Shown: positions 1 to 64,000 of the stretch, piece after piece
How the letters are laid out: each line of letters begins with the position of its first letter
Position numbering within the stretch: the stretch's first letter is position 1
Origin: Sulfuricurvum sp.
GTDB lineage: Bacteria > Campylobacterota > Campylobacteria > Campylobacterales > Sulfurimonadaceae
Assembly (NCBI RefSeq): GCF_030691015.1
Contig: NZ_JAUYFF010000019.1
Coordinates: forward strand, 124,001 to 188,000
Reading direction: 5' to 3'
DNA length: 64,000 nt
Notes under the pieces: model-generated
What the model saw: the letters and a program-made list of their open reading frames with translations, nothing else
What the model was told of the DNA's origin: nothing
Databases searched by the model: none
Position numbers and translations under genes: made by a program

Positions 1-572
1 CATCCGAAGTTACCGTTTTGGTAAAAATGGTTCGCATACGCCGCCATCTCTGCGGCAATCTCTACCCCCGAGAGTCCCGCTCCGCCGATAACGATATTAA
101 AGGGTTCGACATCGCACCCGCGCGTTTGCGCTTCGATGCGGTTGAGAAGTGAGCGTTCAAACTGCTGTTTGAAATTTAAAGCGGCGGGGATACTTTTGAC
201 ACCGTGGGTGTGTTCGCGTAGCCCTTTGATGAAATCGGGAAAATAGGTGCGGCTTCCGGTTGCGATAATGAGATAATCGTAAGGGATACTTTGTGTGGCT
301 GTTGAAACGGTAGAAGTGGTCGTATCGATACCGCTCACTTCCTCACAGATAAATTTGACCAAACCGAAACTTTTAGTGAGTGAGGGGAGATCGATCATTA
401 CCTGTGACATATCCACTTTGTTGGCGATGAAGTCGTATACTTCTGCTTGCATATAATGGTAAGGATTTTTATCGATCAACGTGATGGTAATGTGGCTGTT
501 ATGTGCTAAATGCTCAATAGCGCGAATACCGCCATATCCTCCGCCGATGACGACCACATGAACTGAATGCAT
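1..572 (-). CDS. NDH-2-like NAD(P)H/FAD oxidoreductase, 3' part missing
   Basis: The minus-strand reading frame opens with ATG at 572 and runs off the left edge, giving about 190 residues. The N-terminus has a dinucleotide-binding loop (VVVIGGGYGGIRA), then an LIDKNPYHYMQ segment and an IATGSRTYFPDF segment. A second Rossmann loop (IVIGGAGLSGVEIAAEMA) lies near residue 165. This order is typical of type II NADH dehydrogenases and sulfide:quinone reductase relatives, which are monotopic flavoproteins feeding electrons to quinone. The HYMQAEVYDF segment resembles NDH-2 more than SQR, but the C-terminal quinone-binding part is outside the window, so the substrate is not settled. It is divergent from tlyA. 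Confidence 0.8.
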   Translation of the reverse strand, partial: MHSVHVVVIGGGYGGIRAIEHLAHNSHITITLIDKNPYHYMQAEVYDFIANKVDMSQVMIDLPSLTKSFGLVKFICEEVSGIDTTTSTVSTATQSIPYDYLIIATGSRTYFPDFIKGLREHTHGVKSIPAALNFKQQFERSLLNRIEAQTRGCDVEPFNIVIGGAGLSGVEIAAEMAAYANHFYQNGNFG

Positions 573-660
573 ACCTAATCCTTACCCTGAAAACTGATCC
601 GCAATGGTATCCTAAACAAAGTTATGCCACCATAACGTAATTAAAAAATAATGGAACACA

Positions 661-1371
661 ATGAGACTTGATAGTTATTTGGTAGAAAACGGCCTCGTTG
701 AGAGCCGTAATAAAGCGCAGCAGCTCATTAAAGAGCACGCAATCAGTGTGGATGGGAAGATAGTCGATAAAGTCTCTTATGACGTAGCGGAGGGGATGGC
801 TGTCGACATCGCCGATACGGAGCTCTACGTCAGCCGCGCCGCGATCAAGCTAAAAGGGTTTCTCCCCTATACCGAGTGGAGCTTGAGCGGACTTCGTGCC
901 CTCGACATCGGTTCCTCGACGGGGGGCTTTACCCAAGTCCTTTTGGAAAACAGTGTGGCGAGTGTCACCTGTGTCGATGTCGGAAGCGATCAGCTTCATC
1001 CGAGTCTTCGCAGTGATCCGCGCGTAGTCGTCTACGAAAACACCGATATTCGAGTCTTTAGCGCTGAAACCCCTTACGAGATCGTTACGTGTGACGTCGC
1101 CTTTATTCCGTTGGAACTGATCCTCGAATCGATCGATCGCCTTGCTTCCAAATACATCGTTCTCCTTTTCAAACCGCAGTTTCAGGTGGGGCGTGAAGTG
1201 AAACGGGATAAAAACGGTGTCGTCAAAGACGATAAGGCGATCGGTAAAGCGATGATCCGTCTCGAAGATGCGTGTGCGTTGATCGGGTGGAAACTGGTCG
1301 CGAAAGAGGTTGCCCATATCGCAGGGAAAGAGGGAAATCAGGAGACGTGTTATGGCTTTGTCAAAGGTTGA
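661..1371 (+). CDS. tlyA: TlyA-type 16S/23S rRNA 2'-O-methyltransferase
   Basis: The 236-residue protein has an N-terminal S4 RNA-binding domain (about residues 1-60, MRLDSYLVENGLVESRNKAQ) followed by an FtsJ/RrmJ-like SAM methyltransferase domain. The SAM loop is LDIGSSTGGFTQVLL near residue 82, and FKPQFQVGR lies near 170. TlyA proteins add 2'-O-methyl groups to rRNA cytidines and affect capreomycin sensitivity; some were annotated as hemolysins. Length fits the family. Its end overlaps the start of ribF by 20 bases, so the two genes are probably translated from one mRNA, an arrangement I regard as usual in this phylum. Confidence 0.9.
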   Translation: MRLDSYLVENGLVESRNKAQQLIKEHAISVDGKIVDKVSYDVAEGMAVDIADTELYVSRAAIKLKGFLPYTEWSLSGLRALDIGSSTGGFTQVLLENSVASVTCVDVGSDQLHPSLRSDPRVVVYENTDIRVFSAETPYEIVTCDVAFIPLELILESIDRLASKYIVLLFKPQFQVGREVKRDKNGVVKDDKAIGKAMIRLEDACALIGWKLVAKEVAHIAGKEGNQETCYGFVKG

Positions 1372-2179
1372 TGCTATTGCCATCGGCGGATTTGACGGGA
1401 TGCACATCGGGCATCAGCAGTTGTTCAACGAGTTAGGGAAAAACGGAGCGATTGTCGTCATTGAGACGGGGTATGCCAACTTAACGCCGGGGAATGAGCG
1501 CGAGCACTACAGCCACTATCCGATACTCTATTACTCCCTCGAAGCTATCCGTCACCTTGAAGGAGAAGAATTCGTTGCTATGTTGAGTGAGCGTTTTCCT
1601 CATCTGCGTAAAATAGTTGTCGGGTACGATTTTCACTTCGGGAAAAACCGCCGCTATTCGCACGCCAACTTGGGTGAGCTATTTTCGGGAGAAGTAAAAG
1701 TAATCGATCAGGTGTGTATCGAGGGAGATTCGGTACATTCGCATAAAATCCGTACCAAAATCCAAATCGGCGATCTCAGCGGAGCCAACCGCTTTTTAGG
1801 GCACAACTACTCTATTAAAGGTTCTGTGATCAAAGGGCAGGGGATCGGTAAAACCGAGCTTGTTCCGACGATCAATCTTGAATGTCCGGAGTATCTGCTC
1901 CCCCATGAGGGTGTCTATGCCGCACTCACCCGTATCGATGGGGAAGAACATTTTCATCCCTCTGTCGTTTTTGTGGGGCATCGTGTCACAACAGATGGAA
2001 GTTACGCCATTGAGAGCCATATATTAGGCGAGAGTATCGGTCATTGTGAAAAGGTGATGATCAGCTTTGTCAAATTTTTACGCAAAAATCAGAAGTTTGA
2101 GTCTCTCGAATCACTTAAAAAAGCTATTAATGATGATATTTTAAACGCACGCAGAGAACTCCTTCATCTGAGTTTATAG
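1352..2179 (+). CDS. ribF: Bifunctional riboflavin kinase / FAD synthetase
   Basis: I choose the ATG at 1352 (275 residues) because a GGAG lies 7-8 bases upstream and the family's GGFDGMHIGH nucleotidyltransferase motif starts about 11 residues in. An upstream start at 1310 would add a basic stretch unlike the family. Residues 1 to about 150 form the FMN adenylyltransferase domain. The C-terminal half carries the riboflavin kinase signature (GKTELVPTINLE, then HEGVYAA). The enzyme converts riboflavin to FMN and FAD in the cytoplasm. It follows tlyA with an overlap. Confidence 0.92.
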   Translation: MALSKVDAIAIGGFDGMHIGHQQLFNELGKNGAIVVIETGYANLTPGNEREHYSHYPILYYSLEAIRHLEGEEFVAMLSERFPHLRKIVVGYDFHFGKNRRYSHANLGELFSGEVKVIDQVCIEGDSVHSHKIRTKIQIGDLSGANRFLGHNYSIKGSVIKGQGIGKTELVPTINLECPEYLLPHEGVYAALTRIDGEEHFHPSVVFVGHRVTTDGSYAIESHILGESIGHCEKVMISFVKFLRKNQKFESLESLKKAINDDILNARRELLHLSL

Positions 2180-2238
2180 GAATTTAATCTCTATCAGGGT
2201 AAAATCCCGTCAATATTTCCATGCAAAGGACGCTACCT

Positions 2239-2916
2239 ATGGGTGAGTTGTTTACCTTCTTCGGCCTTATCAGCCACGATCATAGCTTCATTTTCCTCAC
2301 ACACATGCTGCTTGCAGCGGCAATCGTGTTGATTATTGCGAAAATGGCGACTTCAAATCTCCGTCTTGTTCCAAGCGGAGCACAAAACGTTATGGAAGCT
2401 TATCTTAGCGGTGTACTCGCAATGGGTGCGGACGTTATGGGTAAAGCGGAAGCACGTCGTTACCTTCCACTTGTTGCGACCATCGGTCTTTTCGTCGGTA
2501 TTGCAAACGTTATCGGAGTTATTCCCGGTTTTGAAGCACCGAGTGCATTTTTGGATTTTACCCTAGCACTTGCTTTGGTAGTTTTCACTTACTATAACTT
2601 CGAAGGTATTCGTCGTAACGGTTTGATCAGCTATTTGAAACACTTTATGGGTCCTGTATGGTGGTTGGCATGGTTAATGTTCCCGATCGAGATCGTTTCT
2701 CACATCTCTCGTATCATCTCTTTGAGCTTCCGATTATTCGGTAACGTCAAAGGGGACGATATGTTCTTGATGGTCATCTTGATGTTGGCTCCGTGGTTGC
2801 TTCCGATGATCCCGTTTGCATTGTTGACATTTATGGCTTTCTTGCAAGCATTCATTTTCATGATGCTCACCTACGTTTACCTCGGCGGTGCAGTTCTTCT
2901 TCACGACGACCACTAA
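2239..2916 (+). CDS. atpB: ATP synthase F0 subunit a
   Basis: This is a polytopic membrane protein of 226 residues from ATG 2239. AAAGGA at 2225-2230 sits 8 bases before that ATG, so I prefer it to the in-frame ATG at 2221. The essential stator arginine is visible in the SLSFRLFGN motif, and the C-terminal helix contains [19 protein letters not shown], both diagnostic of subunit a, the proton half-channel next to the c-ring. The rest of the atp genes are not in the window, which fits the dispersed atp genes of Campylobacterota, where atpB stands apart from the F1 operon. Confidence 0.95.
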
Positions 2917-2925
2917 GCCCTCTTT

Positions 2926-3213
2926 ATGAAGCGAAGTACATTCGATGCACTTTTAAGCTTCCTCGGAGGCGTCTCTTGGGCTTTCGTTATTGTCGGAGCC
3001 TGGGTCACTTTCCAATCTTTCGTTTTCCTCGGTATTGTCCCCGCGTTGATGTTTACATTCCTCTTTATCTTTTTAGCGGTATTTTTGCTGTTGGTATTAG
3101 AGACGATGTCTATGGCTCGCGATCGTAATGATATTCTTGCAAAACAAAATGAGCTTCTCGAAGAGATTCGAGACACAGTAAAAGCACCTTCCGAAAACAC
3201 CCCTCAAGAGTAA
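2926..3213 (+). CDS. Small two-helix membrane protein of unknown function
   Basis: The 95-residue protein has two strongly hydrophobic helices (about residues 15-37 and 40-62) and a charged, probably cytoplasmic tail (MARDRNDILAKQNELLEEIRD) that should form a short coiled coil. It starts 9 bases after atpB with no strong ribosome binding site of its own, so translational coupling with atpB is likely. I do not recognise the family. A role linked to ATP synthase assembly would be a guess from position only. Confidence 0.65.
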   Translation: MKRSTFDALLSFLGGVSWAFVIVGAWVTFQSFVFLGIVPALMFTFLFIFLAVFLLLVLETMSMARDRNDILAKQNELLEEIRDTVKAPSENTPQE

Positions 3214-3263
3214 GCTGTTTTTCGGCTTCTCACTCTCGTTTAATCCTCTGTTTCTTTTTTTGA

Positions 3264-3269
3264 TATAAT
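3264..3269 (+). promoter_or_regulatory. -10 element for the toxin-antitoxin pair
   Basis: A perfect TATAAT is preceded by a T-rich run and followed about 20 bases later by AAGGATGGAAA and the ATG at 3295. No good -35 is seen, as is common for sigma-70 promoters of Campylobacterota. This would give the TA pair its own promoter. Confidence 0.5.
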
Positions 3270-3294
3270 GTGTAAAAACGAATAAGGATGGAAA

Positions 3295-3519
3295 ATGCAA
3301 ACATTAATGCTCGAAGTCAACGAGACTTTTCTATCAAAATTTTTAACCATGTTAGATTCACTTCCAAAAGATCAAGTCCGTGTCAAAGATGATAAATTAT
3401 CAATAGAGATTAAGAATAGAATTTCCGCTATCGATGATGGCAAAGAAGCACTTATACCTCACAATCAGTTTTGGGAAACTTTTGAAGATCGGGTAAAGCA
3501 TTTAAAAAATGCGCATTGA
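3295..3519 (+). CDS. Putative antitoxin of a RelE/ParE-type module
   Basis: This is a 74-residue acidic/mixed-charge protein directly upstream of, and overlapping by 11 bases, a RelE/ParE-like toxin gene. That gene order and overlap are the hallmark of a type II toxin-antitoxin operon. The N-terminal LMLEVNETFLSKFLTML stretch resembles the helix found in short toxin-neutralising proteins, but no DNA-binding fold (RHH, HTH, AbrB) is obvious. The C-terminus (HNQFWETFEDRVKHL) could be the toxin-wrapping helix. The call rests mostly on context. Confidence 0.6.
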   Translation: MQTLMLEVNETFLSKFLTMLDSLPKDQVRVKDDKLSIEIKNRISAIDDGKEALIPHNQFWETFEDRVKHLKNAH

Positions 3520-3793
3520 GTATTCGCCCCGTTTTAATGATGAACTTTTTGCTATTTACCTCTTTATTGCAGAGGATAGCATAACCCAAGCTGACCTATT
3601 TATCTCCAAACTCAAAACTTCTATCGAAAAAATTTCTCCTACGCCGTATCGTCACAGACAATCATTAAAGTCAGATGATAAAGAGGTTAGGGATTTGGTT
3701 TATGAGGGGTATATAGTTGTTTATCGTATTGTTAAAAGCGATAAGCGGATAGATATTATAGGAATTTTCAGTGAAAATGAGTGGGAGTTATAG
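3509..3793 (+). CDS. RelE/ParE-family toxin
   Basis: The 94-residue protein has the compact RelE/ParE layout: MRIEYSPRFNDELFAIYLFI at the start, two helices, then the strand pair VRDLVYEGYIVVYRIVKSDKRIDIIGIFS. The pattern R-x-L-V-x-x-x-Y-x-V-x-Y-R and the closing I-x-I-I-G-I-F are typical of ParE-like toxins. Members either cleave mRNA on the ribosome or poison gyrase; which applies cannot be told here. The start overlaps the antitoxin gene, so the pair is translationally coupled. Confidence 0.75.
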   Translation: MRIEYSPRFNDELFAIYLFIAEDSITQADLFISKLKTSIEKISPTPYRHRQSLKSDDKEVRDLVYEGYIVVYRIVKSDKRIDIIGIFSENEWEL

Positions 3794-3802
3794 GAGTTTA
3801 AA

Positions 3803-4615
3803 ATGATTTTTTATCGAGTTGTAGTCATATTGCTAGTTGTATTTTTTACGGTATATGCAGATGAAAATTCAACTGATATTGATATCAAAACACATGAGTG
3901 TAATGAAAATAGTAACGGGGCGGCTTGTTATGAATTAGGGCAATATTATTCGAAAAGTGACGAATACAATAGCACAAACAATATGTTTTACTTTTATGAA
4001 AAAGGTTGTGCAAAAAAACATGATGAAAGCTGTATTAAAGAAATTGATTTGATTCGAAAAGATTATAAAAAAGCCTCTTCATTTTATAAAATTCAATGTA
4101 ATAAAGTTCCATATAAAAAGAGAGGGTATTTATTTGAATTCAAATGTGTACCTGATATGTATGCTTTGAAATTTGAAAATGTCGGTGATATATATTATGC
4201 AAAAAAAGAGTATGAATTAGCATATAAAAACTATACTACAGCTGGGGGATATGTCAATCCCGAAGCAATCTATAAAGCTTCTTTAATGGAGTTGAATGGG
4301 CAAGGAGTGGAACGTAATATTACTGTAGCAGGACGATATTATCTTTATTACATAGGCAAATCGATTGAAAAAGCAAAATTTCATTTTCCAAAAGAATTAG
4401 AGAGTGGTAGAAAAGATGGAATTATTAAAATTGGATTTAGATTGATGCCCGATGGTAGTTTAGAAAATATTCATCTTGTTGAGTCATCAAAAGATGATCA
4501 AATTGATCAAGCGGTAATGAATAATATGAGTAGTTTGCCAAAATTACATCCAATTCCAAAAGAGTTTAAAAAAGAATATATAGAAATTACTATACCCATC
4601 AGTGTAAGGTTTTGA
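3803..4615 (+). CDS. Secreted Sel1-like/TPR protein with TonB_C-like C-terminus
   Basis: The 270-residue protein starts with a signal peptide (about residues 1-20, hydrophobic, ending near YADEN). A Cys-containing Sel1/TPR-like helical region follows, with repeats such as GAACYELGQYYS and YEKGCAKKHDESC typical of Campylobacterota cysteine-rich Sel1 proteins. The last 65 residues (IKIGFRLMPDGSLENIHLVESS) match the TonB C-terminal fold. There is no membrane anchor apart from the signal sequence, so this is probably a periplasmic or surface-linked protein and not an energy-transducing TonB. The gene is much more AT-rich than its neighbours, suggesting acquisition together with the TA pair. Confidence 0.6.
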   Translation: MIFYRVVVILLVVFFTVYADENSTDIDIKTHECNENSNGAACYELGQYYSKSDEYNSTNNMFYFYEKGCAKKHDESCIKEIDLIRKDYKKASSFYKIQCNKVPYKKRGYLFEFKCVPDMYALKFENVGDIYYAKKEYELAYKNYTTAGGYVNPEAIYKASLMELNGQGVERNITVAGRYYLYYIGKSIEKAKFHFPKELESGRKDGIIKIGFRLMPDGSLENIHLVESSKDDQIDQAVMNNMSSLPKLHPIPKEFKKEYIEITIPISVRF

Positions 4616-4616
4616 T

Positions 4617-5168
4617 GTGAAACACTACCTTATCACCGATCCAACGTTTTACGGCACTACGCCTGATAGACTCGAATCATCACTCGATGTTATCTATTCG
4701 CACACACTCCCCGATTTTGCCCTCTTTCGAGACAAACAAACGACTCATTACCGTGATCTTGCCCAAACTTTTGTCGCGGTGTCGCGGAGTTATCATATCT
4801 TTCGCGTTCTATTGCACGGTGATTATCTTCTTGCACATGAATTGAAAGCGGATGGGGTACATCTAACCTCGACGCAGTTTGACGATATAGCAGAGGCAAA
4901 AAAACTGGGATTGTATGTCGTCATAAGTACCCATAGCCACGAAGAGGCAAAACGTGCACAAGAACTCGGTGCCGATGCTATCACCTATAGTCCGATTTTC
5001 TTCTCTCCTGAGAAGGGTGAACCCAAGGGTTTAGAGGATTTAAAAGAAATAGTGGATAAAATAAGAGTACCTATTTTTGCGTTGGGTGGGATTACGACCC
5101 AAGAGCAGATAAAAGCGGTTGAAGAGTGCGGTGCTTACGGCTTTGCCTCTATCCGCTATTTTATATAA
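4617..5168 (+). CDS. thiE: Thiamine phosphate synthase / TenI family
   Basis: This is a 183-residue TIM-barrel protein starting at GTG 4617, one base after the previous stop, with GTAAGG upstream. Visible family motifs are the phosphate-binding ALGGITTQEQIKAVEECGAYGFASI at the C-terminus, LADGVHL-like KADGVHLTS, and ADAITYSPIFFSPEKGEPKGL, the loop that binds the pyrimidine diphosphate. ThiE joins HMP-PP and thiazole phosphate into thiamine phosphate. The protein is slightly short (usual about 205), so a TenI-type thiazole tautomerase is the main alternative. No TPP riboswitch can fit upstream. Confidence 0.8.
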   Translation: MKHYLITDPTFYGTTPDRLESSLDVIYSHTLPDFALFRDKQTTHYRDLAQTFVAVSRSYHIFRVLLHGDYLLAHELKADGVHLTSTQFDDIAEAKKLGLYVVISTHSHEEAKRAQELGADAITYSPIFFSPEKGEPKGLEDLKEIVDKIRVPIFALGGITTQEQIKAVEECGAYGFASIRYFI

Positions 5169-5185
5169 ATTAAGGAATTTTTCAA

Positions 5186-6613
5186 ATGTTTGAAACCATT
5201 ATCGGTTTGGAAGTTCACGTCCAGCTCAATACCCAGTCTAAACTTTTTTGCTCATGCCCTACCAGCTTTAACCACGAACAAAATACCAACACGTGTCCGA
5301 CATGTTTAGCCCTTCCGGGTGCATTGCCTGTCCTTAATAAAGAGGCAGTTCGTAAAGCGGGGATGTTCGGTACGGCCGTCGGAGCGACGATCAATCGCAC
5401 TTCATTCTTCGACCGTAAGAGTTATTTTTATCCCGATAGCCCAAGTGCCTATCAGATCACCCAACTCTACACGCCGGTTGTCGAACACGGGAAACTCGTT
5501 ATCGATTTCGAAGACGGAAGCCATAAAATGATCCGTATCAACCGCGCGCATATCGAAGCCGATGCGGGGAAAAATATCCATGACGGTGCTATCTCAAAAG
5601 TCGATCTAAACCGTGCGGGGACGCCGTTGCTTGAGATCGTTTCCGAACCCGATATGCGCTCTGCCGAAGATGCGATTTCGTATCTCAAAAAGCTCCACTC
5701 GATTGTCCGTTATATCGATATCTCTGATGCGAACATGCAAGAGGGGTCGTTCCGCGTTGACGTTAACGTCTCTATCCGCCCTCGCGGTGATGAGAAGCTC
5801 TACACCCGCGTCGAGATCAAAAACATCAACAGTTTCCGCTTTATTCAGCGGGCAATCGAACTCGAAGTAGCGCGTCAGAAAGAAGCATGGGAAGACGGTA
5901 CTTATGAGAGCGAGATCGTTCAAGAGACCCGCTTGTTCGACCAAGTGAAACAAGAGACCCGCTCGATGCGCGGTAAAGAGGAAGCGGCGGATTACCGTTA
6001 TTTTCCTGAGCCCGATTTGCTCAAAGTGATCGTGGATGATGCAATGTATGCCGATGTTTGTAATATCCCGGAACTCCCCGATGCGAAAAAAGAGCGTTTC
6101 GTGAGTGAGTTCGGAATCAACGACTATAACGCGGCGGTTATTACGGCAGAACTTGAAACCGCACACTATTTTGAAGCGATGTTAGAGCAGGGAATCAGTG
6201 CTAAAAATGCGGTAACGTGGCTCACGGTTGAACTTCAAGGGCGTTTGAGCGGCGGTATGAGCCCCTCAACTTCGCCGATCAGTGCGGTAATGCTCGGAAC
6301 TCTCGTCAAGCGGATCGAAGAGAGCGTCATCAGTGGTAAAGCGGCGAAAGAGGTTCTCGATTACCTCCTCGAAAATGGCGGGGATATCGATGCGGTTATC
6401 GAAAAACTGGGGCTTAAACAAGTGAGTGACACGGGTGCTCTTGAAGCATTGATCGATGAAATCCTCGCCGCAAACACTGATAAAGTAGCCGAGTATAAAT
6501 CAGGAAAAGACAAACTCTTCGGATTCTTCGTCGGCCAAGCGATGAAAGCATCTAAAGGTTCGGCAAATCCGAATACATTAAACGATATCCTCCAATCTAA
6601 ACTAGCGCAATAA
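5186..6613 (+). CDS. gatB: Asp/Glu-tRNA amidotransferase subunit B
   Basis: The 475-residue protein matches GatB over its full length. It opens with [22 protein letters not shown], has a zinc-type Cys set (CSCP...CPTC), the [19 protein letters not shown] kinase-site motif, and the C-terminal YqeY-like tail ([17 protein letters not shown]) that contacts tRNA. GatCAB converts misacylated Glu-tRNA(Gln) and Asp-tRNA(Asn) to the correct amides. An AAGGA lies about 9 bases before the ATG. It is 17 bases after thiE. Confidence 0.96.
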
Positions 6614-6621
6614 GGGTGGAG

Positions 6622-8181
6622 ATGATTAGTCGATGGATTGTAGGGATAGCTTTTTTCCTTCATGCATCTCCGAACTATAGGTATTTCAAAAAATTTATCT
6701 ATAATCTTCTAGAAAATTCCAATTATCCTTATAAAAAGTTTTTTGATTACACGATGATGATATTGATCGTTATTAGTGTTTATATTCTCGTACATCATGT
6801 TAAATATGAAGTAAAACCTGATTGGCTTTTTTTTAATAATTACGTCATTTCGGTTATCTTTTTGATCGAATATCTACTCCGCCTTTGGGTTTACAGTGAT
6901 AATTCTAAAGCAATTATCGAACAGTATGAACACGACCTCTTTTTACAACGTCCGTTCAAGATACTAACCGTATTACATCATATTATTTTGACCAAAACGA
7001 AATTTATTTTCTCCCCTTCCGCTATCATCGATCTACTCGCCATTATGCCGTTTTTTCATGAGATGCGGTTGTTGCGGGTCTTTATCCTTTTTCGGGTATT
7101 CAAGCTTTTTCGCTACACCAAAAGTTTACAGCAGTTTGTCTCTATCCTTTCGTCCAAAAAATTTGAATTTCTTACGCTGGGAATGTTCGCCGGTGTAATT
7201 ATCACTGTTTCATCCGTACTCATTTACGTTATGGAAGCAAATAATCCCGCCTCTCCGATCAATACCCTATTTGAAGCGGTTTATTGGTCTGTCGTAACCA
7301 TTTTTACCGTTGGATACGGTGATTTTGTCCCTGTAACCAGTGAGGGGCGAACGGTTGCGATGGTGATTATTGTGGCGGGGATCGCGGTTATCTCTTTTGC
7401 CACTTCAATCGTCGTATCGGCATTTACCGAAAAACTCGATGAGATTAAAGAAGATAAGCTGATCGATGATGTCTCCAAAATTGATCAGTTTTATCTCATT
7501 TGTGGCTATACCCCTTTAGCGGCACAAGTTGCCCACCGATTTTTAAAAACCGGTAAACAGGTCGTTATTTTAGAGAGTAATCACAAAAAAGTTACCGAAG
7601 CGCAAAAAGAGGGATTTTTAGCCCTTACGCATAATCCTGCATCTCTCCACTCGTATCATACGATTCGGATTGATTTTGAAACGCAAGTGATTGCAGCACT
7701 ATTGCTGGAGGAGAGCGATGTTTTGAATGTCTACACGGCATTGACCATTCGTGAAATATCCAAAAGTGTGCCGCTCCTTTCAATTTTGCTTCATCATGAA
7801 AATCGCCGCAAACTTGCATTGGCAGGGATCAATGAGATCGTCTACACACAAGAATTGATTGGATTGATGTCTAAAGAGGTGAGTGGACGACCGGTAGCGT
7901 TTGAGGTTATTCATGCACTGCGCTCTGAAAACAGCGGTGTTTTTATCGAAGAGATTGTTTTGGACACTCTTATGGCAAATCAGTTTTTTGAGACGACAAG
8001 GCTCACTATGTTTCACAAGCGGCTCATCGTCCTTGGTGTTTATAAACAATCGAGTAAATCGTTTTTCTTTAACCCATCCAATTCTCTTTTGGTGGAAGAG
8101 GGTGATGTTGCTATTGTAGTGGGTACCCGCTCATTGATTGATGAGTTCAAGTCCTTGATGCGGAGGAAAAAAAGACGATGA
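6622..8181 (+). CDS. Voltage-sensor-type potassium channel with RCK domains
   Basis: ATG 6622 is preferred over GTG 6616 because TAAGGG lies 5 bases upstream. The 520-residue protein has six predicted membrane helices. An arginine-rich S4-like segment (MRLLRVFILFRVFKLFRY, about residues 149-166) precedes the pore, and the selectivity filter TVGYGD is at residues 229-234. From about residue 285 a TrkA-N-like domain follows (FYLICGYTPLAAQVAHRFL), then a TrkA-C-like domain. The cytoplasmic part should gate the channel in response to ligand or Ca2+. It overlaps the next gene by 4 bases (ATGA), and that gene encodes a second RCK-type protein. Confidence 0.9.
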   Translation: MISRWIVGIAFFLHASPNYRYFKKFIYNLLENSNYPYKKFFDYTMMILIVISVYILVHHVKYEVKPDWLFFNNYVISVIFLIEYLLRLWVYSDNSKAIIEQYEHDLFLQRPFKILTVLHHIILTKTKFIFSPSAIIDLLAIMPFFHEMRLLRVFILFRVFKLFRYTKSLQQFVSILSSKKFEFLTLGMFAGVIITVSSVLIYVMEANNPASPINTLFEAVYWSVVTIFTVGYGDFVPVTSEGRTVAMVIIVAGIAVISFATSIVVSAFTEKLDEIKEDKLIDDVSKIDQFYLICGYTPLAAQVAHRFLKTGKQVVILESNHKKVTEAQKEGFLALTHNPASLHSYHTIRIDFETQVIAALLLEESDVLNVYTALTIREISKSVPLLSILLHHENRRKLALAGINEIVYTQELIGLMSKEVSGRPVAFEVIHALRSENSGVFIEEIVLDTLMANQFFETTRLTMFHKRLIVLGVYKQSSKSFFFNPSNSLLVEEGDVAIVVGTRSLIDEFKSLMRRKKRR

Positions 8182-8879
8182 ATTATCAAAGTGCGATTGT
8201 ATTCGGTTTTAACGAATATGCGAAACAAATAGCTCTACAAATAGCTCCTGAGTATCCCTCTTTCTCTGTTTTTGTCATGAATGAATCAGAGCAAATTGCG
8301 GCAAAAGCGGCGGGCTTTGAAGCGGCACTGTTTGATTTAGGGGAAGATTGGAAATTAATTGAGGAGAAATTTGATCCGAATAGTCTGATTATTTTCTGTG
8401 CATTGGACAAAGATGCCGAGAATGTTTTTCTTACGATATCGCTTCGTTCGATTTTCGAAAATCTTCCCATCATTGCATTGGCTTCAGATCATGAGAGTGC
8501 AGCAAAGATGAAAAGTGCCGGTGCCAACAAAGTAATGGCAACACAGCAGATTACCGCCAATATTATCACTGAGATGCTAGAGAAGCCGACCGTGACCGAA
8601 GTACTGCACGATATTTTGTACGAGCAGTCATTTTTAAAAATTGCACAAATCACGGTTCCGGAGAACTGTTTTTTAGTCGGAAAGCATCTGCATGAGATCG
8701 ATTGGGGGGAAGAATTTGATATTCTTGTCCTCGCCATCGTCGATCATCAACTCTCTGCAACGTTTAGTTTTACCTCGAAAGGGCATCACCATCATATCGA
8801 CCCTGATGATGTTTTAGTGGTTGTCGGATACGAAGACAGCATAGAGGCATTGTCTGAAGCAATGGGAGTGGTTAAATGA
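8178..8879 (+). CDS. TrkA-like RCK protein (TrkA-N plus TrkA-C)
   Basis: The 233-residue soluble protein has a Rossmann-like TrkA-N domain (residues 1-120) and a TrkA-C domain (about 150-233, ILVLAIVDHQLSATFSF and DDVLVVVGYEDS). The nucleotide loop is degenerate: GFNEYAKQIA replaces GxGxxG, so NAD binding may be weakened. A GHHHHIDPDD run could bind a divalent metal. The ATGA overlap with the channel gene suggests a heteromeric gating ring with the channel's own RCK domain. The same overlap links it to gpsA downstream. Confidence 0.82.
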   Translation: MNYQSAIVFGFNEYAKQIALQIAPEYPSFSVFVMNESEQIAAKAAGFEAALFDLGEDWKLIEEKFDPNSLIIFCALDKDAENVFLTISLRSIFENLPIIALASDHESAAKMKSAGANKVMATQQITANIITEMLEKPTVTEVLHDILYEQSFLKIAQITVPENCFLVGKHLHEIDWGEEFDILVLAIVDHQLSATFSFTSKGHHHHIDPDDVLVVVGYEDSIEALSEAMGVVK

Positions 8880-9766
8880 ATAAAGTCGGGGTAATCGGAG
8901 CAGGCAAATGGGGTGAAGCTCTCGCCTTTGCCATGTCTGAAAAAAACGAGGTGATTATTACTTCACGAACACCTCGTGATTGGTCAAATTTCAGATCTCT
9001 GGGCGAAGTACTTGCGTGTGAGTATCTTATTATTACGGTTCCCGCACAGCAGATCGCTCAGTGGCTAAAGGAAAATTTTGTCTATAACGGACAGAAAATT
9101 CTTGTTGCGGCAAAAGGGATTGAAGCCTCCAGCGGGCGGTTTTTAAATGAAATTTACGGAGAATATGTTCCTGCGGAGAATATCGCCTTTTTATCGGGTC
9201 CTTCATTCGCGAGTGAAGTAATGCGCTCTCTTCCTACGGCACTTGTGGTGAATTCTGTATCTTCAGAGACAGCGGGTGCGATTGCTAATCTTTTTCCCTC
9301 TTTTATCCGTACCTATACGAGTAGTGATGTTATCGGGGCTGAGATTACGGGAGCCTATAAAAACGTTATCGCTATCGCTGCGGGAATCTGTGAGGGACTT
9401 GATCTAGGGCATAATGCGGCGGCCAGTTTGATCGCACGTGGACTTGTCGAGATGGAGCGTTTCGGACGGGCATACGGAGGGACTCAGGAGAGCTTTTTAG
9501 GTCTCAGCGGTGCGGGAGATCTGTTTTTAACGGCGAGTTCCTCGATGTCGCGTAACTATCGAGTAGGGTTGGGTTTAGCGATTGGAAAAACAAAAGAAGC
9601 AGTCTGTGAAGAGATCGGTGAAGTGAGCGAGGGGATAGGAACGGCGTATGCTTTGCATGAGATAGCATTGGCACGTAGTATTTATCTCCCTATCGCGGCA
9701 GAAGTGTACGCAATTTTGGAGGGGAAATCGCCTCGTCAAAGTTTAAAAGATTTAATAGAAAGGTAG
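8876..9766 (+). CDS. gpsA: Glycerol-3-phosphate dehydrogenase [NAD(P)+]
   Basis: This is a 296-residue cytoplasmic enzyme. The N-terminal loop is VGVIGAGKWGEALAFAMS. The AAKGIE, FLSGPSFASEV, EITGAYKNVIAIAAGICEGLDLGHNAAASLIARG and SGAGDLFLTASSSMSRNYRVG motifs are all characteristic of GpsA. It reduces dihydroxyacetone phosphate to sn-glycerol-3-phosphate for phospholipid synthesis. It starts inside the stop codon of the upstream RCK gene. Confidence 0.96.
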   Translation: MNKVGVIGAGKWGEALAFAMSEKNEVIITSRTPRDWSNFRSLGEVLACEYLIITVPAQQIAQWLKENFVYNGQKILVAAKGIEASSGRFLNEIYGEYVPAENIAFLSGPSFASEVMRSLPTALVVNSVSSETAGAIANLFPSFIRTYTSSDVIGAEITGAYKNVIAIAAGICEGLDLGHNAAASLIARGLVEMERFGRAYGGTQESFLGLSGAGDLFLTASSSMSRNYRVGLGLAIGKTKEAVCEEIGEVSEGIGTAYALHEIALARSIYLPIAAEVYAILEGKSPRQSLKDLIER

Positions 9767-9775
9767 GTAGAGAGT

Positions 9776-10066
9776 ATGTTAGTACACATTGTGATGTTTC
9801 AGTTTAAAGAAGAGAATAAAGAGGCTAATATGGCACGTGTGAAAAGCATGCTCGAATCCCTCCCTTCAAAAATAAATACGCTCCACTCAATGGAAGTGGG
9901 GATCGATATCAGCCGAAGTGAGCGATCGTTTGATTTGGTATTGGTATCACAGTTTGAGGAACAGGCTGCATTGGACGTTTATGCGACCCATCCTGCTCAT
10001 CTGGAAGTGGTACGTTTTATCAAAGAGGTTACGACCCTCTCTAAAGTCGTTGATTACATACAATAA
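9776..10066 (+). CDS. Dabb-family (stress-responsive alpha/beta barrel) protein
   Basis: The 96-residue protein begins MLVHIVMFQFKEE and contains LPSKINTLHSMEVGIDISRSERSFDLVLVSQFEEQAALDVYATHPAH. This is the Dabb dimeric ferredoxin-like barrel signature, including the conserved HP before the last helix. Members are small dimers, sometimes cyclases or monooxygenase-like, and mostly of unknown role. It lies 9 bases after gpsA in the same run of genes. Confidence 0.82.
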   Translation: MLVHIVMFQFKEENKEANMARVKSMLESLPSKINTLHSMEVGIDISRSERSFDLVLVSQFEEQAALDVYATHPAHLEVVRFIKEVTTLSKVVDYIQ

Positions 10067-10074
10067 GGGAACGC

Positions 10075-11139
10075 GTGAACGAAGAATTACCGATAGTAGA
10101 AGAAAATACAAACGAACCATTTTATAAAAAATATAAACTTCATCTCTCCCTTGCTGCGGCGGTGTTAGTCGTAGGGACAAGTGCATTAGCCCATTATAAG
10201 AATGAACAGGTAAAAGAGGAGCTGGTCAAAGCAATCGGCGCCTATCAAGAGAGTCTTGTATTGATCGGCGGAGAGATGAGCTATAAGAGTATCGATTGCG
10301 GTGGAATCATTGCAACCGATTGTGAGATAGAAGCCATAAAATTTTCGGTAATGGGGCAAGAACAGCTCAGTATAGGTTCCCTTCGTCTGGGTAATGTAGA
10401 AGAATTGGCAGAGTTTAAATCCTTCGGAAAAGGGGAAAATGTTGAAGCTTCTATCGATATAGAAGCTGATGACGTAGCGCTCCCTCAACCGATTATCGGA
10501 CAGATGATTGCCCAAAATGTGAGTAATGCGTTTCAACAAAGTACACTCACTAAGCTAAAGACGATCAATTTAGCACTCCATGGAGAGGTCGAGGGGAATT
10601 CAATGCATATTAAGCAGCTCCAAATCGATCAGTTCCGTATCGACAATGCCATTATGCCGATGGAATTTTCGATGAGTGCGCGTGAAATATCAAGCGCGGC
10701 TCCCGATTCGATGATATTGGAAGAATTTGCACTCAAAGTAGAAAATCGTGCTATATCGGATGTCACGTATGAGTCGGTCAAAAGTTTTACCGATACGTTA
10801 CAAAAAGAGGAACAAGCGATTTTCTTAAAAGAGTTTGCGCTTAGACCCTCAGAGTTGAACGATAAAGAAAAAGCCTCAAAAGCGATTAATACAGCGATTG
10901 CTAAACGGTTTGAAGCTGATGTGCCGAATACTCCGGGTGTGGTCGAAAAAGATTTGATCCGTGCGATGATTCAAATGCTCAAAGGGGAAATAGAAGAGAT
11001 TACTCTCGAAGGTAAGAACCAAAAAGAGTTGAGTATGGTTCAAATCCAAAATGCATTGCTACAATCCTCTACCATGAGCGATGAAGAAGCGCGAAAATAT
11101 ATGAATGATAAATTTAAGATTGAGATCGAGACGGATTAA
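10075..11139 (+). CDS. Single-anchor membrane protein, unknown function
   Basis: The start is GTG 10075 with AAGGGA upstream. The 354-residue protein has one membrane helix near residues 22-40 (LHLSLAAAVLVVGTSALAHY) with a short cytoplasmic N-terminus. A large beta-rich and helical periplasmic part follows, with one close cysteine pair (IDCGGIIATDCEIE). I do not recognise a family; the fold has a vague YdgA/AsmA-like look (anchored N-terminus plus repeating strands). It ends the co-directional run that starts at thiE. Confidence 0.6.
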   Translation: MNEELPIVEENTNEPFYKKYKLHLSLAAAVLVVGTSALAHYKNEQVKEELVKAIGAYQESLVLIGGEMSYKSIDCGGIIATDCEIEAIKFSVMGQEQLSIGSLRLGNVEELAEFKSFGKGENVEASIDIEADDVALPQPIIGQMIAQNVSNAFQQSTLTKLKTINLALHGEVEGNSMHIKQLQIDQFRIDNAIMPMEFSMSAREISSAAPDSMILEEFALKVENRAISDVTYESVKSFTDTLQKEEQAIFLKEFALRPSELNDKEKASKAINTAIAKRFEADVPNTPGVVEKDLIRAMIQMLKGEIEEITLEGKNQKELSMVQIQNALLQSSTMSDEEARKYMNDKFKIEIETD

Positions 11140-11161
11140 CACATTATTAATAAAATAGTAT

Positions 11162-11167
11162 TACAAT
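11162..11167 (+). promoter_or_regulatory. -10 element for the Gly/Met-rich protein gene
   Basis: TACAAT lies 27 bases before CAAAGGAG and the ATG at 11195. A short TAGT-CGAA-ACTA hairpin lies in the presumed start of the transcript. No clear -35 is seen. Confidence 0.35.
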
Positions 11168-11194
11168 AGTCGAAACTACTCAAAGGAGTTTCCG

Positions 11195-11569
11195 ATGAAA
11201 ATGTTACTTACGATCGTGTCGTCTACGGCTTTACTCTCTACTATTGCAAGTGCACAGATGCCGGCTATGAATCAAGAACGTGTAGAGGCTCAACAAGAGG
11301 TTCAAAACCGTTTTAAAGAGATGAAGACGGAGGAGCTTCTGGAAAAACGGGGAACTATAACAACTCAGCAAGAGCGTGAAGCGCTTCATAATGAACTTAT
11401 GACCCGCCAGCAATCGATGAGTAAAGAACAGAATGAGAAATTCATGAGCAAACCGGAAAACCGTACTCCGAAAATGAAAAATCAAGGTTCAGGTCAGGGG
11501 ATGATGCAAGGGGGCGGTATGGGCTCAGGCATGGGCGGTGGAATGGGTGGAGGTAAAGGGGGGCGTTAA
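11195..11569 (+). CDS. Secreted helical protein with Gly/Met-rich tail
   Basis: The 124-residue protein has a signal peptide (residues 1-20, cleaved near ASAQMPA). A charged helical core follows (KEMKTEELLEKRGTITTQQ, then ELMTRQQSMSKEQ), and the tail is low-complexity, built of GMGGG repeats ending in KGGR. The core resembles small periplasmic DUF1104-type proteins of Campylobacterota, but I hold this loosely. The methionine-rich tail could bind copper; no evidence beyond composition supports that. Its stop codon shares the TTAA tetramer with the convergent ABC-F gene. Confidence 0.6.
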   Translation: MKMLLTIVSSTALLSTIASAQMPAMNQERVEAQQEVQNRFKEMKTEELLEKRGTITTQQEREALHNELMTRQQSMSKEQNEKFMSKPENRTPKMKNQGSGQGMMQGGGMGSGMGGGMGGGKGGR

Positions 11570-13527
11570 GCCTCCTTTTTGAGTGCTTCGATCTCTTCCG
11601 CTTTCTCTTCAATCGTTAAAAGCTCATCCACTTTTTCTTCATAGAGAGCTTTCGTTTTTTCCAACTCTTCTGCCAAAACACTAATCCCTATTTTTTCGTA
11701 TTTTTTCGGATCGGCGAGAGAGGCGTTCAGCTCATCGATTTTGGCTTCGAGAGTTTCGATTTCAGCGGGTAGTTTTTCGAGTGCACGCTGTTCGTTGAAG
11801 GTGAGTTTGAATACTTTCGGTTTTTCGTTCTGCACTACTGCCGTCGTGGTTGCGGATTTGGCAAATTCGGCCTCCATCGCATCCATTTCACTGAGCTCTT
11901 TTTCGTCTTCGAGATATTCGCTGTAAGGTTTATAGCTCTCCTCTATCGACCCGTCTCCTTTGAAGATGAAGAGTTTTTTAGCGATCTTATCGACGAAATA
12001 TCTATCATGGCTGACAAGGATAACGGCGCCGGGGAAGTTTTGGAGTTTCTCTTCGAGAATATTGATGGTGGGAATATCGAGATCGTTGGTCGGTTCATCC
12101 AGAATCAGACAGTCCACTTTTTTAGTAAAGAGCAGAGCGAGGGCGACACGGTTTTTTTCTCCGCCGCTGAGGACTCCCACTTTTTTATCGAGAAACTCTC
12201 GCGGGAAGAGGAAGTTTTTGAGATAGCCGTAAACGTGGTAATCTTGCCCCTGAGCATCGACACGGTCTCCGCCGTGAGGACAGAAGGTTTCGATGAGGTT
12301 GAGATTATCGTCTAGCATCTCACGGTGCTGATCGAAATAGCCGATGGTGAGTTCTCCTATCTTTATAATCCCGTTTGTCGGTTTAAGACGCCCTAGAAGT
12401 GCTTTGAGAAGGGTTGATTTACCGCTTCCGTTGGGACCGACGACGGCGATGACATCTTTTTGCAAAATCCGTGTCGAGAAATCTTTGATCAGGAGTTTGT
12501 CTCCGAGGGTGAGCCCGAGGTGTTCAATCTCAAAAAGCATCTTTTGGCGGTTAACCCCTTCGCCTCGGTTGAAATGTTTTGCTTCCCGCTCCAGTTCCAG
12601 TTTCATTTTACGGATGCGGCTCGGGTTGTTTTTGGCATCTTCGCGCAGTTGCAATACCCGCTGTTTACGCCCTTCGTTTCGTTTTAGTCGCGCTTTTACC
12701 CCACGACGGAGCCATTCGTTTTCAGATTTTAGAAGTTTTAGGAGGTTGTCATGCTGTTGCGCCATAGTGCGAAGCAATTCCTGCTTTTGTTCGAGGTAGT
12801 TGCTGTAGCCACCGTTGAACTCTCGCAATGTACAATCTTCGACCTCGATCGTCTTGGTGGCGATCTGATCGATGAAGTAACGATCATGCGAGATAAAGAG
12901 GAGGGTGAATTTCTCTTTGAGGATCAGCTCTTCGAGAAACTCGACCATGTAGACGTCGAGGTGATTGGTCGGCTCATCCAGCAGCAGTATGTCGGGTTTT
13001 TGAAGGAGTAGCGAGGCGAGGGCGACACGTCGCTGTTCCCCTCCGCTGAGAAGCTCAACATTTTTTGTCTCATACTCTTTGAGCATAAAGTGGTGCATTA
13101 CCCGCTCGATTTTGTCATCGAGGTTCCATGCATTGTGGTGATCGAGAAAATTGGTCAAATGCGATTGCTCATCAAGGAGTGAGGCGTTATCAAATTCTTC
13201 AGCAAGCAAAGCTGAAATCTCATCAAAACGTACCTTTGCCGATTTCAGTTCCCCTAAACCCGCTTCGATTGCTTCGCGGACATTATGAGAGGGATCAAAC
13301 TTGGGGACTTGGGAGAGCATTTTGATCTCGATCCCCTGACGGTTGATCCGCTCACCGCCGTCGGTATCGAGAGAACCGTGGACGATTTTCATCAAAGTTG
13401 ATTTTCCGCTGCCGTTTTTACCGACGATAACGATACGCTCACCTTCGTCGATATGGAAGTTGATGTTCTCTAAAATTTTTTGGGCTTCGTAGTGTTTGCT
13501 GACACCGAGGAGATCGACTAATGCCAT
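11566..13527 (-). CDS. ABC-F family ATPase (Uup-like)
   Basis: The 653-residue cytosolic protein has two ABC domains and no membrane segments. Walker A motifs are GKNGSGKST (about residue 37) and GPNGSGKST (about residue 365). Signatures are LSGGEQRR and LSGGEKNR, and both LLDEPTNHLD-type Walker B motifs are present. A charged linker lies between the domains, and the C-terminal coiled coil (about 570-653) is typical of Uup, which acts on ribosomes and branched DNA. AAGGAA lies before the ATG. It follows the small membrane protein gene by 6 bases on the minus strand. Confidence 0.9.
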   Translation of the reverse strand: MALVDLLGVSKHYEAQKILENINFHIDEGERIVIVGKNGSGKSTLMKIVHGSLDTDGGERINRQGIEIKMLSQVPKFDPSHNVREAIEAGLGELKSAKVRFDEISALLAEEFDNASLLDEQSHLTNFLDHHNAWNLDDKIERVMHHFMLKEYETKNVELLSGGEQRRVALASLLLQKPDILLLDEPTNHLDVYMVEFLEELILKEKFTLLFISHDRYFIDQIATKTIEVEDCTLREFNGGYSNYLEQKQELLRTMAQQHDNLLKLLKSENEWLRRGVKARLKRNEGRKQRVLQLREDAKNNPSRIRKMKLELEREAKHFNRGEGVNRQKMLFEIEHLGLTLGDKLLIKDFSTRILQKDVIAVVGPNGSGKSTLLKALLGRLKPTNGIIKIGELTIGYFDQHREMLDDNLNLIETFCPHGGDRVDAQGQDYHVYGYLKNFLFPREFLDKKVGVLSGGEKNRVALALLFTKKVDCLILDEPTNDLDIPTINILEEKLQNFPGAVILVSHDRYFVDKIAKKLFIFKGDGSIEESYKPYSEYLEDEKELSEMDAMEAEFAKSATTTAVVQNEKPKVFKLTFNEQRALEKLPAEIETLEAKIDELNASLADPKKYEKIGISVLAEELEKTKALYEEKVDELLTIEEKAEEIEALKKEA

Positions 13528-13533
13528 AGTAAG

Positions 13534-13839
13534 TTATTCCTTAGGGAGGGTAATACAGTGATTTCGTGACATATACCATGTCGCGATTGCGTAGTCATTG
13601 TAAGGTGTTTCGCGTTGAGTCGGAGGAACAGAGTCATTACGGAGTTTTGAACGGAGTATTCCAAAAACGATTACTCCCAGCAGCAATGCTCCGATGGCGA
13701 TAAACCAGTCGCTTTTCCACCATACGATCAATGCGATGCCATAATTTCCATAGCTTAAGCCCCACCCCAAAATATGTGCTATCAAGCGGCATCGGCGTGT
13801 CGGCAGAGTAGGGGTCGGATCGATGTGGAAAGTATTCAT
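13534..13839 (-). CDS. Small membrane protein, unknown function
   Basis: The 101-residue protein has two or three hydrophobic segments (HILGWGLSYGNYGIALIVWW and WFIAIGALLLGVIVFGIL), with RSKLRNDSVPPTQRETPYND after them. No family is recognised. It sits just upstream of the ABC-F gene with a 6-base gap and is probably co-transcribed. The ribosome binding site is weak. Confidence 0.55.
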   Translation of the reverse strand: MNTFHIDPTPTLPTRRCRLIAHILGWGLSYGNYGIALIVWWKSDWFIAIGALLLGVIVFGILRSKLRNDSVPPTQRETPYNDYAIATWYMSRNHCITLPKE

Positions 13840-13871
13840 AACACGAATTATAGCGGACGGTAACTGACGGC

Positions 13872-16286
13872 TTAGTTTAGTTTTTGAAAATAAGCGCGCA
13901 AAGCGGCGTAATCAAGCGGACGGCTGTGCCAATATCCCTGAATCGCATAGCAACCGATGAAATTTAAGATATCAACCTGCTCTTTCGTTTCAGCTCCCTC
14001 AGCAATGGTCTTCATCTCCAAAGAGGCAGCCAACGTGATAATTGCTTCAATAATAGCTCTGTCTTGATGATCGCTAACAACATCATCGACAAAAGATTTA
14101 TCAATTTTAAGGGTAGATACCGGAAATTTTTTAAGATAGGACATCGATGAATAGCCTGTACCGAAGTCGTCGATTGAAAACGTGATTCCGAGGTTGACGA
14201 GATCGTTCATCTTCTCAATAGCCATCTTCGGATTGCTAACAAGGGCACCCTCTGTGATTTCCAATTCAAGTTTTTCAGCTGGAAAGAGAGTCTCTTCCAA
14301 AATCTCTTTGATTGTCGTATTGAGTGCATTGCTTCGAAACTGTACCGGTGATAGGTTGACCGATAATTTAGGGATGAATCCGATTGTTTTTGAAAGTTCC
14401 ATCATAGAGTTCAGAGCTTCTTTCAAAATCCATTCACCTAAAACAATGATCAAATCGGTCTCTTCGGCAATGGAGATAAATTGTCCAGGATTCATAAATC
14501 CGAGGTCGGGACTTTGCCATCGGACTAAAACCTCTAACCCTATGAATTTATCTTCTTTGGTATCCCATTTCGGCTGATAGACCAGAAAAAGTTCATTGTT
14601 TTTCAATGCTTTTCGCAGACCGTTTTCAATGATGAGTGTTTCGGAGGCAAAATCCCCTTTCGTCGGTTCGAAGAACAGATAGGTATTCTTTCCGTTGATC
14701 TTAGCCCCGTACATCCCCATATCCGCCGCTTTTATAAGCAGTTCGCTGTCCTCTCCGTCTTGGGGATAGAGAGCGATTCCGATACTGGCGGTCATATAAA
14801 TATCATTATTGTCGATAACAAACGGCGTTTTGATAGCTTCGTGAACATTTTTGGCAAATATTTCGACCGTTTTTTTGGAATCGACAAGCGCCGTTATGAT
14901 GGCAAATTCGTCTCCTCCCAGACGGACAATAAAATGATTTTGCTCATTCATGGCCGTGAAACGTTCCGCCAATTTTTGCAAGAGTCTATCTCCTACCGTG
15001 TGCCCGAGCGAATCGTTTACCATTTTAAAGCGGTCTAGGTCGATGTAGAGCAGTCCGAAAGATTGGCCGTTGCTGTTGGCTTGATTGATTCTGCTTTCGA
15101 GTTCGTCACGGAAAAAATTTCGGTTCGGAAGATTGGTGAGCGGATCAAATTTCACTAAATGGCGTATATGCTCTTCGGTCGTTTTGCGGTCTTGTATATC
15201 TTCAATTATACCGATATAGTGGGTGATATTGTTGTTATCGTCGAAAACAGGGGAGATCGTTTCGAAACACCAGTAAATCGCACCGTTCTTTTTGCGATTT
15301 TTAAATTCCCCTTTCCAGGTATATCCTTGTGTGATCGCTGCCCACATCTCTTCATACAATTCGGGAGGGTTTAGCCCCGATTTCATTTTCTTCGGAGTTG
15401 TTCCGATGAGTTCAGATTCTGAAAAACCGTTGATCGTTAAAAAAGCCTGATTGACGTATTCGATAATACCTGATGAATTTGTGATGATAATGCCGTTTGC
15501 ACTTTGCTGCAGGGCATAAGAAAGAATGGACAGTTTTTTCTCATGAATATGGGTAGAGAGCTCGCTTCTGTTCAGGCGCCGCCCCAAAAAGAAAAGGAAC
15601 CCGAAGCCGATAACCCATATGACAAAATGGCTCAGAAGCAATTTTTGTATAGAGCTACTTTTAAATGCGGCAAACAGCTCAAGGGGGATGGTGACATCCG
15701 TCCCCCCCCTGAGTTCACCGACTTTGAGTCCCGTCCATGCGTGACATTTCATACACCCTTGTTCCATATACATCGGCTGCATCACCCGTAAAGAAGCGTT
15801 CCCGTCATTTAGAATCACCTCTTTAAACTCTTTTTTACCGCGGCTCAATTCATCAAGCGCTTTCATCTCCCATGCATCAGGGGCATTTTCCGGATTGAGG
15901 TACATTTTGCCGGTAATACGGGCTTTGATTCCGTAAAGATTGGAGTAGTCATTCATGATTTCGCGTAACATGCTGGCCGGATTGTAAAGGGTCAGTGTCT
16001 GGCCTGAGGGAGAGGTAATGTCGCGCTCTTTAACGTCGGCTAGGAATTCGACAGGCTTGGTATCTTCGTTGACAATAAGATAGGCCCCGCCGTGTCGTGT
16101 CGCCCAGAGCCTGAATGCCCGATCTTTATTGAGGTTTGTTTGGGCTTCGAGTTCAGCAAGCTGCAAAACCTGCTGATTGACATTAATGATATTCCAGACT
16201 AATGATGACATGACTAAAAGCATAAATCCAATTAAGATAAATCGCAAATATCTTGAAAGTACCGATTTTCGAAAGTTTTTAATCAT
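13872..16286 (-). CDS. DUF3365 heme-type sensor with PAS, GGDEF and EAL domains
   Basis: The 804-residue inner-membrane protein has TM helices near residues 13-33 and 216-236. Between them is a periplasmic DUF3365 (Tll0287-like) domain with a c-type heme motif CMKCH (C178, C181, H182). A PAS domain follows (about 255-375), then GGDEF (RLGGDEF near 457) and EAL with the accepted variant EVL (near 585). EAL metal and catalytic residues are otherwise seen (NLSPVQFR, ELEITEGAL, DDFGTGYSS). No RxxD inhibitory site precedes GGDEF. It probably links periplasmic redox or ligand state to c-di-GMP. A run of eight G bases lies in the coding strand at 15702-15709. Confidence 0.9.
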   Translation of the reverse strand: MIKNFRKSVLSRYLRFILIGFMLLVMSSLVWNIINVNQQVLQLAELEAQTNLNKDRAFRLWATRHGGAYLIVNEDTKPVEFLADVKERDITSPSGQTLTLYNPASMLREIMNDYSNLYGIKARITGKMYLNPENAPDAWEMKALDELSRGKKEFKEVILNDGNASLRVMQPMYMEQGCMKCHAWTGLKVGELRGGTDVTIPLELFAAFKSSSIQKLLLSHFVIWVIGFGFLFFLGRRLNRSELSTHIHEKKLSILSYALQQSANGIIITNSSGIIEYVNQAFLTINGFSESELIGTTPKKMKSGLNPPELYEEMWAAITQGYTWKGEFKNRKKNGAIYWCFETISPVFDDNNNITHYIGIIEDIQDRKTTEEHIRHLVKFDPLTNLPNRNFFRDELESRINQANSNGQSFGLLYIDLDRFKMVNDSLGHTVGDRLLQKLAERFTAMNEQNHFIVRLGGDEFAIITALVDSKKTVEIFAKNVHEAIKTPFVIDNNDIYMTASIGIALYPQDGEDSELLIKAADMGMYGAKINGKNTYLFFEPTKGDFASETLIIENGLRKALKNNELFLVYQPKWDTKEDKFIGLEVLVRWQSPDLGFMNPGQFISIAEETDLIIVLGEWILKEALNSMMELSKTIGFIPKLSVNLSPVQFRSNALNTTIKEILEETLFPAEKLELEITEGALVSNPKMAIEKMNDLVNLGITFSIDDFGTGYSSMSYLKKFPVSTLKIDKSFVDDVVSDHQDRAIIEAIITLAASLEMKTIAEGAETKEQVDILNFIGCYAIQGYWHSRPLDYAALRAYFQKLN

Positions 16287-16357
16287 GCATCAATCTTTTA
16301 TATCACAAAATTTATCTATTATAAAGTGATTCGCATTAAGATTTATTTATGGAATGA

Positions 16358-16400
16358 GAAAACTCCTTTGGTTATACTTTTAAATATTCACAGGAGTTTT
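16358..16400. promoter_or_regulatory. 9-bp inverted repeat around the YdhR-like gene promoter
   Basis: AAAACTCCT (16359-16367) and AGGAGTTTT (16392-16400) are perfect inverted copies. A TATACT -10 candidate (16373-16378) lies between them, and the right arm contains the ribosome binding site before ATG 16403. It may be an operator. If transcription starts upstream, it would be a hairpin hiding the ribosome binding site. Confidence 0.4.
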
Positions 16401-16402
16401 GA

Positions 16403-16705
16403 ATGAAAACACTATTGCAAATTGATTTTCCCTATACCGGCCCTTTTGGAGCGGATATGGTGTCAGCCTTCAGTCCGCTAGCCGAATCGATAGCTCAAGA
16501 GAGCGGGCTGATTTGGAAGATGTGGACGGAGAACCCTACAACGAAGGAAGCAGGCGGTATCTATTTGTTTGTTGATCACGCTTCGGCAGAAGAGTATTTG
16601 AAAATGCACACGGCACGTTTGGAAAGTTTCGGGGTACAAGGGATCAGATCTAGAATTTTCGAGGTGAATACCTCTCTTTCTCGCATTACCAACGCACCTC
16701 TTTAG
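16403..16705 (+). CDS. YdhR-like putative monooxygenase
   Basis: This is a 100-residue small ferredoxin-fold protein. The pattern LLQIDFPYTGPFGADM...LAESIAQESGLIWKMWTENPTTKEAGGIYLF, then AEEYLKMHTARLESFGV, matches the YdhR/monooxygenase family, which are dimeric barrels. The real substrate of this family is not known. The coding end overlaps the convergent nasA gene by 20 bases. Confidence 0.8.
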   Translation: MKTLLQIDFPYTGPFGADMVSAFSPLAESIAQESGLIWKMWTENPTTKEAGGIYLFVDHASAEEYLKMHTARLESFGVQGIRSRIFEVNTSLSRITNAPL

Positions 16706-18722
16706 CGGGGGCTATCTGCACGCGTGCCGATTTTAGAGCGCTTTGAAAAGAGAGTGGATCGTTTTGTGTCGGTACGAGGGTGTTAATCGGAGCTTGCGGG
16801 TACCCAAACGGGGCAAAAAGGTGGCCGACCGCCAGCGTTCCGAAGCGGATAGGAAGGTGTATCGATCCCAACTCATTGGACAAGACGGCGATATCTCCCT
16901 CCCTCATTCCTCTCTCATTCGCTTCAGATTCATTGATCAAAAGATAGGGTTCTTCTTCATTTTTTAAAAGCTCAGGAACATGCCCTGTTCGTGTCATTGT
17001 ATGCCACTGTTGTTTCGTCCGTCCGGTGATGAGAACAAATTCGTCTTTGTTTAAATGCAAAGAGGAAGAGACGATCGGATGAAATTGTGCTTTATGTGAA
17101 GTCGTTGCAAACACTTCATCCGTATAAAGCCGTTCTCCTCCCCACTGATACGAGAGGCTCTCATACTCTTGTGTACTTTGATCGCATAAACGACTTTTTG
17201 TGAGCATTTGATACTCATGATAGACCTCTGAGGGCTCGGTAAAATCAAATCCCGAAAATCCAAGTGCTTTCGCAACATCACAAACGATGCTCATATCACT
17301 TTTTGCCCCCTCAGGGATGGGTTTAAAAGCTCTGACACGTTTGATAAAGCGCTCCGAATTGGTCATACTCCCCTCTTTTTCACCCCACGCAGCGCTCGGG
17401 AGAATGAGGTTCGCTAGAGCGGCAGTTTCGCTCAGTACACAATCCTGAACAACTAAAAAAAGATCGGGATGGTTGAGTGCACGAGTCGTTTTTTCAACAT
17501 CAGGGAGGGTCAAAAGCGGGTTCGTGCAGGCAACCCATAACAAACGAATCTCATTGCGCAAAATCTCTTCGACAGCATCGGTGATAGTGATCCCTACTTC
17601 TGAAGAGATCGTGTTCGAGGAGAGATTCCAATGGTGCTCGCATACTTCACGATCCTGAGGGTTACGGACATCACGGTACCCTGGGAGGCCGTTGGAGAGG
17701 TAGCCCACTTCCCGTCCTCCCATGGCATTAGGCTGACCCGTGAGAGAGAACGGAAGCCCTTTTTTGGCGTTGATCCGTCCTGTGGCGAGAAAGAGGTTGA
17801 TAAATCCGAGGTTGCGCATCACCCCATCCACGGCTTGGTTCAATCCCTGACACCATAGTCCTAGAATTTTTTTGTCCGATCCGAAAAGTTCCACAAGGGT
17901 TGAAGCATCTTTGAGGGAAAGCCCGCATAAGGCAATGGCATCGCTAAACGAGAGTTTAAGTGCTTCGGTGAGGGTTAGCTCAAATCCTTCGCTGCAGCGG
18001 TCGATAAAATCCAGATCACATGTTCCCCTTCGATACAGTTCTCCCAAGAGGGCATTGTAGAGCATTGTATCGCTTCCGCTACGAAGTCCGAGCCACAGAT
18101 CGGCTTTCTCGGCGGTTTCGGTACGGATCGGATCGATAACGATGATTTGGGTATCAGGGTGAGATTTTTTACGCGCTAAGATACGTCGATGGAGGATCGG
18201 GTGTGCCCATGCAGGATTGGAACCGCTGATGAGGATGACATCGGCATCGTCAATATCGGCGTAATTTCCTACGGCTCCGTCGCTTCCGAATGCCATCTTG
18301 TGGGCGACGACGGCACTTGCCATACACAATCGTGAGTTCGCATCGACGTTGTTGGTTCCCAAATATCCCTTGGTCAGTTTCGTAAAGAGATAGCTCTCTT
18401 CGGTGAGTAGCTGTCCTGAGAGGTAAAAATAGAGGGCTTCAGTGGGAAGAGATTTAATCTGATCGACTAAAACGCAGATTGCCTCCTCCCACGATATTTC
18501 GCGGAAGGGATCGGTTTTGCGGGATCGGTACAGCGGAGTGGCGAGGCGGTTGGCATCAAGCGCTTTTGCCATTTGGATCGGTTTGAAACACAAATCTCCG
18601 AGGGTAGAGGGGTTGGATTTATCACCCTTTACTCTGACGCCTTTATCACTGCATTCGACACTTAAGGCGCACCCCGTACCGCAAAACGGGCATCCTGTAT
18701 CCGTGCTGTTATTCGCTTTCAT
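16686..18722 (-). CDS. nasA: Assimilatory nitrate reductase catalytic subunit
   Basis: I choose ATG 18722 (678 residues) over a TTG 15 bases upstream. The protein is a molybdopterin oxidoreductase with an N-terminal [4Fe-4S] motif CPFCGTGC with a fourth Cys near residue 47, and LYFYLSGQL, SRLCMASAV and SGSNPAWAHPILHRR cofactor-binding motifs. The molybdopterin-binding C-terminal domain begins near VLITGRTKQQWHTMTRTG. The size and lack of a signal peptide fit cytoplasmic NasA/NarB enzymes reducing nitrate to nitrite with ferredoxin or flavodoxin. It overlaps nirA by 14 bases and is third in an operon with cobA and nirA. Confidence 0.92.
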   Translation of the reverse strand: MKANNSTDTGCPFCGTGCALSVECSDKGVRVKGDKSNPSTLGDLCFKPIQMAKALDANRLATPLYRSRKTDPFREISWEEAICVLVDQIKSLPTEALYFYLSGQLLTEESYLFTKLTKGYLGTNNVDANSRLCMASAVVAHKMAFGSDGAVGNYADIDDADVILISGSNPAWAHPILHRRILARKKSHPDTQIIVIDPIRTETAEKADLWLGLRSGSDTMLYNALLGELYRRGTCDLDFIDRCSEGFELTLTEALKLSFSDAIALCGLSLKDASTLVELFGSDKKILGLWCQGLNQAVDGVMRNLGFINLFLATGRINAKKGLPFSLTGQPNAMGGREVGYLSNGLPGYRDVRNPQDREVCEHHWNLSSNTISSEVGITITDAVEEILRNEIRLLWVACTNPLLTLPDVEKTTRALNHPDLFLVVQDCVLSETAALANLILPSAAWGEKEGSMTNSERFIKRVRAFKPIPEGAKSDMSIVCDVAKALGFSGFDFTEPSEVYHEYQMLTKSRLCDQSTQEYESLSYQWGGERLYTDEVFATTSHKAQFHPIVSSSLHLNKDEFVLITGRTKQQWHTMTRTGHVPELLKNEEEPYLLINESEANERGMREGDIAVLSNELGSIHLPIRFGTLAVGHLFAPFGYPQAPINTLVPTQNDPLSFQSALKSARVQIAPAKEVRW

Positions 18723-20619
18723 GGAGTACTTTCTCAATATCGTTTACAATTTCGGTAAAAACTTGATACCGTTGTATCGGGTTAGGGAGGAGCATCTTTT
18801 CAATGATTTCTTTATAGGGGAGATATCGTTTATCGAGCGTTTTAGCATCAAAGATAAACGGTTTTTTCCCTTCTAAAAAAGGATCTTCTACTTCATAGGC
18901 TTTAGACCCTGTAATCGATTGAACGAGGGATAAACCATAAGCATAGATTTCATCACACTCTTTGTGGCTTCCTCCGTGGGATTTGAGATTAAAATGGAGC
19001 ATGGCTTCGAGTGATTGAAGCGTCATAAAACGGTTCCATCGCATTAAAAAACCGATTGCATAGTTGCTGTAGCGGATTTGCAATCGGTGGATAAAATGTT
19101 CAAAACTCTCTTTAGCCATCCGTAGATCACGGTATTCGCGCATAAACTCGGCGACAAATTCACGAGCTTCTTCGAGTACGATTCCCTTCAGCAGAAGATG
19201 TCCCTCTCCCCCTTCGCCACTGAGCGTTCCTCCGATAAAAATATCAACCCCTAGTACTGTTTTACCGTTTCTAGGAACTTTGCATCCGACGAATCCCAAA
19301 TCTCCTGCACCATGTACTCCGCACCCTTTGATGCATGCAGACCAGTAGAGACGTACTTTGGCATCTTCAATAGGCACTATACGACTCAGATATTCACCCA
19401 TATCAATCGCATCAGGTTTTCCGGGAATGACCCCAAAAGGACAGTGCTCCGATCCTGCACATGCGATGAGGTTTGCCATATAGGGCGAGGGACGGTTCGG
19501 ATACTTGGCAAAGAGAGGAGACTTTAACGCCTTGGTCTCATTGCTGATTCCTGTGATGATGAGGTTTTGCTCGATCGTGAGACGGAGTGCTCCCCCTTGT
19601 GATTGTGCAATATGAGCGGCATGAAAGAGATCTGTCCCGCTAAAAACTCCCGAGGGGACAGCGGCATAGAGGGCAAAGGTTCCGTCATTTAGAGCGATTT
19701 TTCCGTAATGATCTCCCCCTTCTAAACGGGTAAGACTCTCACCTGCTTTAGGCATTACCAGACCTAAATGCGCCTCAATCGCATTTCTAAACTCACTCAT
19801 CCCGACCGCTTCGATCAAAAATTTCAGACGGTTTTTATTGCGGTTATCACGAAATCCGTATGTTTTAAAGAGAGTTGCTACCGCTTCAAAGACCGCTACC
19901 GCCTTAGATGGAGTGACGAACATATCAGCATCGTGTGCCAGAGAACCGACGCGTCCGCCCAGATAGAGGTTAAATCCGTATTCTCCCTCTTTTTGGGCAA
20001 GGGAGAGGGCAAAGTCCTGACCGAAAATGTTACATCGATTTGAGAATGAACCGTTGATTCCGATGTTAAATTTGCGAGGTAGTGTCGTAATCCAGTCAGG
20101 ATTTTTTAAAAAGATGGATTGAATCTGCTCCATAATCGTTTTAGCTGGGATAATATTATCCACTGCTAATCCATCGAGAGGGTCGAGGAGAATATTACGG
20201 AAATTATCGACTCCGGTTTGATAACTGGTGAGTCCGACACTCTCTAAAGCGCTCAGTGCTTCAGGAAGATCTTCAATCGATACATATCGCAGTTCAACCT
20301 GTTGACGGGTAGTGAGATCGATGTAGTCACGTCCGAAACGCTTCGCCACATCGGCCAATACCGATGCTTGGTGGAATGTGAGGGCACCTCCGGCGATCCG
20401 TACACGGATCATAAACTGCTCAGGCGTAGCAGGGCGGTCGAATACCCCGAAACTTTTGAGGACAAAATCTTTATCGTCATCACTGATCAAAGCATAACCG
20501 GTTTTAGAATAACCGATCAGCCGCTCCCATGCCTCAACGGCGTTAAAAGCGTCTTTGATCGATTCGGTTTTATGTCGCTTGGCACTGCGCTGTTCATTAG
20601 CTTGAGAGAGCGATGTCAT
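18709..20619 (-). CDS. nirA: Ferredoxin-nitrite reductase (siroheme/4Fe-4S)
   Basis: ATG 20619 is preferred because AAGGAGG lies 7 bases before it; a longer frame would only read into cobA. The 636-residue protein has two ferredoxin-like half-domains and the siroheme/4Fe-4S cysteines CAGSEHC and CIKGC. It reduces nitrite to ammonium using six ferredoxin electrons; sulfite reductase is the alternative, but nasA next to it points to nitrite. It is longer than usual (about 500-560): about 90 extra residues after the second siroheme half look helical (HFNLKSHGGSHKECDEIY, LPYKEIIEKMLLPNPIQRY). Confidence 0.9.
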   Translation of the reverse strand: MTSLSQANEQRSAKRHKTESIKDAFNAVEAWERLIGYSKTGYALISDDDKDFVLKSFGVFDRPATPEQFMIRVRIAGGALTFHQASVLADVAKRFGRDYIDLTTRQQVELRYVSIEDLPEALSALESVGLTSYQTGVDNFRNILLDPLDGLAVDNIIPAKTIMEQIQSIFLKNPDWITTLPRKFNIGINGSFSNRCNIFGQDFALSLAQKEGEYGFNLYLGGRVGSLAHDADMFVTPSKAVAVFEAVATLFKTYGFRDNRNKNRLKFLIEAVGMSEFRNAIEAHLGLVMPKAGESLTRLEGGDHYGKIALNDGTFALYAAVPSGVFSGTDLFHAAHIAQSQGGALRLTIEQNLIITGISNETKALKSPLFAKYPNRPSPYMANLIACAGSEHCPFGVIPGKPDAIDMGEYLSRIVPIEDAKVRLYWSACIKGCGVHGAGDLGFVGCKVPRNGKTVLGVDIFIGGTLSGEGGEGHLLLKGIVLEEAREFVAEFMREYRDLRMAKESFEHFIHRLQIRYSNYAIGFLMRWNRFMTLQSLEAMLHFNLKSHGGSHKECDEIYAYGLSLVQSITGSKAYEVEDPFLEGKKPFIFDAKTLDKRYLPYKEIIEKMLLPNPIQRYQVFTEIVNDIEKVLHESE

Positions 20620-21373
20620 GACATTCCTCCTTGGGTTCATAACGGTAGGTTGGAAGAACACTCGATAAATTGACGACATTCCCAAAGACTAAAATAGCCG
20701 GTTTCGGTGCTCCTTTGGCCGCATCGATAAGTTCACCGAGAGTGGTGATAATGGAGCTTTGGTTTGCGGTGGTGGCATTAGAGATAATAGCAACGGGCAA
20801 TGAAGCATCAATCCCCTGATCCAGTGCCTCTTTGAGTATTTGGCGGGTACGGCTCAGTCCCATGAGGACAACGGTGGTGTGATCTTCTACACCGAGCATC
20901 GGAATCCATGAAAGATTCACCCGATCCCCTGCGAGATGGGCAGACACCAGTGATACACCCGTACTGATTCCGCGTGCGGTCGGAGCAATTCCAGCGGAGA
21001 GCGGGCCTGAGAGTGCCGAAGAAATTCCGGGAATGACTTCGGTCTCAATGGCGTTTTGTGAAGCATAGATTGCCTCTTCCGTACCGCGACCGAAGATATA
21101 GGGATCACCGCATTTTAGGCGTCCTACCGTGAACCCCTGCAGCGCATATTCGGTAATCATTGTGTTGATCGTTTCTTGAGGAAAACTGTGTTTCCCTTTC
21201 TCTTTTCCGACAAACACTATTTTGGTTCGTGCAGGAATGAGTGCGATGATTTCATCGGTGAGAAGATGATCAATAAGGGCAATATCAAGTTTCTCAATGG
21301 TTTTTAGTGCTTTAAGGGTCAGCAGATCGGCATCACCTGGCCCGCAGCCGATTAAATATAATTTTCCGTTCAT
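20597..21373 (-). CDS. cobA: Uroporphyrinogen-III C-methyltransferase (SUMT)
   Basis: The 258-residue protein has the SUMT signature set: LIGCGPGDADLLTLKAL at the N-terminus, VGKEKGKHSFPQETIN, GRLKCGDPYIFGRGTEE and VIPGISSALSGPLSAGIAPTARG. It makes precorrin-2 from uroporphyrinogen III, the first step to siroheme. It is the first gene of the cobA-nirA-nasA operon (23-base overlap with nirA), so siroheme supply is coupled to nitrite reductase. The oxidation and chelation steps are encoded by the divergent gene at 21485. Confidence 0.93.
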   Translation of the reverse strand: MNGKLYLIGCGPGDADLLTLKALKTIEKLDIALIDHLLTDEIIALIPARTKIVFVGKEKGKHSFPQETINTMITEYALQGFTVGRLKCGDPYIFGRGTEEAIYASQNAIETEVIPGISSALSGPLSAGIAPTARGISTGVSLVSAHLAGDRVNLSWIPMLGVEDHTTVVLMGLSRTRQILKEALDQGIDASLPVAIISNATTANQSSIITTLGELIDAAKGAPKPAILVFGNVVNLSSVLPTYRYEPKEECHDIALSS

Positions 21374-21380
21374 AGGATAT

Positions 21381-21421
21381 TCCTTATTAGGACTTTTTTG
21401 TCTTTAAAAATAATAGTGTAA
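21381..21421 (-). promoter_or_regulatory. cobA operon -10 and leader dyad
   Basis: Read on the minus strand this holds TTTTACAC followed by TATTAT (-10, 21415-21410), then GAC-AAAAAA-GTC, then CTAATAAGGA, which includes the ribosome binding site. The same order and spacing occur before nrtA (24938-24982) and the NarK-type gene (33317-33362). Confidence 0.6.
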
Positions 21422-21446
21422 AATAGCGATAAGAAAAACAAATTTT

Positions 21447-21463
21447 TGTTTATTTTTTAATCA
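21447..21463. promoter_or_regulatory. Nitrate-regulon dyad, cobA / precorrin-2 dehydrogenase
   Basis: On the minus strand: TGATTA-AAAAA-TAAACA, a slightly imperfect form of the TGATTA-N5-TAATCA dyad at 25005-25021 and 33383-33399. Its centre is 42.5 bp from the centre of the cobA -10, the same as at the other two sites. It lies 22 bases before the divergent gene's ATG, so one site could serve both. Confidence 0.55.
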
Positions 21464-21484
21464 ATTCATTGCTAAGGATTTTAA

Positions 21485-22051
21485 ATGGCTCTTTTTCCGA
21501 TGTTTGTCGATCTAAAAGATCAAGATTGCCTCATCATAGGAGCAGGGGAGGTGGCATTGCGTAAAATTGAGCAATTGGTAAAATTTTCTCCTGCTCTGAG
21601 TGTCATTGCACCGATAATTCATCCAGAGATTCGCGCCCTTTCCGAGGAGTATCCTATCTTGCTGATAGAGAGAGGATATGAACTCAGTGATTGTGAGGGG
21701 CGTTTTTTGGTCATCGGTGCATTGGATGATTTGGGTGAGCAAGAGAAAATCTATCATACGTGTATGGCTACGAAAACAGCGGTCAATTGTGTCGATTCTC
21801 CTGCCTTGTGCTCATTTATTTTCCCTGCCCTTATTGTAGAAGGAGATTTGTGTGTGGGGATCAACACGGCTGGTCGGGCACCTGCGGTGAGTTCAGCATT
21901 GCGGAAATATCTCACCGCATTGATTCCGAATGGGATAAAAGATTTGATTGACCGTGTCGATACTATTCGGCAAAACGAGCCAGTCGGGAAACCGCGTCAA
22001 GAGAAGATTATTCAAATGTGTCGGGATTTTTTTAACCCCATCACGGATTGA
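21485..22051 (+). CDS. Precorrin-2 dehydrogenase / sirohydrochlorin ferrochelatase (CysG-N/Met8-like)
   Basis: The 188-residue protein has the NAD-binding loop CLIIGAGEVALRKIEQL and a core NCVDSPALCSFIFPALIVEGDLCVGINTAGRAPAVSSALRKYL that matches the N-terminal part of CysG and Met8p. It oxidises precorrin-2 and may insert iron to finish siroheme, the NirA cofactor. It is divergent from cobA, so the two halves of a CysG-type enzyme are separate genes back to back. CTAAGG precedes the ATG. Confidence 0.88.
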   Translation: MALFPMFVDLKDQDCLIIGAGEVALRKIEQLVKFSPALSVIAPIIHPEIRALSEEYPILLIERGYELSDCEGRFLVIGALDDLGEQEKIYHTCMATKTAVNCVDSPALCSFIFPALIVEGDLCVGINTAGRAPAVSSALRKYLTALIPNGIKDLIDRVDTIRQNEPVGKPRQEKIIQMCRDFFNPITD

Positions 22052-22052
22052 A

Positions 22053-22853
22053 TTATTCATCTTCCTTGGCAAATTTTGAGTAGAGAAATTCGATAATCGC
22101 TCCACGACATCTTAGATACTCTGGATTATGTTGGAGTTCCAAACGATTTCGCGGACGAGGAAGATTGACCTCCAGTATCTCTCCAATGGTCGCCTCAGGG
22201 CCGTTGGTCATCATAATGACCCGATCGCTTAGCAGTACCGCTTCATCCACATCATGGGTGATGATGACGACGGTATTACCCGTTTGCATCTGTATCCGCA
22301 TTAAATGATCTTGTAAATTGGCACGGGTGAGCGAATCGAGTGCTCCGAACGGCTCATCCATGAGGAGCACTTTAGGTTCGATGGAGAGGGCACGTGCAAT
22401 GCCCACACGCTGTTTCATACCTCCGCTGATCTCACCGGGGTATTTGTCTTTTGCATGATCGAGATTCACCATTTGGATGTATTTCATCACATGATCGCGG
22501 ATCTCACTGCTGCTTAACTCTTCACCCAATACTTTACGTACCGCCATTTCAATATTTTGATAGACCGATAGCCACGGAAGGAGGGAGTGATTTTGAAAGA
22601 CTACCGCCCGCTCCGGTCCGGGAGCGAGAATGTGCTTGTCTTCGAGCAAAATAGTTCCGTTTGAAATCGTATCGAGTCCAGCAATGAGGTTGAGGATCGT
22701 CGATTTGCCACATCCCGAGTGACCGATGATGGAGACGATCTCATTCTCTTTGATATCCAGTTGGACATCTCGTAGGGCGACATACTCTTTCCCCCCGCCG
22801 AGAGGGAAAATCTTATCGACATGATCGATCTTTAAAAAAGGTTTTGCACTCAT
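22053..22853 (-). CDS. nrtD: Nitrate ABC transporter, ATP-binding protein
   Basis: This is a 266-residue ABC ATPase with Walker A GHSGCGKST, signature ISGGMKQRVGIARAL, Walker B VLLMDEPFGALDSLTR and the HDVDEAVLLSDRV switch. This sequence style is shared by NrtC/NrtD, SsuB and TauB ATPases. It overlaps the permease gene by 4 bases (ATGA). Context (NrtA-type binding protein, nasA, nirA) points to nitrate/nitrite. No NrtA-like C-terminal fusion is present, so it is NrtD-like. Confidence 0.88.
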   Translation of the reverse strand: MSAKPFLKIDHVDKIFPLGGGKEYVALRDVQLDIKENEIVSIIGHSGCGKSTILNLIAGLDTISNGTILLEDKHILAPGPERAVVFQNHSLLPWLSVYQNIEMAVRKVLGEELSSSEIRDHVMKYIQMVNLDHAKDKYPGEISGGMKQRVGIARALSIEPKVLLMDEPFGALDSLTRANLQDHLMRIQMQTGNTVVIITHDVDEAVLLSDRVIMMTNGPEATIGEILEVNLPRPRNRLELQHNPEYLRCRGAIIEFLYSKFAKEDE

Positions 22854-23632
22854 TTGAGTCCTCGCTTACGGTAATCAAAGAAATCGGCGATCAGCCCCAT
22901 AGCCGCATCGAGGATATACCCGATAACTCCGATGAGAATAATCCCGATAATAATATGGGAGTAGTTGAGATTGTTGTACTCATCCCAAATCCAAAATCCG
23001 ATCCCTACCCCTCCGGTGAGCATCTCCGCCGCGACGATAACGAGCCATGCGATACCGAGGGAAAGACGCATCCCCGTAAAGATAAAGGGAACGGCAACGG
23101 GGAGGATAATCTGAAATACCCGCTCAAACGGACTCAGTTGAAGTACCCGTGCGACGTTGAGATAATCTTCACTCACACTGCGTACCCCCAGCGCCGTATT
23201 GATAATAATCGGCCAGATCGAAGTGACGAAGATGACGAAAATCGCCGTCGTATTGACCTCTTTAAAGACAAACAGTGCCAACGGTAGCCACGCGAGAGGT
23301 GAAACGGGCTTAAGTATTTGTATATACGGATTGAACGCCGTATACGCATTTTTAGACATCCCGATCAGCAGTCCCACAGGAACACCTACCGCTATGGCGA
23401 GGGCAAATCCTCCGAATACGCGAGCCAGTGAATTGCCCAGTTGCAGTGCGATTCCCTGATCTCCCGCACCGTTGTTGTAAAACGGATCAGAGAGGACGAC
23501 GAGGAGTTCGCTCCATACTTCACTAGGTGGGGGGAACCCCGGTATCTGAGCGGAAATAGCCGACCAAATTGCGATCACTATACCAAAGAGCAGTAGTGGC
23601 AAAAGGACGGCATTACTGTATTTTGAAACCAT
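22850..23632 (-). CDS. nrtB: Nitrate ABC transporter, permease
   Basis: The 260-residue membrane protein has about six helices and the BPD_transp_1 EAA-type loop near LNVARVLQLSPFERVFQIILPVAVPFIFTGMRLSLGIAW. This fits NrtB/SsuC/TauC permeases. AAGGAGAAC precedes the ATG. It is second in the nrtABD operon, 15 bases after nrtA. Confidence 0.9.
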   Translation of the reverse strand: MVSKYSNAVLLPLLLFGIVIAIWSAISAQIPGFPPPSEVWSELLVVLSDPFYNNGAGDQGIALQLGNSLARVFGGFALAIAVGVPVGLLIGMSKNAYTAFNPYIQILKPVSPLAWLPLALFVFKEVNTTAIFVIFVTSIWPIIINTALGVRSVSEDYLNVARVLQLSPFERVFQIILPVAVPFIFTGMRLSLGIAWLVIVAAEMLTGGVGIGFWIWDEYNNLNYSHIIIGIILIGVIGYILDAAMGLIADFFDYRKRGLK

Positions 23633-23647
23633 AATGTTCTCCTTGTA

Positions 23648-24931
23648 TTATTTCGCGGATACTTTCCAATTATTCACTTTTAAGAGTGCTTCTTTGGTGA
23701 TTTTCGGCGATTTGATCGGAGCGTTATAGATATAATCTACGGATTTGTTCGGATCGAATGTCACACCGTCGATGAATTTTTTCTCTACTTTCCATGGGGT
23801 TGCAGGAAGGGCATAATTAACCTCTTTTGCCGCTTTCGCAAACAGATCAGGGCGATAGACGCTCTCAACGGTTTTCTTCATGTCGATCGCTCTATCGAGT
23901 TGCCCCCAACGGATCATTTGGGTCACTTGCCACAACCCGTGACTGTAGTAGGGATAAAGTGCCTGTTTTTTTCCAAAAACGTTGAAATTCGGCATCGGGG
24001 TATTGACTCCGTTGGTGAACATATAGGTTCCGGTCATAGAGTTGTCGATAACATCTTTCGGAGCATTGACATACGATTTGCTTGAGAGAATAGCAGAGGC
24101 TTCTTTACGGTTTTCCCATGAAGCATCGAGCCACATTCCCGCTTCAATGACCGCTTTGATCATCGCTTTGGTCGTTTCAGGATTTTTATCGGCAAACGCC
24201 TTTTGTACCCCTAATACTTTTTCCGGTCCATCTTGCCAGAGCTGATATCCGGTGACGACGGTTTTACCGATATTTCCCATAACGGCGCGTTGGTTCCACG
24301 GTTCACCTACACAGTAGCCGTCGATGTTTCCGGCGGTCATATTGGCGACCATTTGCGGAGGCGGAACGACTTTGAGCGCGACATCACTGTCGGGGTTAAC
24401 TCCACCGGCTGCCATCCAGTAGCGGACATGGTAGTTATGGGTTCCCGTAGGAAAGGTCATCCCGAACTCAGGAACCCCCATTGTTTTAGACGCGATCACT
24501 TTTTTGAGAGCCACGGCCGAGCCTTTTTTCGTTGCGGTCGGATCAGCGGCCATCATGGCGTCATACATCTTATTCGATACCGTAATCGCATCTCCGTTTT
24601 GACCGAGTGCCATGAGGGCCACCATATCTTTTTTGGTACTTCCCACCCCGAGCGTCGTAGCGATCGGCATTGCGGCGAGCATGTGCGATGCATCGAGTTC
24701 ACCGACGGTCATTTTGTCACGGACGTTTGCCCATGAAGCCTCTTTGCTCAGCTCGACATTTAAGCCGTGTTTGGCAAAGAACCCTTTTTCTTTAGCGATA
24801 ACCAGTGCCGCACAGTCGGTCAAGGGTATGAATCCGATTTTGAGATCTTTTTTCTCCGGTGCCGCCATTACTATGGACGCAGCAAGGGATAGTACGAATG
24901 CACCTTTTCCTAAAATATTCAAGTGTTTCAT
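23648..24931 (-). CDS. nrtA: Nitrate ABC transporter, periplasmic binding protein
   Basis: The 427-residue protein starts with a signal peptide (about 1-23, ending VMAAPEKK). The opening LKIGFIPLTDCAALVIAKEKGFFAKHGL and later motifs (GNIDGYCVGEPWNQRAV) are diagnostic of the NrtA/CmpA binding-protein family, which captures nitrate/nitrite or bicarbonate. The surrounding nitrate reductase genes favour nitrate. It leads the nrtABD operon and carries the shared nitrate promoter and leader motifs just upstream. Confidence 0.92.
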   Translation of the reverse strand: MKHLNILGKGAFVLSLAASIVMAAPEKKDLKIGFIPLTDCAALVIAKEKGFFAKHGLNVELSKEASWANVRDKMTVGELDASHMLAAMPIATTLGVGSTKKDMVALMALGQNGDAITVSNKMYDAMMAADPTATKKGSAVALKKVIASKTMGVPEFGMTFPTGTHNYHVRYWMAAGGVNPDSDVALKVVPPPQMVANMTAGNIDGYCVGEPWNQRAVMGNIGKTVVTGYQLWQDGPEKVLGVQKAFADKNPETTKAMIKAVIEAGMWLDASWENRKEASAILSSKSYVNAPKDVIDNSMTGTYMFTNGVNTPMPNFNVFGKKQALYPYYSHGLWQVTQMIRWGQLDRAIDMKKTVESVYRPDLFAKAAKEVNYALPATPWKVEKKFIDGVTFDPNKSVDYIYNAPIKSPKITKEALLKVNNWKVSAK

Positions 24932-24937
24932 GGGAAC

Positions 24938-24982
24938 TCCTTATTAAGACTATTTTGTCTGAAATAATTGTAGAGTAAAAAG
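24938..24982 (-). promoter_or_regulatory. nrtA -10 and leader dyad
   Basis: On the minus strand: TTTTTACTC, TACAAT (-10, 24972-24967), then AGAC-AAAATA-GTCT, then TAATAAGGAG. It is almost identical to the region before the NarK-type gene over 23 bases, with one mismatch between the -10 and upstream part. Confidence 0.6.
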
Positions 24983-25003
24983 TCCGAATATATAAACAGT
25001 TAT

Positions 25004-25022
25004 GTGATTAAAAAATAATCAC
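25004..25022. promoter_or_regulatory. Nitrate-regulon dyad before nrtA
   Basis: This is a perfect 19-bp palindrome with GTGATTA and TAATCAC arms around AAAAA. Its centre is 43.5 bp upstream of the centre of the -10. It matches the sites at 21447 and 33383 in sequence and distance. The position suits an activator. Confidence 0.6.
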
Positions 25023-25112
25023 TTTTTAGGTTCTTTCTAAATAATAGGAAAAGAGTTTGCAAAAAAGAGAGAAAAAGGTGAACTGTGAGGATAAATCAGG
25101 TCTATAAACGGA

Positions 25113-27005
25113 TCAATACTCGACAAAGGTTAGTGAGAGGAGATCGTTTTTATAGTTGTCTTGCGTTTTATATTCTCGGTAGCCCTCAGAGAGGGCTATT
25201 CCTACAAGGTATTTTTTATCTTCAAATAGGGTAAAACAGTGGGTAGACTCTTCTGCGTTAAAGCGTAATATCTCATTCTCAAGAGGGAGTTGCTGTAATA
25301 ATTTCATCTCGGGATGAGTTGTTGCTATAACAACTCCTTTACGGTCAATAAAGCAAGAGAAACCTTTTTTTGAACTTGAAAAACTATCTTCGAGCATAGC
25401 ATTAAATTGAGGGTATGCATCAAAAACGATTCCGATTCCCCCTAATGTTATCCCATTAGAACGGATAGTTGAACTGTAAATGTAGGTAGGGGAATCGTTA
25501 TAAAACAGGTTGTTTTCAAACGGACTGACAAAATAATTTTGGCTATTTTTATTGGAGAGTGTTTTTGAGATATAGTCTCCGGAAACCTTTTTCCCGATGA
25601 TGGTTTGATCGGATGAAGCGGCGATAATCATCGAATCGGTGTCGTAAATAAAGAGATTGGTATAGACCGTATAGAGACTGTTTATGTAGTGCAATACATC
25701 GCTGATACGTTTAATATCGGGGGTTTCTTGAGAAAGTTCTTCTTCAAATGTCGGAGTCATAGCCCACCATCGGCAGTCGTTGGCTCGTTCATAGAGATTT
25801 CGATCCATGATATTTATGGCTAATTTTGCGGATGCCTGAACATCAAACACTAGCCCTTCCATAATCGTATTTTCGAGATTCGTAACAGACTCTTTTATGG
25901 TTTCTAAAATCGATGTACTTATGTTGCGTAGATTATCCAAAACAGGCGTTAAAACATAGACTCGCTCTTTTGCCGCAATAAGCTCCCCATTAATAATGAC
26001 ATCACTGAGATCTTCGATAACATCATCCGCTTTCATAATAATAGAGCGAATATTATCGTTCAGGGTACATTTAATCTTAGCGGAAGCCGTGGAGGGAAGA
26101 TTTCGGGAATGATTGATTCCATTTTTATAGGCGATACTGTTCCATTTTGCCCCGTGATACCCCTCATACCCTTTTGTTTTTGCTGAAACATAAAGAGATC
26201 CGTTTCGGTAAACATAAGGAGCCTCGGTATCTATGCGGAGAAAATCATTAAGGGATGTGAGTTGATGATCGGATGAGGCTATTACGTCTTTACCGTTTGT
26301 AAAGAGGATGTGCTCGTTGGGGTTCAATAAAGATGAGAAAATATGGGACATTTCATCATCAAAACGAAAACACAAGATGAGAACCCCCAGCGTTTGTTGA
26401 TTTTCTACAATTCTTTGGGCAAATAAAAGCGTTTTGGGCTGGGAAATAAAAAGATCGGTCTGCGCATATCGTTCAATATAGCCATCATAGTGGAGTGCTT
26501 CGGTGATAAGGGGATCATCTGAATGGGTTAATGCATTGTTTTCGTTGATGTTGAGGCGAATATTTCCTTTGTCATCCGTAATGATTATTTCATTATAAAC
26601 ACTGTACTTCAGTGTATATTCGATGAGACGCTGACGAAGCTGTTCAGGATTTTTGTTCTCTTTAAGATAGGTGATGATCGATTCATCTGTTGCTAAAAAT
26701 CCGACATCCGCTGTACGTTCAAAAAGATTCCGGATTAATATATCGATACTTATTTGGGCTTTTGAACGTAATTCTTCGGTATGTTTTTTTAGATTTTCAT
26801 CGATGAGCAGAGGGATAAGTTCCTCTTGGAGGCTACTGAATGTTTCAATCGTTTTTTCAGTAAAGGAGAATAGGTTTGCCGCTTGTTCAATTGCGCATAT
26901 TTTTCCGGTGAGGATGATTTTTTTTAAGAATCTATTTTGTCCGTCAAATAGTTGCACATTTCTTTGAATAAACGGAAAAAGTTGTGAAATACTGGACGAT
27001 TGCAT
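25113..27005 (-). CDS. Soluble tandem-Cache-like sensor without output domain
   Basis: The 630-residue protein has no signal peptide and no membrane segment. It contains two related units. The first starts with IDILIRNLFERTADVGFLAT (residues 87-106) and the second with INIMDRNLYERANDCRWWAM (397-416). Each is followed by a PAS-like Cache fold with strands such as EIIITDDKGNIRLNI and LFIYDTDSMIIAAS. The end (LSEGYREYKTQDNYKNDLLSL) resembles the segment that in related proteins, from memory, leads into CheW; here the protein stops. No kinase, GGDEF, MCP or HTH domain is present. It lies between nrtABD and an Rrf2 regulator, so nitrate or redox sensing is the contextual guess. Confidence 0.7.
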   Translation of the reverse strand: MQSSSISQLFPFIQRNVQLFDGQNRFLKKIILTGKICAIEQAANLFSFTEKTIETFSSLQEELIPLLIDENLKKHTEELRSKAQISIDILIRNLFERTADVGFLATDESIITYLKENKNPEQLRQRLIEYTLKYSVYNEIIITDDKGNIRLNINENNALTHSDDPLITEALHYDGYIERYAQTDLFISQPKTLLFAQRIVENQQTLGVLILCFRFDDEMSHIFSSLLNPNEHILFTNGKDVIASSDHQLTSLNDFLRIDTEAPYVYRNGSLYVSAKTKGYEGYHGAKWNSIAYKNGINHSRNLPSTASAKIKCTLNDNIRSIIMKADDVIEDLSDVIINGELIAAKERVYVLTPVLDNLRNISTSILETIKESVTNLENTIMEGLVFDVQASAKLAINIMDRNLYERANDCRWWAMTPTFEEELSQETPDIKRISDVLHYINSLYTVYTNLFIYDTDSMIIAASSDQTIIGKKVSGDYISKTLSNKNSQNYFVSPFENNLFYNDSPTYIYSSTIRSNGITLGGIGIVFDAYPQFNAMLEDSFSSSKKGFSCFIDRKGVVIATTHPEMKLLQQLPLENEILRFNAEESTHCFTLFEDKKYLVGIALSEGYREYKTQDNYKNDLLSLTFVEY

Positions 27006-27146
27006 GCCGTTACACCTATTCTACCGTTAAGATATATTTTTATAGATGTAATGATATCTGAGATTAAGAGAGGGTGTGGGTTTAATATAATCATATAGTT
27101 GTTTAAAATATATACATACAGGTGAATTTCAAACGATGAAAATGGA

Positions 27147-27572
27147 TTAAATTCGTTTGATTCTGCGTTGAAGAATATCGTCGGTGATTTCACTCAGACA
27201 CATCGCGTCATACATCTCTAGCATCTCTTGACGCCATTTATCCCATTGTGAATGAAGTGCGCACGGTTTTTCACTTTCACAGTTTCCGATACCGAGAACG
27301 CACGCATCAAAGAAGGTTGATCCATCTACGGCATCAATGATAGAGAGTAGGGTGATCTCAGAAGCATCACGAGAGAGAGTAACTCCCCCTGCAGCTCCTC
27401 GTTGAGAGATTATGATTCCGGCATGAACCAATTTTTGAAGTGATTTGGCCATAAAATGGAAAGGAAGATCAAGTGCTTCGCTGATCTCTTGTATCCGATG
27501 AAATTCCCCTACGGGCTTGGTTGAGAGCCACACGGCAGCACGGATAGTATCTTGGCAAGCAGAAGAGAGCAT
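27147..27572 (-). CDS. Rrf2-family Fe-S-type transcriptional regulator
   Basis: The 141-residue protein has the Rrf2 winged-helix layout: an N-terminal helix (LSSACQDTIRAAVWLSTKP), recognition region (ISEALDLPFHFMAKSLQKLVHAGIIISQRGAAGGVTL) and a C-terminal cysteine loop C-x6-C-x5-C (CVLGIGNCESEKPC) of the type that binds a [2Fe-2S] or [4Fe-4S] cluster in IscR/NsrR. It is the only DNA-binding regulator I see inside the nitrate locus. Its own upstream region (27591-27602) shares the 12-mer ATAATAGTGTAA with the cobA promoter (21410-21421). Nitric oxide, redox or Fe-S status could be the signal. Confidence 0.88.
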   Translation of the reverse strand: MLSSACQDTIRAAVWLSTKPVGEFHRIQEISEALDLPFHFMAKSLQKLVHAGIIISQRGAAGGVTLSRDASEITLLSIIDAVDGSTFFDACVLGIGNCESEKPCALHSQWDKWRQEMLEMYDAMCLSEITDDILQRRIKRI

Positions 27573-27730
27573 CAGTAAAACCTTTTGAATATAATAGTGT
27601 AATTGTAGCTTAGATTATTGACTCAAGGGGGCATCTTCATGAGAATTGTGGATCACAAGTATCCATAAATTGTCGATATAAATGGACATTATGGTATATT
27701 TTAAGAAGCAGGATAGAGGAAGTGGGTTGT

Positions 27731-30373
27731 ATGTTAAAAAAATTTATAAAATGTTGTCGCAGAAATTTTTTCTTTCAGATAACTGTTTTATTTCTTCCTA
27801 TAGCGATTGGGATTATCGGGATAGCTCTTTACAGTTATGATGTTGAAAAAAAACGAGAATTTACACTTAATGCATCGAATCAATTTGCTATTCTAAATAT
27901 GGGAAAAAATTCTATTCGTCAAGCTTTGGAGAGAGTCAAATATGATGTTCAATATCTTTCGCATTATCATGAGTTTGAGGATTATATTATTACCGGCTCG
28001 TCTGAAAAGGTGAAGGATCTGAGTCATGATTTCAAATTCGTGATGGAAAATCGTCGTGTTTATGATCAGATTCGTTGGATCGATGAAACCGGTATGGAAC
28101 GGTTTCGGATCAATTTTAATAACGGTTCTCCCGTTCTTATCGATTCTCAATATCTTCAAAATAAAAAAGGGCGTTACTATTTTTCGGATGCGATGCGCTA
28201 CAGAGAGGGGGAAACCTATTTCTCTTTATTTGATTTGAATGTGGAGAATGAAAAAATAGAAACTCCCTATAAGCCGACGATACGTTCCGCTACACCGATT
28301 ATAGATAAAGATGGTCATAAAAAAGGGATATTTATTATCAATTATCTAGGGGATGAGTTAATCCATAAATTTATTGATGCCACCTCTCTTTCTCACGGGG
28401 ATGTAATGTTGCTCAATGATAAGGGATATTGGCTCAAAGGGGTGAAAAAGAGCGATGAATGGGGGTTTATGTTCAATCGTAAAGATTTATCTCTTGCAGA
28501 GCGTAATCCGTCCGCTTGGCAACGGATTAGTAAAGAGGAAGAGGGAGAATTTGTTGATGAAAAAGGATTATGGACATTTATGACGATTCATCCACCGGCA
28601 AATGTGAAGGAGGGAAGCGAAGGATCGGTATGGAAAGCAGTTATATTGCTTCCAGCAGCCAAACTCTATAGTAAATCTGATACTCTTTTTTCCCATCTCT
28701 CCGTATTTGTAGTGCTGGGATTGATCGCGGCAGGAATCGGGAGCTTTACCTTGGCATATCTATACCGAAAAAAACAGCTGATACTCAAAGAACTTTCCGA
28801 ACTTCACCAAAGAACGGAGGGGATTTTACGCTCTGTTCCTGATATGATTATGCAAGTCGATAACGATAAACGATATATATGGGCTAATCACGTCGGAACC
28901 GAGTTTTTCGGAGAAGAGGTAATCGGAAAAGAGGCTTCGTTTTATTTCGAAGGAGAACAAAATACTTATACGATGGTTCAGCCTCTATTTACAGGTGAAA
29001 ATCATGCGGTTTATGTTGAAAGCTGGCAACGGCGGTATGACGGTGAAAAACGTCTTCTTGCGTGGTGGTGTCAAACGCTTCGGGATGAAGAGGGGATTAT
29101 TACGGGAATCCTCTCGACAGCTCGGGATATTACCGACGAGTATGAGATACAGAAAAATCTGCAGGAATCCGAAAAAAAATATAAAACGCTTGTGGAAAAT
29201 TCTATGGTTGGAATTTACCGTTCTGACACGTTAGGCAATATACTCTATGTCAATTCAGCATTGGCAAAGATACTTTCATTTGATTCATCCGATGATCTTA
29301 TAGAGGGAAAAAGTGTGCTTCGGTACAAAAATCCTGAGGAGAGAGCTATATTCATTGAGAAATTATATAAGGCACGTTATCTTAATAACTATGAAATGGA
29401 ATTGCTTGATAAGTACGATGTTCCGATTCCGGTAATGGTTAGTGCAACGCTTGAAGAGAATGTTCTCTCAGGAATGATTATTGATATGCGTGAGATCAAA
29501 GAATCTCGAAAAGAGATTGAAAAGCTGTCTAAAGCGGTTGAGCAGGTTGACGATATCGTGTATATCACGGACAAGGTTGGCAATATTTCGTATGTCAATG
29601 AAGCATATAGCCGTCATACCGGATATACAAGAGAAGACGCAATAGGAAATAATTCAAGAATTTCAAAATCGGGGATGCATGATCGTGAGTTTTATAAGGA
29701 ACTGTGGACAACAATCCTCAATGGAGAAGTCTATCGTAATACATTGATCAACCGAAAGAAAAACGGTGATTTATATTATGAGAAAAAAACCATTACACCC
29801 CTAAAAGATGATAACCATCACATTGTCGGATTTATTTCCACAGGAAAAGATGTTACACAAGAGACGATGTTGCATCAGGAAGTGGAGCGTATCGCTACGA
29901 TCGATAGTCTCACAGGTATCTATAACCGCCATAAATTTGAAGAGCTTTTTATTCTGGAAAGCGAGCGATCACGTCGATTTGGACATCCTCTTTCTATGAT
30001 CATGATTGACATCGACCATTTTAAATCGGTAAATGATACGTACGGTCACAACGTTGGAGATGAAGTGCTTAAACACTTAGCCAATGTTGCGCAGGAAAAT
30101 ATCCGTAAAATTGATATATTTGCACGATGGGGAGGGGAAGAGTTTTTGATTTTAAGCCCTGATACGGATTTGGAAAATATCCGAAAATTGGCTGAAAAAT
30201 TACGTATGGCGGTCGAAAAAGCAGTATTTCCGACGATTGGGCATATAACAATCAGTTTAGGAGTTAGCACTCTCGGTAAAGACGATTCTTTTAGCGAATT
30301 GTTCAAGCGGGCTGACCATGGACTCTACTACGCAAAAGAACATGGAAGAAATCAGGTAGGTATGTTCACCTAA
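27731..30373 (+). CDS. Cache/PAS sensor diguanylate cyclase
   Basis: I prefer ATG 27731 over GTG 27722: GAGGA lies 10 bases before the ATG but only 1 base before the GTG. The 880-residue protein has TM helices near 14-34 and 317-340, with a large extracytoplasmic Cache-like domain between them (YDQIRWIDETGMERFRINF, YYFSDAMRY, RSATPIIDKDGHKKGIFIINYL). Three PAS domains follow and a C-terminal GGEEF domain (near residue 800) with an intact RxxD inhibitory site (RKID). It should make c-di-GMP in response to a periplasmic signal. It is divergent from the Rrf2 gene. Confidence 0.9.
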   Translation: MLKKFIKCCRRNFFFQITVLFLPIAIGIIGIALYSYDVEKKREFTLNASNQFAILNMGKNSIRQALERVKYDVQYLSHYHEFEDYIITGSSEKVKDLSHDFKFVMENRRVYDQIRWIDETGMERFRINFNNGSPVLIDSQYLQNKKGRYYFSDAMRYREGETYFSLFDLNVENEKIETPYKPTIRSATPIIDKDGHKKGIFIINYLGDELIHKFIDATSLSHGDVMLLNDKGYWLKGVKKSDEWGFMFNRKDLSLAERNPSAWQRISKEEEGEFVDEKGLWTFMTIHPPANVKEGSEGSVWKAVILLPAAKLYSKSDTLFSHLSVFVVLGLIAAGIGSFTLAYLYRKKQLILKELSELHQRTEGILRSVPDMIMQVDNDKRYIWANHVGTEFFGEEVIGKEASFYFEGEQNTYTMVQPLFTGENHAVYVESWQRRYDGEKRLLAWWCQTLRDEEGIITGILSTARDITDEYEIQKNLQESEKKYKTLVENSMVGIYRSDTLGNILYVNSALAKILSFDSSDDLIEGKSVLRYKNPEERAIFIEKLYKARYLNNYEMELLDKYDVPIPVMVSATLEENVLSGMIIDMREIKESRKEIEKLSKAVEQVDDIVYITDKVGNISYVNEAYSRHTGYTREDAIGNNSRISKSGMHDREFYKELWTTILNGEVYRNTLINRKKNGDLYYEKKTITPLKDDNHHIVGFISTGKDVTQETMLHQEVERIATIDSLTGIYNRHKFEELFILESERSRRFGHPLSMIMIDIDHFKSVNDTYGHNVGDEVLKHLANVAQENIRKIDIFARWGGEEFLILSPDTDLENIRKLAEKLRMAVEKAVFPTIGHITISLGVSTLGKDDSFSELFKRADHGLYYAKEHGRNQVGMFT

Positions 30374-30389
30374 TCTTTAACAGCATTCC

Positions 30390-32030
30390 CTATTTTGACA
30401 CGTAGAGGACAAACGTCCAAACTTCAAGAATCAACATGATAAAAAACCCGATTTTATAAAACGTAGCGGGTGAGCGTTCGATAAGCGGTGTTTCTTTGCA
30501 AAAAAACGGTTTAACTTTTTCGGGTGCCTTCAGTTCATAAAATAATTCAGAATAGTGAGCGTAGCGCTGATTTGTTGAGATTGCAATGGCACGCATTATG
30601 ACAGAATCAAGCCACATCGGAATATTTTTATTTAGCTGCGCGGGGCGTTTGGGGGATTTAAAGATCGGTGTTTGAAACGGTTCAATTTCTCCGTAGGGAA
30701 ATTTTCCGGTAAGTGCCCAATATAAGGTGACTCCAATAGAGAAAATTTCGGTAGATTCGTTAATGACGCTTCCGTTGAAACGCTCAGGGGCGAGATAGGT
30801 AGGGGTGCCGGCACGGGAATTAGTAGAGAAAATCTGAACAATGGAGCCGAAATCGACCATCTTGAAATCGACTCCCGCTTCCCCCTCTTTTTTATAAACG
30901 AGGATATTCTCAGGTTTTATATCGCCGTGAACAAGACCCAAATGGAGCAGATGCGCTTCGGCACGATGGAGGAATTTTCCAAGAGAAATGGCATTATCGA
31001 CGGAGAGAGGACGATTTTTAAGATACTCTTGGAGATTTACCCCCTCCACCAGCTCCATCAGATAATAGCGCATACTTCGCTCATTGGGTACCCACGCGTG
31101 CCCAAACGCTTTGTGGGTGATTTGTTTGGCGTACCATGCTTCATGGACAAATGCATCGAGAGTCTCTTCATCATCCGCGTAGAGAGGAAATTTCATCACA
31201 CAGACGTCATCCCCTTTGGCTACTTTCCAAATACGCGCATGCGCCATCATAGGGCTGATAAGCGTGTATCCGTCGATGATTTCACCAACGTTGAGGGTCT
31301 CAGGTATCGGGAGGGGGATATTTTTAAGTGCGTGAAGCGGATCAAGAGAAATAATCCGGAAGATTTGGAGGCTCATATCATCACGATTTTCCGGCGCACA
31401 ATTTTGGGAGGCGTGATGGATTAGTGTGGAAGCACCTAATCCTTTATGAATCAAATCCGCAAAGGTTCTTTCATCTATAAGGTTATAAACACCGTCACTG
31501 CACATAATAAGCGTGTCACCCACACCAATAGGTGTTGAGAGTATACTCAACTCGATATTTTCACTCAAGCCGCATGCGGAGGTTAAGACATGGGACATGT
31601 ATTCGTCATCCATGGTATGATCACGTGTAAGACGGCAAAGTTCTCCCTTTGCTGTGAGAAGATAGATACGCGAATCACCGAGATGAAGAGTGTAGAGGTT
31701 TTCTCCCTCAATCACAGCAAGGCATAGTGTCGTAAGCAGTTCGATTTTCCCGTATTGGGTCATCGACTCTTTAAATAACAGAGAATTGATATGACGGGTA
31801 AAAACCTCCATGGTTTTAGGAATATCCCATGCCTTCGGACGATTTTTGAACTGATCAATAAAGAATTTGACACATTGGCGTGCGGCGGTACCGCCTCTTG
31901 CAGCACTACCGACTCCATCGCACAGTACACTGACTAACAACGCATTGTCAATGATAGTGAAGGCACACGAATCATCCCCTGTTGAGGAGTCTTTAGGGAG
32001 GATGAATTCGGAAGATTGAAGTTCTAACAT
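30390..32030 (-). CDS. PP2C phosphatase-Ser/Thr kinase fusion
   Basis: The 546-residue protein has an N-terminal PP2C phosphatase (about 1-235) with metal-site motifs DDSCAF, DGVGSAARGG, MCSDGVYN and DDMSL. A Hanks-type kinase follows (about 255-500): the lysine in VCVMKF, catalytic VHGDIKPENIL, the metal-binding DFGS and LAPERF. A single C-terminal membrane helix ends it (FFIMLILEVWTFVLYV). All main residues of both enzymes are present. It begins 2 bases after the NarK-type gene. A similar fusion next to a nitrate transporter is known in Pseudomonas (PA1782/PA1783, recalled), so it probably adjusts nitrate uptake or assimilation. Confidence 0.9.
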   Translation of the reverse strand: MLELQSSEFILPKDSSTGDDSCAFTIIDNALLVSVLCDGVGSAARGGTAARQCVKFFIDQFKNRPKAWDIPKTMEVFTRHINSLLFKESMTQYGKIELLTTLCLAVIEGENLYTLHLGDSRIYLLTAKGELCRLTRDHTMDDEYMSHVLTSACGLSENIELSILSTPIGVGDTLIMCSDGVYNLIDERTFADLIHKGLGASTLIHHASQNCAPENRDDMSLQIFRIISLDPLHALKNIPLPIPETLNVGEIIDGYTLISPMMAHARIWKVAKGDDVCVMKFPLYADDEETLDAFVHEAWYAKQITHKAFGHAWVPNERSMRYYLMELVEGVNLQEYLKNRPLSVDNAISLGKFLHRAEAHLLHLGLVHGDIKPENILVYKKEGEAGVDFKMVDFGSIVQIFSTNSRAGTPTYLAPERFNGSVINESTEIFSIGVTLYWALTGKFPYGEIEPFQTPIFKSPKRPAQLNKNIPMWLDSVIMRAIAISTNQRYAHYSELFYELKAPEKVKPFFCKETPLIERSPATFYKIGFFIMLILEVWTFVLYVSK

Positions 32031-32032
32031 TA

Positions 32033-33310
32033 TTATATTCTAGCTCCGGAAACAGCGCCCCATGTGGTACGCCAGCGTGTTTTTACCAAACTTATCCCTA
32101 CTAAAGCAACCATTACCATCGCCGCAAAGATCAAAAATCCGGCACTATAGCCATCGTACGCTCCTTGAGACCAGCCGAAGGTTTTGATAAGTACCGTACC
32201 GCCCAGACCGCCGGCCGCACCGATAAGCCCCGTCATAATTCCGATATCTTTACCGAAACGTTGCGGTACGAGTTGAAATACCGAGCCGTTCGCCATTCCG
32301 AGGTTGGCCATAATGAGAAACATGACAAGAATCGCTCCCCAAAACGGCAGAGCAACAAACGCGCTGATAAAGGAGAGTACGATAATCATACCGAAAAAAA
32401 TGTAAAGGGATTTGATTCCCCCCATTTTATCGGCAAAGGCACCTCCTACGGGGCGAAGCATCGCACCGGCAAAGATACAAAGCGCTCCGAAATAGCCGGC
32501 AATTACTTTTACGTTACTCTCATCCATTACATTGATTCCAAACGAGGACATATCGGCTTGATACGTATTCATCAAATAGACTTTCATATAGTTGGCAAAT
32601 CCGATAAATCCTCCGAAACTGACGGCATAAAAGAGGTTAAACCACCATGTGTCACGATCACGCATCAGTTTGAGATAGTCGCGCAATTTTTTCGGATTAG
32701 GTTTATAAACGGATGTCGGAGCATCTTTTGCCATCATCATATAGGCGACTAAGACGATAGTCGATAACACCGCACCGACGAGAAACACCGATGCCCATCC
32801 CCATAATTCGGCAATTTTAGGGGCAAACAAAAAGTCGATAACGACACCGATATTTCCAGCACCCGCGATCCCAAGGACAGTTCCTTGTAAACGCGGCGGA
32901 TACCATTGACCCGCTTGCGGCAGTGCGACGGCAAACGATGCTCCGGCAAATCCAAGTCCCAAGGCAACCCATAGCAACTGACTATACGTAATTGTATCTG
33001 CGCTCATATATGCATAGAATAACGTTGCGATAACGATGAGCTGAGAAATGAGAGCCGTCTTTTTTGCGCCGAATTTATCGACAAATATTCCCAAAACAAT
33101 TCGAAGCAAAGCTCCGGCTAAAACCGGAATCGCCAGCAGGGTGGCCTGCTGATCATCACTCATCGTGAAGCCTCGCAAAGAGAGAGACTCTCCGATCTCA
33201 GTGGCGAGTGGCCCCAGCATCGTCCACATCATAAAACTAAAGTCAAAATACAAGAAAGCGGCAAACAGTGTCGGCCAGTGTCCCTCTTTTTTTAAATCTC
33301 CGAACTTCAT
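32033..33310 (-). CDS. NarK/NasA-type nitrate/nitrite MFS transporter
   Basis: This is a 425-residue, 12-helix MFS protein. Nitrate/nitrite porter signatures are visible: GGSFAVALPQAGQWYP-like GASFAVALPQAGQWYPPRLQG, GIAGAGNIGVVIDFL and MANLGMANGSVFQLVPQRFGKDIGIMTGLIGAAGGLGG, which carry the two nitrate-signature glycine-rich helices. With the ABC importer, the cell has two nitrate uptake routes. It is in an operon with the PP2C-kinase gene. The promoter has the shared dyad and leader. Confidence 0.92.
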   Translation of the reverse strand: MKFGDLKKEGHWPTLFAAFLYFDFSFMMWTMLGPLATEIGESLSLRGFTMSDDQQATLLAIPVLAGALLRIVLGIFVDKFGAKKTALISQLIVIATLFYAYMSADTITYSQLLWVALGLGFAGASFAVALPQAGQWYPPRLQGTVLGIAGAGNIGVVIDFLFAPKIAELWGWASVFLVGAVLSTIVLVAYMMMAKDAPTSVYKPNPKKLRDYLKLMRDRDTWWFNLFYAVSFGGFIGFANYMKVYLMNTYQADMSSFGINVMDESNVKVIAGYFGALCIFAGAMLRPVGGAFADKMGGIKSLYIFFGMIIVLSFISAFVALPFWGAILVMFLIMANLGMANGSVFQLVPQRFGKDIGIMTGLIGAAGGLGGTVLIKTFGWSQGAYDGYSAGFLIFAAMVMVALVGISLVKTRWRTTWGAVSGARI

Positions 33311-33316
33311 AGGTTC

Positions 33317-33362
33317 TCCTAATTAGGATTTTTTTATCTGAAATAATTGTAGGGTAAAAAAG
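33317..33362 (-). promoter_or_regulatory. NarK-type gene -10 and leader dyad
   Basis: On the minus strand: TTTTTTACCC, TACAAT (-10, 33351-33346), GAT-AAAAAA-ATC, then CCTAATTAGGAG. The inner dyad keeps its symmetry although both arms changed from GAC/GTC (before cobA and nrtA) to GAT/ATC. TCCTAATTAGGA is itself a perfect 12-bp palindrome overlapping the ribosome binding site. Confidence 0.6.
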
Positions 33363-33382
33363 TGGGTATGAATGTACTAATC

Positions 33383-33399
33383 TGATTAAATAATAATCA
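33383..33399. promoter_or_regulatory. Nitrate-regulon dyad before the NarK-type gene
   Basis: TGATTA-AATAA-TAATCA is a perfect dyad centred 42.5 bp from the centre of the -10. It is the third copy of the motif in this locus. Confidence 0.6.
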
Positions 33400-33437
33400 A
33401 TAACACCAATGGGAGGAAAAGGGGTGAGAGAAGCTCT

Positions 33438-36400
33438 CTAGTATGAGAGAGCCCGTGCGAAGGCTTTAAACTCTTCTGCGGGAACAGGCTGACTAAAATA
33501 GTAGCCTTGTATCTCATCGCAGCCGCTTTGGCGGAGTATATCAAGCTGTTCCGATGTTTCAACACCCTCAGCTATTGTTATCATATTGAGGTTGTGTGCC
33601 ATATTAATGATTGTATTAACGATCGTTTTGTCTTCAGGGTTTTCGGTAATATCCCGTATGAAAGATTGATCGATTTTGAGTTTGTAGATCCGAAATTTTT
33701 TCAAGTAATTGAGGGAAGAGTATCCGGTTCCAAAATCATCGATTGACATTCGTATTCCGTGAGCATGGAATGTATTCATAATCTCAATGGCTTGGAGAGG
33801 ATTTTCCGAAGCGATTCTCTCCGTCAGTTCAAGTTCAAGATACTCAGGAGGGAGTTTTAACTCATCTAGTATCCCTAAGACCACTGAAACTAATTTCGGA
33901 TGTCGGAATTGGACGGCAGAGAGATTAACGGCCATGATAATAGGCTCTAGCCCCTCATCGATCCAAGTTTTTAATTGTGCAAGAGCACGGTGGAGTACCC
34001 ATTCACCTATTGCAATGATTTGACCGCTCTCTTCGGCAATAGGGATGAACTCTGAGGGAGATATCATTCCGAGAGTCGGATGATTCCAACGCAACAGTGC
34101 TTCTGCCCCGATAAGAGATTGTGTTTCAATCGTCAGTTGAGGCTGATAGTAAAGTTCGAGTTCATTACGTGCCAATGCTTGTCGAAGGGCGTTTTCGAGT
34201 TCGAGATTTCGGGCGGAGCGCTCTTGGATTTCCGGAGTGAAAAAACGGTAGCAGTTTCGTCCGTCGTGTTTTGCACGGAACATTGCCGCATCGGCCGCTT
34301 GAGAGAGAGATGTGAAATCTTTTCCATCGATCGGATAGAGGGCGATTCCGATGGAGAGCGTTACGGAGAGCTCGTGATGTTGAAGTTTGTAGGGCTTTGA
34401 AATTTGCTCAATCAGTTTTTCAGCCGCATGCGCTGCACCGTCGGGATCCACGCCGGAAAGGAGAATCATAAATTCATCTCCTCCTTGGCGCGATAGGGTA
34501 TCTTCTTCAAGGAGCACCGATTGAATACGTGAAGCAACTTGAATAAGAAGCTCATCACCGATATTATGGCCAAGAGTATCATTGATGTTTTTAAAATGAT
34601 CCAGATCCACATAGAGTAATGCTATGGATTCTTTATTACGATCGGCAATATGCATAGCATAATCCATTCGGTCGTTGAGTAGAGTACGGTTCGGTAATCC
34701 GGTAAGGGTGTCAAAATGGGCAAGCCAGCGCACTTTTTCTTCCGCTGTTTTTTGAAGGGTAATATCCTGAAGTGAGCCGTGAATGTTAATCACTTTAGTA
34801 TCATTGAGAATTGGAGTGCTGATAATACGAATCCATTTTTGATTCCCTTTGGGAGTCGTTATCTGCAATTCGAGATCACATGGCATTGCCTGATGAATCG
34901 CTTGATCCAAAGCTCTCTCGACATTGATGCGTGATTCGCCATGAAAAACACTTAGACCAAGCTCAAGGGTGATGGTGTCTGTTGGGTTCATTTCAAAAAT
35001 TTGTGCGGCTTCTTTTGTCCATGTTACGGTATTGGTTTCTGGGTTAATTTCCCATCCTCCGATATGGGCTATGGCACTCATCTCTTCGAGAAGTTGCTCC
35101 GTCTGATGGAGCTGTGCTTCGGATAACAGCCGATTGGTTTCACGATCAAAGTTTTCCATTGCAAAACTTATATCCATGGCCATTTCGACTAGCAATGCTT
35201 GACTTGAAGGATCAAACGCATGACTTTTATGAGAATAAACGGTGAATGCCCCTATGACTTCACCATACAGATGAAACGGTAATGAGGCAGACGCTTCCCA
35301 TCCCGCTGTTTTGCCCCGCTCATGCCATGGTGCTGTTGAGTGATCGTTTAGAAAATCCTGACACCAGTAGGGACGATTTTCCCGTATAGAGGTTCCGGTT
35401 GGACCGTGACCCGATGCGGTGTCGGCAAGAGTAGAGATTTCTATCCCATCTAGGTAATGGTGTACATCTCCGTATGAGGCGACAGGTCGTACAAGCCCAC
35501 TCTCTCGATCAATAAGACCGATCCATGCCATAGTGATAGAGTGATCAGACACTATACCTTTGCACACTTCTCTAAAGAGTTCCGTAGGGGTAGAAGAGCG
35601 GACAATTGCCTTATTACAGTGACTGAGAGCTGCATAGAGATGGGAGAGCTGTTCTATACGGAGTTCATCATTATGACGCTGTGTTATGTCTCTTGCGATC
35701 CCTAAGACTCCTTGCAAAACGTGGTTTTCATTGTACATAGGAACTTTAACCGTCTCTAAAAAGGCACGGTGTCCATCCGCTGCAAACGTTACCCACTCTT
35801 CATTCGTCATCGGTTTATCCGCAAACATGGCTAAGCGGTCATTCTCACGGAAAAAGTCTGCCAGCTCGGTATTTACAAAATCATAATCGGTTTTGCCGAC
35901 TATTATCTCTTCTTTGGCACCGAAAAAACGTTCGAACATGGGATTACAGAGAAGATAGACCCCCTCACTGTTTTTAAGCCATATCAGATCGGGAATGGTA
36001 TCGAGGAGCGTATGGAGTTGGTTTTTGGTTTCTGAAATTTCAGAGGTTCGTTCGTAGACACGTTTTTCAAGCAGATATCGATGATGTCTCAGTTCAGTGA
36101 ATTGTTTGGCAACATATCCTAAAAGGAGACTTATCAATGTACCTATAGTCGTTCCTATGGCTAAGAGCCAATGATCGTGCCATCCCTCCGTCGGTGCAAT
36201 ATGAAGTTTCCATTGAGCATTAGGGAGTTTTATGATTGTCTCAACAGGATGATCCATTTTCTTGTTACTTGAAGCGGCAATCATCTGTAGCTGCTTTGTT
36301 TGTGGGTGGATTCGGGTGATGGTATACTGATAACCGTTTTTGGTAAGATCGTTCAGCGCATTCGTATGTAGAATATCGGGGAATCGGATCACAATAATAA

Positions 36401-36950
36401 CAAATCCCCAGAACTTTTTATCTTCACCTTTAAAAACGGGTAAACGTCCGACAATCCCCTCTTTTCCCTGTATCAGATTCAGCGGTCCGGCTAGTGTTAA
36501 TTTGCCGCTTTCACGTGCAATGAGAGCCTCGCTTCGCTGCTGCGGATCGGTGAATAAATTAAATCCAATAGCTTTTTCATTGCCGGACAAAGGGACTACA
36601 TTTTTGATGATTCCATTCGGGGCAAGGGCGATCTCAGAGATCATAGGATAATGAAGGATAAGTTTTTTAGCAATAGATTCAAAATCATGGGTTTGGCCGT
36701 CTTCAAGAATCGTCGAAGAAATCGGATAGCTCAATGCCATCATCTGATCGATTTTTTTGTATAAATAAAAGCTATTTTCGTTTGCGAGATCTTTTATTTT
36801 GTGCTTCATCTCGTTGATACGCATCGTATCCAAATGCCAAAGGACACTTGCAGAAATGATAGCACTCATCAGAAAAACACTAATTCCCGCTAACCATTCT
36901 TTTGAGCGATAGTTGCCTAATAGTATAAAAGAGGAAGATCCTTGCATCAT
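33438..36950 (-). CDS. CHASE-like/PAS/GAF/PAS/GGDEF/EAL protein
   Basis: The 1170-residue protein has a membrane helix near 18-38, a periplasmic CHASE-like domain (about 45-265, with ISEIALAPNGIIKNVVPLSGN), and a second helix near 270-290. In the cytoplasm are a PAS (about 310-430), a GAF (about 440-600, WIGLIDRESGLVRPVASYG and TGTSIRENRPYWCQDF), another PAS (about 620-740), GGDEF (SRQGGDEF near 823) and EAL (GAEALLRW near 948). Both enzyme motifs are intact, so either activity is possible. No I-site arginine is seen before GGDEF. It is about 120 bases from the NarK-type promoter and is likely a separate unit. Confidence 0.92.
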   Translation of the reverse strand: MMQGSSSFILLGNYRSKEWLAGISVFLMSAIISASVLWHLDTMRINEMKHKIKDLANENSFYLYKKIDQMMALSYPISSTILEDGQTHDFESIAKKLILHYPMISEIALAPNGIIKNVVPLSGNEKAIGFNLFTDPQQRSEALIARESGKLTLAGPLNLIQGKEGIVGRLPVFKGEDKKFWGFVIIVIRFPDILHTNALNDLTKNGYQYTITRIHPQTKQLQMIAASSNKKMDHPVETIIKLPNAQWKLHIAPTEGWHDHWLLAIGTTIGTLISLLLGYVAKQFTELRHHRYLLEKRVYERTSEISETKNQLHTLLDTIPDLIWLKNSEGVYLLCNPMFERFFGAKEEIIVGKTDYDFVNTELADFFRENDRLAMFADKPMTNEEWVTFAADGHRAFLETVKVPMYNENHVLQGVLGIARDITQRHNDELRIEQLSHLYAALSHCNKAIVRSSTPTELFREVCKGIVSDHSITMAWIGLIDRESGLVRPVASYGDVHHYLDGIEISTLADTASGHGPTGTSIRENRPYWCQDFLNDHSTAPWHERGKTAGWEASASLPFHLYGEVIGAFTVYSHKSHAFDPSSQALLVEMAMDISFAMENFDRETNRLLSEAQLHQTEQLLEEMSAIAHIGGWEINPETNTVTWTKEAAQIFEMNPTDTITLELGLSVFHGESRINVERALDQAIHQAMPCDLELQITTPKGNQKWIRIISTPILNDTKVINIHGSLQDITLQKTAEEKVRWLAHFDTLTGLPNRTLLNDRMDYAMHIADRNKESIALLYVDLDHFKNINDTLGHNIGDELLIQVASRIQSVLLEEDTLSRQGGDEFMILLSGVDPDGAAHAAEKLIEQISKPYKLQHHELSVTLSIGIALYPIDGKDFTSLSQAADAAMFRAKHDGRNCYRFFTPEIQERSARNLELENALRQALARNELELYYQPQLTIETQSLIGAEALLRWNHPTLGMISPSEFIPIAEESGQIIAIGEWVLHRALAQLKTWIDEGLEPIIMAVNLSAVQFRHPKLVSVVLGILDELKLPPEYLELELTERIASENPLQAIEIMNTFHAHGIRMSIDDFGTGYSSLNYLKKFRIYKLKIDQSFIRDITENPEDKTIVNTIINMAHNLNMITIAEGVETSEQLDILRQSGCDEIQGYYFSQPVPAEEFKAFARALSY

Positions 36951-37090
36951 TAAAAAACCTATTGTTACTATTTAATATGGAGGAGAGTGTAAAAATTATA
37001 GCACCCTTTTGATGAAGTGATTCTGCGAAAAAGGCATTGATTCTAGGTTAACAGTTTTAGGGTAAAATGTTAAAAATATAAGGAGTAATT

Positions 37091-37435
37091 ATGATGCAAC
37101 ATAAATTAGTAATATCGTTCATAGCGGCACTTTTTATTGTAACCGGTGTGCAAGCAGGAGAGGTTGACGGGAGTGCCGTCCTCGGAAGTATGGTCGGTGC
37201 GGGAGTCGGTTCAGCGGTAGGTTCAGCTTCCGGCGGTAAAGAGGGTGCGATCATCGGCGGAGGTGTCGGAGGTGCTATCGGTGCTGCCGTCGGAAGCAAA
37301 AATACGTCAACTAGAAGTTCAGTGACGACACAAAGAGTAATAGCACTAGAGGATGACAACGACGGACATCGTGATAACGGTAAACATAAAGGTCATTATA
37401 AATCCAAGAACAAACATAATAAAGGACGTGATTAA
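37091..37435 (+). CDS. Secreted glycine-zipper protein
   Basis: The 114-residue protein has a signal peptide (about 1-24, ending GVQAGEVDG). A glycine-zipper segment follows, with repeated GxxxG spacing (GSMVGAGVGSAVGSASGGKEGAIIGGGVGGAIGAAVGS in two hydrophobic hairpins), then a basic His/Lys-rich tail. Such proteins insert in or coat the outer membrane. The specific role is unknown. AAGGAG precedes a double ATG; either could be used. Confidence 0.7.
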   Translation: MMQHKLVISFIAALFIVTGVQAGEVDGSAVLGSMVGAGVGSAVGSASGGKEGAIIGGGVGGAIGAAVGSKNTSTRSSVTTQRVIALEDDNDGHRDNGKHKGHYKSKNKHNKGRD

Positions 37436-37452
37436 TCAAAATTGTGAATAGC

Positions 37453-37474
37453 TCAAAAGGGATAATCCTTTTGA
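37453..37474. terminator. Possible bidirectional stem-loop between convergent genes
   Basis: TCAAAAGG and CCTTTTGA arms enclose GATAAT. It lies exactly between two convergent stop codons. There is no long U run, so terminator function is uncertain. Confidence 0.4.
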
Positions 37475-38038
37475 CTACGCTGTCGTATCGAGGACGTTTC
37501 CACCTAAAGCGGTGATTTTCTCATCAATTTTAGCCAACGCTTTTTCGAGTGTCTCATAGGAGATATCGGGGAGTTTATCTCCCCACATTTTTTCCGCTTC
37601 ATTGAACCCGGTAATAATCCCCTCACGACCCGCTTTGAGTCGCTCTAAATCATCTCCGCCTCCCATAAGAACAAAATCAGCTAAACGCTCAGAGGTTTGA
37701 GTAACACCGAAAAACCCCTCTTCACTCACTAATGCTTTGGCTTCATCGGGATTCATATCGGCAATCGCTTTACCGCTATAACCGATCGCTTCAAAATCGA
37801 TCGAACTTAATATATCTTTCACTTTTTCCAGATCAAACGGAGCGCTTTGAGCTTGGAGATTGTTGGCTGAATAACTCTCTATTCTGAGGCTGTATTCAAC
37901 GAGATAGGCTTGAGAGAGGGCTTTACCTGAAATCTCTCCGCTTTTGATTTTTTCTTTAAAATCTTGGCTCTCTTTTTCGTTTAACCCTAAGGCACTTTGT
38001 GTGTAGGGGTTGATCGACGATCCGGTTCCAATTTGCAT
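37475..38038 (-). CDS. Conserved soluble protein of unknown function
   Basis: The 187-residue protein has no signal or membrane segment. It begins MQIGTGSSINPYTQSALGLNEKE, has a mixed-charge helical middle, and ends in GREGIITGFNEAEKMWGDKLPDISYETLEKALAKIDE. I have the impression of similar stand-alone proteins in Campylobacterota, sometimes with odd labels, but no function can be read. The N-terminal Ser/Gly/Asn-rich start is reminiscent of flagellar-type exported proteins, a weak hint only. AAAGGAGC precedes the ATG. Confidence 0.6.
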   Translation of the reverse strand: MQIGTGSSINPYTQSALGLNEKESQDFKEKIKSGEISGKALSQAYLVEYSLRIESYSANNLQAQSAPFDLEKVKDILSSIDFEAIGYSGKAIADMNPDEAKALVSEEGFFGVTQTSERLADFVLMGGGDDLERLKAGREGIITGFNEAEKMWGDKLPDISYETLEKALAKIDEKITALGGNVLDTTA

Positions 38039-38077
38039 AATTGCTCCTTTTGGACTGTATATAGTAATATCGGCGAA

Positions 38078-39289
38078 TTACTCATACCGTAAAGCGTCGA
38101 TCGGATTGAGTCTGGCCGCTTTTCGAGCGGGAAAGTAGCCGAATACGATCCCAACGAGGGTAGAGAATAAAAAAGCGATAATGACGATTGATGTGTTAAA
38201 CACCAACGGCAGATCAAAGAAGAGACTGACCCCTATCCCAACTCCGACCCCTAAGATAACTCCGATAACTCCCCCTAAAGAGGATAGTACGATCGCCTCG
38301 ACCAAAAACTGAAGCAGTACTTCCCTCTCCAGTGCTCCGATGGCAAGACGGATTCCGATTTCACGAGTCCGCTCGGTGACGGAGACGAGCATAATGTTCA
38401 TGATGCCGATACCGCCGACGAGGAGGCTGATTGCGGCAACCGCCCCTAAGAGAATGGTGAGCATCTTCGTCGTGGAAGAGAGGGTTTGGACGATCTCACG
38501 CATATCACGGACATTAAAATCGTTTTCATCTCCGCTTTGGATTCGACGTCTCTCTTGCAGTAATGAGGTGAGAGCCGATTTGGCATTTTCAATCATAGAT
38601 GAGGAGGTCGCGGAGACCATAATAACGGAAATATCGCGATTGCCGCTGATACGGCGCTCAAACATTCCTAAAGGGACAACGATGAGGTCATCTTGATCCA
38701 TTCCGAACATGGATGCCCCTTTGGTCTCTAAGACACCGATCACATGACATGAAAAGTTACCCAAACGGATGGAAGAGTCAAGGGGATCTTGATCGCCGAA
38801 AAGCTCACGATGAACGGTTGCTCCGATGACGCAAACCGCTTTCCCCCCTTGCAGCTCTGCGGCACTGAACACTCTTCCCGAAGAGGTTTCCCAATCTTTG
38901 ACGACGAAATAGTCGTTATTGCTCCCCGCAATGGTGGTGGAGTAGTTTTGATTCCCGTAAACCGCTTTCATCCCCTGTGTACTGATAGGGGCAACCGCAT
39001 GGATGTCAGGAATTTCCCGCTTAATGGTTTCAACATCGGTATGGGTAAAGGGTTTGGTGTTTGCATCGGCGATTCGGGGGCCATGGCGATCCTGACCCGG
39101 TTGAATCACCAGCATATTGGTTCCCAGTTTGGAGATGCTGTTGGTGACGTAGGCGGTGGTCGCGTCGCCGAGCATTACCATAGCGATGACGGATGCAACC
39201 CCTATAACAATACCGAGTGTGGTGAGAATGGAGCGCATCGCACTGCGGCGAATCTCCCGAAGTGCTAAAATAAACGCATTCCAGATCAT
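38078..39289 (-). CDS. MacB-type ABC transporter permease
   Basis: The 403-residue protein has one N-terminal helix, a large periplasmic MacB_PCD domain (about 45-240) and three C-terminal helices of the FtsX family (ILLGAVAAISLLVGGIGIMNIMLVSVTERTREIGIRLAIGA). It forms with the upstream ATPase the equivalent of MacB, here split into two genes. It is last in a tolC-macA-ATPase-permease operon and overlaps the ATPase gene by 4 bases. Substrates of such pumps include macrolides, peptides and siderophores. Confidence 0.9.
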   Translation of the reverse strand: MIWNAFILALREIRRSAMRSILTTLGIVIGVASVIAMVMLGDATTAYVTNSISKLGTNMLVIQPGQDRHGPRIADANTKPFTHTDVETIKREIPDIHAVAPISTQGMKAVYGNQNYSTTIAGSNNDYFVVKDWETSSGRVFSAAELQGGKAVCVIGATVHRELFGDQDPLDSSIRLGNFSCHVIGVLETKGASMFGMDQDDLIVVPLGMFERRISGNRDISVIMVSATSSSMIENAKSALTSLLQERRRIQSGDENDFNVRDMREIVQTLSSTTKMLTILLGAVAAISLLVGGIGIMNIMLVSVTERTREIGIRLAIGALEREVLLQFLVEAIVLSSLGGVIGVILGVGVGIGVSLFFDLPLVFNTSIVIIAFLFSTLVGIVFGYFPARKAARLNPIDALRYE

Positions 39290-39981
39290 TGCTCAACCTT
39301 ATCAATCATTCCGTCGCGAAAATGAATTTTTCGGGTAGCGAATGCTGCCATATCGACTTCATGCGTCACCATGATGATAGTAATCCCTTTATCTCGATTA
39401 AACGACTTTAACAGCTCCATAACCTCGATACTTTTGGCGGTATCTAGATTTCCGGTTGGCTCATCCGCGAGAAGTACCAACGGATCGGTAACGATAGCAC
39501 GGGCAATGGCGACACGCTGCTGCTGCCCTCCCGAGAGTTCCCCCGGAGTGTGGTGAGCCACATGCTCCAACCCTACACTTTTAAGCGCTTCGAGGGCTTT
39601 TGCTCTTCGCACATCGGCAGGAAACCCCCGATACAGAAGGGGAAGTTCGACGTTTTCGACCGCTGAGGTTTTTCCCAATAGGTTGAACCCCTGAAAAATA
39701 AATCCGATGTAGTTGCGTCGCAGCAGGGCGCGTTGATCGCGAGAGAGGGTACCGACATCGATCCCTTGAAAGAGGTATTGACCTGTTGAGGGGGTATCAA
39801 GACACCCTACGATATTCATAGCCGTCGATTTTCCTGATCCGCTGGGTCCCATAATGGCGACGAATTCGCCGTGCGCTATTTCAAAATCGACCCCCCTCAG
39901 GGCATACGCGGCCGCGTCCCCTTCACCGTAGGATTTGGTGACACCCTTAAAGCCGATAACCGGAGGTATGTGTGTTTCCAT
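39286..39981 (-). CDS. MacB-type ABC transporter ATPase
   Basis: This is a 231-residue ABC ATPase of the LolD/MacB group: Walker A GPSGSGKST, Q-loop FIFQGFNLL, signature LSGGQQQRVAIARAI, Walker B LLADEPTGNLD and HEVD-type switch (VTHEVDMAAF). It is part of the tripartite efflux operon, 2 bases after the adaptor gene. Confidence 0.92.
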   Translation of the reverse strand: METHIPPVIGFKGVTKSYGEGDAAAYALRGVDFEIAHGEFVAIMGPSGSGKSTAMNIVGCLDTPSTGQYLFQGIDVGTLSRDQRALLRRNYIGFIFQGFNLLGKTSAVENVELPLLYRGFPADVRRAKALEALKSVGLEHVAHHTPGELSGGQQQRVAIARAIVTDPLVLLADEPTGNLDTAKSIEVMELLKSFNRDKGITIIMVTHEVDMAAFATRKIHFRDGMIDKVEQ

Positions 39982-39983
39982 AT

Positions 39984-41198
39984 TTACTGTTCTTTGATCC
40001 CGATGATAACATCATCGCCTGATTTTAGGGAAGAGTCCAAAATGGCGGTGGAAATTCCGTCGCTTTTACCCACTTTTACCTCTATTTTTTCAGCTTTTCC
40101 TTCCCGAAGTATCCAGAGCGCTTTTCCGTTTGTATGTGCCGATTTTTGAGCTGTTTTCTCTTTAGCATCTTTCTCTAAGGGAGGGGTAAATCGGAGTGCC
40201 GCATTAGGGACGGTGAGGGCAGAGGGCAAAACACCCGTAATGATTTGTGCCGTTGCGGTCATCCCCGGACGAAGTTGAAGATTTTCATTAGGAACTTCGA
40301 CAACGGCATCGTAGGTGACGACACCGTTGACCATAACAGAGTTCAGACGCAGCTGGGTGATAATCCCTTTAAATCGGTGATCGGGATAGGCATCGACGGT
40401 AAATGTCACCGTTTGTCTCTCTTTGACTTCGCCGATATCGGCTTCATCGACACTGACGATAACTTTCATCGTATTAAGACTTTTTGCCATTTTGAACAAA
40501 ATAGGGGTTTGCATTGCGGCAACAACGGTTTGTCCCGGTTCCACTTTGCGCTCCAGCACGATCCCCTCGATAGGAGAGACGACAATGGCTTTGCGAAGAT
40601 TATCCTGATGCGTTTCGAGCTCCGCACTTGCCTGTGCAGATTGGGCAATCGCGGCATCCACTCCCGCTTTGGCGGAGAGAAGTGCATTATCGGCTTCATC
40701 GACCTCTTTTTTAGAAGGGTAATTGCCCCCTGTCGAGGTGTACATTTTGTGGACACGCTCAAACTCGTTTTTGGCATTGGCTAGAGTCGCCTTTGCTACG
40801 GATATATTGGCTCTGTAGCGAAGCAATGCCGCTTCGGAACTAGTAACGGCAGAGGAGAGTTTAGTCGTATCCAACCGTGCCATAAGTTGCCCCTCACGGA
40901 CATGATCGTTATAATCGACGAGAACGTCGGTGATGGTACCCGAGACTTCTATCCCTACATCGATAGTATTGGTAGGTTCCAAATTTCCCGTTGCCGATAC
41001 AGTCGTGGTCAGCTCTTTTATCACGGCGGGTGCGGTGAGATATTCGGTTTTTGAAGAGGCTTGGTTTTTTATCCAAAACCATCCTCCTCCCGCTATCAGG
41101 CTTACGACACCGGCGATAATAATGTATTTTGTAAGAGGCGATTTTTTCGCAGAACCGAGTCCGAGAGTTTGGTTGATGGAGTCAGGTGTTGGGTTCAT
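39984..41198 (-). CDS. MacA-like periplasmic adaptor
   Basis: The 404-residue membrane-fusion protein has an N-terminal membrane anchor (IIIAGVVSLIAGGGWFWI). Lipoyl/barrel-sandwich halves follow (VSATGNLEPTNTIDVGIEVSGTI and VVSPIEGIVLERKVEPGQTV) around a helical hairpin (about 120-200), then beta-barrel and membrane-proximal domains. MacA adaptors bridge the ABC pump and TolC. It overlaps the TolC-family gene by 4 bases. Confidence 0.9.
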   Translation of the reverse strand: MNPTPDSINQTLGLGSAKKSPLTKYIIIAGVVSLIAGGGWFWIKNQASSKTEYLTAPAVIKELTTTVSATGNLEPTNTIDVGIEVSGTITDVLVDYNDHVREGQLMARLDTTKLSSAVTSSEAALLRYRANISVAKATLANAKNEFERVHKMYTSTGGNYPSKKEVDEADNALLSAKAGVDAAIAQSAQASAELETHQDNLRKAIVVSPIEGIVLERKVEPGQTVVAAMQTPILFKMAKSLNTMKVIVSVDEADIGEVKERQTVTFTVDAYPDHRFKGIITQLRLNSVMVNGVVTYDAVVEVPNENLQLRPGMTATAQIITGVLPSALTVPNAALRFTPPLEKDAKEKTAQKSAHTNGKALWILREGKAEKIEVKVGKSDGISTAILDSSLKSGDDVIIGIKEQ

Positions 41199-42397
41199 AA
41201 AAGTTCCTTCGAAGGATTAAGGGCAAAATGGAGTTGTGCAAGGAGGATTTGGATATTGATCTCATTGATTGTAATCTCCAACTCTTCGATTGCTTTCGTA
41301 TTTTTGAGAGTTTGCAAGTCATATCCCGTTTTGGTTCCCGCATTGACTCCCGCTTCTATAGCACGCAAAAGATCATTATAGAGGATCAGATTTTCGGAGG
41401 TGATAGCGATGCTCTCCCGATAACTTTCAATTTTTTCAATCACTTGGGCATACGCAGCATCAAGTTCCCTTTTTTTATCGGCGATCGTGGCATTTTCTTT
41501 GAGATACGTTGCTTGTGCCTCTTGGATAGTGGCGGAGGCGTTATAGGTAAGCGGCAGGGTAAGTTGCACCCCTGCACTGTAATAATTTCCGCTGTAGCCG
41601 CTTAGCTCTTGAGGATCGTATCGGCGGTACCCTACATCACCGATGAGAGAGAGGATGGGAAGATAGCGACTGCTGGTTACCCCTGAGAGGTTTTTAAGGG
41701 TATCGGCTTGGGCACGGCTATATTCCACATCAAATTGATGTTCTACAAACTGCTCTTTTCCTATGAGGTCAAAACGGGGGAGGGGAAAGCTCTCTGGATT
41801 GATATCACTGAGCTTTGCAATCTCATATCGTTGTTCGGCGAGGGAGTATTTGAGTGAGGCAACGCTTTTTTGCTCAACACTTTTTCCCATCAATGCATTG
41901 TTCAGCTCCGTAATATCGACTTTTCCGGCATCGTATAACTGCCGTTTTATAAATACCTCGATCTCTTTATTTTCCAGACGTTTCATACTTTGATCTAGTA
42001 AAACACTGTTTTTTTGGTAATTTAAAAGGGAGATGAAGAGCTGTTGATTATAGAGTGCGATATCTTTTTGCAGACGTATCGTTTCACTCTGTTTTTTGGC
42101 ATCCGCATATTTGATCTGATAGGTGATTCCACCGGAACGGAAAATATCTTGGGAGATGGAGGCAGAGAGGGTTTCGGTATCGCTGTGATAGCCGCCTTGG
42201 GCACTTTTATCATAATCATAGATAGCATTCAAATTGAGGGGAGAAATCCAGTTATATCGGAGCTTTTGGTGCTCAGATTCATAGATCTCTTGCTGATATT
42301 TTAGAAGCGTTTGCTTTTCAGGAGAGAGAAGCGACGCCGTATAAGCACCGAGTAATGATAATGGGATAAGGATGAGAAAAAATGGGTTCCGTTTCAT
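41195..42397 (-). CDS. TolC-family outer membrane efflux protein
   Basis: The 400-residue protein has a signal-like N-terminus (LILIPLSLLGAYTASLLS). Two OEP repeats follow, with long helices (YNQQLFISLLNYQKNSVLLDQSMKR, ENATIADKKRELDAAYAQVIEKIESY) and short beta segments. It is the first gene of the efflux operon and provides the outer membrane channel. It is on the short side for TolC (usual 420-490). Confidence 0.85.
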   Translation of the reverse strand: MKRNPFFLILIPLSLLGAYTASLLSPEKQTLLKYQQEIYESEHQKLRYNWISPLNLNAIYDYDKSAQGGYHSDTETLSASISQDIFRSGGITYQIKYADAKKQSETIRLQKDIALYNQQLFISLLNYQKNSVLLDQSMKRLENKEIEVFIKRQLYDAGKVDITELNNALMGKSVEQKSVASLKYSLAEQRYEIAKLSDINPESFPLPRFDLIGKEQFVEHQFDVEYSRAQADTLKNLSGVTSSRYLPILSLIGDVGYRRYDPQELSGYSGNYYSAGVQLTLPLTYNASATIQEAQATYLKENATIADKKRELDAAYAQVIEKIESYRESIAITSENLILYNDLLRAIEAGVNAGTKTGYDLQTLKNTKAIEELEITINEINIQILLAQLHFALNPSKELL

Positions 42398-42622
42398 TCT
42401 TTCATTGTAATCTATTTTCGGTAATTTTAATGTAAACGAATTTTAAATATTTGGTAACAAGTCAACAATAATCCTTTAGTCGATTTTGTTTATTAGATGT
42501 AGTGCATCCTGCTTTTATTATCATTCCAATTTGGCGTAAAAATTTTTATTAAATTAGCCGTTAATAACTATTATTGTTGTATACTTTATGATATTAATGA
42601 GAGCAATAACAAAGAAGCACAA

Positions 42623-43978
42623 GTGATAAAAAATACTCAACATTTTATAGTATTGATTAGTACTTTTATGCTTCTGCCCATATCGGTAAAAGCGGATGAA
42701 ACAAATTCCAGTACCATTAATTATGGCAGTTTATCAGGTATGGCCCGTTTTTATTATATTTTCACTCCGTCGTATGTTAAAAGCGGGAGAGAGGATGATT
42801 ATAAGGTTGATGGAAGTGCGATAGGCGGTCATGTAAAATACACATCTCCACAATTTGAAAACTTTGGTGTTTCCTCCGCTCTATACTATGTACGAGATAC
42901 AAAGTTAAATGATACCAATGACCCAAACACCATGGTCTCGGCAGGACGCTTTTTCACAAAAGATTATTCAGATAAAGCAGTGCTCGGTGAATTAAATCTT
43001 TTTTATAAAGAGAAAGATCATCAGCTGATAGCGGGGCGTCAAAGGATCGATTCTCCTTTAACAAGTGCCATTATTACATTTATGCCAAATATGTTTGAAG
43101 CCCTGTACTATACAAACAGCCAGTTCGATAATGTGGAGTTCAGTCTGTTGCACATTGACAAAATGGCATATGGGACAAGAGCACCTGTGGAGTTCGGATT
43201 GATCGGAGAAACAACTAAAACCGCTGGAGCCACACAAAGTGCACTAGAAATCAGAGGTGAGTTTTTGCCTATAGAGCAGCAGGTACTGGCAAACACTTCA
43301 GCACATACGAGAGGGGTAAGCGGATTTTCGCTAACCAATAACTCACTTAAAAACACGACTATTCGAGTATGGGATTTCTACGCATACGATATTATCAATA
43401 TGCTCTACATTGATTCGATGTATAAAAAGAGTGATGGATTTTTGCCGTATTCTATCGGTGCACAATATTTGAACGTAAGAAGCGTAGGTGATAATTTGGC
43501 ATCATCTTGGCTCGATGCTTCGAGCGCAACGATGGTAGGGCTAAAATTTGCCTTTGATTATGAGAATATATCTGCATACATTGCCTATAACCACTCAGGA
43601 AACGCTAAAGTGTTAAACCCTTTTGGTGGTGATCCTGCATACACCTCTTCTTATTTTTCTAGAAATGGTTACAGAGCAAATGTGGATGCGTATAAAATAG
43701 GGGTTGATCTAAAAATCAATAACGTTTTGAAGATTATAGCCAGCCATGCGGATTACGGTAAATCAACTACTATCGGAACTTTTTCACCGTCTCAGCCTCT
43801 TCAAGCGGCAGCATTGCCACAGGGAAATGCGAGAGAGTCAGCACTGTTGTTTTCATACAACCCAATGAAACAGTTAAATATTCTAACGGGCCCTATTTAC
43901 AAGACGAGCGAGTATTACTACGCTTCAAAACAGGTCAGACTTTTAGATTTAGATCTTGTAATAACGTATAGGTTTTAG
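42623..43978 (+). CDS. OprD-like outer membrane porin
   Basis: The start is GTG 42623 (AAGAAG upstream). The 451-residue protein has a signal peptide (about 1-24, ending VKADETN) and a beta-barrel pattern with alternating aromatic strands. It ends with the strand LDLDLVITYRF, whose terminal F fits outer membrane insertion. SGMARFYYIF, GGHVKYTSPQFENFGVSSALYYVRD and LIAGRQRIDSPLTSA resemble the OprD/Campylobacter-type porin family. It leads a three-gene run with a periplasmic binding protein and a GGDEF/EAL protein. The 225-base upstream region is AT-rich and contains TATACT/TATGAT candidates near 42580-42592. Confidence 0.8.
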   Translation: MIKNTQHFIVLISTFMLLPISVKADETNSSTINYGSLSGMARFYYIFTPSYVKSGREDDYKVDGSAIGGHVKYTSPQFENFGVSSALYYVRDTKLNDTNDPNTMVSAGRFFTKDYSDKAVLGELNLFYKEKDHQLIAGRQRIDSPLTSAIITFMPNMFEALYYTNSQFDNVEFSLLHIDKMAYGTRAPVEFGLIGETTKTAGATQSALEIRGEFLPIEQQVLANTSAHTRGVSGFSLTNNSLKNTTIRVWDFYAYDIINMLYIDSMYKKSDGFLPYSIGAQYLNVRSVGDNLASSWLDASSATMVGLKFAFDYENISAYIAYNHSGNAKVLNPFGGDPAYTSSYFSRNGYRANVDAYKIGVDLKINNVLKIIASHADYGKSTTIGTFSPSQPLQAAALPQGNARESALLFSYNPMKQLNILTGPIYKTSEYYYASKQVRLLDLDLVITYRF

Positions 43979-43986
43979 GTAGAGTT

Positions 43987-44724
43987 ATGCGTAGTTTAAC
44001 ACTATTATTTTTATTTACATTCTCCTCTCTAATGGCCAAAGAGAGTGCACTTCATGTCAGTTCAGGTTTTCCTGAGCCTGAAACGTTTTTGGTGGAGTCC
44101 ATTGTTAAAGAGGGATTTAAAAGAGCCGGTATTCCTATAAAGTACCAAACGGTTCCTACTGAGCGCTCTTTGATCAATGTAAATCTGGGACTCGATGATG
44201 TGGAAGCAGGGAGAATAGAAGGGATGGAAAAACTTTATCCCAATCTTGTAAGAGTTCCTGTCCCAATCCACAATATTGATATTGTATTGCTGAGTAAAAA
44301 GCGATTCCATATTAAAAATATATCGGATCTAAAACCTTATCATTTAGGCTTAAATAGGGGGGTTAAAATTGCAGAAACGATTGCAAAACAAGCCAATCCT
44401 CAATCAATAACTGAAGCAACATCGTATAAAATGCTTATCAAAATGCTCACGAATAACCGTATTGATATAATCATTACCAGTAAAATAGCTATTTTTACCA
44501 TATTGGCGGATACCAATGAAAAAGGTCTTTTTATGACCTCTAAACCTCTTGAGTCACGCCCAATCTATACCTATCTTAATAAAAAGCATCAGTCTCTTAT
44601 TCCAAAACTTGAGGCGGCATACAAATCGATGGAAACGGACGGAACGATTCAAAAAAAGCATGAGCAGTTTTTGCAGAAGCTTGGAAAAAAAATCGGTGAT
44701 AAAGTAGAAGTTGTCAATGATTAA
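43987..44724 (+). CDS. Periplasmic solute-binding protein (SBP family 3-like)
   Basis: The 245-residue protein has a signal peptide (about 1-18, ending LMAKESA) and the two-lobe binding fold: VSSGFPEPETFLVESIVKEGFKRAGI, then ISDLKPYHLGLNRGVKIAE, then RIDIIITSKIAIFTIL. No transporter permease or ATPase is nearby, so it probably serves sensing and not uptake. It ends overlapping the start of the membrane GGDEF/EAL protein by 8 bases, which suggests that it presents its ligand to that sensor. Confidence 0.82.
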   Translation: MRSLTLLFLFTFSSLMAKESALHVSSGFPEPETFLVESIVKEGFKRAGIPIKYQTVPTERSLINVNLGLDDVEAGRIEGMEKLYPNLVRVPVPIHNIDIVLLSKKRFHIKNISDLKPYHLGLNRGVKIAETIAKQANPQSITEATSYKMLIKMLTNNRIDIIITSKIAIFTILADTNEKGLFMTSKPLESRPIYTYLNKKHQSLIPKLEAAYKSMETDGTIQKKHEQFLQKLGKKIGDKVEVVND

Positions 44725-47194
44725 GAACTTTTTATATGAATACTTTGTTAGCAGAAAAATATCATTTAAATTGATGATTCTGACACTGCTTTTTAGTGCG
44801 GTGATTACAGCCATTATCACAATGATTCAGCTCTATATGGATTATAAAAACGGAATGAAATCCATTGATAGACAGTTCTCTCTTGTACAATCAGGATATA
44901 TGGCAAGCATAAACCAAAGTATATGGGTTTATGACAGAGAGCAAATCGCTTTGCAGCTTGAAGGTATTTTAAATCTTCCGGATATAAAGTATGTAGCTAT
45001 AAATCTGGAAGACGGCGGAAAATTTGAAGAAGGGGAAAAACCGGATAAGAACTTTTTGGCCAAAAAAATCCCGCTCACTTATATGCATAACGGCAATAAA
45101 ATTCATATGGGTGAACTTCTTATCACTGCCGATTTGAATAAACTTTATGACGAATTGATTGATAAAGTCATCGTTGTACTCGCATCTCAAGCTGTTAAAA
45201 CATTTTTAACCTCTTTTTTCATCCTTTTTCTTTTTCAACGATTGGTGACAACGCATTTGGAAACGATTGCACGATTCACTAAAAACCTTAGTGTTAATAA
45301 AAAACCCGAAGAGCTGATACTGGAGAAACTCAGTTCCAAAGAGACACGTGATGAGCTTGATAATCTGACAGAAGCCATCAATATGATGCAAAATCAAATT
45401 TACCAATCCTATTTGAATGTTTTGTCTGAACTCGAAGGGAGAAAAAAAGCAGAAAATAAAATTCAAGAACAGTCTGTTTTTTATCAATCCATTCTAGACG
45501 GTATTAAAGAGCCTTTAATGGTCATTGATAAAGACTATAATGTTGTTATTCTCAATAAGGCAGCTGAAGAGCATAAAGTGATACAAAACATACACGATGT
45601 ACAACATCCGAAATGTTACGAAATATCACACAAACAAAGTCATCCCTGTGACGGTACTGGACATCCATGCCCATTGCATAAAGTGATGGAGACGAAAGGG
45701 CCCGTCACTATGATGCATAATCATCCCGATGTAAACGGAGAGTCACATTTTGTTGAGTTAACCGCTACACCTTTGTATGATAAAAGCGGAACGTTTATCG
45801 GTATTGTCGAATCTACTAAAGATATTACTTCTGAGATACGAACCAGAAAAGAGCTGGAAGAGTATAAAGACAAACTTGAGTATGAGGAACACTATAATAC
45901 GTTAACAGGGCTTCCTAATAGAATTCTTTTCTACGACAGGGTTGATCAGGCGACAAAGTATGCGATCCGAGATGATAAAAAATATGCAATTTTATATGTC
46001 GATATCAATAATTTCAAATCGATCAATGACTCTTTTGGAATCGATATGGGGAATGAAACATTAAAAGCATTGGCAGAAATTTTAAAAGAGCATGCAAGAG
46101 AAAGTGACTCAGTGGCTCACTTCGGAGCGGATGAATTCGGTCTCATATTAAACTCAATAAAAGATACAAATGTTGTTATCGACTATGTTGAAAAACTAAA
46201 AAACATATTCAAAGATCCCTTGCAGATTAAAAATGAAAAGCTATACATTACCGTTAGTATGGGTATATCGATCTATCCGACTGACAGCGAAGATTCTGAT
46301 GATCTTATCAAATATGCTGACATTGCACTGCATAAAGCAAAAAGAATCGGCAAAGATAATTATGAATTCTATACAGGTGATTTGACGCAGATAGCCTATG
46401 AGCGAATTGTGTTGGAAAATAGTTTAAGAGAAGCGATTTACAATGGTGAATTAGTGCCGTATTACCAACCAAAGGTTGATGCTGTCAGTGAACAGATTAT
46501 CGGTATGGAAGCGTTGGTTAGATGGAAGCATAAAAGTTTAGGTCTTATACCTCCGATCAAATTTATCACTATCGCTGAAGAGATAAAAATTATCGCTGAT
46601 ATTGATCTGTTTATGCTCGATAGTGCGACTAAAGCGATAAGCCTTTGGTATCAAGAAGGGTTAAATCCTGGGGTTGTTTCCGTCAATGTATCTCTTGATA
46701 CATTAAAAAGTACCAATTTCGCCCAAAGGGTTGCTGATATTTTACAAACGAATAAATGTAAAGCTGAATATTTAGAGCTTGAGATCACAGAGAGTCAGAT
46801 CATGGATGATCCCAATAAGATAATAGCAATCCTAAATGAGATAAAACAATTGGGAATAAAATTCTCTATTGATGATTTCGGTACCGGCTATTCATCGCTT
46901 GCTTATTTGAAAAAATTGCCTATTGACAAGTTGAAAATTGATAAAACGTTTGTAGATGAAATCCCAAACAATGAAGATGATGTTACCATTATTAAAACCA
47001 TTATTGCACTTTCAAAATCTTTGAAGTTGGATGTAATAGCTGAAGGGGTTGAAACCAAAGAACAAAAAGACTTTTTACTTGATAACGGTTGCAGATTAAT
47101 TCAGGGGTATTTTTATTCTAAACCTTTAAATGAAGAAGATATCTTGAATGTTTTAAAATTCGGATTAGATCCCCTCTCCAAGCCCGTCTCATAG
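44717..47194 (+). CDS. Membrane PAS / degenerate GGDEF / EAL phosphodiesterase
   Basis: ATG 44717 is chosen over TTG 44711. The 825-residue protein has TM helices near 17-38 and 157-177 with about 115 periplasmic residues between (SINQSIWVYDREQIALQLEGI). A HAMP-like and coiled-coil stretch follows, then a PAS with a Cys/His cluster (C300, H305, H309, C311, H316, C318, H321). The GGDEF is degenerate (HFGADEF near 467, second Gly and preceding Arg lost). The EAL domain is intact (GMEALVRW near 597, ELEITESQ, DDFGTGYSS, EGVET). Expected to degrade c-di-GMP, with the GGDEF part as a possible GTP sensor. It is coupled to the binding-protein gene. Confidence 0.9.
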   Translation: MIKNFLYEYFVSRKISFKLMILTLLFSAVITAIITMIQLYMDYKNGMKSIDRQFSLVQSGYMASINQSIWVYDREQIALQLEGILNLPDIKYVAINLEDGGKFEEGEKPDKNFLAKKIPLTYMHNGNKIHMGELLITADLNKLYDELIDKVIVVLASQAVKTFLTSFFILFLFQRLVTTHLETIARFTKNLSVNKKPEELILEKLSSKETRDELDNLTEAINMMQNQIYQSYLNVLSELEGRKKAENKIQEQSVFYQSILDGIKEPLMVIDKDYNVVILNKAAEEHKVIQNIHDVQHPKCYEISHKQSHPCDGTGHPCPLHKVMETKGPVTMMHNHPDVNGESHFVELTATPLYDKSGTFIGIVESTKDITSEIRTRKELEEYKDKLEYEEHYNTLTGLPNRILFYDRVDQATKYAIRDDKKYAILYVDINNFKSINDSFGIDMGNETLKALAEILKEHARESDSVAHFGADEFGLILNSIKDTNVVIDYVEKLKNIFKDPLQIKNEKLYITVSMGISIYPTDSEDSDDLIKYADIALHKAKRIGKDNYEFYTGDLTQIAYERIVLENSLREAIYNGELVPYYQPKVDAVSEQIIGMEALVRWKHKSLGLIPPIKFITIAEEIKIIADIDLFMLDSATKAISLWYQEGLNPGVVSVNVSLDTLKSTNFAQRVADILQTNKCKAEYLELEITESQIMDDPNKIIAILNEIKQLGIKFSIDDFGTGYSSLAYLKKLPIDKLKIDKTFVDEIPNNEDDVTIIKTIIALSKSLKLDVIAEGVETKEQKDFLLDNGCRLIQGYFYSKPLNEEDILNVLKFGLDPLSKPVS

Positions 47195-47212
47195 CAGGGG
47201 AAATTTATTACT

Positions 47213-47377
47213 TTAATCGCTTTTATTGGTTATTTTTACCGGATCGCACAAATATTTTTTTTCATTTGCAACCCGAGCGCATTTTTCACAGATAAATTTC
47301 GGCTTTTTGACAATCTTAATGATTTTTTTGAAATGGATCTCTAACTCATTTTTTTTGAGTTTGCAGAGCTCTTTCAT
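47213..47377 (-). CDS. Small Cys-rich, likely metal-binding protein
   Basis: ATG 47377 is chosen because TAAGGAG lies just upstream; the longer frame to 47419 overlaps the rubrerythrin end. The 54-residue basic protein has one N-terminal Cys (MKELCKLKK) and a C-terminal set CEKCARVANEKKYLC suited to zinc or iron binding. It lies 29 bases after the desulforubrerythrin gene in the same direction, so a link to oxidative stress or metal handling is plausible. Confidence 0.65.
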   Translation of the reverse strand: MKELCKLKKNELEIHFKKIIKIVKKPKFICEKCARVANEKKYLCDPVKITNKSD

Positions 47378-47406
47378 TCTTAGCTCCTTATCCCCGAAGG
47401 GGAAAG

Positions 47407-48054
47407 TTAGTTCAAACACTCACGTTTGAAATATTCTCGTCCTACTTTGCACAGAGGGCAGGACACAGGCGGTTTTTTACCTCGGTGGATATGTCCGCAC
47501 ACTTCGCAGACCCAAATTTCTTCCTCTTCGCTGCTAAAAAAGCCATCGGTGATTAGTGCCTCTTTGAGTGCGGCGTATTCGCGTTCATGTTCTACTTCAA
47601 CTTTGCCGATGGCGGTAAATAATCGTGCTAAATCATTGTGTCCCTCTGCTTTAGCGATTTCACTAAATCCGGGATACATAACGGTGTGTTCATAGTTCTC
47701 TCCACCCATCGCGGTATCTAGATTTGCGGCGGTTGCATCCACTTCACACCCGTGGATCAGTTTATGATACGCTTTGTACTGAGCGCGGGCGTGGTACATC
47801 TCATTAAACGCCGCTTCACGGAAATGGCGTTCTACTGCATGCCACCCCTCATCACGTGCGATATCGGCAAATAGCTCATATTTGTTTCGCGCCATACTCT
47901 CTCCGCCGAACGCTTTCATCAGGTTTACAGCCGTAAGACTCTTTGTGATCATCTCCATCTCATGGCCACAGCAGACGAGGGTTCCGCCTCCTACATGTTG
48001 CACTTCGACTTCGTTTCCGCAGGTGTTACATTGGTAGGTTTCGTATTGACGCAT
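47407..48054 (-). CDS. rrc: Desulforubrerythrin (three-domain rubrerythrin)
   Basis: The 215-residue protein has three metal domains. The first is an N-terminal desulforedoxin-like site (CNTCG...VCCG, residues 9-30). The second is a ferritin-like four-helix domain with the diiron ligands in GESMARNKYELFAD, FNEMYHARAQY and EVEHEREYAAL. The third is a C-terminal rubredoxin site (CEVCG...CPLC). This architecture is the one described for Campylobacter jejuni Rrc. It reduces hydrogen peroxide with electrons from NAD(P)H in the cytoplasm. Confidence 0.9.
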   Translation of the reverse strand: MRQYETYQCNTCGNEVEVQHVGGGTLVCCGHEMEMITKSLTAVNLMKAFGGESMARNKYELFADIARDEGWHAVERHFREAAFNEMYHARAQYKAYHKLIHGCEVDATAANLDTAMGGENYEHTVMYPGFSEIAKAEGHNDLARLFTAIGKVEVEHEREYAALKEALITDGFFSSEEEEIWVCEVCGHIHRGKKPPVSCPLCKVGREYFKRECLN

Positions 48055-48177
48055 ATGGATTCCTCTTCTCTAGTGTATGTGCAAATCATAGCAGAAAAAG
48101 TGGAAACAGAAAGAGGAGTGTAAATGATAGTATTTATCAATATCATAAAAGTTTAAGGTGAGGAGAGATAGTATTTT

Positions 48178-48194
48178 GATATAAATTATCATTA
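48178..48194 (+). promoter_or_regulatory. Fur-like box before the DUF2325 gene
   Basis: GATATAAATTATCATTA resembles the Fur consensus and overlaps a TATAAA -10 candidate (48180-48185), just before AAGGAA and ATG 48207. A second similar dyad, with ATGATA and TATCAT arms, is near 48123-48146. Confidence 0.4.
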
Positions 48195-48206
48195 AGGAAT
48201 ATTCTC

Positions 48207-48539
48207 ATGTCAGTACTCGTCATCGGCGGAGATAAAATTACCCGTCTTCAATCGTTGTTAGAAACGTTAGGTGCGACGAAAACTCACCATTGGGACAGCC
48301 GTCGTAATTCTACTTCCCATAAACAGCTTCCTCAACAAACCGATATGATTATTATGTTAACCGATTTTCTGAAACATAATTCGATGGATCATTTCAAACG
48401 TCAAGCAAAAAAATGCGATATCCCTTTTATTTGTGTCAAGGGGATGAGCGGATGCAGTGAATGCCAGATTACCCAAATGATAGAGGGGATTCGTCAAAAT
48501 AAATGTACCACTATTTCATGTAACGGTGGTTGCAAGTAA
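48207..48539 (+). CDS. DUF2325 protein
   Basis: The 110-residue cytosolic protein begins MSVLVIGGDKITRLQSLLETLGA and has VKGMSGCSECQITQMIEG, matching the DUF2325 family. The C-terminal third has four cysteines (CSEC and CNGGC) plus one more, suitable for a metal or Fe-S site. Function is unknown. It sits between rubrerythrin (divergent) and ferritin, and its promoter looks iron-responsive. Confidence 0.8.
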   Translation: MSVLVIGGDKITRLQSLLETLGATKTHHWDSRRNSTSHKQLPQQTDMIIMLTDFLKHNSMDHFKRQAKKCDIPFICVKGMSGCSECQITQMIEGIRQNKCTTISCNGGCK

Positions 48540-48557
48540 AACAATATATGATATACT
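48530..48557 (+). promoter_or_regulatory. Ferritin promoter
   Basis: TTGCAA (48530-48535), 16 bases, TATACT (48552-48557). The -35 overlaps the end of the DUF2325 gene. It gives a leader of about 50 bases. Confidence 0.55.
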
Positions 48558-48583
48558 TTTTACGCAAGCCAACGCTTTATGCT

Positions 48584-48597
48584 ATTAGCCAGCTAAT
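48584..48597 (+). promoter_or_regulatory. Inverted repeat in the ferritin leader
   Basis: ATTAGC-CA-GCTAAT, about 20 bases before the ferritin ATG. It contains TAGCCAGC, also found twice in the leader of the siderophore receptor gene at 51695 and 51732. Confidence 0.35.
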
Positions 48598-48616
48598 ATC
48601 ATTTAGGAGCGTTCAC

Positions 48617-49114
48617 ATGTTAAAACCTAACATCCTCAAACTACTCAACGAACAAATCGCCCTCGAAGATTACTCTGCTAACTTGTATCTCGCGATGAGT
48701 TCATGGTGTGGACATCAAAAATTGAGCGGTTCAGCCAAATTTCTCGAAGCGCACAGCGACGATGAACATTCCCATATGCGTAAACTTTTTACCTATGTCA
48801 ACGAAACGGGTGCAATGGCACGTATCGGCGCATTGAATGAGCCTCCGTATGAGTTCGGATCGATCAAAGATGTATTTGAAAAAACATTTGAACATGAAAA
48901 GTTTATTACGGCAAAAATTAATGCCCTTGTTGAAGCGTGCTTGGCGGAAAAAGATTATTCGACATTCAATTTTCTTCAATGGTATGTTGCAGAGCAGCAT
49001 GAAGAGGAACATTTGTTTCGCTCAATTCTTGATATGATTGATATTATCGGACTTGATGGTCGCGGATTGTATCTCGTCGATAAAGAGATCGGAAAAATGT
49101 CTCAAATAGCGTAA
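48617..49114 (+). CDS. ftnA: Non-heme ferritin
   Basis: ATG 48617 is chosen (165 residues): TTAGGAGC precedes it and the protein begins MLKPNILKLLNEQIALEDYSANLYLAMSSW as other bacterial ferritins do; a longer frame to 48530 is spurious. Ferroxidase ligands are in EDYSANLY, HSDDEHSHMRK and AEQHEEEHLF. A 24-mer shell stores iron and limits Fenton chemistry. It belongs to the iron block with DUF2325, HemP and TonB receptors. Confidence 0.93.
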   Translation: MLKPNILKLLNEQIALEDYSANLYLAMSSWCGHQKLSGSAKFLEAHSDDEHSHMRKLFTYVNETGAMARIGALNEPPYEFGSIKDVFEKTFEHEKFITAKINALVEACLAEKDYSTFNFLQWYVAEQHEEEHLFRSILDMIDIIGLDGRGLYLVDKEIGKMSQIA

Positions 49115-49119
49115 CACAA

Positions 49120-49142
49120 TTTTTCGGGGCTTTCCCGAAAAA
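49120..49142. other. Stem-loop after ferritin gene
   Basis: TTTTTCGGG and CCCGAAAAA arms with loop GCTTT. It has T on the 5' side and A on the 3' side, so it lacks the U tail of a usual intrinsic terminator in either direction. It could protect the mRNA 3' end. Confidence 0.35.
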
Positions 49143-49166
49143 ACTCACCCACTTAGTACTTTATTA

Positions 49167-49213
49167 TAATAATGCTTATCAATATTGACAAAATCACTTT
49201 AACACGTCATAAT
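49167..49213 (+). promoter_or_regulatory. Fur-like box and sigma-70 promoter before hemP
   Basis: TTGACA (49185-49190), 17 bases, CATAAT (49208-49213). A 24-base Fur-like element (49167-49190, core AATGCTTATCAATATTGACA) covers the -35. A second Fur-like half (AATAATTATCATAA, 49218-49231) lies at the start site. The 24-base element is repeated at 51617-51640 with a single mismatch. Confidence 0.65.
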
Positions 49214-49241
49214 TGCGAATAATTATCATAAAGGAATTCTC

Positions 49242-49319
49242 ATGCAATCTTCAAAAACTCAAAAATGCTTATCCGATAGTTCAATTCACCGTCTTATACG
49301 GAGTGGACGTGCATGTTAA
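49242..49319 (+). CDS. Candidate 25-residue leader peptide before hemP
   Basis: This ATG-started ORF follows the strong promoter at 49185-49213 and has AAGGA (49231-49235) 6 bases upstream, so it should be the first thing translated. The peptide has two cysteines and a basic end (IHRLIRSGRAC). Its stop TAA (49317-49319) lies just inside hemP, whose ATG at 49313 overlaps it by 7 bases. It may be a real small protein or a coupling leader. No homologue is recognised. Confidence 0.45.
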   Translation: MQSSKTQKCLSDSSIHRLIRSGRAC

Positions 49320-49483
49320 AAGAAGAACAAGTAATTGAACCGTCATCTGTAACAGAGTATAATAGTGTTGTTATAGAATCGAAAGAGCTGTTTAAAAACG
49401 ATAATGCAATCCGTATCGTTCATGGCAATGAGATTTATACCTTGAGAATTACCAAAAGCAATAAGCTAATTCTCACCAAATAA
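49313..49483 (+). CDS. hemP: Hemin uptake protein HemP
   Basis: The 56-residue protein ends in the HemP signature: VIESKELFKNDNAIRIVHGN, then IYTLRITKSNKLILTK. The family is a short conserved ORF, usually upstream of heme or siderophore receptor genes; in Burkholderia-type bacteria it helps activate the receptor gene (recalled). GGAG is 9 bases before the ATG. It lies 34 bases upstream of a TonB-dependent receptor and downstream of a Fur-like promoter. Confidence 0.85.
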   Translation: MLKEEQVIEPSSVTEYNSVVIESKELFKNDNAIRIVHGNEIYTLRITKSNKLILTK

Positions 49484-49517
49484 TCGGTGCTTAGGCACCG
49501 ACTTTCCAAGGAATACC

Positions 49518-51545
49518 GTGCTTTACCGTCCCCTTATCCTCTTTACCTGTACCCTTTCTCTTGCCTGTGCCGAGGAGATACTTCAGCTTGATAAAATAGC
49601 CGTTGAAGAGACCTATAGTGTGATCGAAGAACGTAAAGAAAATTCGATAGCCAAACGTATTATCAAAGGTGAAGAACTCACACAGTACGGTGATATGAAT
49701 GCCTTGGAAATGCTCAAACGCACACCTGGTGTAACGATCAGCGAGGGAAAAGGTAAAAAAGGTTCTCCCGGAAAAGGGTACACGAAAGTACTGATCGACG
49801 GAGAGGAAATTTCATCTACCAAGAGAGGAAATCCGCTCGAACATATCTCACCGGATATGATCGAACGTCTTGAAGTGATGACCAACGGTTCAGCAGAATA
49901 CAGTGCCGAGTCAATGGGCGGGATTGTTAATATCATCCTCAAAAAACCCGCTTCTGAAGGTAAAACAAGTGCAAAATTGACCGCCGGAGCGTATGAAGGT
50001 GAGCCTATGGCCTCTTTGTTTGCTCAGCAGGAAGGGAAAAGCGGGAAACTCTCTTATCTTGTCAATACAACGCTCTCGAATAATTCGCAGGATGATGCTT
50101 CTTCAACCTCGACCAATGCCTATTATGCGGAAAATGACAATGAATCACGCTATCGCTCGCTCAGTCTCAATACTAAACTGATCTATACACCCTCTACTAA
50201 AGACAAATATATGTTTGATGGTGCTCTAAATCGGAGTGATTATACTAAAGAGAGTACAGAAGATAGAGTGGGAAGTGTTAATGAAACGCTTCTTCAACAC
50301 GATGAAGGGGATGCGTTGATGCTCTGGGCTAAACTCTCAGGCAGTCATAATCTCTCCGGGACAGAGTTGGTCGAGTGGAAACTCAAATACCATGAAAACA
50401 ATTCTGAGGGGCTAACCCGTACCGATAATGCAACAACACTAAGGGAACAAAACGATGAAGGATCGTTTCGGGTTTCGGGTGCGGAGGGGAGTTACTCCAA
50501 AGCGTATGATACACATTTTATCAAAACCGGTGTTGAATTCAAGCGTTTGCATCAGCGAGATGATGTATCCACTTCCTTGAATGGTATATTGGATCCAGAT
50601 CAGCACCAGAGTTTACGCGAAGATAAAGGGTCTTTGTATCTTCAAGATGAAATTTCAATGAGTGAACAGATGATTGTGACACCGGGGATTCGCTTTGAAC
50701 GCTCCATTCGCCGTTTTGAGCAGACGGCTGATATCGATTATGTAGCCCCATCGCTTCATGCAGTGTATAAACTAAATGAGAATGATAACCTGCGTGCAAG
50801 TGTCGCTAAAACGGTCAAACTTCCCCGTTTGAGCGAGCTTTCCACCTCACTTGACAGTTCACTTGATGAAAATGATCTTAACCATCCCGATGTCACCGGA
50901 AATCCGAATCTAAAAGAGGAATCCGCACTCAGTTATGAAGTGCGTTATGAACATTTTTTTGATGACAAAGGAGTATTGAGTGTCGGCGGATTTTACCGTG
51001 TAATCGATGATAAAATTGAAAAATTGACAACATGGAATGGAACCCGATATGTTGAGAGACCTGAAAATGCAGGGGAGGGAAAGCTCTGGAGTTTAGAGTT
51101 CGAACTTAAAAAATCATTGGATCGTTATGTCAGTGGGTTAGGGGTGTTCGGTAACGCAACGTTTCAAGACTCCTCTCTTGTAACTGATGGCGTGAAAAGA
51201 ACCATAAAAGGAACCAATGACTATATCTACAACATCGGGGTCGATCATAGACTCGAATCATATCGTTTGACCTATGGGGCAGCCTATCGTTACGTGAGTG
51301 GTTATGATGATCCAATGGATGCGAGCGGTGTTGCTGAATCCCAAGAGGGGTATGGAACGCTCGATTTGTATGCTTCAAAGAGGCTGGATTCAATCTATAA
51401 ATTAGGGCTAAACCTCAAAAATGTTACTCAAGAGAGTATCACTACTACTTCTAAACGTTATAGTGCAGGGGTACTGAACGAAACACAAATTGATCATGAA
51501 CACTCCCGCTTTCATTTTCTCATTACGCTAGAGGGACGCTGGTAA
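49518..51545 (+). CDS. TonB-dependent outer membrane receptor
   Basis: The start is GTG 49518 with AAGGAA 7 bases upstream. The 675-residue protein has a signal peptide (about 1-18, ending LACAEE). The plug domain (about 30-150) shows LEMLKRTPGVTISEGKGKKG, VLIDGEEI and IERLEVMTNGSAEYSAESMGGIVNIILKKP. The rest is a beta barrel, with LRASVAKTVKLPRLSEL and a final strand ending EGRW. Heme or an iron chelate is the likely ligand because HemP lies directly upstream, but the sequence itself does not show heme ligands (no FRAP/NPNL motif). Confidence 0.88.
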   Translation: MLYRPLILFTCTLSLACAEEILQLDKIAVEETYSVIEERKENSIAKRIIKGEELTQYGDMNALEMLKRTPGVTISEGKGKKGSPGKGYTKVLIDGEEISSTKRGNPLEHISPDMIERLEVMTNGSAEYSAESMGGIVNIILKKPASEGKTSAKLTAGAYEGEPMASLFAQQEGKSGKLSYLVNTTLSNNSQDDASSTSTNAYYAENDNESRYRSLSLNTKLIYTPSTKDKYMFDGALNRSDYTKESTEDRVGSVNETLLQHDEGDALMLWAKLSGSHNLSGTELVEWKLKYHENNSEGLTRTDNATTLREQNDEGSFRVSGAEGSYSKAYDTHFIKTGVEFKRLHQRDDVSTSLNGILDPDQHQSLREDKGSLYLQDEISMSEQMIVTPGIRFERSIRRFEQTADIDYVAPSLHAVYKLNENDNLRASVAKTVKLPRLSELSTSLDSSLDENDLNHPDVTGNPNLKEESALSYEVRYEHFFDDKGVLSVGGFYRVIDDKIEKLTTWNGTRYVERPENAGEGKLWSLEFELKKSLDRYVSGLGVFGNATFQDSSLVTDGVKRTIKGTNDYIYNIGVDHRLESYRLTYGAAYRYVSGYDDPMDASGVAESQEGYGTLDLYASKRLDSIYKLGLNLKNVTQESITTTSKRYSAGVLNETQIDHEHSRFHFLITLEGRW

Positions 51546-51616
51546 AACTTCCCCTCTCTGTAAAGGGGCTATCCCTTTTCCATTAATGCATTCTTAATCT
51601 TTACAGCTGATATAAT

Positions 51617-51663
51617 TAATAATGCTTATCACTATTGACATTAATTCAAAGATGCGTTATATT
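51617..51663 (+). promoter_or_regulatory. Fur-like box and sigma-70 promoter before the siderophore receptor
   Basis: TTGACA (51635-51640), 17 bases, TATATT (51658-51663). The Fur-like element at 51617-51640 is 23/24 identical to that before hemP. A further Fur-like half (AGTAATTATCAATTG, 51676-51690) is in the early leader. Confidence 0.65.
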
Positions 51664-51694
51664 TCTACAAATGAAAGTAATTATCAATTGCTTT

Positions 51695-51741
51695 TAGCCA
51701 GCCAAAGCTTTCCATTATCCTTTTAAGCCTGTAGCCAGCCA
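51695..51741 (+). repeat. TAGCCAGCCA direct repeat in receptor leader
   Basis: Two exact copies (51695-51704 and 51732-51741), 37 bases apart, both inside the presumed 95-base 5' UTR. A related TAGCCAGC lies in the ferritin leader. Confidence 0.5.
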
Positions 51742-51764
51742 CTTCCAAAATTTAAGGAGTGCCG

Positions 51765-54062
51765 ATGGCCTATCATAACCGTTTTTTACATTCACAAATG
51801 CTCCCGATCGGGGCTATGCTTCTCAGTATGAGTGCAAGCTCATTATTGGCAAACTCAGCTGATTCCAATGCTACGATTAAAGCCATTGATATCCAAGAGA
51901 CAGTAGAAATAGAACTTCCTCGGTATCAGCCGGGTATTTCTAAAACTGCTAAAACCGGGCAATTGGCTCATGACGTACCTCAGGCAATTACTGTGGTAAC
52001 GAAAGAGTTGCTACACGATAAATCGGAATTTACTCTAAAAGAGGCGCTTAGTAACGTATCAGGGCTCACTTTTAATGCGGCAGAAGGGGGACGTATCGGA
52101 GACAATATGAACTTACGAGGTTTCTATACTTTCGGTGATTTATATCTTGACGGTATCCGTGACGTCGCTCAGTATAACCGTGATACGTTTAATCTCGAAT
52201 CAATTGATGTTCTGCGCGGCGGTGCGGCGATGTTATTCGGCCGTGGTCAAGCGGGTGGGGTTATCAATCAGGTGAGCAAAGATGCGGAAGCTGAAAATTT
52301 TGGCAAACTCTCGATCACTGTCGGCACGGATGACTATAAACGTACTTCAGCTGATGTGAACGTGATGCTAAATGATACGACAGCATTTCGTCTCAATGCA
52401 ATGGGAATGGATTCCGGAAGTACCCGCGATGATGTTTATAACGAAACGGTCGGTATTGCACCGACGATTACGTTTGGAGTTAATACCGATAATGAGTTCA
52501 GTTTATCCCATTATTATATGAAAACCCATATCACGCCCGATTACGGTGTTCCGTTTGACGGTGCGACTAAAAGACCTGCCGATGTAGGAAACGAAGTATT
52601 TTATGGATTTACAGATGACTACGAAGATAACCGTGTCAATATCACAACGGCCAGCTATAGCCATAAGTTTTCTAAAGATACGCAGCTTCGTTCCGTGATC
52701 CGTCATGCCGATTATCTCCGTGATAATTGGGCAACTGCGCCGGGTGGATATGATACGAGTAGCGGGGCGGATGATACGATTACCAGAGGGACAAAAGGAA
52801 ACGGTGCAAAAGAGAAAACCGATACATGGCAAAATGATTTTACGACTCAGTTTGAAGCCCTTGGAGTGAAACATGAAGCATTGGTCGGGACGGAATTTTT
52901 ACGTGAAGAACAAGTACGATGGGGACATGACGGGTTGTCAACGTATTACCCCAATATATCTTTGGCGAATGGACCGGCGAATGGACTTGCGGCGGTTCCG
53001 ACGAATGGGCAACGGGCATTGGCAAACAATGGAATCTGGTATCAGTACGCAACGACAGGTACACGATGGGCAGCGTCAATGCCAACCACAGCTGAATCAG
53101 GTTCAACGCTTCCGGATGCCTATAAATCAGTATATGGCAATAAAGAACGTAATATAAGCGGCGGGTACAAAGGACGTACGTGGGCGGTGTATGCGCAGGA
53201 TATTGTTGAAGTCGCACCGAATTGGAAAGTCATGGCAGGGTTTCGTAAAGATTGGCTAAACATGGATTACTATACCGGAGCGAATATGGTGCAAAATGGA
53301 GAGCTCCATTTTAACGAGATGAGTTACCGTGCCGGATTGTCGTATCAGCCGAGTAAACAACACCATTATTATCTTTCTTGGAATAATTCGTTTAATACGA
53401 CAGGAGATCTGTACTCTTTTTCCAATGCGTATGATCCTGAGCGAAGTGAAACGTATGAACTTGGGGCAAAATTTGAACTTTTTGAAGGAGACCTCTCGTT
53501 ACGTACAGCAATCTACCGTACGATCAAAGAGTGGGAACGTAATACTGACGTAGCAAGTGCATCAACTAATCCGATCCTCTCAAAAGAGCGTCATACGGAC
53601 GGTATCGAACTTGAAGTTGCAGGTCGTATTACCGATAACTGGGATGTATTTGCAGGCATCGCACTTATGGATCCGGAAGTAGATGCCGTCACGCCGGGCA
53701 AAGATGATATGTACATTGGTCAAAAACCGCCGAATTCAACCGACTACACGTTTAATCTCTGGACAACCTATAAGCTTGGCAGCGGATGGAAAGTTGGCGG
53801 TGGAATCGAGGGTAAAGGAGAGCGTGCTGTTTACAGCTATGCAAACGAAAGTGCGTCCAATGTATTTAATCCGAATATCGCACCTAGTTATATTCGCTAT
53901 GACGGAATGATCTCCTATACACAAAAGAATTACGCGGTTCAGCTTAATGTGAAAAATCTTTTGGATACTGTTTATTATGAATCGGCCTATATCAATGGAG
54001 GATTTGTTGTTCCGGGAACCGGACGTACCGCACAGGTGACGTTAGACTATAAGTTTTTTTAA
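51765..54062 (+). CDS. TonB-dependent siderophore receptor (Fiu/PiuA-like)
   Basis: ATG 51765 is chosen (AAGGAG 5 bases upstream) over GTG 51759. The 765-residue protein has a signal sequence (about 1-32, ending SLLANSA). The plug shows VPQAITVVTKELLHDKSEFTLKEALSNVSGLTFNAAEGG, DLYLDGIRDVAQYNRDTFNLESIDVLRGGAAMLFGRGQAGGVINQVSK, and the barrel ends with VTLDYKFF. This pattern is that of catecholate/monomeric siderophore receptors such as Fiu and PiuA. A PiuC-type dioxygenase gene follows, as it does next to piuA/fiu in Pseudomonas and E. coli. Confidence 0.92.
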   Translation: MAYHNRFLHSQMLPIGAMLLSMSASSLLANSADSNATIKAIDIQETVEIELPRYQPGISKTAKTGQLAHDVPQAITVVTKELLHDKSEFTLKEALSNVSGLTFNAAEGGRIGDNMNLRGFYTFGDLYLDGIRDVAQYNRDTFNLESIDVLRGGAAMLFGRGQAGGVINQVSKDAEAENFGKLSITVGTDDYKRTSADVNVMLNDTTAFRLNAMGMDSGSTRDDVYNETVGIAPTITFGVNTDNEFSLSHYYMKTHITPDYGVPFDGATKRPADVGNEVFYGFTDDYEDNRVNITTASYSHKFSKDTQLRSVIRHADYLRDNWATAPGGYDTSSGADDTITRGTKGNGAKEKTDTWQNDFTTQFEALGVKHEALVGTEFLREEQVRWGHDGLSTYYPNISLANGPANGLAAVPTNGQRALANNGIWYQYATTGTRWAASMPTTAESGSTLPDAYKSVYGNKERNISGGYKGRTWAVYAQDIVEVAPNWKVMAGFRKDWLNMDYYTGANMVQNGELHFNEMSYRAGLSYQPSKQHHYYLSWNNSFNTTGDLYSFSNAYDPERSETYELGAKFELFEGDLSLRTAIYRTIKEWERNTDVASASTNPILSKERHTDGIELEVAGRITDNWDVFAGIALMDPEVDAVTPGKDDMYIGQKPPNSTDYTFNLWTTYKLGSGWKVGGGIEGKGERAVYSYANESASNVFNPNIAPSYIRYDGMISYTQKNYAVQLNVKNLLDTVYYESAYINGGFVVPGTGRTAQVTLDYKFF

Positions 54063-54068
54063 GACCAT

Positions 54069-54085
54069 ACTCCCCCTGCGGGAGT
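54069..54085 (+). terminator. Possible terminator after the siderophore receptor
   Basis: ACTCCC-CCTGC-GGGAGT followed by TTTG. The stem is six pairs and the U run is short, so termination may be partial. Confidence 0.45.
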
Positions 54086-54142
54086 TTTGCAGTTAGAGGA
54101 TTTTAGTCTTTTAACTTCAAAACTTAGGCAAAGGAAATAAAC

Positions 54143-54826
54143 ATGTTACTCCATATACCCAATGTCCTCACCTCTGAACAGGTAGCACAATGCCGTGAAA
54201 TTCTTACCTCCTCAACGTGGGTGGACGGGAATGTTACCAGCGGAACACAGGCGGCAAAAGCCAAAAATAATTTGCAGCTTCCCGAAGAGTCTGAAGCGGC
54301 TGTAGCGTTGCAAAAAATTGTGTTAGATGCTCTAAGCAATAACGCACTGTTTTTTACGGCAGCATTGCCGAAAAAGATTTTCCCTCCGCTATTTAACTGT
54401 TATACGGGTGAATTTAATACGTTTGGCAACCATGTTGATAATGCGGTTAGAACGATGCGCGGCGGCGGTAAACGGGTGCGTAGTGATCTCTCGTTTACCC
54501 TCTTTTTCTCTGATCCCGAGGAATATGAGGGAGGAGAGTTAGTGATCGAGGATACATTCGGTTCGCAAATTGTCAAACTTCCGGCGGGTGATTTGGTACT
54601 TTATCCCTCATCGAGCGTTCATCGGGTTGAACCTGTAACACGAGGAGCACGTATTTCATGCTTTACGTGGCTGGAGAGCATGATTCGTGAGACAGACCGA
54701 CGACGGTTGCTGTTTGATTTGGATATGTCGATTATGGCATTTCGTGAGCGGTTAGGGGATGATGAGGATACGGTCAAACTTACGAGTATTTATCATAATT
54801 TACTCCGTACATGGGCAGATACGTAA
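54143..54826 (+). CDS. piuC: PiuC/PKHD-type Fe(II)/2-oxoglutarate dioxygenase
   Basis: The 227-residue cytosolic protein matches PiuC/YbiX hydroxylases: [21 protein letters not shown] at the start, the iron ligands H and D in [10 protein letters not shown], the distal His in [10 protein letters not shown] and the 2-oxoglutarate Arg in [10 protein letters not shown]. These proteins are regularly co-located with Fiu/PiuA receptors; the substrate is unknown. It lies 80 bases after the receptor and 28 bases before exbB. Confidence 0.92.
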
Positions 54827-54854
54827 TAAATACAATAACATAAAGGAAAAAGAA

Positions 54855-55277
54855 ATGGAAGAGTTGAAGTTAGTCGTCGATTATGCGACCTTGGGTATTT
54901 TAGGTGTAATGAGCGTAATAGCGTTTGCGTACGGAATCGAGCGATTTTTTTACTTTCGTTCAGTAAATGTAGAGCATTATGAGACAAAAAACAAAGCGGA
55001 AGCGGAACTTTCTAAAAATTTGACAACGATTTCGGTGATAGGTTCAAATGCCCCCTATGTTGGATTACTCGGGACAGTTGCAGGGATTATGGTGGTCTTT
55101 TATGAGATTGGACAAAGTGGTGGAATGGAACCTTCAGCTGTCGTTATCGGGCTCTCTTTGGCTCTTAAAGCGACGGCGCTTGGATTGTTGGTAGCGATCC
55201 CCTCTATGATGATTTACAGTGCATGTTTACGAAAAATGGATTTATTGATGGGGGCATGGGAAGATGCGCGCGCTTAA
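54855..55277 (+). CDS. exbB: ExbB proton channel subunit
   Basis: ATG 54855 (140 residues) is preferred: AAAGGAAAAAG precedes it and the longer frame is in-frame read-through of piuC antiphase sequence. Three helices are visible. The MotA/TolQ/ExbB motif is IGSNAPYVGLLGTVAGIMVVFYEIG, with VIGLSLALKATALGLLVAIPSMMIY in the last helix. The protein is of the short Campylobacterota type. It energises the outer membrane receptors via ExbD and TonB. Confidence 0.92.
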   Translation: MEELKLVVDYATLGILGVMSVIAFAYGIERFFYFRSVNVEHYETKNKAEAELSKNLTTISVIGSNAPYVGLLGTVAGIMVVFYEIGQSGGMEPSAVVIGLSLALKATALGLLVAIPSMMIYSACLRKMDLLMGAWEDARA

Positions 55278-55647
55278 ACGAGTTGAAGGGATCAATGTCG
55301 TTCCTCTGATTGATGTCGTTCTGGTTTTGTTAGCGATCGTGCTTACCATCTCAACATTTGTGGCATCGGGAGAGATTAAACTTGACCTTCCCAAAGCTGC
55401 CAGTGCAATTCAAACACCGCCGCAAAAGATCGAAATCGCAATCAATGAGAACGGATCACTGTTTTGGAATGGTAAAGAAATGAGTAAAGAAGAGTTAAAT
55501 ATTCACATTACAGCACTCAACATTGATTCCAGTGTAAGTATTCTTGGGGATAAAAAAGCATTTTTCAATGATTTTATTTTCATTCTCGATCAGCTAAAGC
55601 GTCAAAAAATTGAAAAAATATCGATTGTGACGAAGAGGGACGTATGA
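55264..55647 (+). CDS. exbD: ExbD
   Basis: The 127-residue protein has one N-terminal helix with the proton-carrying aspartate in INVVPLIDVVLVLLAIVL and a periplasmic C-terminal domain (EIAINENGSLFWNGKEM, KIEKISIVTKRDV). It overlaps exbB by 14 bases and tonB by 4. Confidence 0.93.
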   Translation: MRALKRVEGINVVPLIDVVLVLLAIVLTISTFVASGEIKLDLPKAASAIQTPPQKIEIAINENGSLFWNGKEMSKEELNIHITALNIDSSVSILGDKKAFFNDFIFILDQLKRQKIEKISIVTKRDV

Positions 55648-56321
55648 AAACGAAACGTTATTTTTTGCTTTCCGTATTTTTACATGCAGTTCTTATTACT
55701 GGGGCAGTTGCACTATCTTCCATTCCCGAAGAGGAAAAAGAAGAAGAGATTATTTTAGAACTTTCTATGGATGCTTCTGCTCAGGAGTCTCCGATACGGA
55801 TGAGTCCTCAACCAGCATCTTCTAAACTGACAACAGCCTCGACGGAACGGATTGAAAAAACTGAAATTACCTCGGTTATAAAAAAAGAAGAGCAAGAAAC
55901 AATTCAAAACGAGGCTTTTGAAGAGCCAAAACCAATCGCGACTGCTCAAGCAACTGTGACAGCTGTACCGCTCAAAGAAATCATACCTACCCCTCCGCCG
56001 TCTCTTCCTGTAGAAAAGATTAATACAGAAGAAGAATATTTGGATGATCATCTCTCTTCTATTCGTGATCTGTTGGTCAAATACCGTAAATATCCATCAC
56101 AAGCCGCCCGTTTAAAACAAGAAGGGGTCGTAAAAGTGACGTTTCGACTAAAACAAAATGGTGAGATCGAAGATATTCGAATCCTTGGAAGTTCGGGTTA
56201 TGATATTTTGGATAGTGATGCGATGGCATTGATTCAGAAAACAGCAGAGTATTTTCCAAAACCGCCTAAAACGGTCCGTATTACAGTGCCGTTAAATTAC
56301 GCATTGAAAGTTCGTACATAA
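55644..56321 (+). CDS. tonB: TonB
   Basis: The 225-residue protein has an N-terminal membrane helix (LLSVFLHAVLITGAVAL with the conserved SVFLHA pattern), an acidic and Pro-containing periplasmic linker, and a C-terminal TonB_C domain (about 145-225, YRKYPSQAARLKQEGVVKV, then GEIEDIRILGSSGYDILDSDA). The linker is acidic (EEEKEEEI) and Pro-poor compared with E. coli TonB. It acts with ExbBD on the two receptors encoded upstream. Confidence 0.92.
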   Translation: MKTKRYFLLSVFLHAVLITGAVALSSIPEEEKEEEIILELSMDASAQESPIRMSPQPASSKLTTASTERIEKTEITSVIKKEEQETIQNEAFEEPKPIATAQATVTAVPLKEIIPTPPPSLPVEKINTEEEYLDDHLSSIRDLLVKYRKYPSQAARLKQEGVVKVTFRLKQNGEIEDIRILGSSGYDILDSDAMALIQKTAEYFPKPPKTVRITVPLNYALKVRT

Positions 56322-56430
56322 CGCATATGCAAAGAAAGTAATAAACCTAAAGGATCATTTTAGAGGTTATTCGTTAACTGTTGTAGGATAATATGGTTAC
56401 GATTTTTACACTACATTAGAGGAGTACCTT

Positions 56431-56628
56431 ATGAAAGATAATGAACCAACCCTTAGTTCTATCGAGGACTATAACACCCTTGAGGGATCTAAGAAAAAAG
56501 TAGTATGGGCTGTTATTATCAGCGGACTGCTTATCGGCTCTATTTTTTTAGTGGCTAAAATGGTCTATGGTGATGTGGAAGATTCTGTTCCAGTGAGCGA
56601 GAAAATCGGGAAAGTTCCAGTCAAATAA
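56431..56628 (+). CDS. Small single-helix membrane protein, unknown
   Basis: The 65-residue protein has an acidic N-terminus, one helix (VVWAVIISGLLIGSIFLVAKMVY) and a short polar tail. AGAGGAG precedes the ATG. No family is recognised. It is separated from tonB by about 110 bases with its own likely promoter, so membership in the iron block is not certain. Confidence 0.55.
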   Translation: MKDNEPTLSSIEDYNTLEGSKKKVVWAVIISGLLIGSIFLVAKMVYGDVEDSVPVSEKIGKVPVK

Positions 56629-56662
56629 TGGTAAAATCCCCTTTTTTTAATCAAGGAATTTT

Positions 56663-57907
56663 ATGATCACGACCGTTATCGGAGTTTATACCCTTTACAT
56701 TATTATCCGTTTGTATGTCAGTGTGATGCAGATCGGCTATATCAATCAGATGAAGCGTAAAGGTGCCGTTTTAATGGGGGAGCGGGAATATCTGGATGCC
56801 GCTAACTATGCGGTTGCCAAAGAGAAGCTCGGAATGATGGAGACGTTTGTTGAATACGGACTTTTTCTCCTATGGATGGGGGGGATGATGGCATGGCTCG
56901 ATTCTGCTTTAATTTCCCAAACTCCACTGACACAAACGATCATAGCCGTAATGGGACTTATTGTGATCAATGCTCTTGTGATGCTGCCGTTTGGTTGGAT
57001 TTCAAAATTCAAAATCGATGCTCAGTACGGATTTAACCGCTCATCACACGGTCAGTTTGTCAAAGATACCCTGATCAGTACCCTTTTAACCCTTGTTATC
57101 GGCAGTTTTATGGTTTGGATCGTATCGATGATTATAACGTCCAGTGAGTTATGGTGGTTGTGGAGTTTTGCGTTTATTATGGCCGTTGTTATTGCTATCA
57201 ATATGTTCTTCCCTACCATCCGAGCGCTCTTTTTTGATAAAGTGACTCCGTTGGAAGACCCTGAACTCCGAGATCAGATCGAAGCGTTGATGGCAAAAAC
57301 GGGGTTTGTCAGCAGTGGTGTTTTTATCAGTGACGCGAGTAAACGCGATGCCCGTCTAAACGCCTATTTCGGAGGACTCGGAAAATCAAAGCGGGTGATA
57401 CTTTTTGATACCCTTATCCAAAAGCTTACCCCCTCAGAACTTGTCGCCGTCTTGGGACATGAGTTAGGGCATTTTGCCCATGGGGATTTGTACAAAAATA
57501 TCACGATGGTAGGGGTAATGCTGTTTGGGATGTTTGCCCTTTTCGGTAATTTGCCTGAAACCCTTTATATGGAACTTGGGGTTTCACAAAGCCCTCATAT
57601 CGTCATGATGCTCTTTATTCTCCTTCTCCCTGTGGTCAGTTTTGTTATGATGCCGTTGATGGGGATTATGAGCCGCCATAATGAATATGAAGCCGATCGA
57701 ACGGGTGCAGAACTCGGCGGTGCCGAGCATCTAGTCAATGCCCTCAAAAAACTGGTAACAGAGAACAAAAGCTTTCCGTTATCGCATCCGCTCTATCGCT
57801 TTTTTCACACGACCCATCCTCCGGTCGTGGATCGGCTCCGTGCGTTAGGGTATGATATCAGCATTGAAAAAGATGAAGGATATGCCGACCCATGTCCAAA
57901 CGACTAA
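56663..57907 (+). CDS. M48-family (Ste24/CAAX-type) zinc metallopeptidase
   Basis: The 414-residue membrane protein has several helices and the zinc motif HELGH in VLGHELGHFAHGD (about residue 268). A third ligand is in HNEYEADRTGAELGG. The layout matches bacterial Ste24-like M48A peptidases rather than HtpX (longer N-terminal helices, KFKIDAQYGFNRSS). It probably degrades or trims membrane proteins. It overlaps prmC by 16 bases. Confidence 0.9.
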   Translation: MITTVIGVYTLYIIIRLYVSVMQIGYINQMKRKGAVLMGEREYLDAANYAVAKEKLGMMETFVEYGLFLLWMGGMMAWLDSALISQTPLTQTIIAVMGLIVINALVMLPFGWISKFKIDAQYGFNRSSHGQFVKDTLISTLLTLVIGSFMVWIVSMIITSSELWWLWSFAFIMAVVIAINMFFPTIRALFFDKVTPLEDPELRDQIEALMAKTGFVSSGVFISDASKRDARLNAYFGGLGKSKRVILFDTLIQKLTPSELVAVLGHELGHFAHGDLYKNITMVGVMLFGMFALFGNLPETLYMELGVSQSPHIVMMLFILLLPVVSFVMMPLMGIMSRHNEYEADRTGAELGGAEHLVNALKKLVTENKSFPLSHPLYRFFHTTHPPVVDRLRALGYDISIEKDEGYADPCPND

Positions 57908-58725
57908 AAGAACTTCACGAAGAGATTACGCTCCGATTGAACGGTGTCGTAGACTCTCCCCGCCGCGAGGCGGAACTTCTCCTTATCGCCTATTTAGGCA
58001 AAGATCAGCTCTATTTTATTACCCATCAAGAGGATATGATTGATGAGAATGATCCGAAGCTTTTGGAATGGATAGCAAAACGTAGCGCTAACGTACCGCT
58101 TGAGTATTTAACCAATCGCGTCAGCTTTTACAGCAGAGAATTTTATATTGATGAGGGAGCTTTAATCCCCCGTCCTGAGACAGAACATTTAATCGATGAA
58201 GTCTTAGCGCACGTTTCACTCGATGATGCGATGAGCGTTGTCGAAGTGGGGGTAGGGAGCGGAATTATCTCTATTCTCCTTGCGTTGCATTTACCGAATG
58301 CCCGTTTTATTGCCGTTGATATTTCGCCGCGTGCATTGGCGGTTGCCCGTCGTAATATCGACATGTTCGGTTTGAGCGATCGGATCGAACTGCGTGAGGG
58401 GGATTTGCTCTCATCTATCACTGAAAAAATCGATTTTCTCGTCTCTAACCCCCCGTATATCGCCCAAGACGCTCCGCTAGAGTCTAATCTCTCGTATGAG
58501 CCACAAAATGCCCTTTTCGGCGGGGAAATCGGGGATGAGATGATTCGTGCTTTGCTGGATGAAGTTTACGTTCGCCGTATTCCTTTCTTTGCGTGCGAGA
58601 TGGGTTACGACCAGCGATTAAAGGTGCAAGAGTATCTTAAAAATTTTGCGGTACAATCTTTGGATTTTTATACCGATTACGCTGCGTTTGATCGGGGATT
58701 TGTATTAAAGGCTATTCATGAATAA
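57892..58725 (+). CDS. prmC: Release factor glutamine methyltransferase
   Basis: The 277-residue protein has an N-terminal helical domain and a SAM methyltransferase domain with VVEVGVGSGIISILLAL and the catalytic NPPY in FLVSNPPYIAQ. PrmC methylates the GGQ glutamine of RF1/RF2. RPETEHLIDEVL and AYLGKDQLYFITHQE-type motifs confirm the family. It overlaps the DUF4149 gene by 8 bases. Confidence 0.94.
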   Translation: MSKRLKELHEEITLRLNGVVDSPRREAELLLIAYLGKDQLYFITHQEDMIDENDPKLLEWIAKRSANVPLEYLTNRVSFYSREFYIDEGALIPRPETEHLIDEVLAHVSLDDAMSVVEVGVGSGIISILLALHLPNARFIAVDISPRALAVARRNIDMFGLSDRIELREGDLLSSITEKIDFLVSNPPYIAQDAPLESNLSYEPQNALFGGEIGDEMIRALLDEVYVRRIPFFACEMGYDQRLKVQEYLKNFAVQSLDFYTDYAAFDRGFVLKAIHE

Positions 58726-59197
58726 GAAAGTGGTTATTGACGTTCTTTATATTTTACTCATTGCTATGACGGCAGGGGCTGTTTTGGTGCTTGGCGTGTT
58801 TGTGGCCGCCGTAGTCTTTCACTCAGAAGTCTATCTAACCCTCCCGCTTTTATCCCGCTACGAAGAGGGAAAAATCATGGGAGAAATCTTTCGCCGTTTT
58901 ACCTATTGGGCCTATTTTATGAGTGCGGTCATTGCTGTGTACGAAGTTTCCCGTTACAAAGTGATGCAGATTGATAAAATTTCGATTTTGAGTGCATTGG
59001 GTTCTATCGGAACACTCCTTTTATTCAGTGCCGTCTATACCCCAAAAATTTTAGAGTATCAATCACGGGGAGAAGCGGCGATCGATGCCTCATTCGAAGC
59101 CCTTCATAAAGCAAGTGAGATCGATTTTAAAATTTTGCTCCTCACGCTGTTGATTTTATTTAGCCGTAGAGCTTATTTGATGGCGGTGAAAAAATGA
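58718..59197 (+). CDS. DUF4149 membrane protein
   Basis: The 159-residue protein has four predicted helices. VLGVFVAAVVFHSEVYL, FRRFTYWAYFMSAVIAVYE and the final YTPKILEYQ segment resemble the DUF4149/TMEM205-like family. Function is unknown. It overlaps prmC and the ABC ATPase gene, so all four genes from the M48 peptidase onward form one transcription unit. Confidence 0.75.
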   Translation: MNKKVVIDVLYILLIAMTAGAVLVLGVFVAAVVFHSEVYLTLPLLSRYEEGKIMGEIFRRFTYWAYFMSAVIAVYEVSRYKVMQIDKISILSALGSIGTLLLFSAVYTPKILEYQSRGEAAIDASFEALHKASEIDFKILLLTLLILFSRRAYLMAVKK

Positions 59198-59946
59198 TTC
59201 GTTTTGAGAACGTCACCAAAAGCTTCGGAAAACGGGAAATCTTACGCGGAGTCAATCTAGAGATCGAAAAAGGGAAAACAACGGTCATTTTCGGCGTCTC
59301 AGGCGGCGGAAAATCAACGATTATCAAACATATCGTCGGACTGCTTAAACCCGATTCGGGAACCATTACCGTCGATGGAATTCGGGTGGATAACGCCGAT
59401 GAGACGACACTGCGCTCCATCCGAACCAAGGTTGGATTTTTGTTTCAAAGCGGGGCATTATTTGACAGTATGAATATCCGTGAAAACGTTGCATTCCCGA
59501 TGCGTGAGCATCAAAATCTTTCCCTGAAAGAGTTGGAGTACAAAATCGATGAAAAGCTCACGATGGTAGGGCTTGATCCAAAAATTGTAAAATCTCTCTA
59601 CCCCGAAGAACTCAGCGGCGGGATGCGCAAACGTGTCGGATTGGCACGTACCCTTGCATTGGAACCGGATGTTATTCTTTACGATGAACCGACATCAGGG
59701 CTTGATCCCGTAACAAGTGACTTTATCACCCAAATGATCTGCCGTCTTCGTGAAGAGATTGGTATGACCTCTATCCTCATTAGTCATGATATCGCGGAGA
59801 GTTTTAAAGCGGGGGATAATTACGCGATGCTTTTTGACGGTGTGATTGTCGAATCGGGAGATAAAGAGAGTTTTAAAAATTCATCCAATGCCGTCGTTCA
59901 GCAATTCATCCATGCACGCGCTGAAGGGCCGATAGCGTTTCATTAA
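59194..59946 (+). CDS. MlaF-like ABC transporter ATPase
   Basis: This is a 250-residue ATPase with Walker A GVSGGGKST, VGFLFQSGALFDSMNIRENVAFPMREH (typical of MlaF/Ttg2A), signature LSGGMRKRVGLART and Walker B ILYDEPTSGLDPVTS. It should power phospholipid or retrograde lipid trafficking with an MlaE permease and MlaD-type MCE protein, which are not in the window. It ends on the same TTAA as the convergent J-domain gene. Confidence 0.88.
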   Translation: MIRFENVTKSFGKREILRGVNLEIEKGKTTVIFGVSGGGKSTIIKHIVGLLKPDSGTITVDGIRVDNADETTLRSIRTKVGFLFQSGALFDSMNIRENVAFPMREHQNLSLKELEYKIDEKLTMVGLDPKIVKSLYPEELSGGMRKRVGLARTLALEPDVILYDEPTSGLDPVTSDFITQMICRLREEIGMTSILISHDIAESFKAGDNYAMLFDGVIVESGDKESFKNSSNAVVQQFIHARAEGPIAFH

Positions 59947-60233
59947 CGCCCCCCAAACTTCTTCGTCCACCACTCCTGCGGGGTGAGGGTTTTCTCCCTC
60001 AGATGCTCTTCATCAAAGTTGAATTCATATTTGGAACAATAATCGAGTAAAACAGCATACGCTTCATTGATCTGAGTGCTCATCGCGTGTGCCGTATCGG
60101 TATCATCAGGGTGTTTATCGGGGTGCCATTGTTGCATCATATTTTTGTAGCGGGTTTTGATGTCGGAGAGGGTAGCTTTGTCGCTCAGGCCAAGGAGCGT
60201 TTTGGCCTTTATGAGCGTGTCAGAGGAGAGCAT
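59943..60233 (-). CDS. J-domain (DnaJ-like) protein
   Basis: The 96-residue protein contains a J domain with the HPD motif (MMQQWHPDKHPDD), helix II ISDIKTRYK-like LSDIKTRYKN, and helix III INEAYAVLLDY. There is no G/F, zinc or C-terminal client domain, so it is a type III J protein that targets DnaK to a specific task. The WWTKKFGGR tail is notable. It is 11 bases after ftsZ. Confidence 0.85.
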   Translation of the reverse strand: MLSSDTLIKAKTLLGLSDKATLSDIKTRYKNMMQQWHPDKHPDDTDTAHAMSTQINEAYAVLLDYCSKYEFNFDEEHLREKTLTPQEWWTKKFGGR

Positions 60234-60244
60234 GGAAAGAGAGA

Positions 60245-61387
60245 TTAGTCTCTTTGTTGACGCATAAACGTCGGAACATCCAAGAAGTCTTCCGTATAGT
60301 CACCGTTGGCAACCATAGCAGGGCGAACAACAACGCGAGGTTTTGCAACCGTAGCGGCTGCGGCAACCGCTTCTTTGTTTTCAAATTCACAGTTATTGAT
60401 ACCCTGTGCCGCTTTTTTCTCAAAACCGGTCGCAACGAGGGTGATGCGAATAAAATCTTTTGCCAATGACTCATCGGTTGTCGTACCGAAAATAACGTCA
60501 GCCGATTCATCAACGCTGTTATGGACAACGTCCATAGCGGCAGAGAGTTCCATAAATGGAAACTCAGGGTGCATACTGAAGTGAACCAATACACCGAGTG
60601 CGCCGTTAACGGACATATTGTCCAAAAGCGGAGATTCGATAGCATTTTTGATCGCTTCGTAGGCTGCATTTTCACCTTTGTATTCGCCTACACCCATAAG
60701 AGCCAAACCACGGTGGCTCATAACAGTTTGTAAGTCGGCGAAGTCAAGGTTGATGTCGTTGTCGCCGCTGGCGAGGATAACACCCGATGTTCCGCTAACA
60801 GCGCGAGCAAGTACGCTGTCAACGATTTTGAAACTCTCTTTGATTCCGAGTTTCGGATCAATGATGGAGAGGAGCTTGTCGTTCGGGATAACGACGATAC
60901 AGTCGGATTCATTTTTAAGTTCAGTCAAACCGTCTTCAGCAAGTTTGAGACGTTTTTTTCCTTCAAATGAGAAAGGTTTAGTCACGACCGCGATCGTCAA
61001 TGCGCCAACGTCTTTAGCACATTTAGCGATGATCGGTGCAGCACCCGTACCGGTTCCGCCGCCAAGACCTGCTGCTACGAAAACGATATCGGCACCCTGC
61101 AATGCACGTGTCAAATCTTCATAACTCTCGATAGCAGATTCTTTACCCACTTCGGGTTTCATACCCGCACCCAAACCTTTGGTTAGTTTTGCACCGAGTT
61201 GGATTTTAGTTGCAGCTGAACCTTGTTCCAATACTTGCGCATCGGTATTAGCGATGATAAGTTCGATTCCCGGAATTTGCTCTTTGAGCATATATCCGAT
61301 CATATTACCGCCGCCGCCGCCGACACCGACTGCTACGATACGTGCTCCGGTTAGTGTTGTTGATTCTTCAATTGAAAATGGTTCCAT
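60245..61387 (-). CDS. ftsZ: Cell division protein FtsZ
   Basis: The 380-residue tubulin homologue has the GTP-binding GGGTGTGAAP in AAGLGGGTGTGAAPIIAKCAKD, VGVGGGGGNMIGYML at the start and the T7 synergy loop region NLDFADLQTVM. The C-terminus is DYTEDFLDVPTFMRQQRD, the conserved peptide that binds FtsA. It forms the Z ring. It follows ftsA by 18 bases. Confidence 0.97.
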   Translation of the reverse strand: MEPFSIEESTTLTGARIVAVGVGGGGGNMIGYMLKEQIPGIELIIANTDAQVLEQGSAATKIQLGAKLTKGLGAGMKPEVGKESAIESYEDLTRALQGADIVFVAAGLGGGTGTGAAPIIAKCAKDVGALTIAVVTKPFSFEGKKRLKLAEDGLTELKNESDCIVVIPNDKLLSIIDPKLGIKESFKIVDSVLARAVSGTSGVILASGDNDINLDFADLQTVMSHRGLALMGVGEYKGENAAYEAIKNAIESPLLDNMSVNGALGVLVHFSMHPEFPFMELSAAMDVVHNSVDESADVIFGTTTDESLAKDFIRITLVATGFEKKAAQGINNCEFENKEAVAAAATVAKPRVVVRPAMVANGDYTEDFLDVPTFMRQQRD

Positions 61388-61405
61388 GCTTGCTCCTTGA
61401 CGTGA

Positions 61406-62815
61406 TTAAAATAGTTGAGTTGCCCAATTCCAGAACTTGGAAATCGGGTTTGGTTGATCGTTTTGGACTGACTTGTTTGATCCGATATTGACCATCTTCG
61501 CCGTTTCCGCAATTTTCTCTTCCTTTGCCGGAGGCGTTTGTGCCGCAGGTGTTGGAATAGAAGCGGCTGGCGTAATAGGGTCAAATTTCGGTGCTTCTTC
61601 AGGAAGTGTTCCCCCGTGCACTGCAGCAGAATCTTCACTGGCATGGCGCATACGTCGATTAACATCGATCTCATAAGGAGTATAACCATCGGCAAGATAT
61701 TTAATCAATCCGACAGCTCCTGAGTAGGAAGGATCTCGAAGGGTATCAAAAAGACCGCCGACATCGGTAGGTTTTGCAAGACGTACCGGCATGTTATCGA
61801 GTATCGCAACGGCGAGTTCGCGTAATCCTTCGATTTTAGTAAATCCTCCGGTGAGAACGACACCGGCACCCATATGCTCTTTAAGGCCACTTTTTTCAAT
61901 CGATTGGGCGATAATCATCAAAGTCTCTTCAACACGAGCGTAGATGACGTTGTGTACGACTTCTAAGGATACTTCATGAGTAGATGTCTCATCACCGATC
62001 ACAGGAAGCTCGATAAGATCGTTGCTAGGTGCATACAATGAGCCGTAGTTGATTTTGACATTATCCGCAGTGTGCAGCGGAGTGTGCAACGCCATTGAGA
62101 GGTCATTGGTAATATGATTTGAACCGACACCTAAAAAGTCGTTATAACGGATCGCGTGACCGGAGTGGATAACGATATTGCTCGTATTGCCACCCATGTC
62201 GACCACAGCGGCACCGAGCTCTTTTTCATCCGAATTGAGAACGGCGATAGCGGAAGCGTAACCGCTGAGTACGACACTTTCAACATCGACACCTGCTGCT
62301 TTGACTGCTTTGCGAAGATTGTTGAGATTGCTTTTTTGGGTAGTGATAATATGGGTTTCAACTTCGAGGCGTGCGGCATTCATCCCCAGAGGGTCTTCGA
62401 TAAAATCCTGATCGTCTACTTTGAAGTTATACGGGAGGGCGTGTAACACTTCAAATTCATTTGGGATATTCGCGTTATACAAAGAGGTGTGCATAACACG
62501 CTGAATTTCGTTGAGGGTAATCTCTTTATTCGGGATATTAACGATACCGCTTGAATTTAAACTTTTAGTGTAGGCACCCGAAATGGTAACGATAGCACTT
62601 CGAAGTTCCGTTCCTGCGACCCGCTTGGCGTCATTGAGTGCACTTTTGATCGATTTGGATGCAAGCTCAATGTTGGTGATGCTCCCTTTGCGAAGCCCTT
62701 GTGCTTTTGCGATACCGGCTCCGATTATTTGTGCGTTGTTGTCGTCATCGATTTCCGCGATGAGCGCACAAACTTTTGTTGAGCCGATATCAATGGCTAA
62801 AACGGTTCGTTTCAA
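61406..62815 (-). CDS. ftsA: Cell division protein FtsA
   Basis: The 469-residue actin-like ATPase has the phosphate-1 loop (LAIDIGSTKVCALIAEI), the SHS2 insert domain 1C and the adenosine motif GAGVVLTGGFTKIEGL. A linker rich in Ala/Pro precedes the C-terminal amphipathic membrane helix (ISKFWNWATQLF). It tethers FtsZ to the membrane. It starts 1 base after the peptidyl-prolyl isomerase gene ends. Confidence 0.96.
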   Translation of the reverse strand: MKRTVLAIDIGSTKVCALIAEIDDDNNAQIIGAGIAKAQGLRKGSITNIELASKSIKSALNDAKRVAGTELRSAIVTISGAYTKSLNSSGIVNIPNKEITLNEIQRVMHTSLYNANIPNEFEVLHALPYNFKVDDQDFIEDPLGMNAARLEVETHIITTQKSNLNNLRKAVKAAGVDVESVVLSGYASAIAVLNSDEKELGAAVVDMGGNTSNIVIHSGHAIRYNDFLGVGSNHITNDLSMALHTPLHTADNVKINYGSLYAPSNDLIELPVIGDETSTHEVSLEVVHNVIYARVEETLMIIAQSIEKSGLKEHMGAGVVLTGGFTKIEGLRELAVAILDNMPVRLAKPTDVGGLFDTLRDPSYSGAVGLIKYLADGYTPYEIDVNRRMRHASEDSAAVHGGTLPEEAPKFDPITPAASIPTPAAQTPPAKEEKIAETAKMVNIGSNKSVQNDQPNPISKFWNWATQLF

Positions 62816-62816
62816 A

Positions 62817-64000
62817 TCAAATCCCCTCTACATAGATTTCAACTGGGTACTTGCTCTCAAGTGTTTTGATCAAACCTTGATCCAACAAACTCCCTTTGAG
62901 CTTGAGTACGGCATTGGCATCCGCTAATGTTTTATCTTGAAGCAACTTTTGTTCCAAAACGTTATACAAAACAACATTTCCGCTCTCTAAAGTGATAAAA
63001 CCTTGTTTTTGTTTGGAAGCAAACAATTTAGTCAAAAATTCTGACCCCTCTTGTGCACTTAAACCTGCTATTTTAGCACTGTCGGTTCGGCTGAGGAAAT
63101 CGGTTGTAGAACCGCTGAATGTTTTATAACTGTTTTGGGCTAACTCTTGAAGTTTGGTTTTTTTCGCTTCGAGTGTATAGAGTGCAATAACATCTGTTTT
63201 TGCCTCTTCATAGGTTTTGATACGTGCAGGATTCATTTTTTCAAGTTTTACGATGATATAGTCATTGCCGACTTTACGTGGTTTGAGAAACGGCTTTTGA
63301 TCATTCAATCCCATAATCTCTTTGGTAACCTCAGGATCAAAGCTAGATGTCTCAGTGCTAAAGGTTGCTTTTTGAGGAGCCACTCCCGCTTTCAATGCAC
63401 CTTTTTTATAGTCGATATAAAGTCGAAGAGCCTCTTTCTCAGTTGCTTTGTCATTCAATGCGGCGATGATGACACCTTGTGCTTCGACTAGGGTGAGAAT
63501 TTTTCCGGTAGCATCTTTGAGCATTTGGCGGTTCATATCGTAATAGTCACTAATCTCTTTTGCCGAAGGAGTTGCTGTGATCGGCGTTTGCGTTACATAA
63601 CTGATTTCAAAGCTCGGAGACGTTTTAAACTCTTTTGAGCGTTTTCCCCAAAGTGCTTTGAGTTCTGTTTCATTAGGAGCAAGGGTAATCATGCTTGGTG
63701 TGAGAATTTTATAATTGAATTTATCCGAAATACCCAGAGCATTTCCGAGAGCTTTCTCTTCAATCGCTTTACTTCCCGATGCTAGTAGATAAAGTGTTTT
63801 TTGGATCAGGAGCTCTTTTTTTATTGACGCTTCATATTCTTTGATCGTTAAATTGTTTTGTTTTAATGCTTCGGCATAAATTGTTTTATCAAAGGTGCCC
63901 TCTTTGGCAAAGACAGGCTGAGACTTGATTACATTCCAAAGTTCCTCATCGGTCACCATCAATCCGTAGCTGTTGGCGAGGTTGAGTACCAATGCTTGAT
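62817..64000 (-). CDS. PpiD/SurA-like periplasmic folding factor, 5' part missing
   Basis: The reading frame enters from the right edge, so the N-terminal anchor is outside the window; about 394 residues are seen. Features are a SurA_N-like segment (VTDEELWNVIKSQPVFAKEGTFDKTIYAEALKQNNLTIKEYEASIKKELL) and a PpiC-like middle (EISYVTQTPITATPSAKEISDYYDMNRQML). The end is a helical C-terminus. It helps fold outer membrane and secreted proteins. The catalytic parvulin motif is weak, so it may be a chaperone only. Confidence 0.8.
   Translation of the reverse strand, partial: QALVLNLANSYGLMVTDEELWNVIKSQPVFAKEGTFDKTIYAEALKQNNLTIKEYEASIKKELLIQKTLYLLASGSKAIEEKALGNALGISDKFNYKILTPSMITLAPNETELKALWGKRSKEFKTSPSFEISYVTQTPITATPSAKEISDYYDMNRQMLKDATGKILTLVEAQGVIIAALNDKATEKEALRLYIDYKKGALKAGVAPQKATFSTETSSFDPEVTKEIMGLNDQKPFLKPRKVGNDYIIVKLEKMNPARIKTYEEAKTDVIALYTLEAKKTKLQELAQNSYKTFSGSTTDFLSRTDSAKIAGLSAQEGSEFLTKLFASKQKQGFITLESGNVVLYNVLEQKLLQDKTLADANAVLKLKGSLLDQGLIKTLESKYPVEIYVEGI

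Follow-up and report, generated by a model that had tools for sequence, protein, structure and literature searches.

dCache proteins are usually extracytoplasmic and joined to an effector, and a protein of this kind that is neither raises the question of what it senses and how it could pass the signal on. Such a protein is encoded in a nitrate-uptake locus of Sulfuricurvum sp., within the 64,000-nucleotide stretch of DNA analysed here (the window). An earlier note made from the sequence alone had taken the position of the gene, between the nrt importer and an Rrf2 regulator, to suggest a cytoplasmic ligand sensor that works through partner proteins.

Architecture and duplication of the protein

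The gene and the parts of its product, with the evidence for each, are:

25113-27005, minus strand: stand-alone tandem dCache protein, 630 aa (ORF; orthologues of constant length; AlphaFold2 model)
26808-26915, minus strand: N-terminal conserved helical segment, residues 31-66 (ILTGKICAIEQAANLFSFTEKT...), helix break at 37-39 (conservation)
26112-26693, minus strand: first dCache domain, residues ~105-298, with a long entry helix bearing RNLFERTADVGFLATD (model, Foldseek)
25926-26057, minus strand: conserved linker between the dCache domains, residues 317-360 (EDLSDVIINGELIAAKERVYVLTPVLDNLR), helix break at 348-351 (conservation)
25119-25763, minus strand: second dCache domain, residues 415-629, with a long entry helix bearing DRNLYERANDCRWW (Pfam Cache_WalK at 447-499, model, Foldseek)

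The gene is real because orthologues at 64-86% identity have the same length. As the earlier note had described, the protein shows no signal peptide (N-terminus by inspection), no membrane helix (best 19-residue Kyte-Doolittle window 1.2) and no effector or output domain by Pfam or NCBIfam, and it carries the shared RNL-ER--D motifs as RNLFERTAD (residues ~92-100) and RNLYERAND (~402-410). Cache_WalK at residues 447-499 was its sole Pfam match; Pfam found neither a C-terminal CheW domain nor an MCPsignal domain (PF00015), NCBIfam placed the protein in no family, and a PDB sequence search returned no relatives. It is an ancient cytoplasmic protein of two dCache modules without an output domain. 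The open-access literature searched yielded no paper on Cache proteins of the cytoplasm or on Cache-CheW proteins, annotation of tandem-dCache genes beyond partial Cache matches was not found in this analysis, and the window protein is apparently uncharacterised.

An AlphaFold2 model built on a 46-row alignment (mean pLDDT 86, pTM 0.83) places in order a helix (11-36), a break, a helix (40-104), a dCache domain, a helix (317-347), a break, a helix (352-414) and a second dCache domain. Foldseek matched it to the ligand-binding domains of DctB, Tlp3 and PctA (TM-score <=0.74 on the target), with which it has the dCache_1 fold in common; those sensor domains are periplasmic, whereas the window protein has neither signal peptide nor membrane helix. 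Both domains keep the fold in the AlphaFold2 model of the most divergent group. Aligned to each other by Smith-Waterman, the two halves of the window protein score 96 against 39 +/- 6.5 for 1000 shuffles, none of which scored as high, and their profile-profile comparison gives E = 1e-21. Model, Foldseek and half-to-half alignment agree that the protein is an internal duplication of a two-helix segment plus dCache domain; the repeat reported in the earlier note is real and spans helices as well as dCache domain, because the halves are duplicates. The R-x-W-[YF] core of the amino-acid dCache_1 motif, represented in PctA by R126, W128 and Y129 (PMC10104139), is missing in 46/46 members, and an amino-acid ligand is thus unsupported by motif.

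Between stand-alone members of distant Campylobacterales families, residues 31-66 are 55% and residues 317-360 are 58% identical, whereas the dCache domains there reach 15-21%. L32, T33, G34 and K35 are invariant in the stand-alone alignment, N339 and G340 in 46/46 aligned members, stand-alone and CheW-fused alike. The stand-alone segments read LTGKISSL--A--LF-(Y/F)ME-T and (E)DL-DVVINGEIIASK-R-Y-L-P-L-NIR; in the CheW-fused clade the helical segments are no better conserved than the sensor domains. Such a contrast, variable sensors against constant helices, points to the helical segments as the putative output or docking part. They are described here as predicted helix segments with a break; their description as hairpin tips was dropped, since in a second model the N-terminal segment is one unbroken helix.

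The nitrate locus and its palindrome

The surroundings of the gene in the window comprise:

23648-24931: nrtA, adjoining the window gene on one side
27147-27572, minus strand: Rrf2-family regulator (Pfam Rrf2, 1.5e-25), given as context and not shown to be a partner
25026-27146, limits approximate: block missing in relatives, lying between the stop of Rrf2 and the conserved region upstream of nrtA (flank alignments)
25005-25021 (nrtA), 33383-33399 (narK) and 21447-21463 (cobA): palindrome TGATTA-N5-TAATCA, 72-73 bp before each gene

The gene thus lies between nrt importer and Rrf2 regulator, as the earlier note had stated. In eight related genomes with the nrt operon, however, Rrf2 stands directly upstream of nrtA, the promoter region is continuous and the tandem-dCache gene is absent; L235 and three further genomes have an empty site to which both flanks of the block align. 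Because eight genomes have an empty Rrf2-nrtA site, the window gene is an insertion in this lineage, and its place beside the nitrate-uptake genes results from a recent insertion in this one strain. The empty sites rule out a conserved nitrate locus. Only one of the 10 genus orthologues, that of the window, adjoins nrt, the closest (86% identity) being located elsewhere; this narK was present in 14 of 33 family-bearing genomes searched, among which the window genome alone has it close to the gene, and some family members occur in genomes without it. The neighbourhood survey with nrt/nas genes therefore found no conserved linkage, and the functional tie to the nrt locus is not supported as the earlier note stated it, nor did the positions of narK and nifH relative to family genes show a general linkage.

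What remains of a nitrate link is of two kinds. In two Sulfurimonas MAGs a relative lies between narK and a molybdopterin (nap-type) reductase operon, and the palindrome precedes many family genes. In the window, TGATTATTTTTTAATCA has three matches at <=2 mismatches against 0.06 expected, the one at cobA lying also 21 bp before sirC. With a free spacer and <=1 mismatch, TGATTA-N5-TAATCA was found between -250 and +60 of 21/132 family genes against 1.5 expected, most of these matches coming from one Sulfuricurvum clade, with perhaps six independent cases. It stands at -86 of the CheW-fused paralogue in the same genome, before the stand-alone genes of L008, L011, L052 and L107 and before an operon of PAS, MCP and sensor genes in L036; by reading of the sequence, it also lies between a CheW-fused gene and a divergent ammonium-transporter-like gene in Denitrovibrio (L179). 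The palindrome is a candidate operator in a nitrogen regulon and may be the site of the adjacent Rrf2 regulator, and the tandem-dCache family may belong to such a nitrogen-related regulon. Upstream of the window gene itself the palindrome is absent (best 3 mismatches, p = 0.26), and the gene's address is no evidence for membership.

Also in the window, at 30390-32030 (minus strand), between the GGDEF gene and narK, a PP2C-type phosphatase and a Ser/Thr kinase apparently form one chain; in L033 a relative of it is found near a tandem-dCache gene, and in L241 next to Rrf2-nrtA. At 13872-16286 (minus strand), a PAS-GGDEF-EAL-like protein carries an N-terminal CMKCH c-type haem motif, on reading of its sequence a possible redox or gas sensor.

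Stand-alone and CheW-fused clades

The window genome also encodes a paralogue (L002) with 41% identity and the same body, followed by a C-terminal CheW domain (dCache_1 1.8e-16, CheW 3.2e-15). Such Cache-CheW fusion proteins share with the window protein the tandem body of helices and dCache domains, the RNL[FY]ER motifs and N339-G340, but differ from it by the CheW domain and by lacking the LTGKISSL / INGEIIASK form of the segments. The fused rows form one clade apart from the stand-alone rows (SH-aLRT 100) in a tree with several long branches and unsure deep joins. A hidden CheW or MCP-binding domain as the known architecture had been named in the earlier note as speaking against its reading: the architecture with CheW exists, in the same genome even, but as a separate sister clade, and structure prediction and profile search found dCache folds and no CheW in the window protein.

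Across 41 genomes of the genus, the stand-alone form was found in 10, at 64-100% identity and with intact frames of 633-645 aa (630 aa in the window), and the CheW-fused form in most family-bearing genomes. Within the order, 24 genomes from nine Campylobacterales families carry an intact stand-alone form, many of the survey genomes being MAGs, and orthologues without CheW conserve a length of about 620-685 aa. In a scan of named genomes, the stand-alone form turned up in Methylomonas, Methylotuvimicrobium, Alteromonas, Paraglaciecola, Neiella, Halorhodospira, Desulfovibrio and Solidesulfovibrio, and the CheW-fused form in Rhodocyclaceae, Acetobacterium, Geobacter, Seleniivibrio and others, with Azospira also a carrier of the fused form. 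Methylotuvimicrobium buryatense is one species with a stand-alone gene. Wide distribution, conserved length and a separate clade argue that the stand-alone form is old and stable and not a truncation.

One member (L096 1-2413, G090) is split over two frames with an internal stop, a broken copy or an assembly error. Sulfuricurvum nif-type loci with similar neighbourhoods hold the stand-alone form in L036-L040 and the CheW form in L042, L044 and L045; these neighbourhoods contain ald, NifA-like, tpx and mostly also flavodiiron genes.

CheO of C. jejuni, a cytoplasmic chemotaxis protein without known domains and with homologues reported in Sulfuricurvum (PMC9665402), resembles the window protein as a cytoplasmic Campylobacterota protein without annotated domain. 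The guaA-purD genes of eight Campylobacter-like genomes (~484-496 aa) are unrelated to the tandem-dCache family (hmmsearch --max, best E 0.012, 7.5 bits), which rejects identity with CheO; judged by this comparison, the Sulfuricurvum CheO homologue of PMC9665402 must be another gene.

Chemotaxis association and proposed role

MCPs are regarded as the main route of chemotaxis input, beside a few recent cases of CheW-fused sensors. Stand-alone genes form operon-like pairs with chemotaxis genes in several genomes: CheV (CheW plus receiver) genes adjoin them in L081, L082, L084 and L085, an MCP gene lies 8 bp downstream in L107, and further MCP genes adjoin them in L137, L142 and L110. Near the stand-alone gene of L110 there is also an ammonium transporter fused to a GGDEF domain (3446-5284). 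In three loci the stand-alone gene directly follows a CetB-like PAS gene and an MCP gene on the same strand, overlapping or abutting:

L036, 8777-12559 (also L038, L039): operon of CetB-like PAS, MCP and stand-alone tandem-dCache genes

In these Sulfuricurvum-type genomes the MCP of the operon lacks a ligand-binding domain; its two membrane helices lie close together, and a CZB domain stands at its C-terminus. MCP, CheV, GGDEF or EAL genes make up 22/220 neighbours (10%) at +/-1-2 but 13/357 (3.6%) at +/-3-7 (p = 0.002, a test that treats loci as independent though they are related by descent). Many stand-alone loci have no signalling neighbour, and the window gene is flanked by nitrate genes and a PAS-GGDEF gene, with no che gene nearby.

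CheA co-occurs with the family: in an order-wide sample it was present in 62/62 family-bearing genomes (three of them marginal matches) against 185/237 others (p = 1.5e-6), by genus in 28/28 against 40/53 (p = 0.002) and for the stand-alone form only in 25/25 (p = 0.007), statistics that ignore kinship. CheA is also a correlate of motility at large. For the genus, in which nearly every genome has CheA, the co-occurrence is uninformative, and CheA was not seen in G022, a MAG with a family-gene fragment.

The chemotaxis associations and the CheW-fused sister clade would be most simply explained by a sensor with input to the array, one clade carrying CheW in cis and the other relying on it in trans. 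We favour, with some reserve, the reading that the window protein is a cytoplasmic sensor of a chemosensory (CheA) system whose coupling domain is supplied in trans. The earlier note's two cytoplasmic Cache units without an effector are supported, as is its proposal of a sensor that probably acts through partner proteins. The two dCache domains, each following a two-helix segment, would bind an intracellular ligand or sense the metabolic state, and the change would travel via the long helices and reach the pair of strictly conserved helical segments. These segments would dock on array components: CheW, CheV, CheA or a receptor that lacks a sensor domain. The same sensor is joined covalently to CheW in the sister clade; the stand-alone clade would receive its coupling domain in trans. 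Docking on the array, the partner, the direction of the signal and the nature of the ligand are what we infer, contact with array components from genomic association.

Two tested systems offer precedents. Treponema denticola CheWS is one for CheW-fused cytoplasmic sensing that reaches the array via a CheW-linked sensor (PMC10653840), but there a CheR-like SAM-binding sensor is fused to CheW, whereas the window protein has dCache domains and no CheW in its chain. The bipartite energy-taxis receptor CetA/CetB of C. jejuni provides one for a separate cytoplasmic sensor protein serving a receptor (PMC2628428); CetB is a single PAS domain, unlike the window protein, and the CetB-like/CetA-like pair that precedes the stand-alone gene in L036, L038 and L039 is absent beside the window gene.

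Other readings account for parts of these data. The protein could be a sensor partner of c-di-GMP enzymes instead of the chemotaxis array, GGDEF or GGDEF-EAL genes lying within two genes in the window and in L032, L033, L073, L105, L110, L131, L133 and L147; these are frequent throughout the genomes concerned, with mixed orientations, and the covalent fusion found in the family is to CheW and not to GGDEF, which leaves this reading rather unlikely. A cytoplasmic sensor of nitrate or nitrite, acting on nrt/nas expression via the adjacent Rrf2 regulator, would fit the place of the window gene, the two Sulfurimonas loci and the palindrome common to nitrate promoters and many family genes, but it is unlikely given the eight empty Rrf2-nrtA sites, the 86%-identical orthologue away from nrt, the distance of narK from the gene in all searched genomes but that of the window, the family members in genomes without this narK, and the window gene's own lack of a palindrome.

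Two rivals relate the protein to its fused counterpart. As a modulator or decoy it would form hetero-dimers with the CheW-fused paralogue through the shared helices and tune it, without a docking site of its own. Both forms do occur together in eight genomes (G000, G012, G017, G018, G020, G025, G027 and G313), yet outside Sulfuricurvum and Sulfurimonas most genomes with the stand-alone form show no CheW-fused one, and the helical segments differ between the clades, so we regard this as improbable. A truncated, decaying CheW-fused gene would explain why the protein ends where the paralogue's linker to CheW begins; length conservation and phylogeny refute it, with intact frames of similar length in ten genus orthologues (64-100% identity) and 24 order-level genomes and clade-specific conserved segments in an old separate clade, and it deserves next to no credence.

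Going beyond the favoured reading of an array-feeding sensor, the stand-alone members might, tentatively, represent a separate class of cytoplasmic array input protein, in which a constant pair of helical docking segments carries variable dCache sensors. The segments would make direct contact with the CheA/CheW/CheV layer or with a sensor-less receptor, there being neither an MCP signalling domain nor CheW in the same chain, and the protein would signal nitrogen or redox status. A widespread family whose sensor half occurs both free and fused to CheW would offer a clean test of detachable cytoplasmic input to the array, and it gives a named, testable family to genes found from sulfur-oxidising Campylobacterota to methanotrophs and Desulfovibrio.

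Follow-up and report, generated by a model that had tools for sequence, protein, structure and literature searches.

The nas cluster of the window

The window, a stretch of 64,000 nucleotides (G000:C11:124001-188000) of a 2.33-Mb Sulfuricurvum genome, carries a cluster of nitrate assimilation (nas) genes with an Rrf2-family regulator gene, rrf2, among them (Table 1). A GGDEF-type gene lies between the kinase gene and rrf2, as it also does in loci L006 and L026. No hmp or nor gene was seen beside rrf2 in the window.

Table 1. Features of the nas cluster and its promoters, in coordinates of the window
Feature	Position	Strand	Remarks
Molybdopterin oxidoreductase, nasC-like	16686..18737	-	NCBIfam matches under cut-offs; assimilatory nitrate reductase by place and similarity
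nirA-type nitrite reductase	18709..20685	-	Start probably internal; NIR_SIR domains; best NCBIfam match ferredoxin-nitrite reductase, under cut-off
cobA, uroporphyrinogen-III C-methyltransferase	20597..21373	-	Predicted target
Box B of cobA	21390..21403	-	AGACAAAAAAGTCC
12-mer at cobA	21410..21421	+	ATAATAGTGTAA; contains the -10 TATTAT (21410-21415, read on the minus strand)
Box A of cobA	21447..21464	-	Intergenic region common to divergent sirC
nrtB and nrtC, ABC transporter genes	22053..23632	-	nrtB BPD_transp_1, PF00528; nrtC (ntrCD) TIGR01184 above cut-off
nrtA-like nitrate-binding protein	23648..24931	-	NMT1_2; predicted target with nrtB and nrtC
Box B of nrtA	24947..24960	-	AGACAAAATAGTCT; 4-bp arms perfectly complementary
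-10 of nrtA	24967..24972	-	TACAAT; -12..-7 relative to Box B start
Box A of nrtA	25005..25022	-	
630-aa protein between rrf2 and nrtA	25113..27005	-	Weak Cache match PF23846, 27.9 bits against a cut-off of 27
rrf2, nas-cluster regulator of the Rrf2 family, 141 aa	27147..27572	-	Pfam Rrf2; orthologs in genus
Predicted cluster ligands	27252..27302	-	C91-x6-C98-x5-C104-x2-H107; invariant in orthologs
12-mer upstream of rrf2	27591..27602	+	ATAATAGTGTAA, exact; kept only in the window and L006 among 8 upstream regions; judged not an operator
PP2C-type phosphatase and protein kinase	30390..32030	-	Next after narK; Pkinase, PP2C_2
MFS transporter, narK	32033..33310	-	PF07690 MFS_1; named by place and sequence; predicted target
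Box B of narK	33326..33339	-	AGATAAAAAAATCC
-10 of narK	33346..33351	-	TACAAT
Box A of narK	33383..33400	-	

A domain search found no output domain in the 630-aa protein. Relatives 38% identical to it are encoded upstream of narK in L008 and L009, and its N-terminal sequence is matched by eye in a dCache-CheW protein encoded outside the window (L201:3769-6348) with a Box A upstream. In several Sulfuricurvum genomes, the nitrate reductase encoded near nirA is 33-34% identical to NasC of the window (L123, L146, L148, L150, L151, L155), and this low identity suggests gene replacement.

The Rrf2 protein and its family

A preliminary description of this DNA had recognized an Rrf2 regulator with a C-x6-C-x5-C loop, and the database searches bear this out. 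The product of 27147-27572 on the minus strand, whose N-terminus is MLSSACQD, matches the Pfam family Rrf2 (PF02082) with an E value of 1.5e-25 and 90.4 bits (gathering cut-off 30) and scores 83.4 for NCBIfam rrf2_super (cut-off 73.3). Its predicted model, with a mean pLDDT of 76.9, has the Rrf2 winged helix-turn-helix (wHTH) fold, and the best named Foldseek matches are RsrR, CymR, NsrR, and IscR. The loop reads C91-VLGIGN-C98-ESEKP-C104. As had been noted earlier, this spacing differs slightly from those of IscR and NsrR, which in E. coli are C-x5-C-x5-C and C-x4-C-x5-C, respectively. The three cysteines and a histidine at Cys+3 (H107), the latter unmentioned before, are kept in 26/26 distinct orthologous sequences and likewise in a 21-row alignment, and the earlier prediction of an Fe-S regulator gains support from them. 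With three loop cysteines and a fourth ligand, the protein has the features of an Fe-S Rrf2 regulator; the cluster itself is predicted.

The protein matches six NCBIfam equivalogs, every one far under its cut-off. Assignments to IscR (TIGR02010, 57.1 against 207.55), NsrR (NF008240, 45.2 against 182), RirA (45.2 against 193), and CymR (34.9 against 195) were each rejected. The phylogeny agrees for the first two. In a 55-row tree, the 26 nas-linked Rrf2 proteins form a single clade (support 100/98), separate from E. coli IscR, which groups with two other Rrf2 paralogs of the window's genome (contig C17; 100/99), and from E. coli NsrR, which groups with a Paracoccus hmp row and rows of Rhodococcus and Sinorhizobium (100/98). 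The nas clade is loosely sister to Bacteroidota-type proteins, and because this support is only 92/75 and long branches meet there, no donor is claimed.

Of 41 genomes in the genus, 26 have an ortholog at E <= 1e-25; of 110 family genomes outside it, none does. In a sample of 347 genomes of the phylum, the remaining matches at E 1e-18 or better are 30-38% identical. The nas-linked orthologous group is defined in this analysis; its members are monophyletic and mostly linked to nas genes, and most share their genomes with Box B (see below). By sequence, the window's protein combines predicted ligands of the IscR kind with a neighborhood that is NsrR-like among some of its relatives, and it belongs to neither group.

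Two boxes in the nas promoters

The promoters of cobA, nrtA, and narK are colinear, with Box A, about 30 bp, a -10 hexamer (TACAAT or TATTAT), Box B, and the ribosome-binding site in that order. Box A is TTGATTA-N5-TAATCA and Box B is AGAY-W6-RTCY, a 14-bp palindrome. Transcription starts were inferred from the -10 positions: a -10-like hexamer that occupies -12 to -7 relative to Box B (among 54 promoters counted, 20 read TACAAT, 9 TATTAT, and 7 TATAAT) places Box B at about +1 to +14 and the center of Box A near -52. The nas promoters have no clear -35 by eye.

Conservation was followed in 63 distinct nas promoters (25 cobA, 22 nrtA, and 16 narK), the three of the window included. As both motifs were derived from promoters that were later counted, the tallies express conservation and are not an independent test: Box B, scored as AGAYW6RTCT, has no mismatch in 36, one in 19, two in 6, and three or four in 2, and Box A has none in 10, one in 25, two in 24, and three in 4. 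At one mismatch or fewer, Box B is present in 55/63 promoters and in 1.4% of shuffled sequences, which reach two or fewer in 16%; at two or fewer, Box A is present in 59/63 and in 1.6% of shuffled sequences. Of the 61 promoters that have Box A with up to 3 and Box B with up to 2 mismatches, 60 have the two boxes 59-62 bp apart, measured start to start. A spacer of 6 fits 50/63 promoters, and spacers of 2-5 and 7-11 fit 0-1. The six spacer letters vary (A6, T6, and mixtures) while the arms stay, as expected for a dyad protein site.

In the 2.33-Mb genome, an extended Box B pattern has three perfect sites, and these are exactly the cobA, nrtA, and narK promoters. Allowing up to three mismatches gives 8 sites, fewer than the 10 of the reversed control, which leaves only the near-perfect sites as informative. 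The bare exact palindromic 14-mer is not rare, with 6 places against 4 in the control (nrtA accounts for one, and another is intergenic, at C2:21062). As additional regulon members, the fourth extended site (one mismatch), which runs into the 3' end of a GGDEF gene, and four of the six exact 14-mers, which overlap open reading frames, were rejected. Across the 41 genomes of the genus, the extended pattern at up to one mismatch has 45 sites, whatever gene lies behind, against 0 for the reversed control. In 6 genomes with the Rrf2 gene, the left arm of the cobA Box B is degenerate (ATAY or GTAC). Sixteen loci of other genera gave two intergenic Box B matches, both at 2 mismatches: that in L141 precedes nirA by about 98 bp, and that in L132 has no gene behind it. 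Where Box B would stand in genera without an Rrf2 ortholog, nothing better than 2 mismatches was found in 12 readings at 11 Box A sites.

Linkage and co-occurrence

Nas genes lie within the fetched flank of rrf2 in 18 of 21 named loci (L006-L026), the exceptions being L007 (a 3.8-kb contig), L019, and L020. The rrf2 start is 9-10 bp past the stop codon of the kinase gene in 6 distinct loci (L008, L009, L010, L011, L013, L157), and in other loci rrf2 precedes nrtA or cobA. In one subclade of Sulfuricurvum, the gene for a 285-aa membrane protein (L018:9141-9998; also L019, L021, L024) and rrf2 overlap at the stop codon of the former (TAATG). The membrane protein has no confident Pfam family; a similar protein of the window's genome (contig C8) adjoins moaC, with Box A between.

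Among the 41 genomes of the genus, the Rrf2 protein is present in 25 of 29 with NirA and in 1 of 12 without (Fisher p 4.6e-6, inflated, as are all p values within one genus, by shared ancestry). In genomes at least 92% complete, the figures are 20/20 and 1/8. The tally was made by hand, with the NirA match of G118 (7.9e-61, 31% identity) scored negative, and G110 is the genome that has Rrf2 without NirA. The extended Box B pattern at up to one mismatch is found in 23/26 genomes with Rrf2 (missing in G070, G086, and G104) and in 2/15 without (p 2.7e-6, with the same inflation). Of the two latter genomes, one is an 83%-complete draft with its site upstream of narK; the other, G094, has its match on a 5.4-kb contig whose listed open reading frames were not recognized as nas genes. 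A nas promoter could be read in five genomes, 57-91% complete, in which no Rrf2 gene was found. G092 and G132 have a good Box B, G114 has a fair one (2 mismatches), and those of G102 (3 mismatches) and G128 (2 and 4) are weak. The Rrf2 gene may be missing from these drafts; alternatively, G092, G132, and G114, which keep Box B, may contradict the model.

Box A and nitrogen control

Box A extends beyond the nas genes. At up to one mismatch in the window's genome, it precedes the three nas operons, glnA, and the gene for a dCache-CheW protein, and it is also present in the divergent P-II/nifU region and the moaC/membrane-protein region. Other such matches are in genes or beside genes without an evident nitrogen link, and one (C6:265) is near a contig end. 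At two mismatches, 146 sites compare with 48 for the reversed control. Upstream of glnA, Box A was found at 0-3 mismatches of 12 in 28 of the 30 family genomes tested, all sites being 82-91 bp from the start; shuffled upstream regions gave 13.5%. The test covered 30 of 56 matched genomes from 12 genera (L212-L241). In other genera, where no ortholog of the nas Rrf2 protein was found, Box A is intergenic at up to one mismatch in 5/16 nas loci. The distribution suggests that Box A is the site of a general nitrogen regulator, and it is treated here as a candidate. Box A also occurs at L199, L201, and L067, as a candidate nitrogen-control operator widespread in the family.

Related Rrf2 genes and a second palindrome

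Several relatives with the C-x6-C-x5-C-x2-H pattern are encoded beside genes of nitric oxide (NO) type. A paralog in the window's genome adjoins COX1/VWA/NorQ and NnrS genes, and a similar nor-type cluster lies beside a relative on an S. kujiense plasmid. The neighbors are qNor in G010, NnrS in G091, and hmp in Hymenobacter; in G089 and in G053, they are a NorC/NorB-like pair (cytochrome c/COX1). No clear NO-type neighbor was found in G077, G427, or G038, and a putative NnrS neighbor in G003 was not confirmed by Pfam. About half of the 12 Campylobacterota relatives' loci have an NO-type neighbor. The linkage is also seen in Rrf2 proteins without C-x6-C-x5-C-x2-H, beside hmp in Deinococcus and Paracoccus. 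Bacteroidota-type relatives on plasmids, one beside hmp, have the same C-x6-C-x5-C-x2-H. On an Acinetobacter plasmid (L187), about 3 kb separate a Bacteroidota-like Rrf2 gene from tet(X3), and the interval includes an IS91-like transposase.

The 12 Campylobacterota loci contain 13 exact copies of CTAC-N6-GTAG, in 6/12 loci; first-order shuffles contain a mean of 0.54 and a maximum of 3. Other spacers give 0-3, and only 6 stands out. The palindromes are often paired, 45-49 bp apart when one-mismatch partners are counted, and they are absent from the other 6/12 loci. Beside these Rrf2 relatives (L192, L195, L198, L185, L181, L182), several with NO-type neighbors, CTAC-N6-GTAG is a candidate NO-response operator of Campylobacterota. 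The relatives share with the nas Rrf2 protein the ligand pattern and, in 6/12 loci, the 4-6-4 layout of the palindrome, whereas the half-site is CTAC in place of the AGAY of the nas group, which has nas neighbors instead. The recognition helix also differs, with F/Y-H/P-F-M/L-A/S-K-S-L-Q in the nas group and Y-K-Y-L-T-K-L-M-T in the nor-linked paralog of the window's genome, which fits the different half-site letters.

Proposed control of the nas genes

These observations are best read as a genus-specific Fe-S Rrf2 repressor of nitrate assimilation that probably acts at Box B. Sequence comparison is the ground for the conservation, spacing, and nas specificity of Box B, its co-occurrence with the Rrf2 protein, the invariant ligands, and the separation from E. 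coli IscR and NsrR. From there we infer that the protein binds Box B and represses, that it holds a cluster, and that Box A is an activator site; repression is proposed because the position and palindromy of Box B and knowledge of the family support it. An Rrf2 homodimer would bind Box B in the narK-kinase, nrtABC, and cobA-nirA-nasC promoters, where, at +1 to +14, it would block initiation at what appear to be activator-dependent promoters. It would be released when the predicted Cys3-His cluster is lost or modified. A different, general nitrogen activator, which would also serve glnA, would read Box A. The nas genes would then be switched on by nitrogen shortage (Box A) combined with the signal of Rrf2 (Box B free).

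NO or nitrite is put forward tentatively as the most likely signal. Siroheme and Fe-S clusters are cofactors of the nas enzymes, and the same protein and operator might instead respond to Fe-S or iron status, as IscR does. Such a signal seems only slightly less likely; the nor-type, NnrS, or hmp genes that adjoin several C-x6-C-x5-C-x2-H relatives weigh against it.

A different division of labor is that an unlinked regulator binds Box B and the nas Rrf2 protein controls something else. The protein and the site are connected by linkage, co-occurrence, and geometry only, and Box B is kept in G092, G132, and G114, the drafts in which no Rrf2 gene was found. Against this stand the many relatives in which rrf2 is inside or beside nas operons and the palindromes of identical 4-6-4 geometry that adjoin related Rrf2 genes, and we regard an unlinked regulator as unlikely.

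The roles of the boxes could also be exchanged, with the nas Rrf2 protein binding Box A as the nas operator and Box B being something else. Box A is a strong palindrome in three of three promoters, and its TTGAYT half-site has what we take to be a likeness to the IscR type-1 half-site, which was counted for this arrangement. As an Rrf2 site, Box A was nevertheless rejected, since it stands before glnA in most of the family genomes tested and near nas genes in genera without an ortholog of the protein, and the exchange is very improbable. Equally small is the chance that Box B acts as RNA, in a 5'-terminal hairpin or leader element. Its place just 5' of the ribosome-binding site, with its start near the inferred +1, would suit an RNA; against it, by inspection, a stem of only 4 bp would close a 6-nt A/U loop, a C-A mismatch would arise in narK sites such as GACAAAAAAATC (L006, L008, L009, L011), and the spacer alternates between A6 and T6 with the arms unchanged.

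The shared 12-mer and the rrf2 promoter

The preliminary description had centered on a 12-mer, ATAATAGTGTAA, common to the rrf2 and cobA promoters. The word is indeed exact in both, in identical orientation relative to the two genes. It occurred in 0/100 shuffles, for a word chosen post hoc. The window holds 1400 repeated strand-words (about 700 distinct 12-mers), against 720-924 in 5 first-order Markov shuffles. Within its 3323 intergenic bases, 15 distinct 12-mers recur, and Box A-like sequence or the narK/nrtA promoter accounts for 10 of these. Exact copies of the shared 12-mer number 3 in the whole genome, the third within an open reading frame, against 1 for the reversed control. The statistical significance of the 12-mer is weak.

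Eight rrf2 upstream regions were compared. The upstream neighbor is divergent in five of them, and rrf2 therefore needs its own promoter there; in L007, L014, and L156, it may need none. A -10 of TACAAT or CACAAT (TACAATT/CACAATT) is common to four of the five divergent regions (window, L006, L012, L026), and the 12-mer, present in two of the five, sits just 3' of it. The 12-mer is probably promoter sequence rather than an operator, which is close to the shared -10 that had been offered as the alternative: it contains the -10 at cobA and follows a different -10 at rrf2. In another genus, two narK promoters (L135:7962 and L137:12507) read TATAATTACACTATTA and TATAATTACACCATTA from the -10 onward and resemble TACAATTACACTATTAT of the window's rrf2 promoter, possibly by chance.

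Across the 8 loci, the closest approach to Box B within 200 bp upstream of rrf2 shows 3-4 mismatches and the closest to Box A shows 3-5, and the direct autoregulation proposed earlier loses its footing there. Where the narK-kinase genes immediately precede rrf2, autoregulation is conceivable. The proposed control of the siroheme/nitrite reductase operon is supported through the Box B at 21390-21403 and not through the 12-mer. An operator function of the 12-mer in autoregulation and cobA control, in whose favor are the exact copies in the same orientation and the conservation of the cobA copy in many cobA orthologs, is hardly tenable, as the word contains the -10 at cobA yet lies behind another -10 at rrf2, is missing from 6/8 rrf2 upstream regions, is not at narK or nrtA although the remaining architecture is common to them, is not palindromic, and has the company of the other recurring intergenic 12-mers.

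Comparison with known Rrf2 systems

RsrR, CymR, and RirA are all members of the Rrf2 family, and RsrR and CymR, the top Foldseek neighbors, are 21-24% identical to the protein over the fold match. IscR of E. coli likewise has the Cys3-His ligand pattern and the wHTH fold. It differs in its separate clade, in a first spacing of x5 and not x6, and in that the nas Rrf2 protein is linked to nas and not to isc. His107 of IscR, the counterpart of the histidine at Cys+3, is described as not conserved in NsrR (PMC4432287).

NsrR of E. coli, B. subtilis, and S. coelicolor likewise has the Rrf2 fold and an Fe-S ligand loop. The loop of E. coli NsrR is C-x4-C-x5-C-x2-K, in contrast to the C-x6-C-x5-C-x2-H of the nas Rrf2 protein, and the clade is different. 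The S. coelicolor NsrR site is given as 23 bp with two 11-bp inverted repeats (PMC4432287), compared with the predicted 14-bp operator of 4-6-4 layout. In the ScNsrR-DNA structure, base contacts are reported at +4, +5, and -6 (PMC9338935), and the arms of Box B, at 4-7 bp to either side of the dyad, fall in this region.

Control of nitrate assimilation by Rrf2 proteins has precedents. B. subtilis NsrR is stated to repress nasDEF (PMC8139620), an NO-sensitive Rrf2 control of assimilatory nitrite reductase (PMC8139620, PMC4432287), and the nas cluster of R. capsulatus E1F1 is reported to contain an nsrR ortholog (PMC1274295). No published account of a nas-linked Rrf2 group or of a Box A operator was found among the matches listed from the open-access literature. 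What seems new here is the Rrf2 group, its operator, and the promoter architecture; NO-sensitive Rrf2 control of nitrite reductase is already known.

Taken as a whole, the nas promoter may be a two-key device unlike known circuits, a proposal that we hold to be rather speculative. A general regulator would act at Box A at -52 and a recently recruited Fe-S Rrf2 repressor at +1; NO or nitrite leaking from nitrate reduction would serve as the sign of nitrate; and the repressor would have arisen in a partly NO-linked Rrf2 subfamily by a change of half-site with dimer geometry and ligands kept. The analysis gives this Rrf2 group a testable operator and regulon, and as a by-product, a widespread candidate nitrogen operator in the family, Box A, which is present at glnA, at the nas genes, and in the P-II/nifU region. 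CTAC-N6-GTAG and AGAY-N6-RTCT offer a natural comparison of an operator change at fixed geometry inside a single predicted subfamily of Fe-S sensors.
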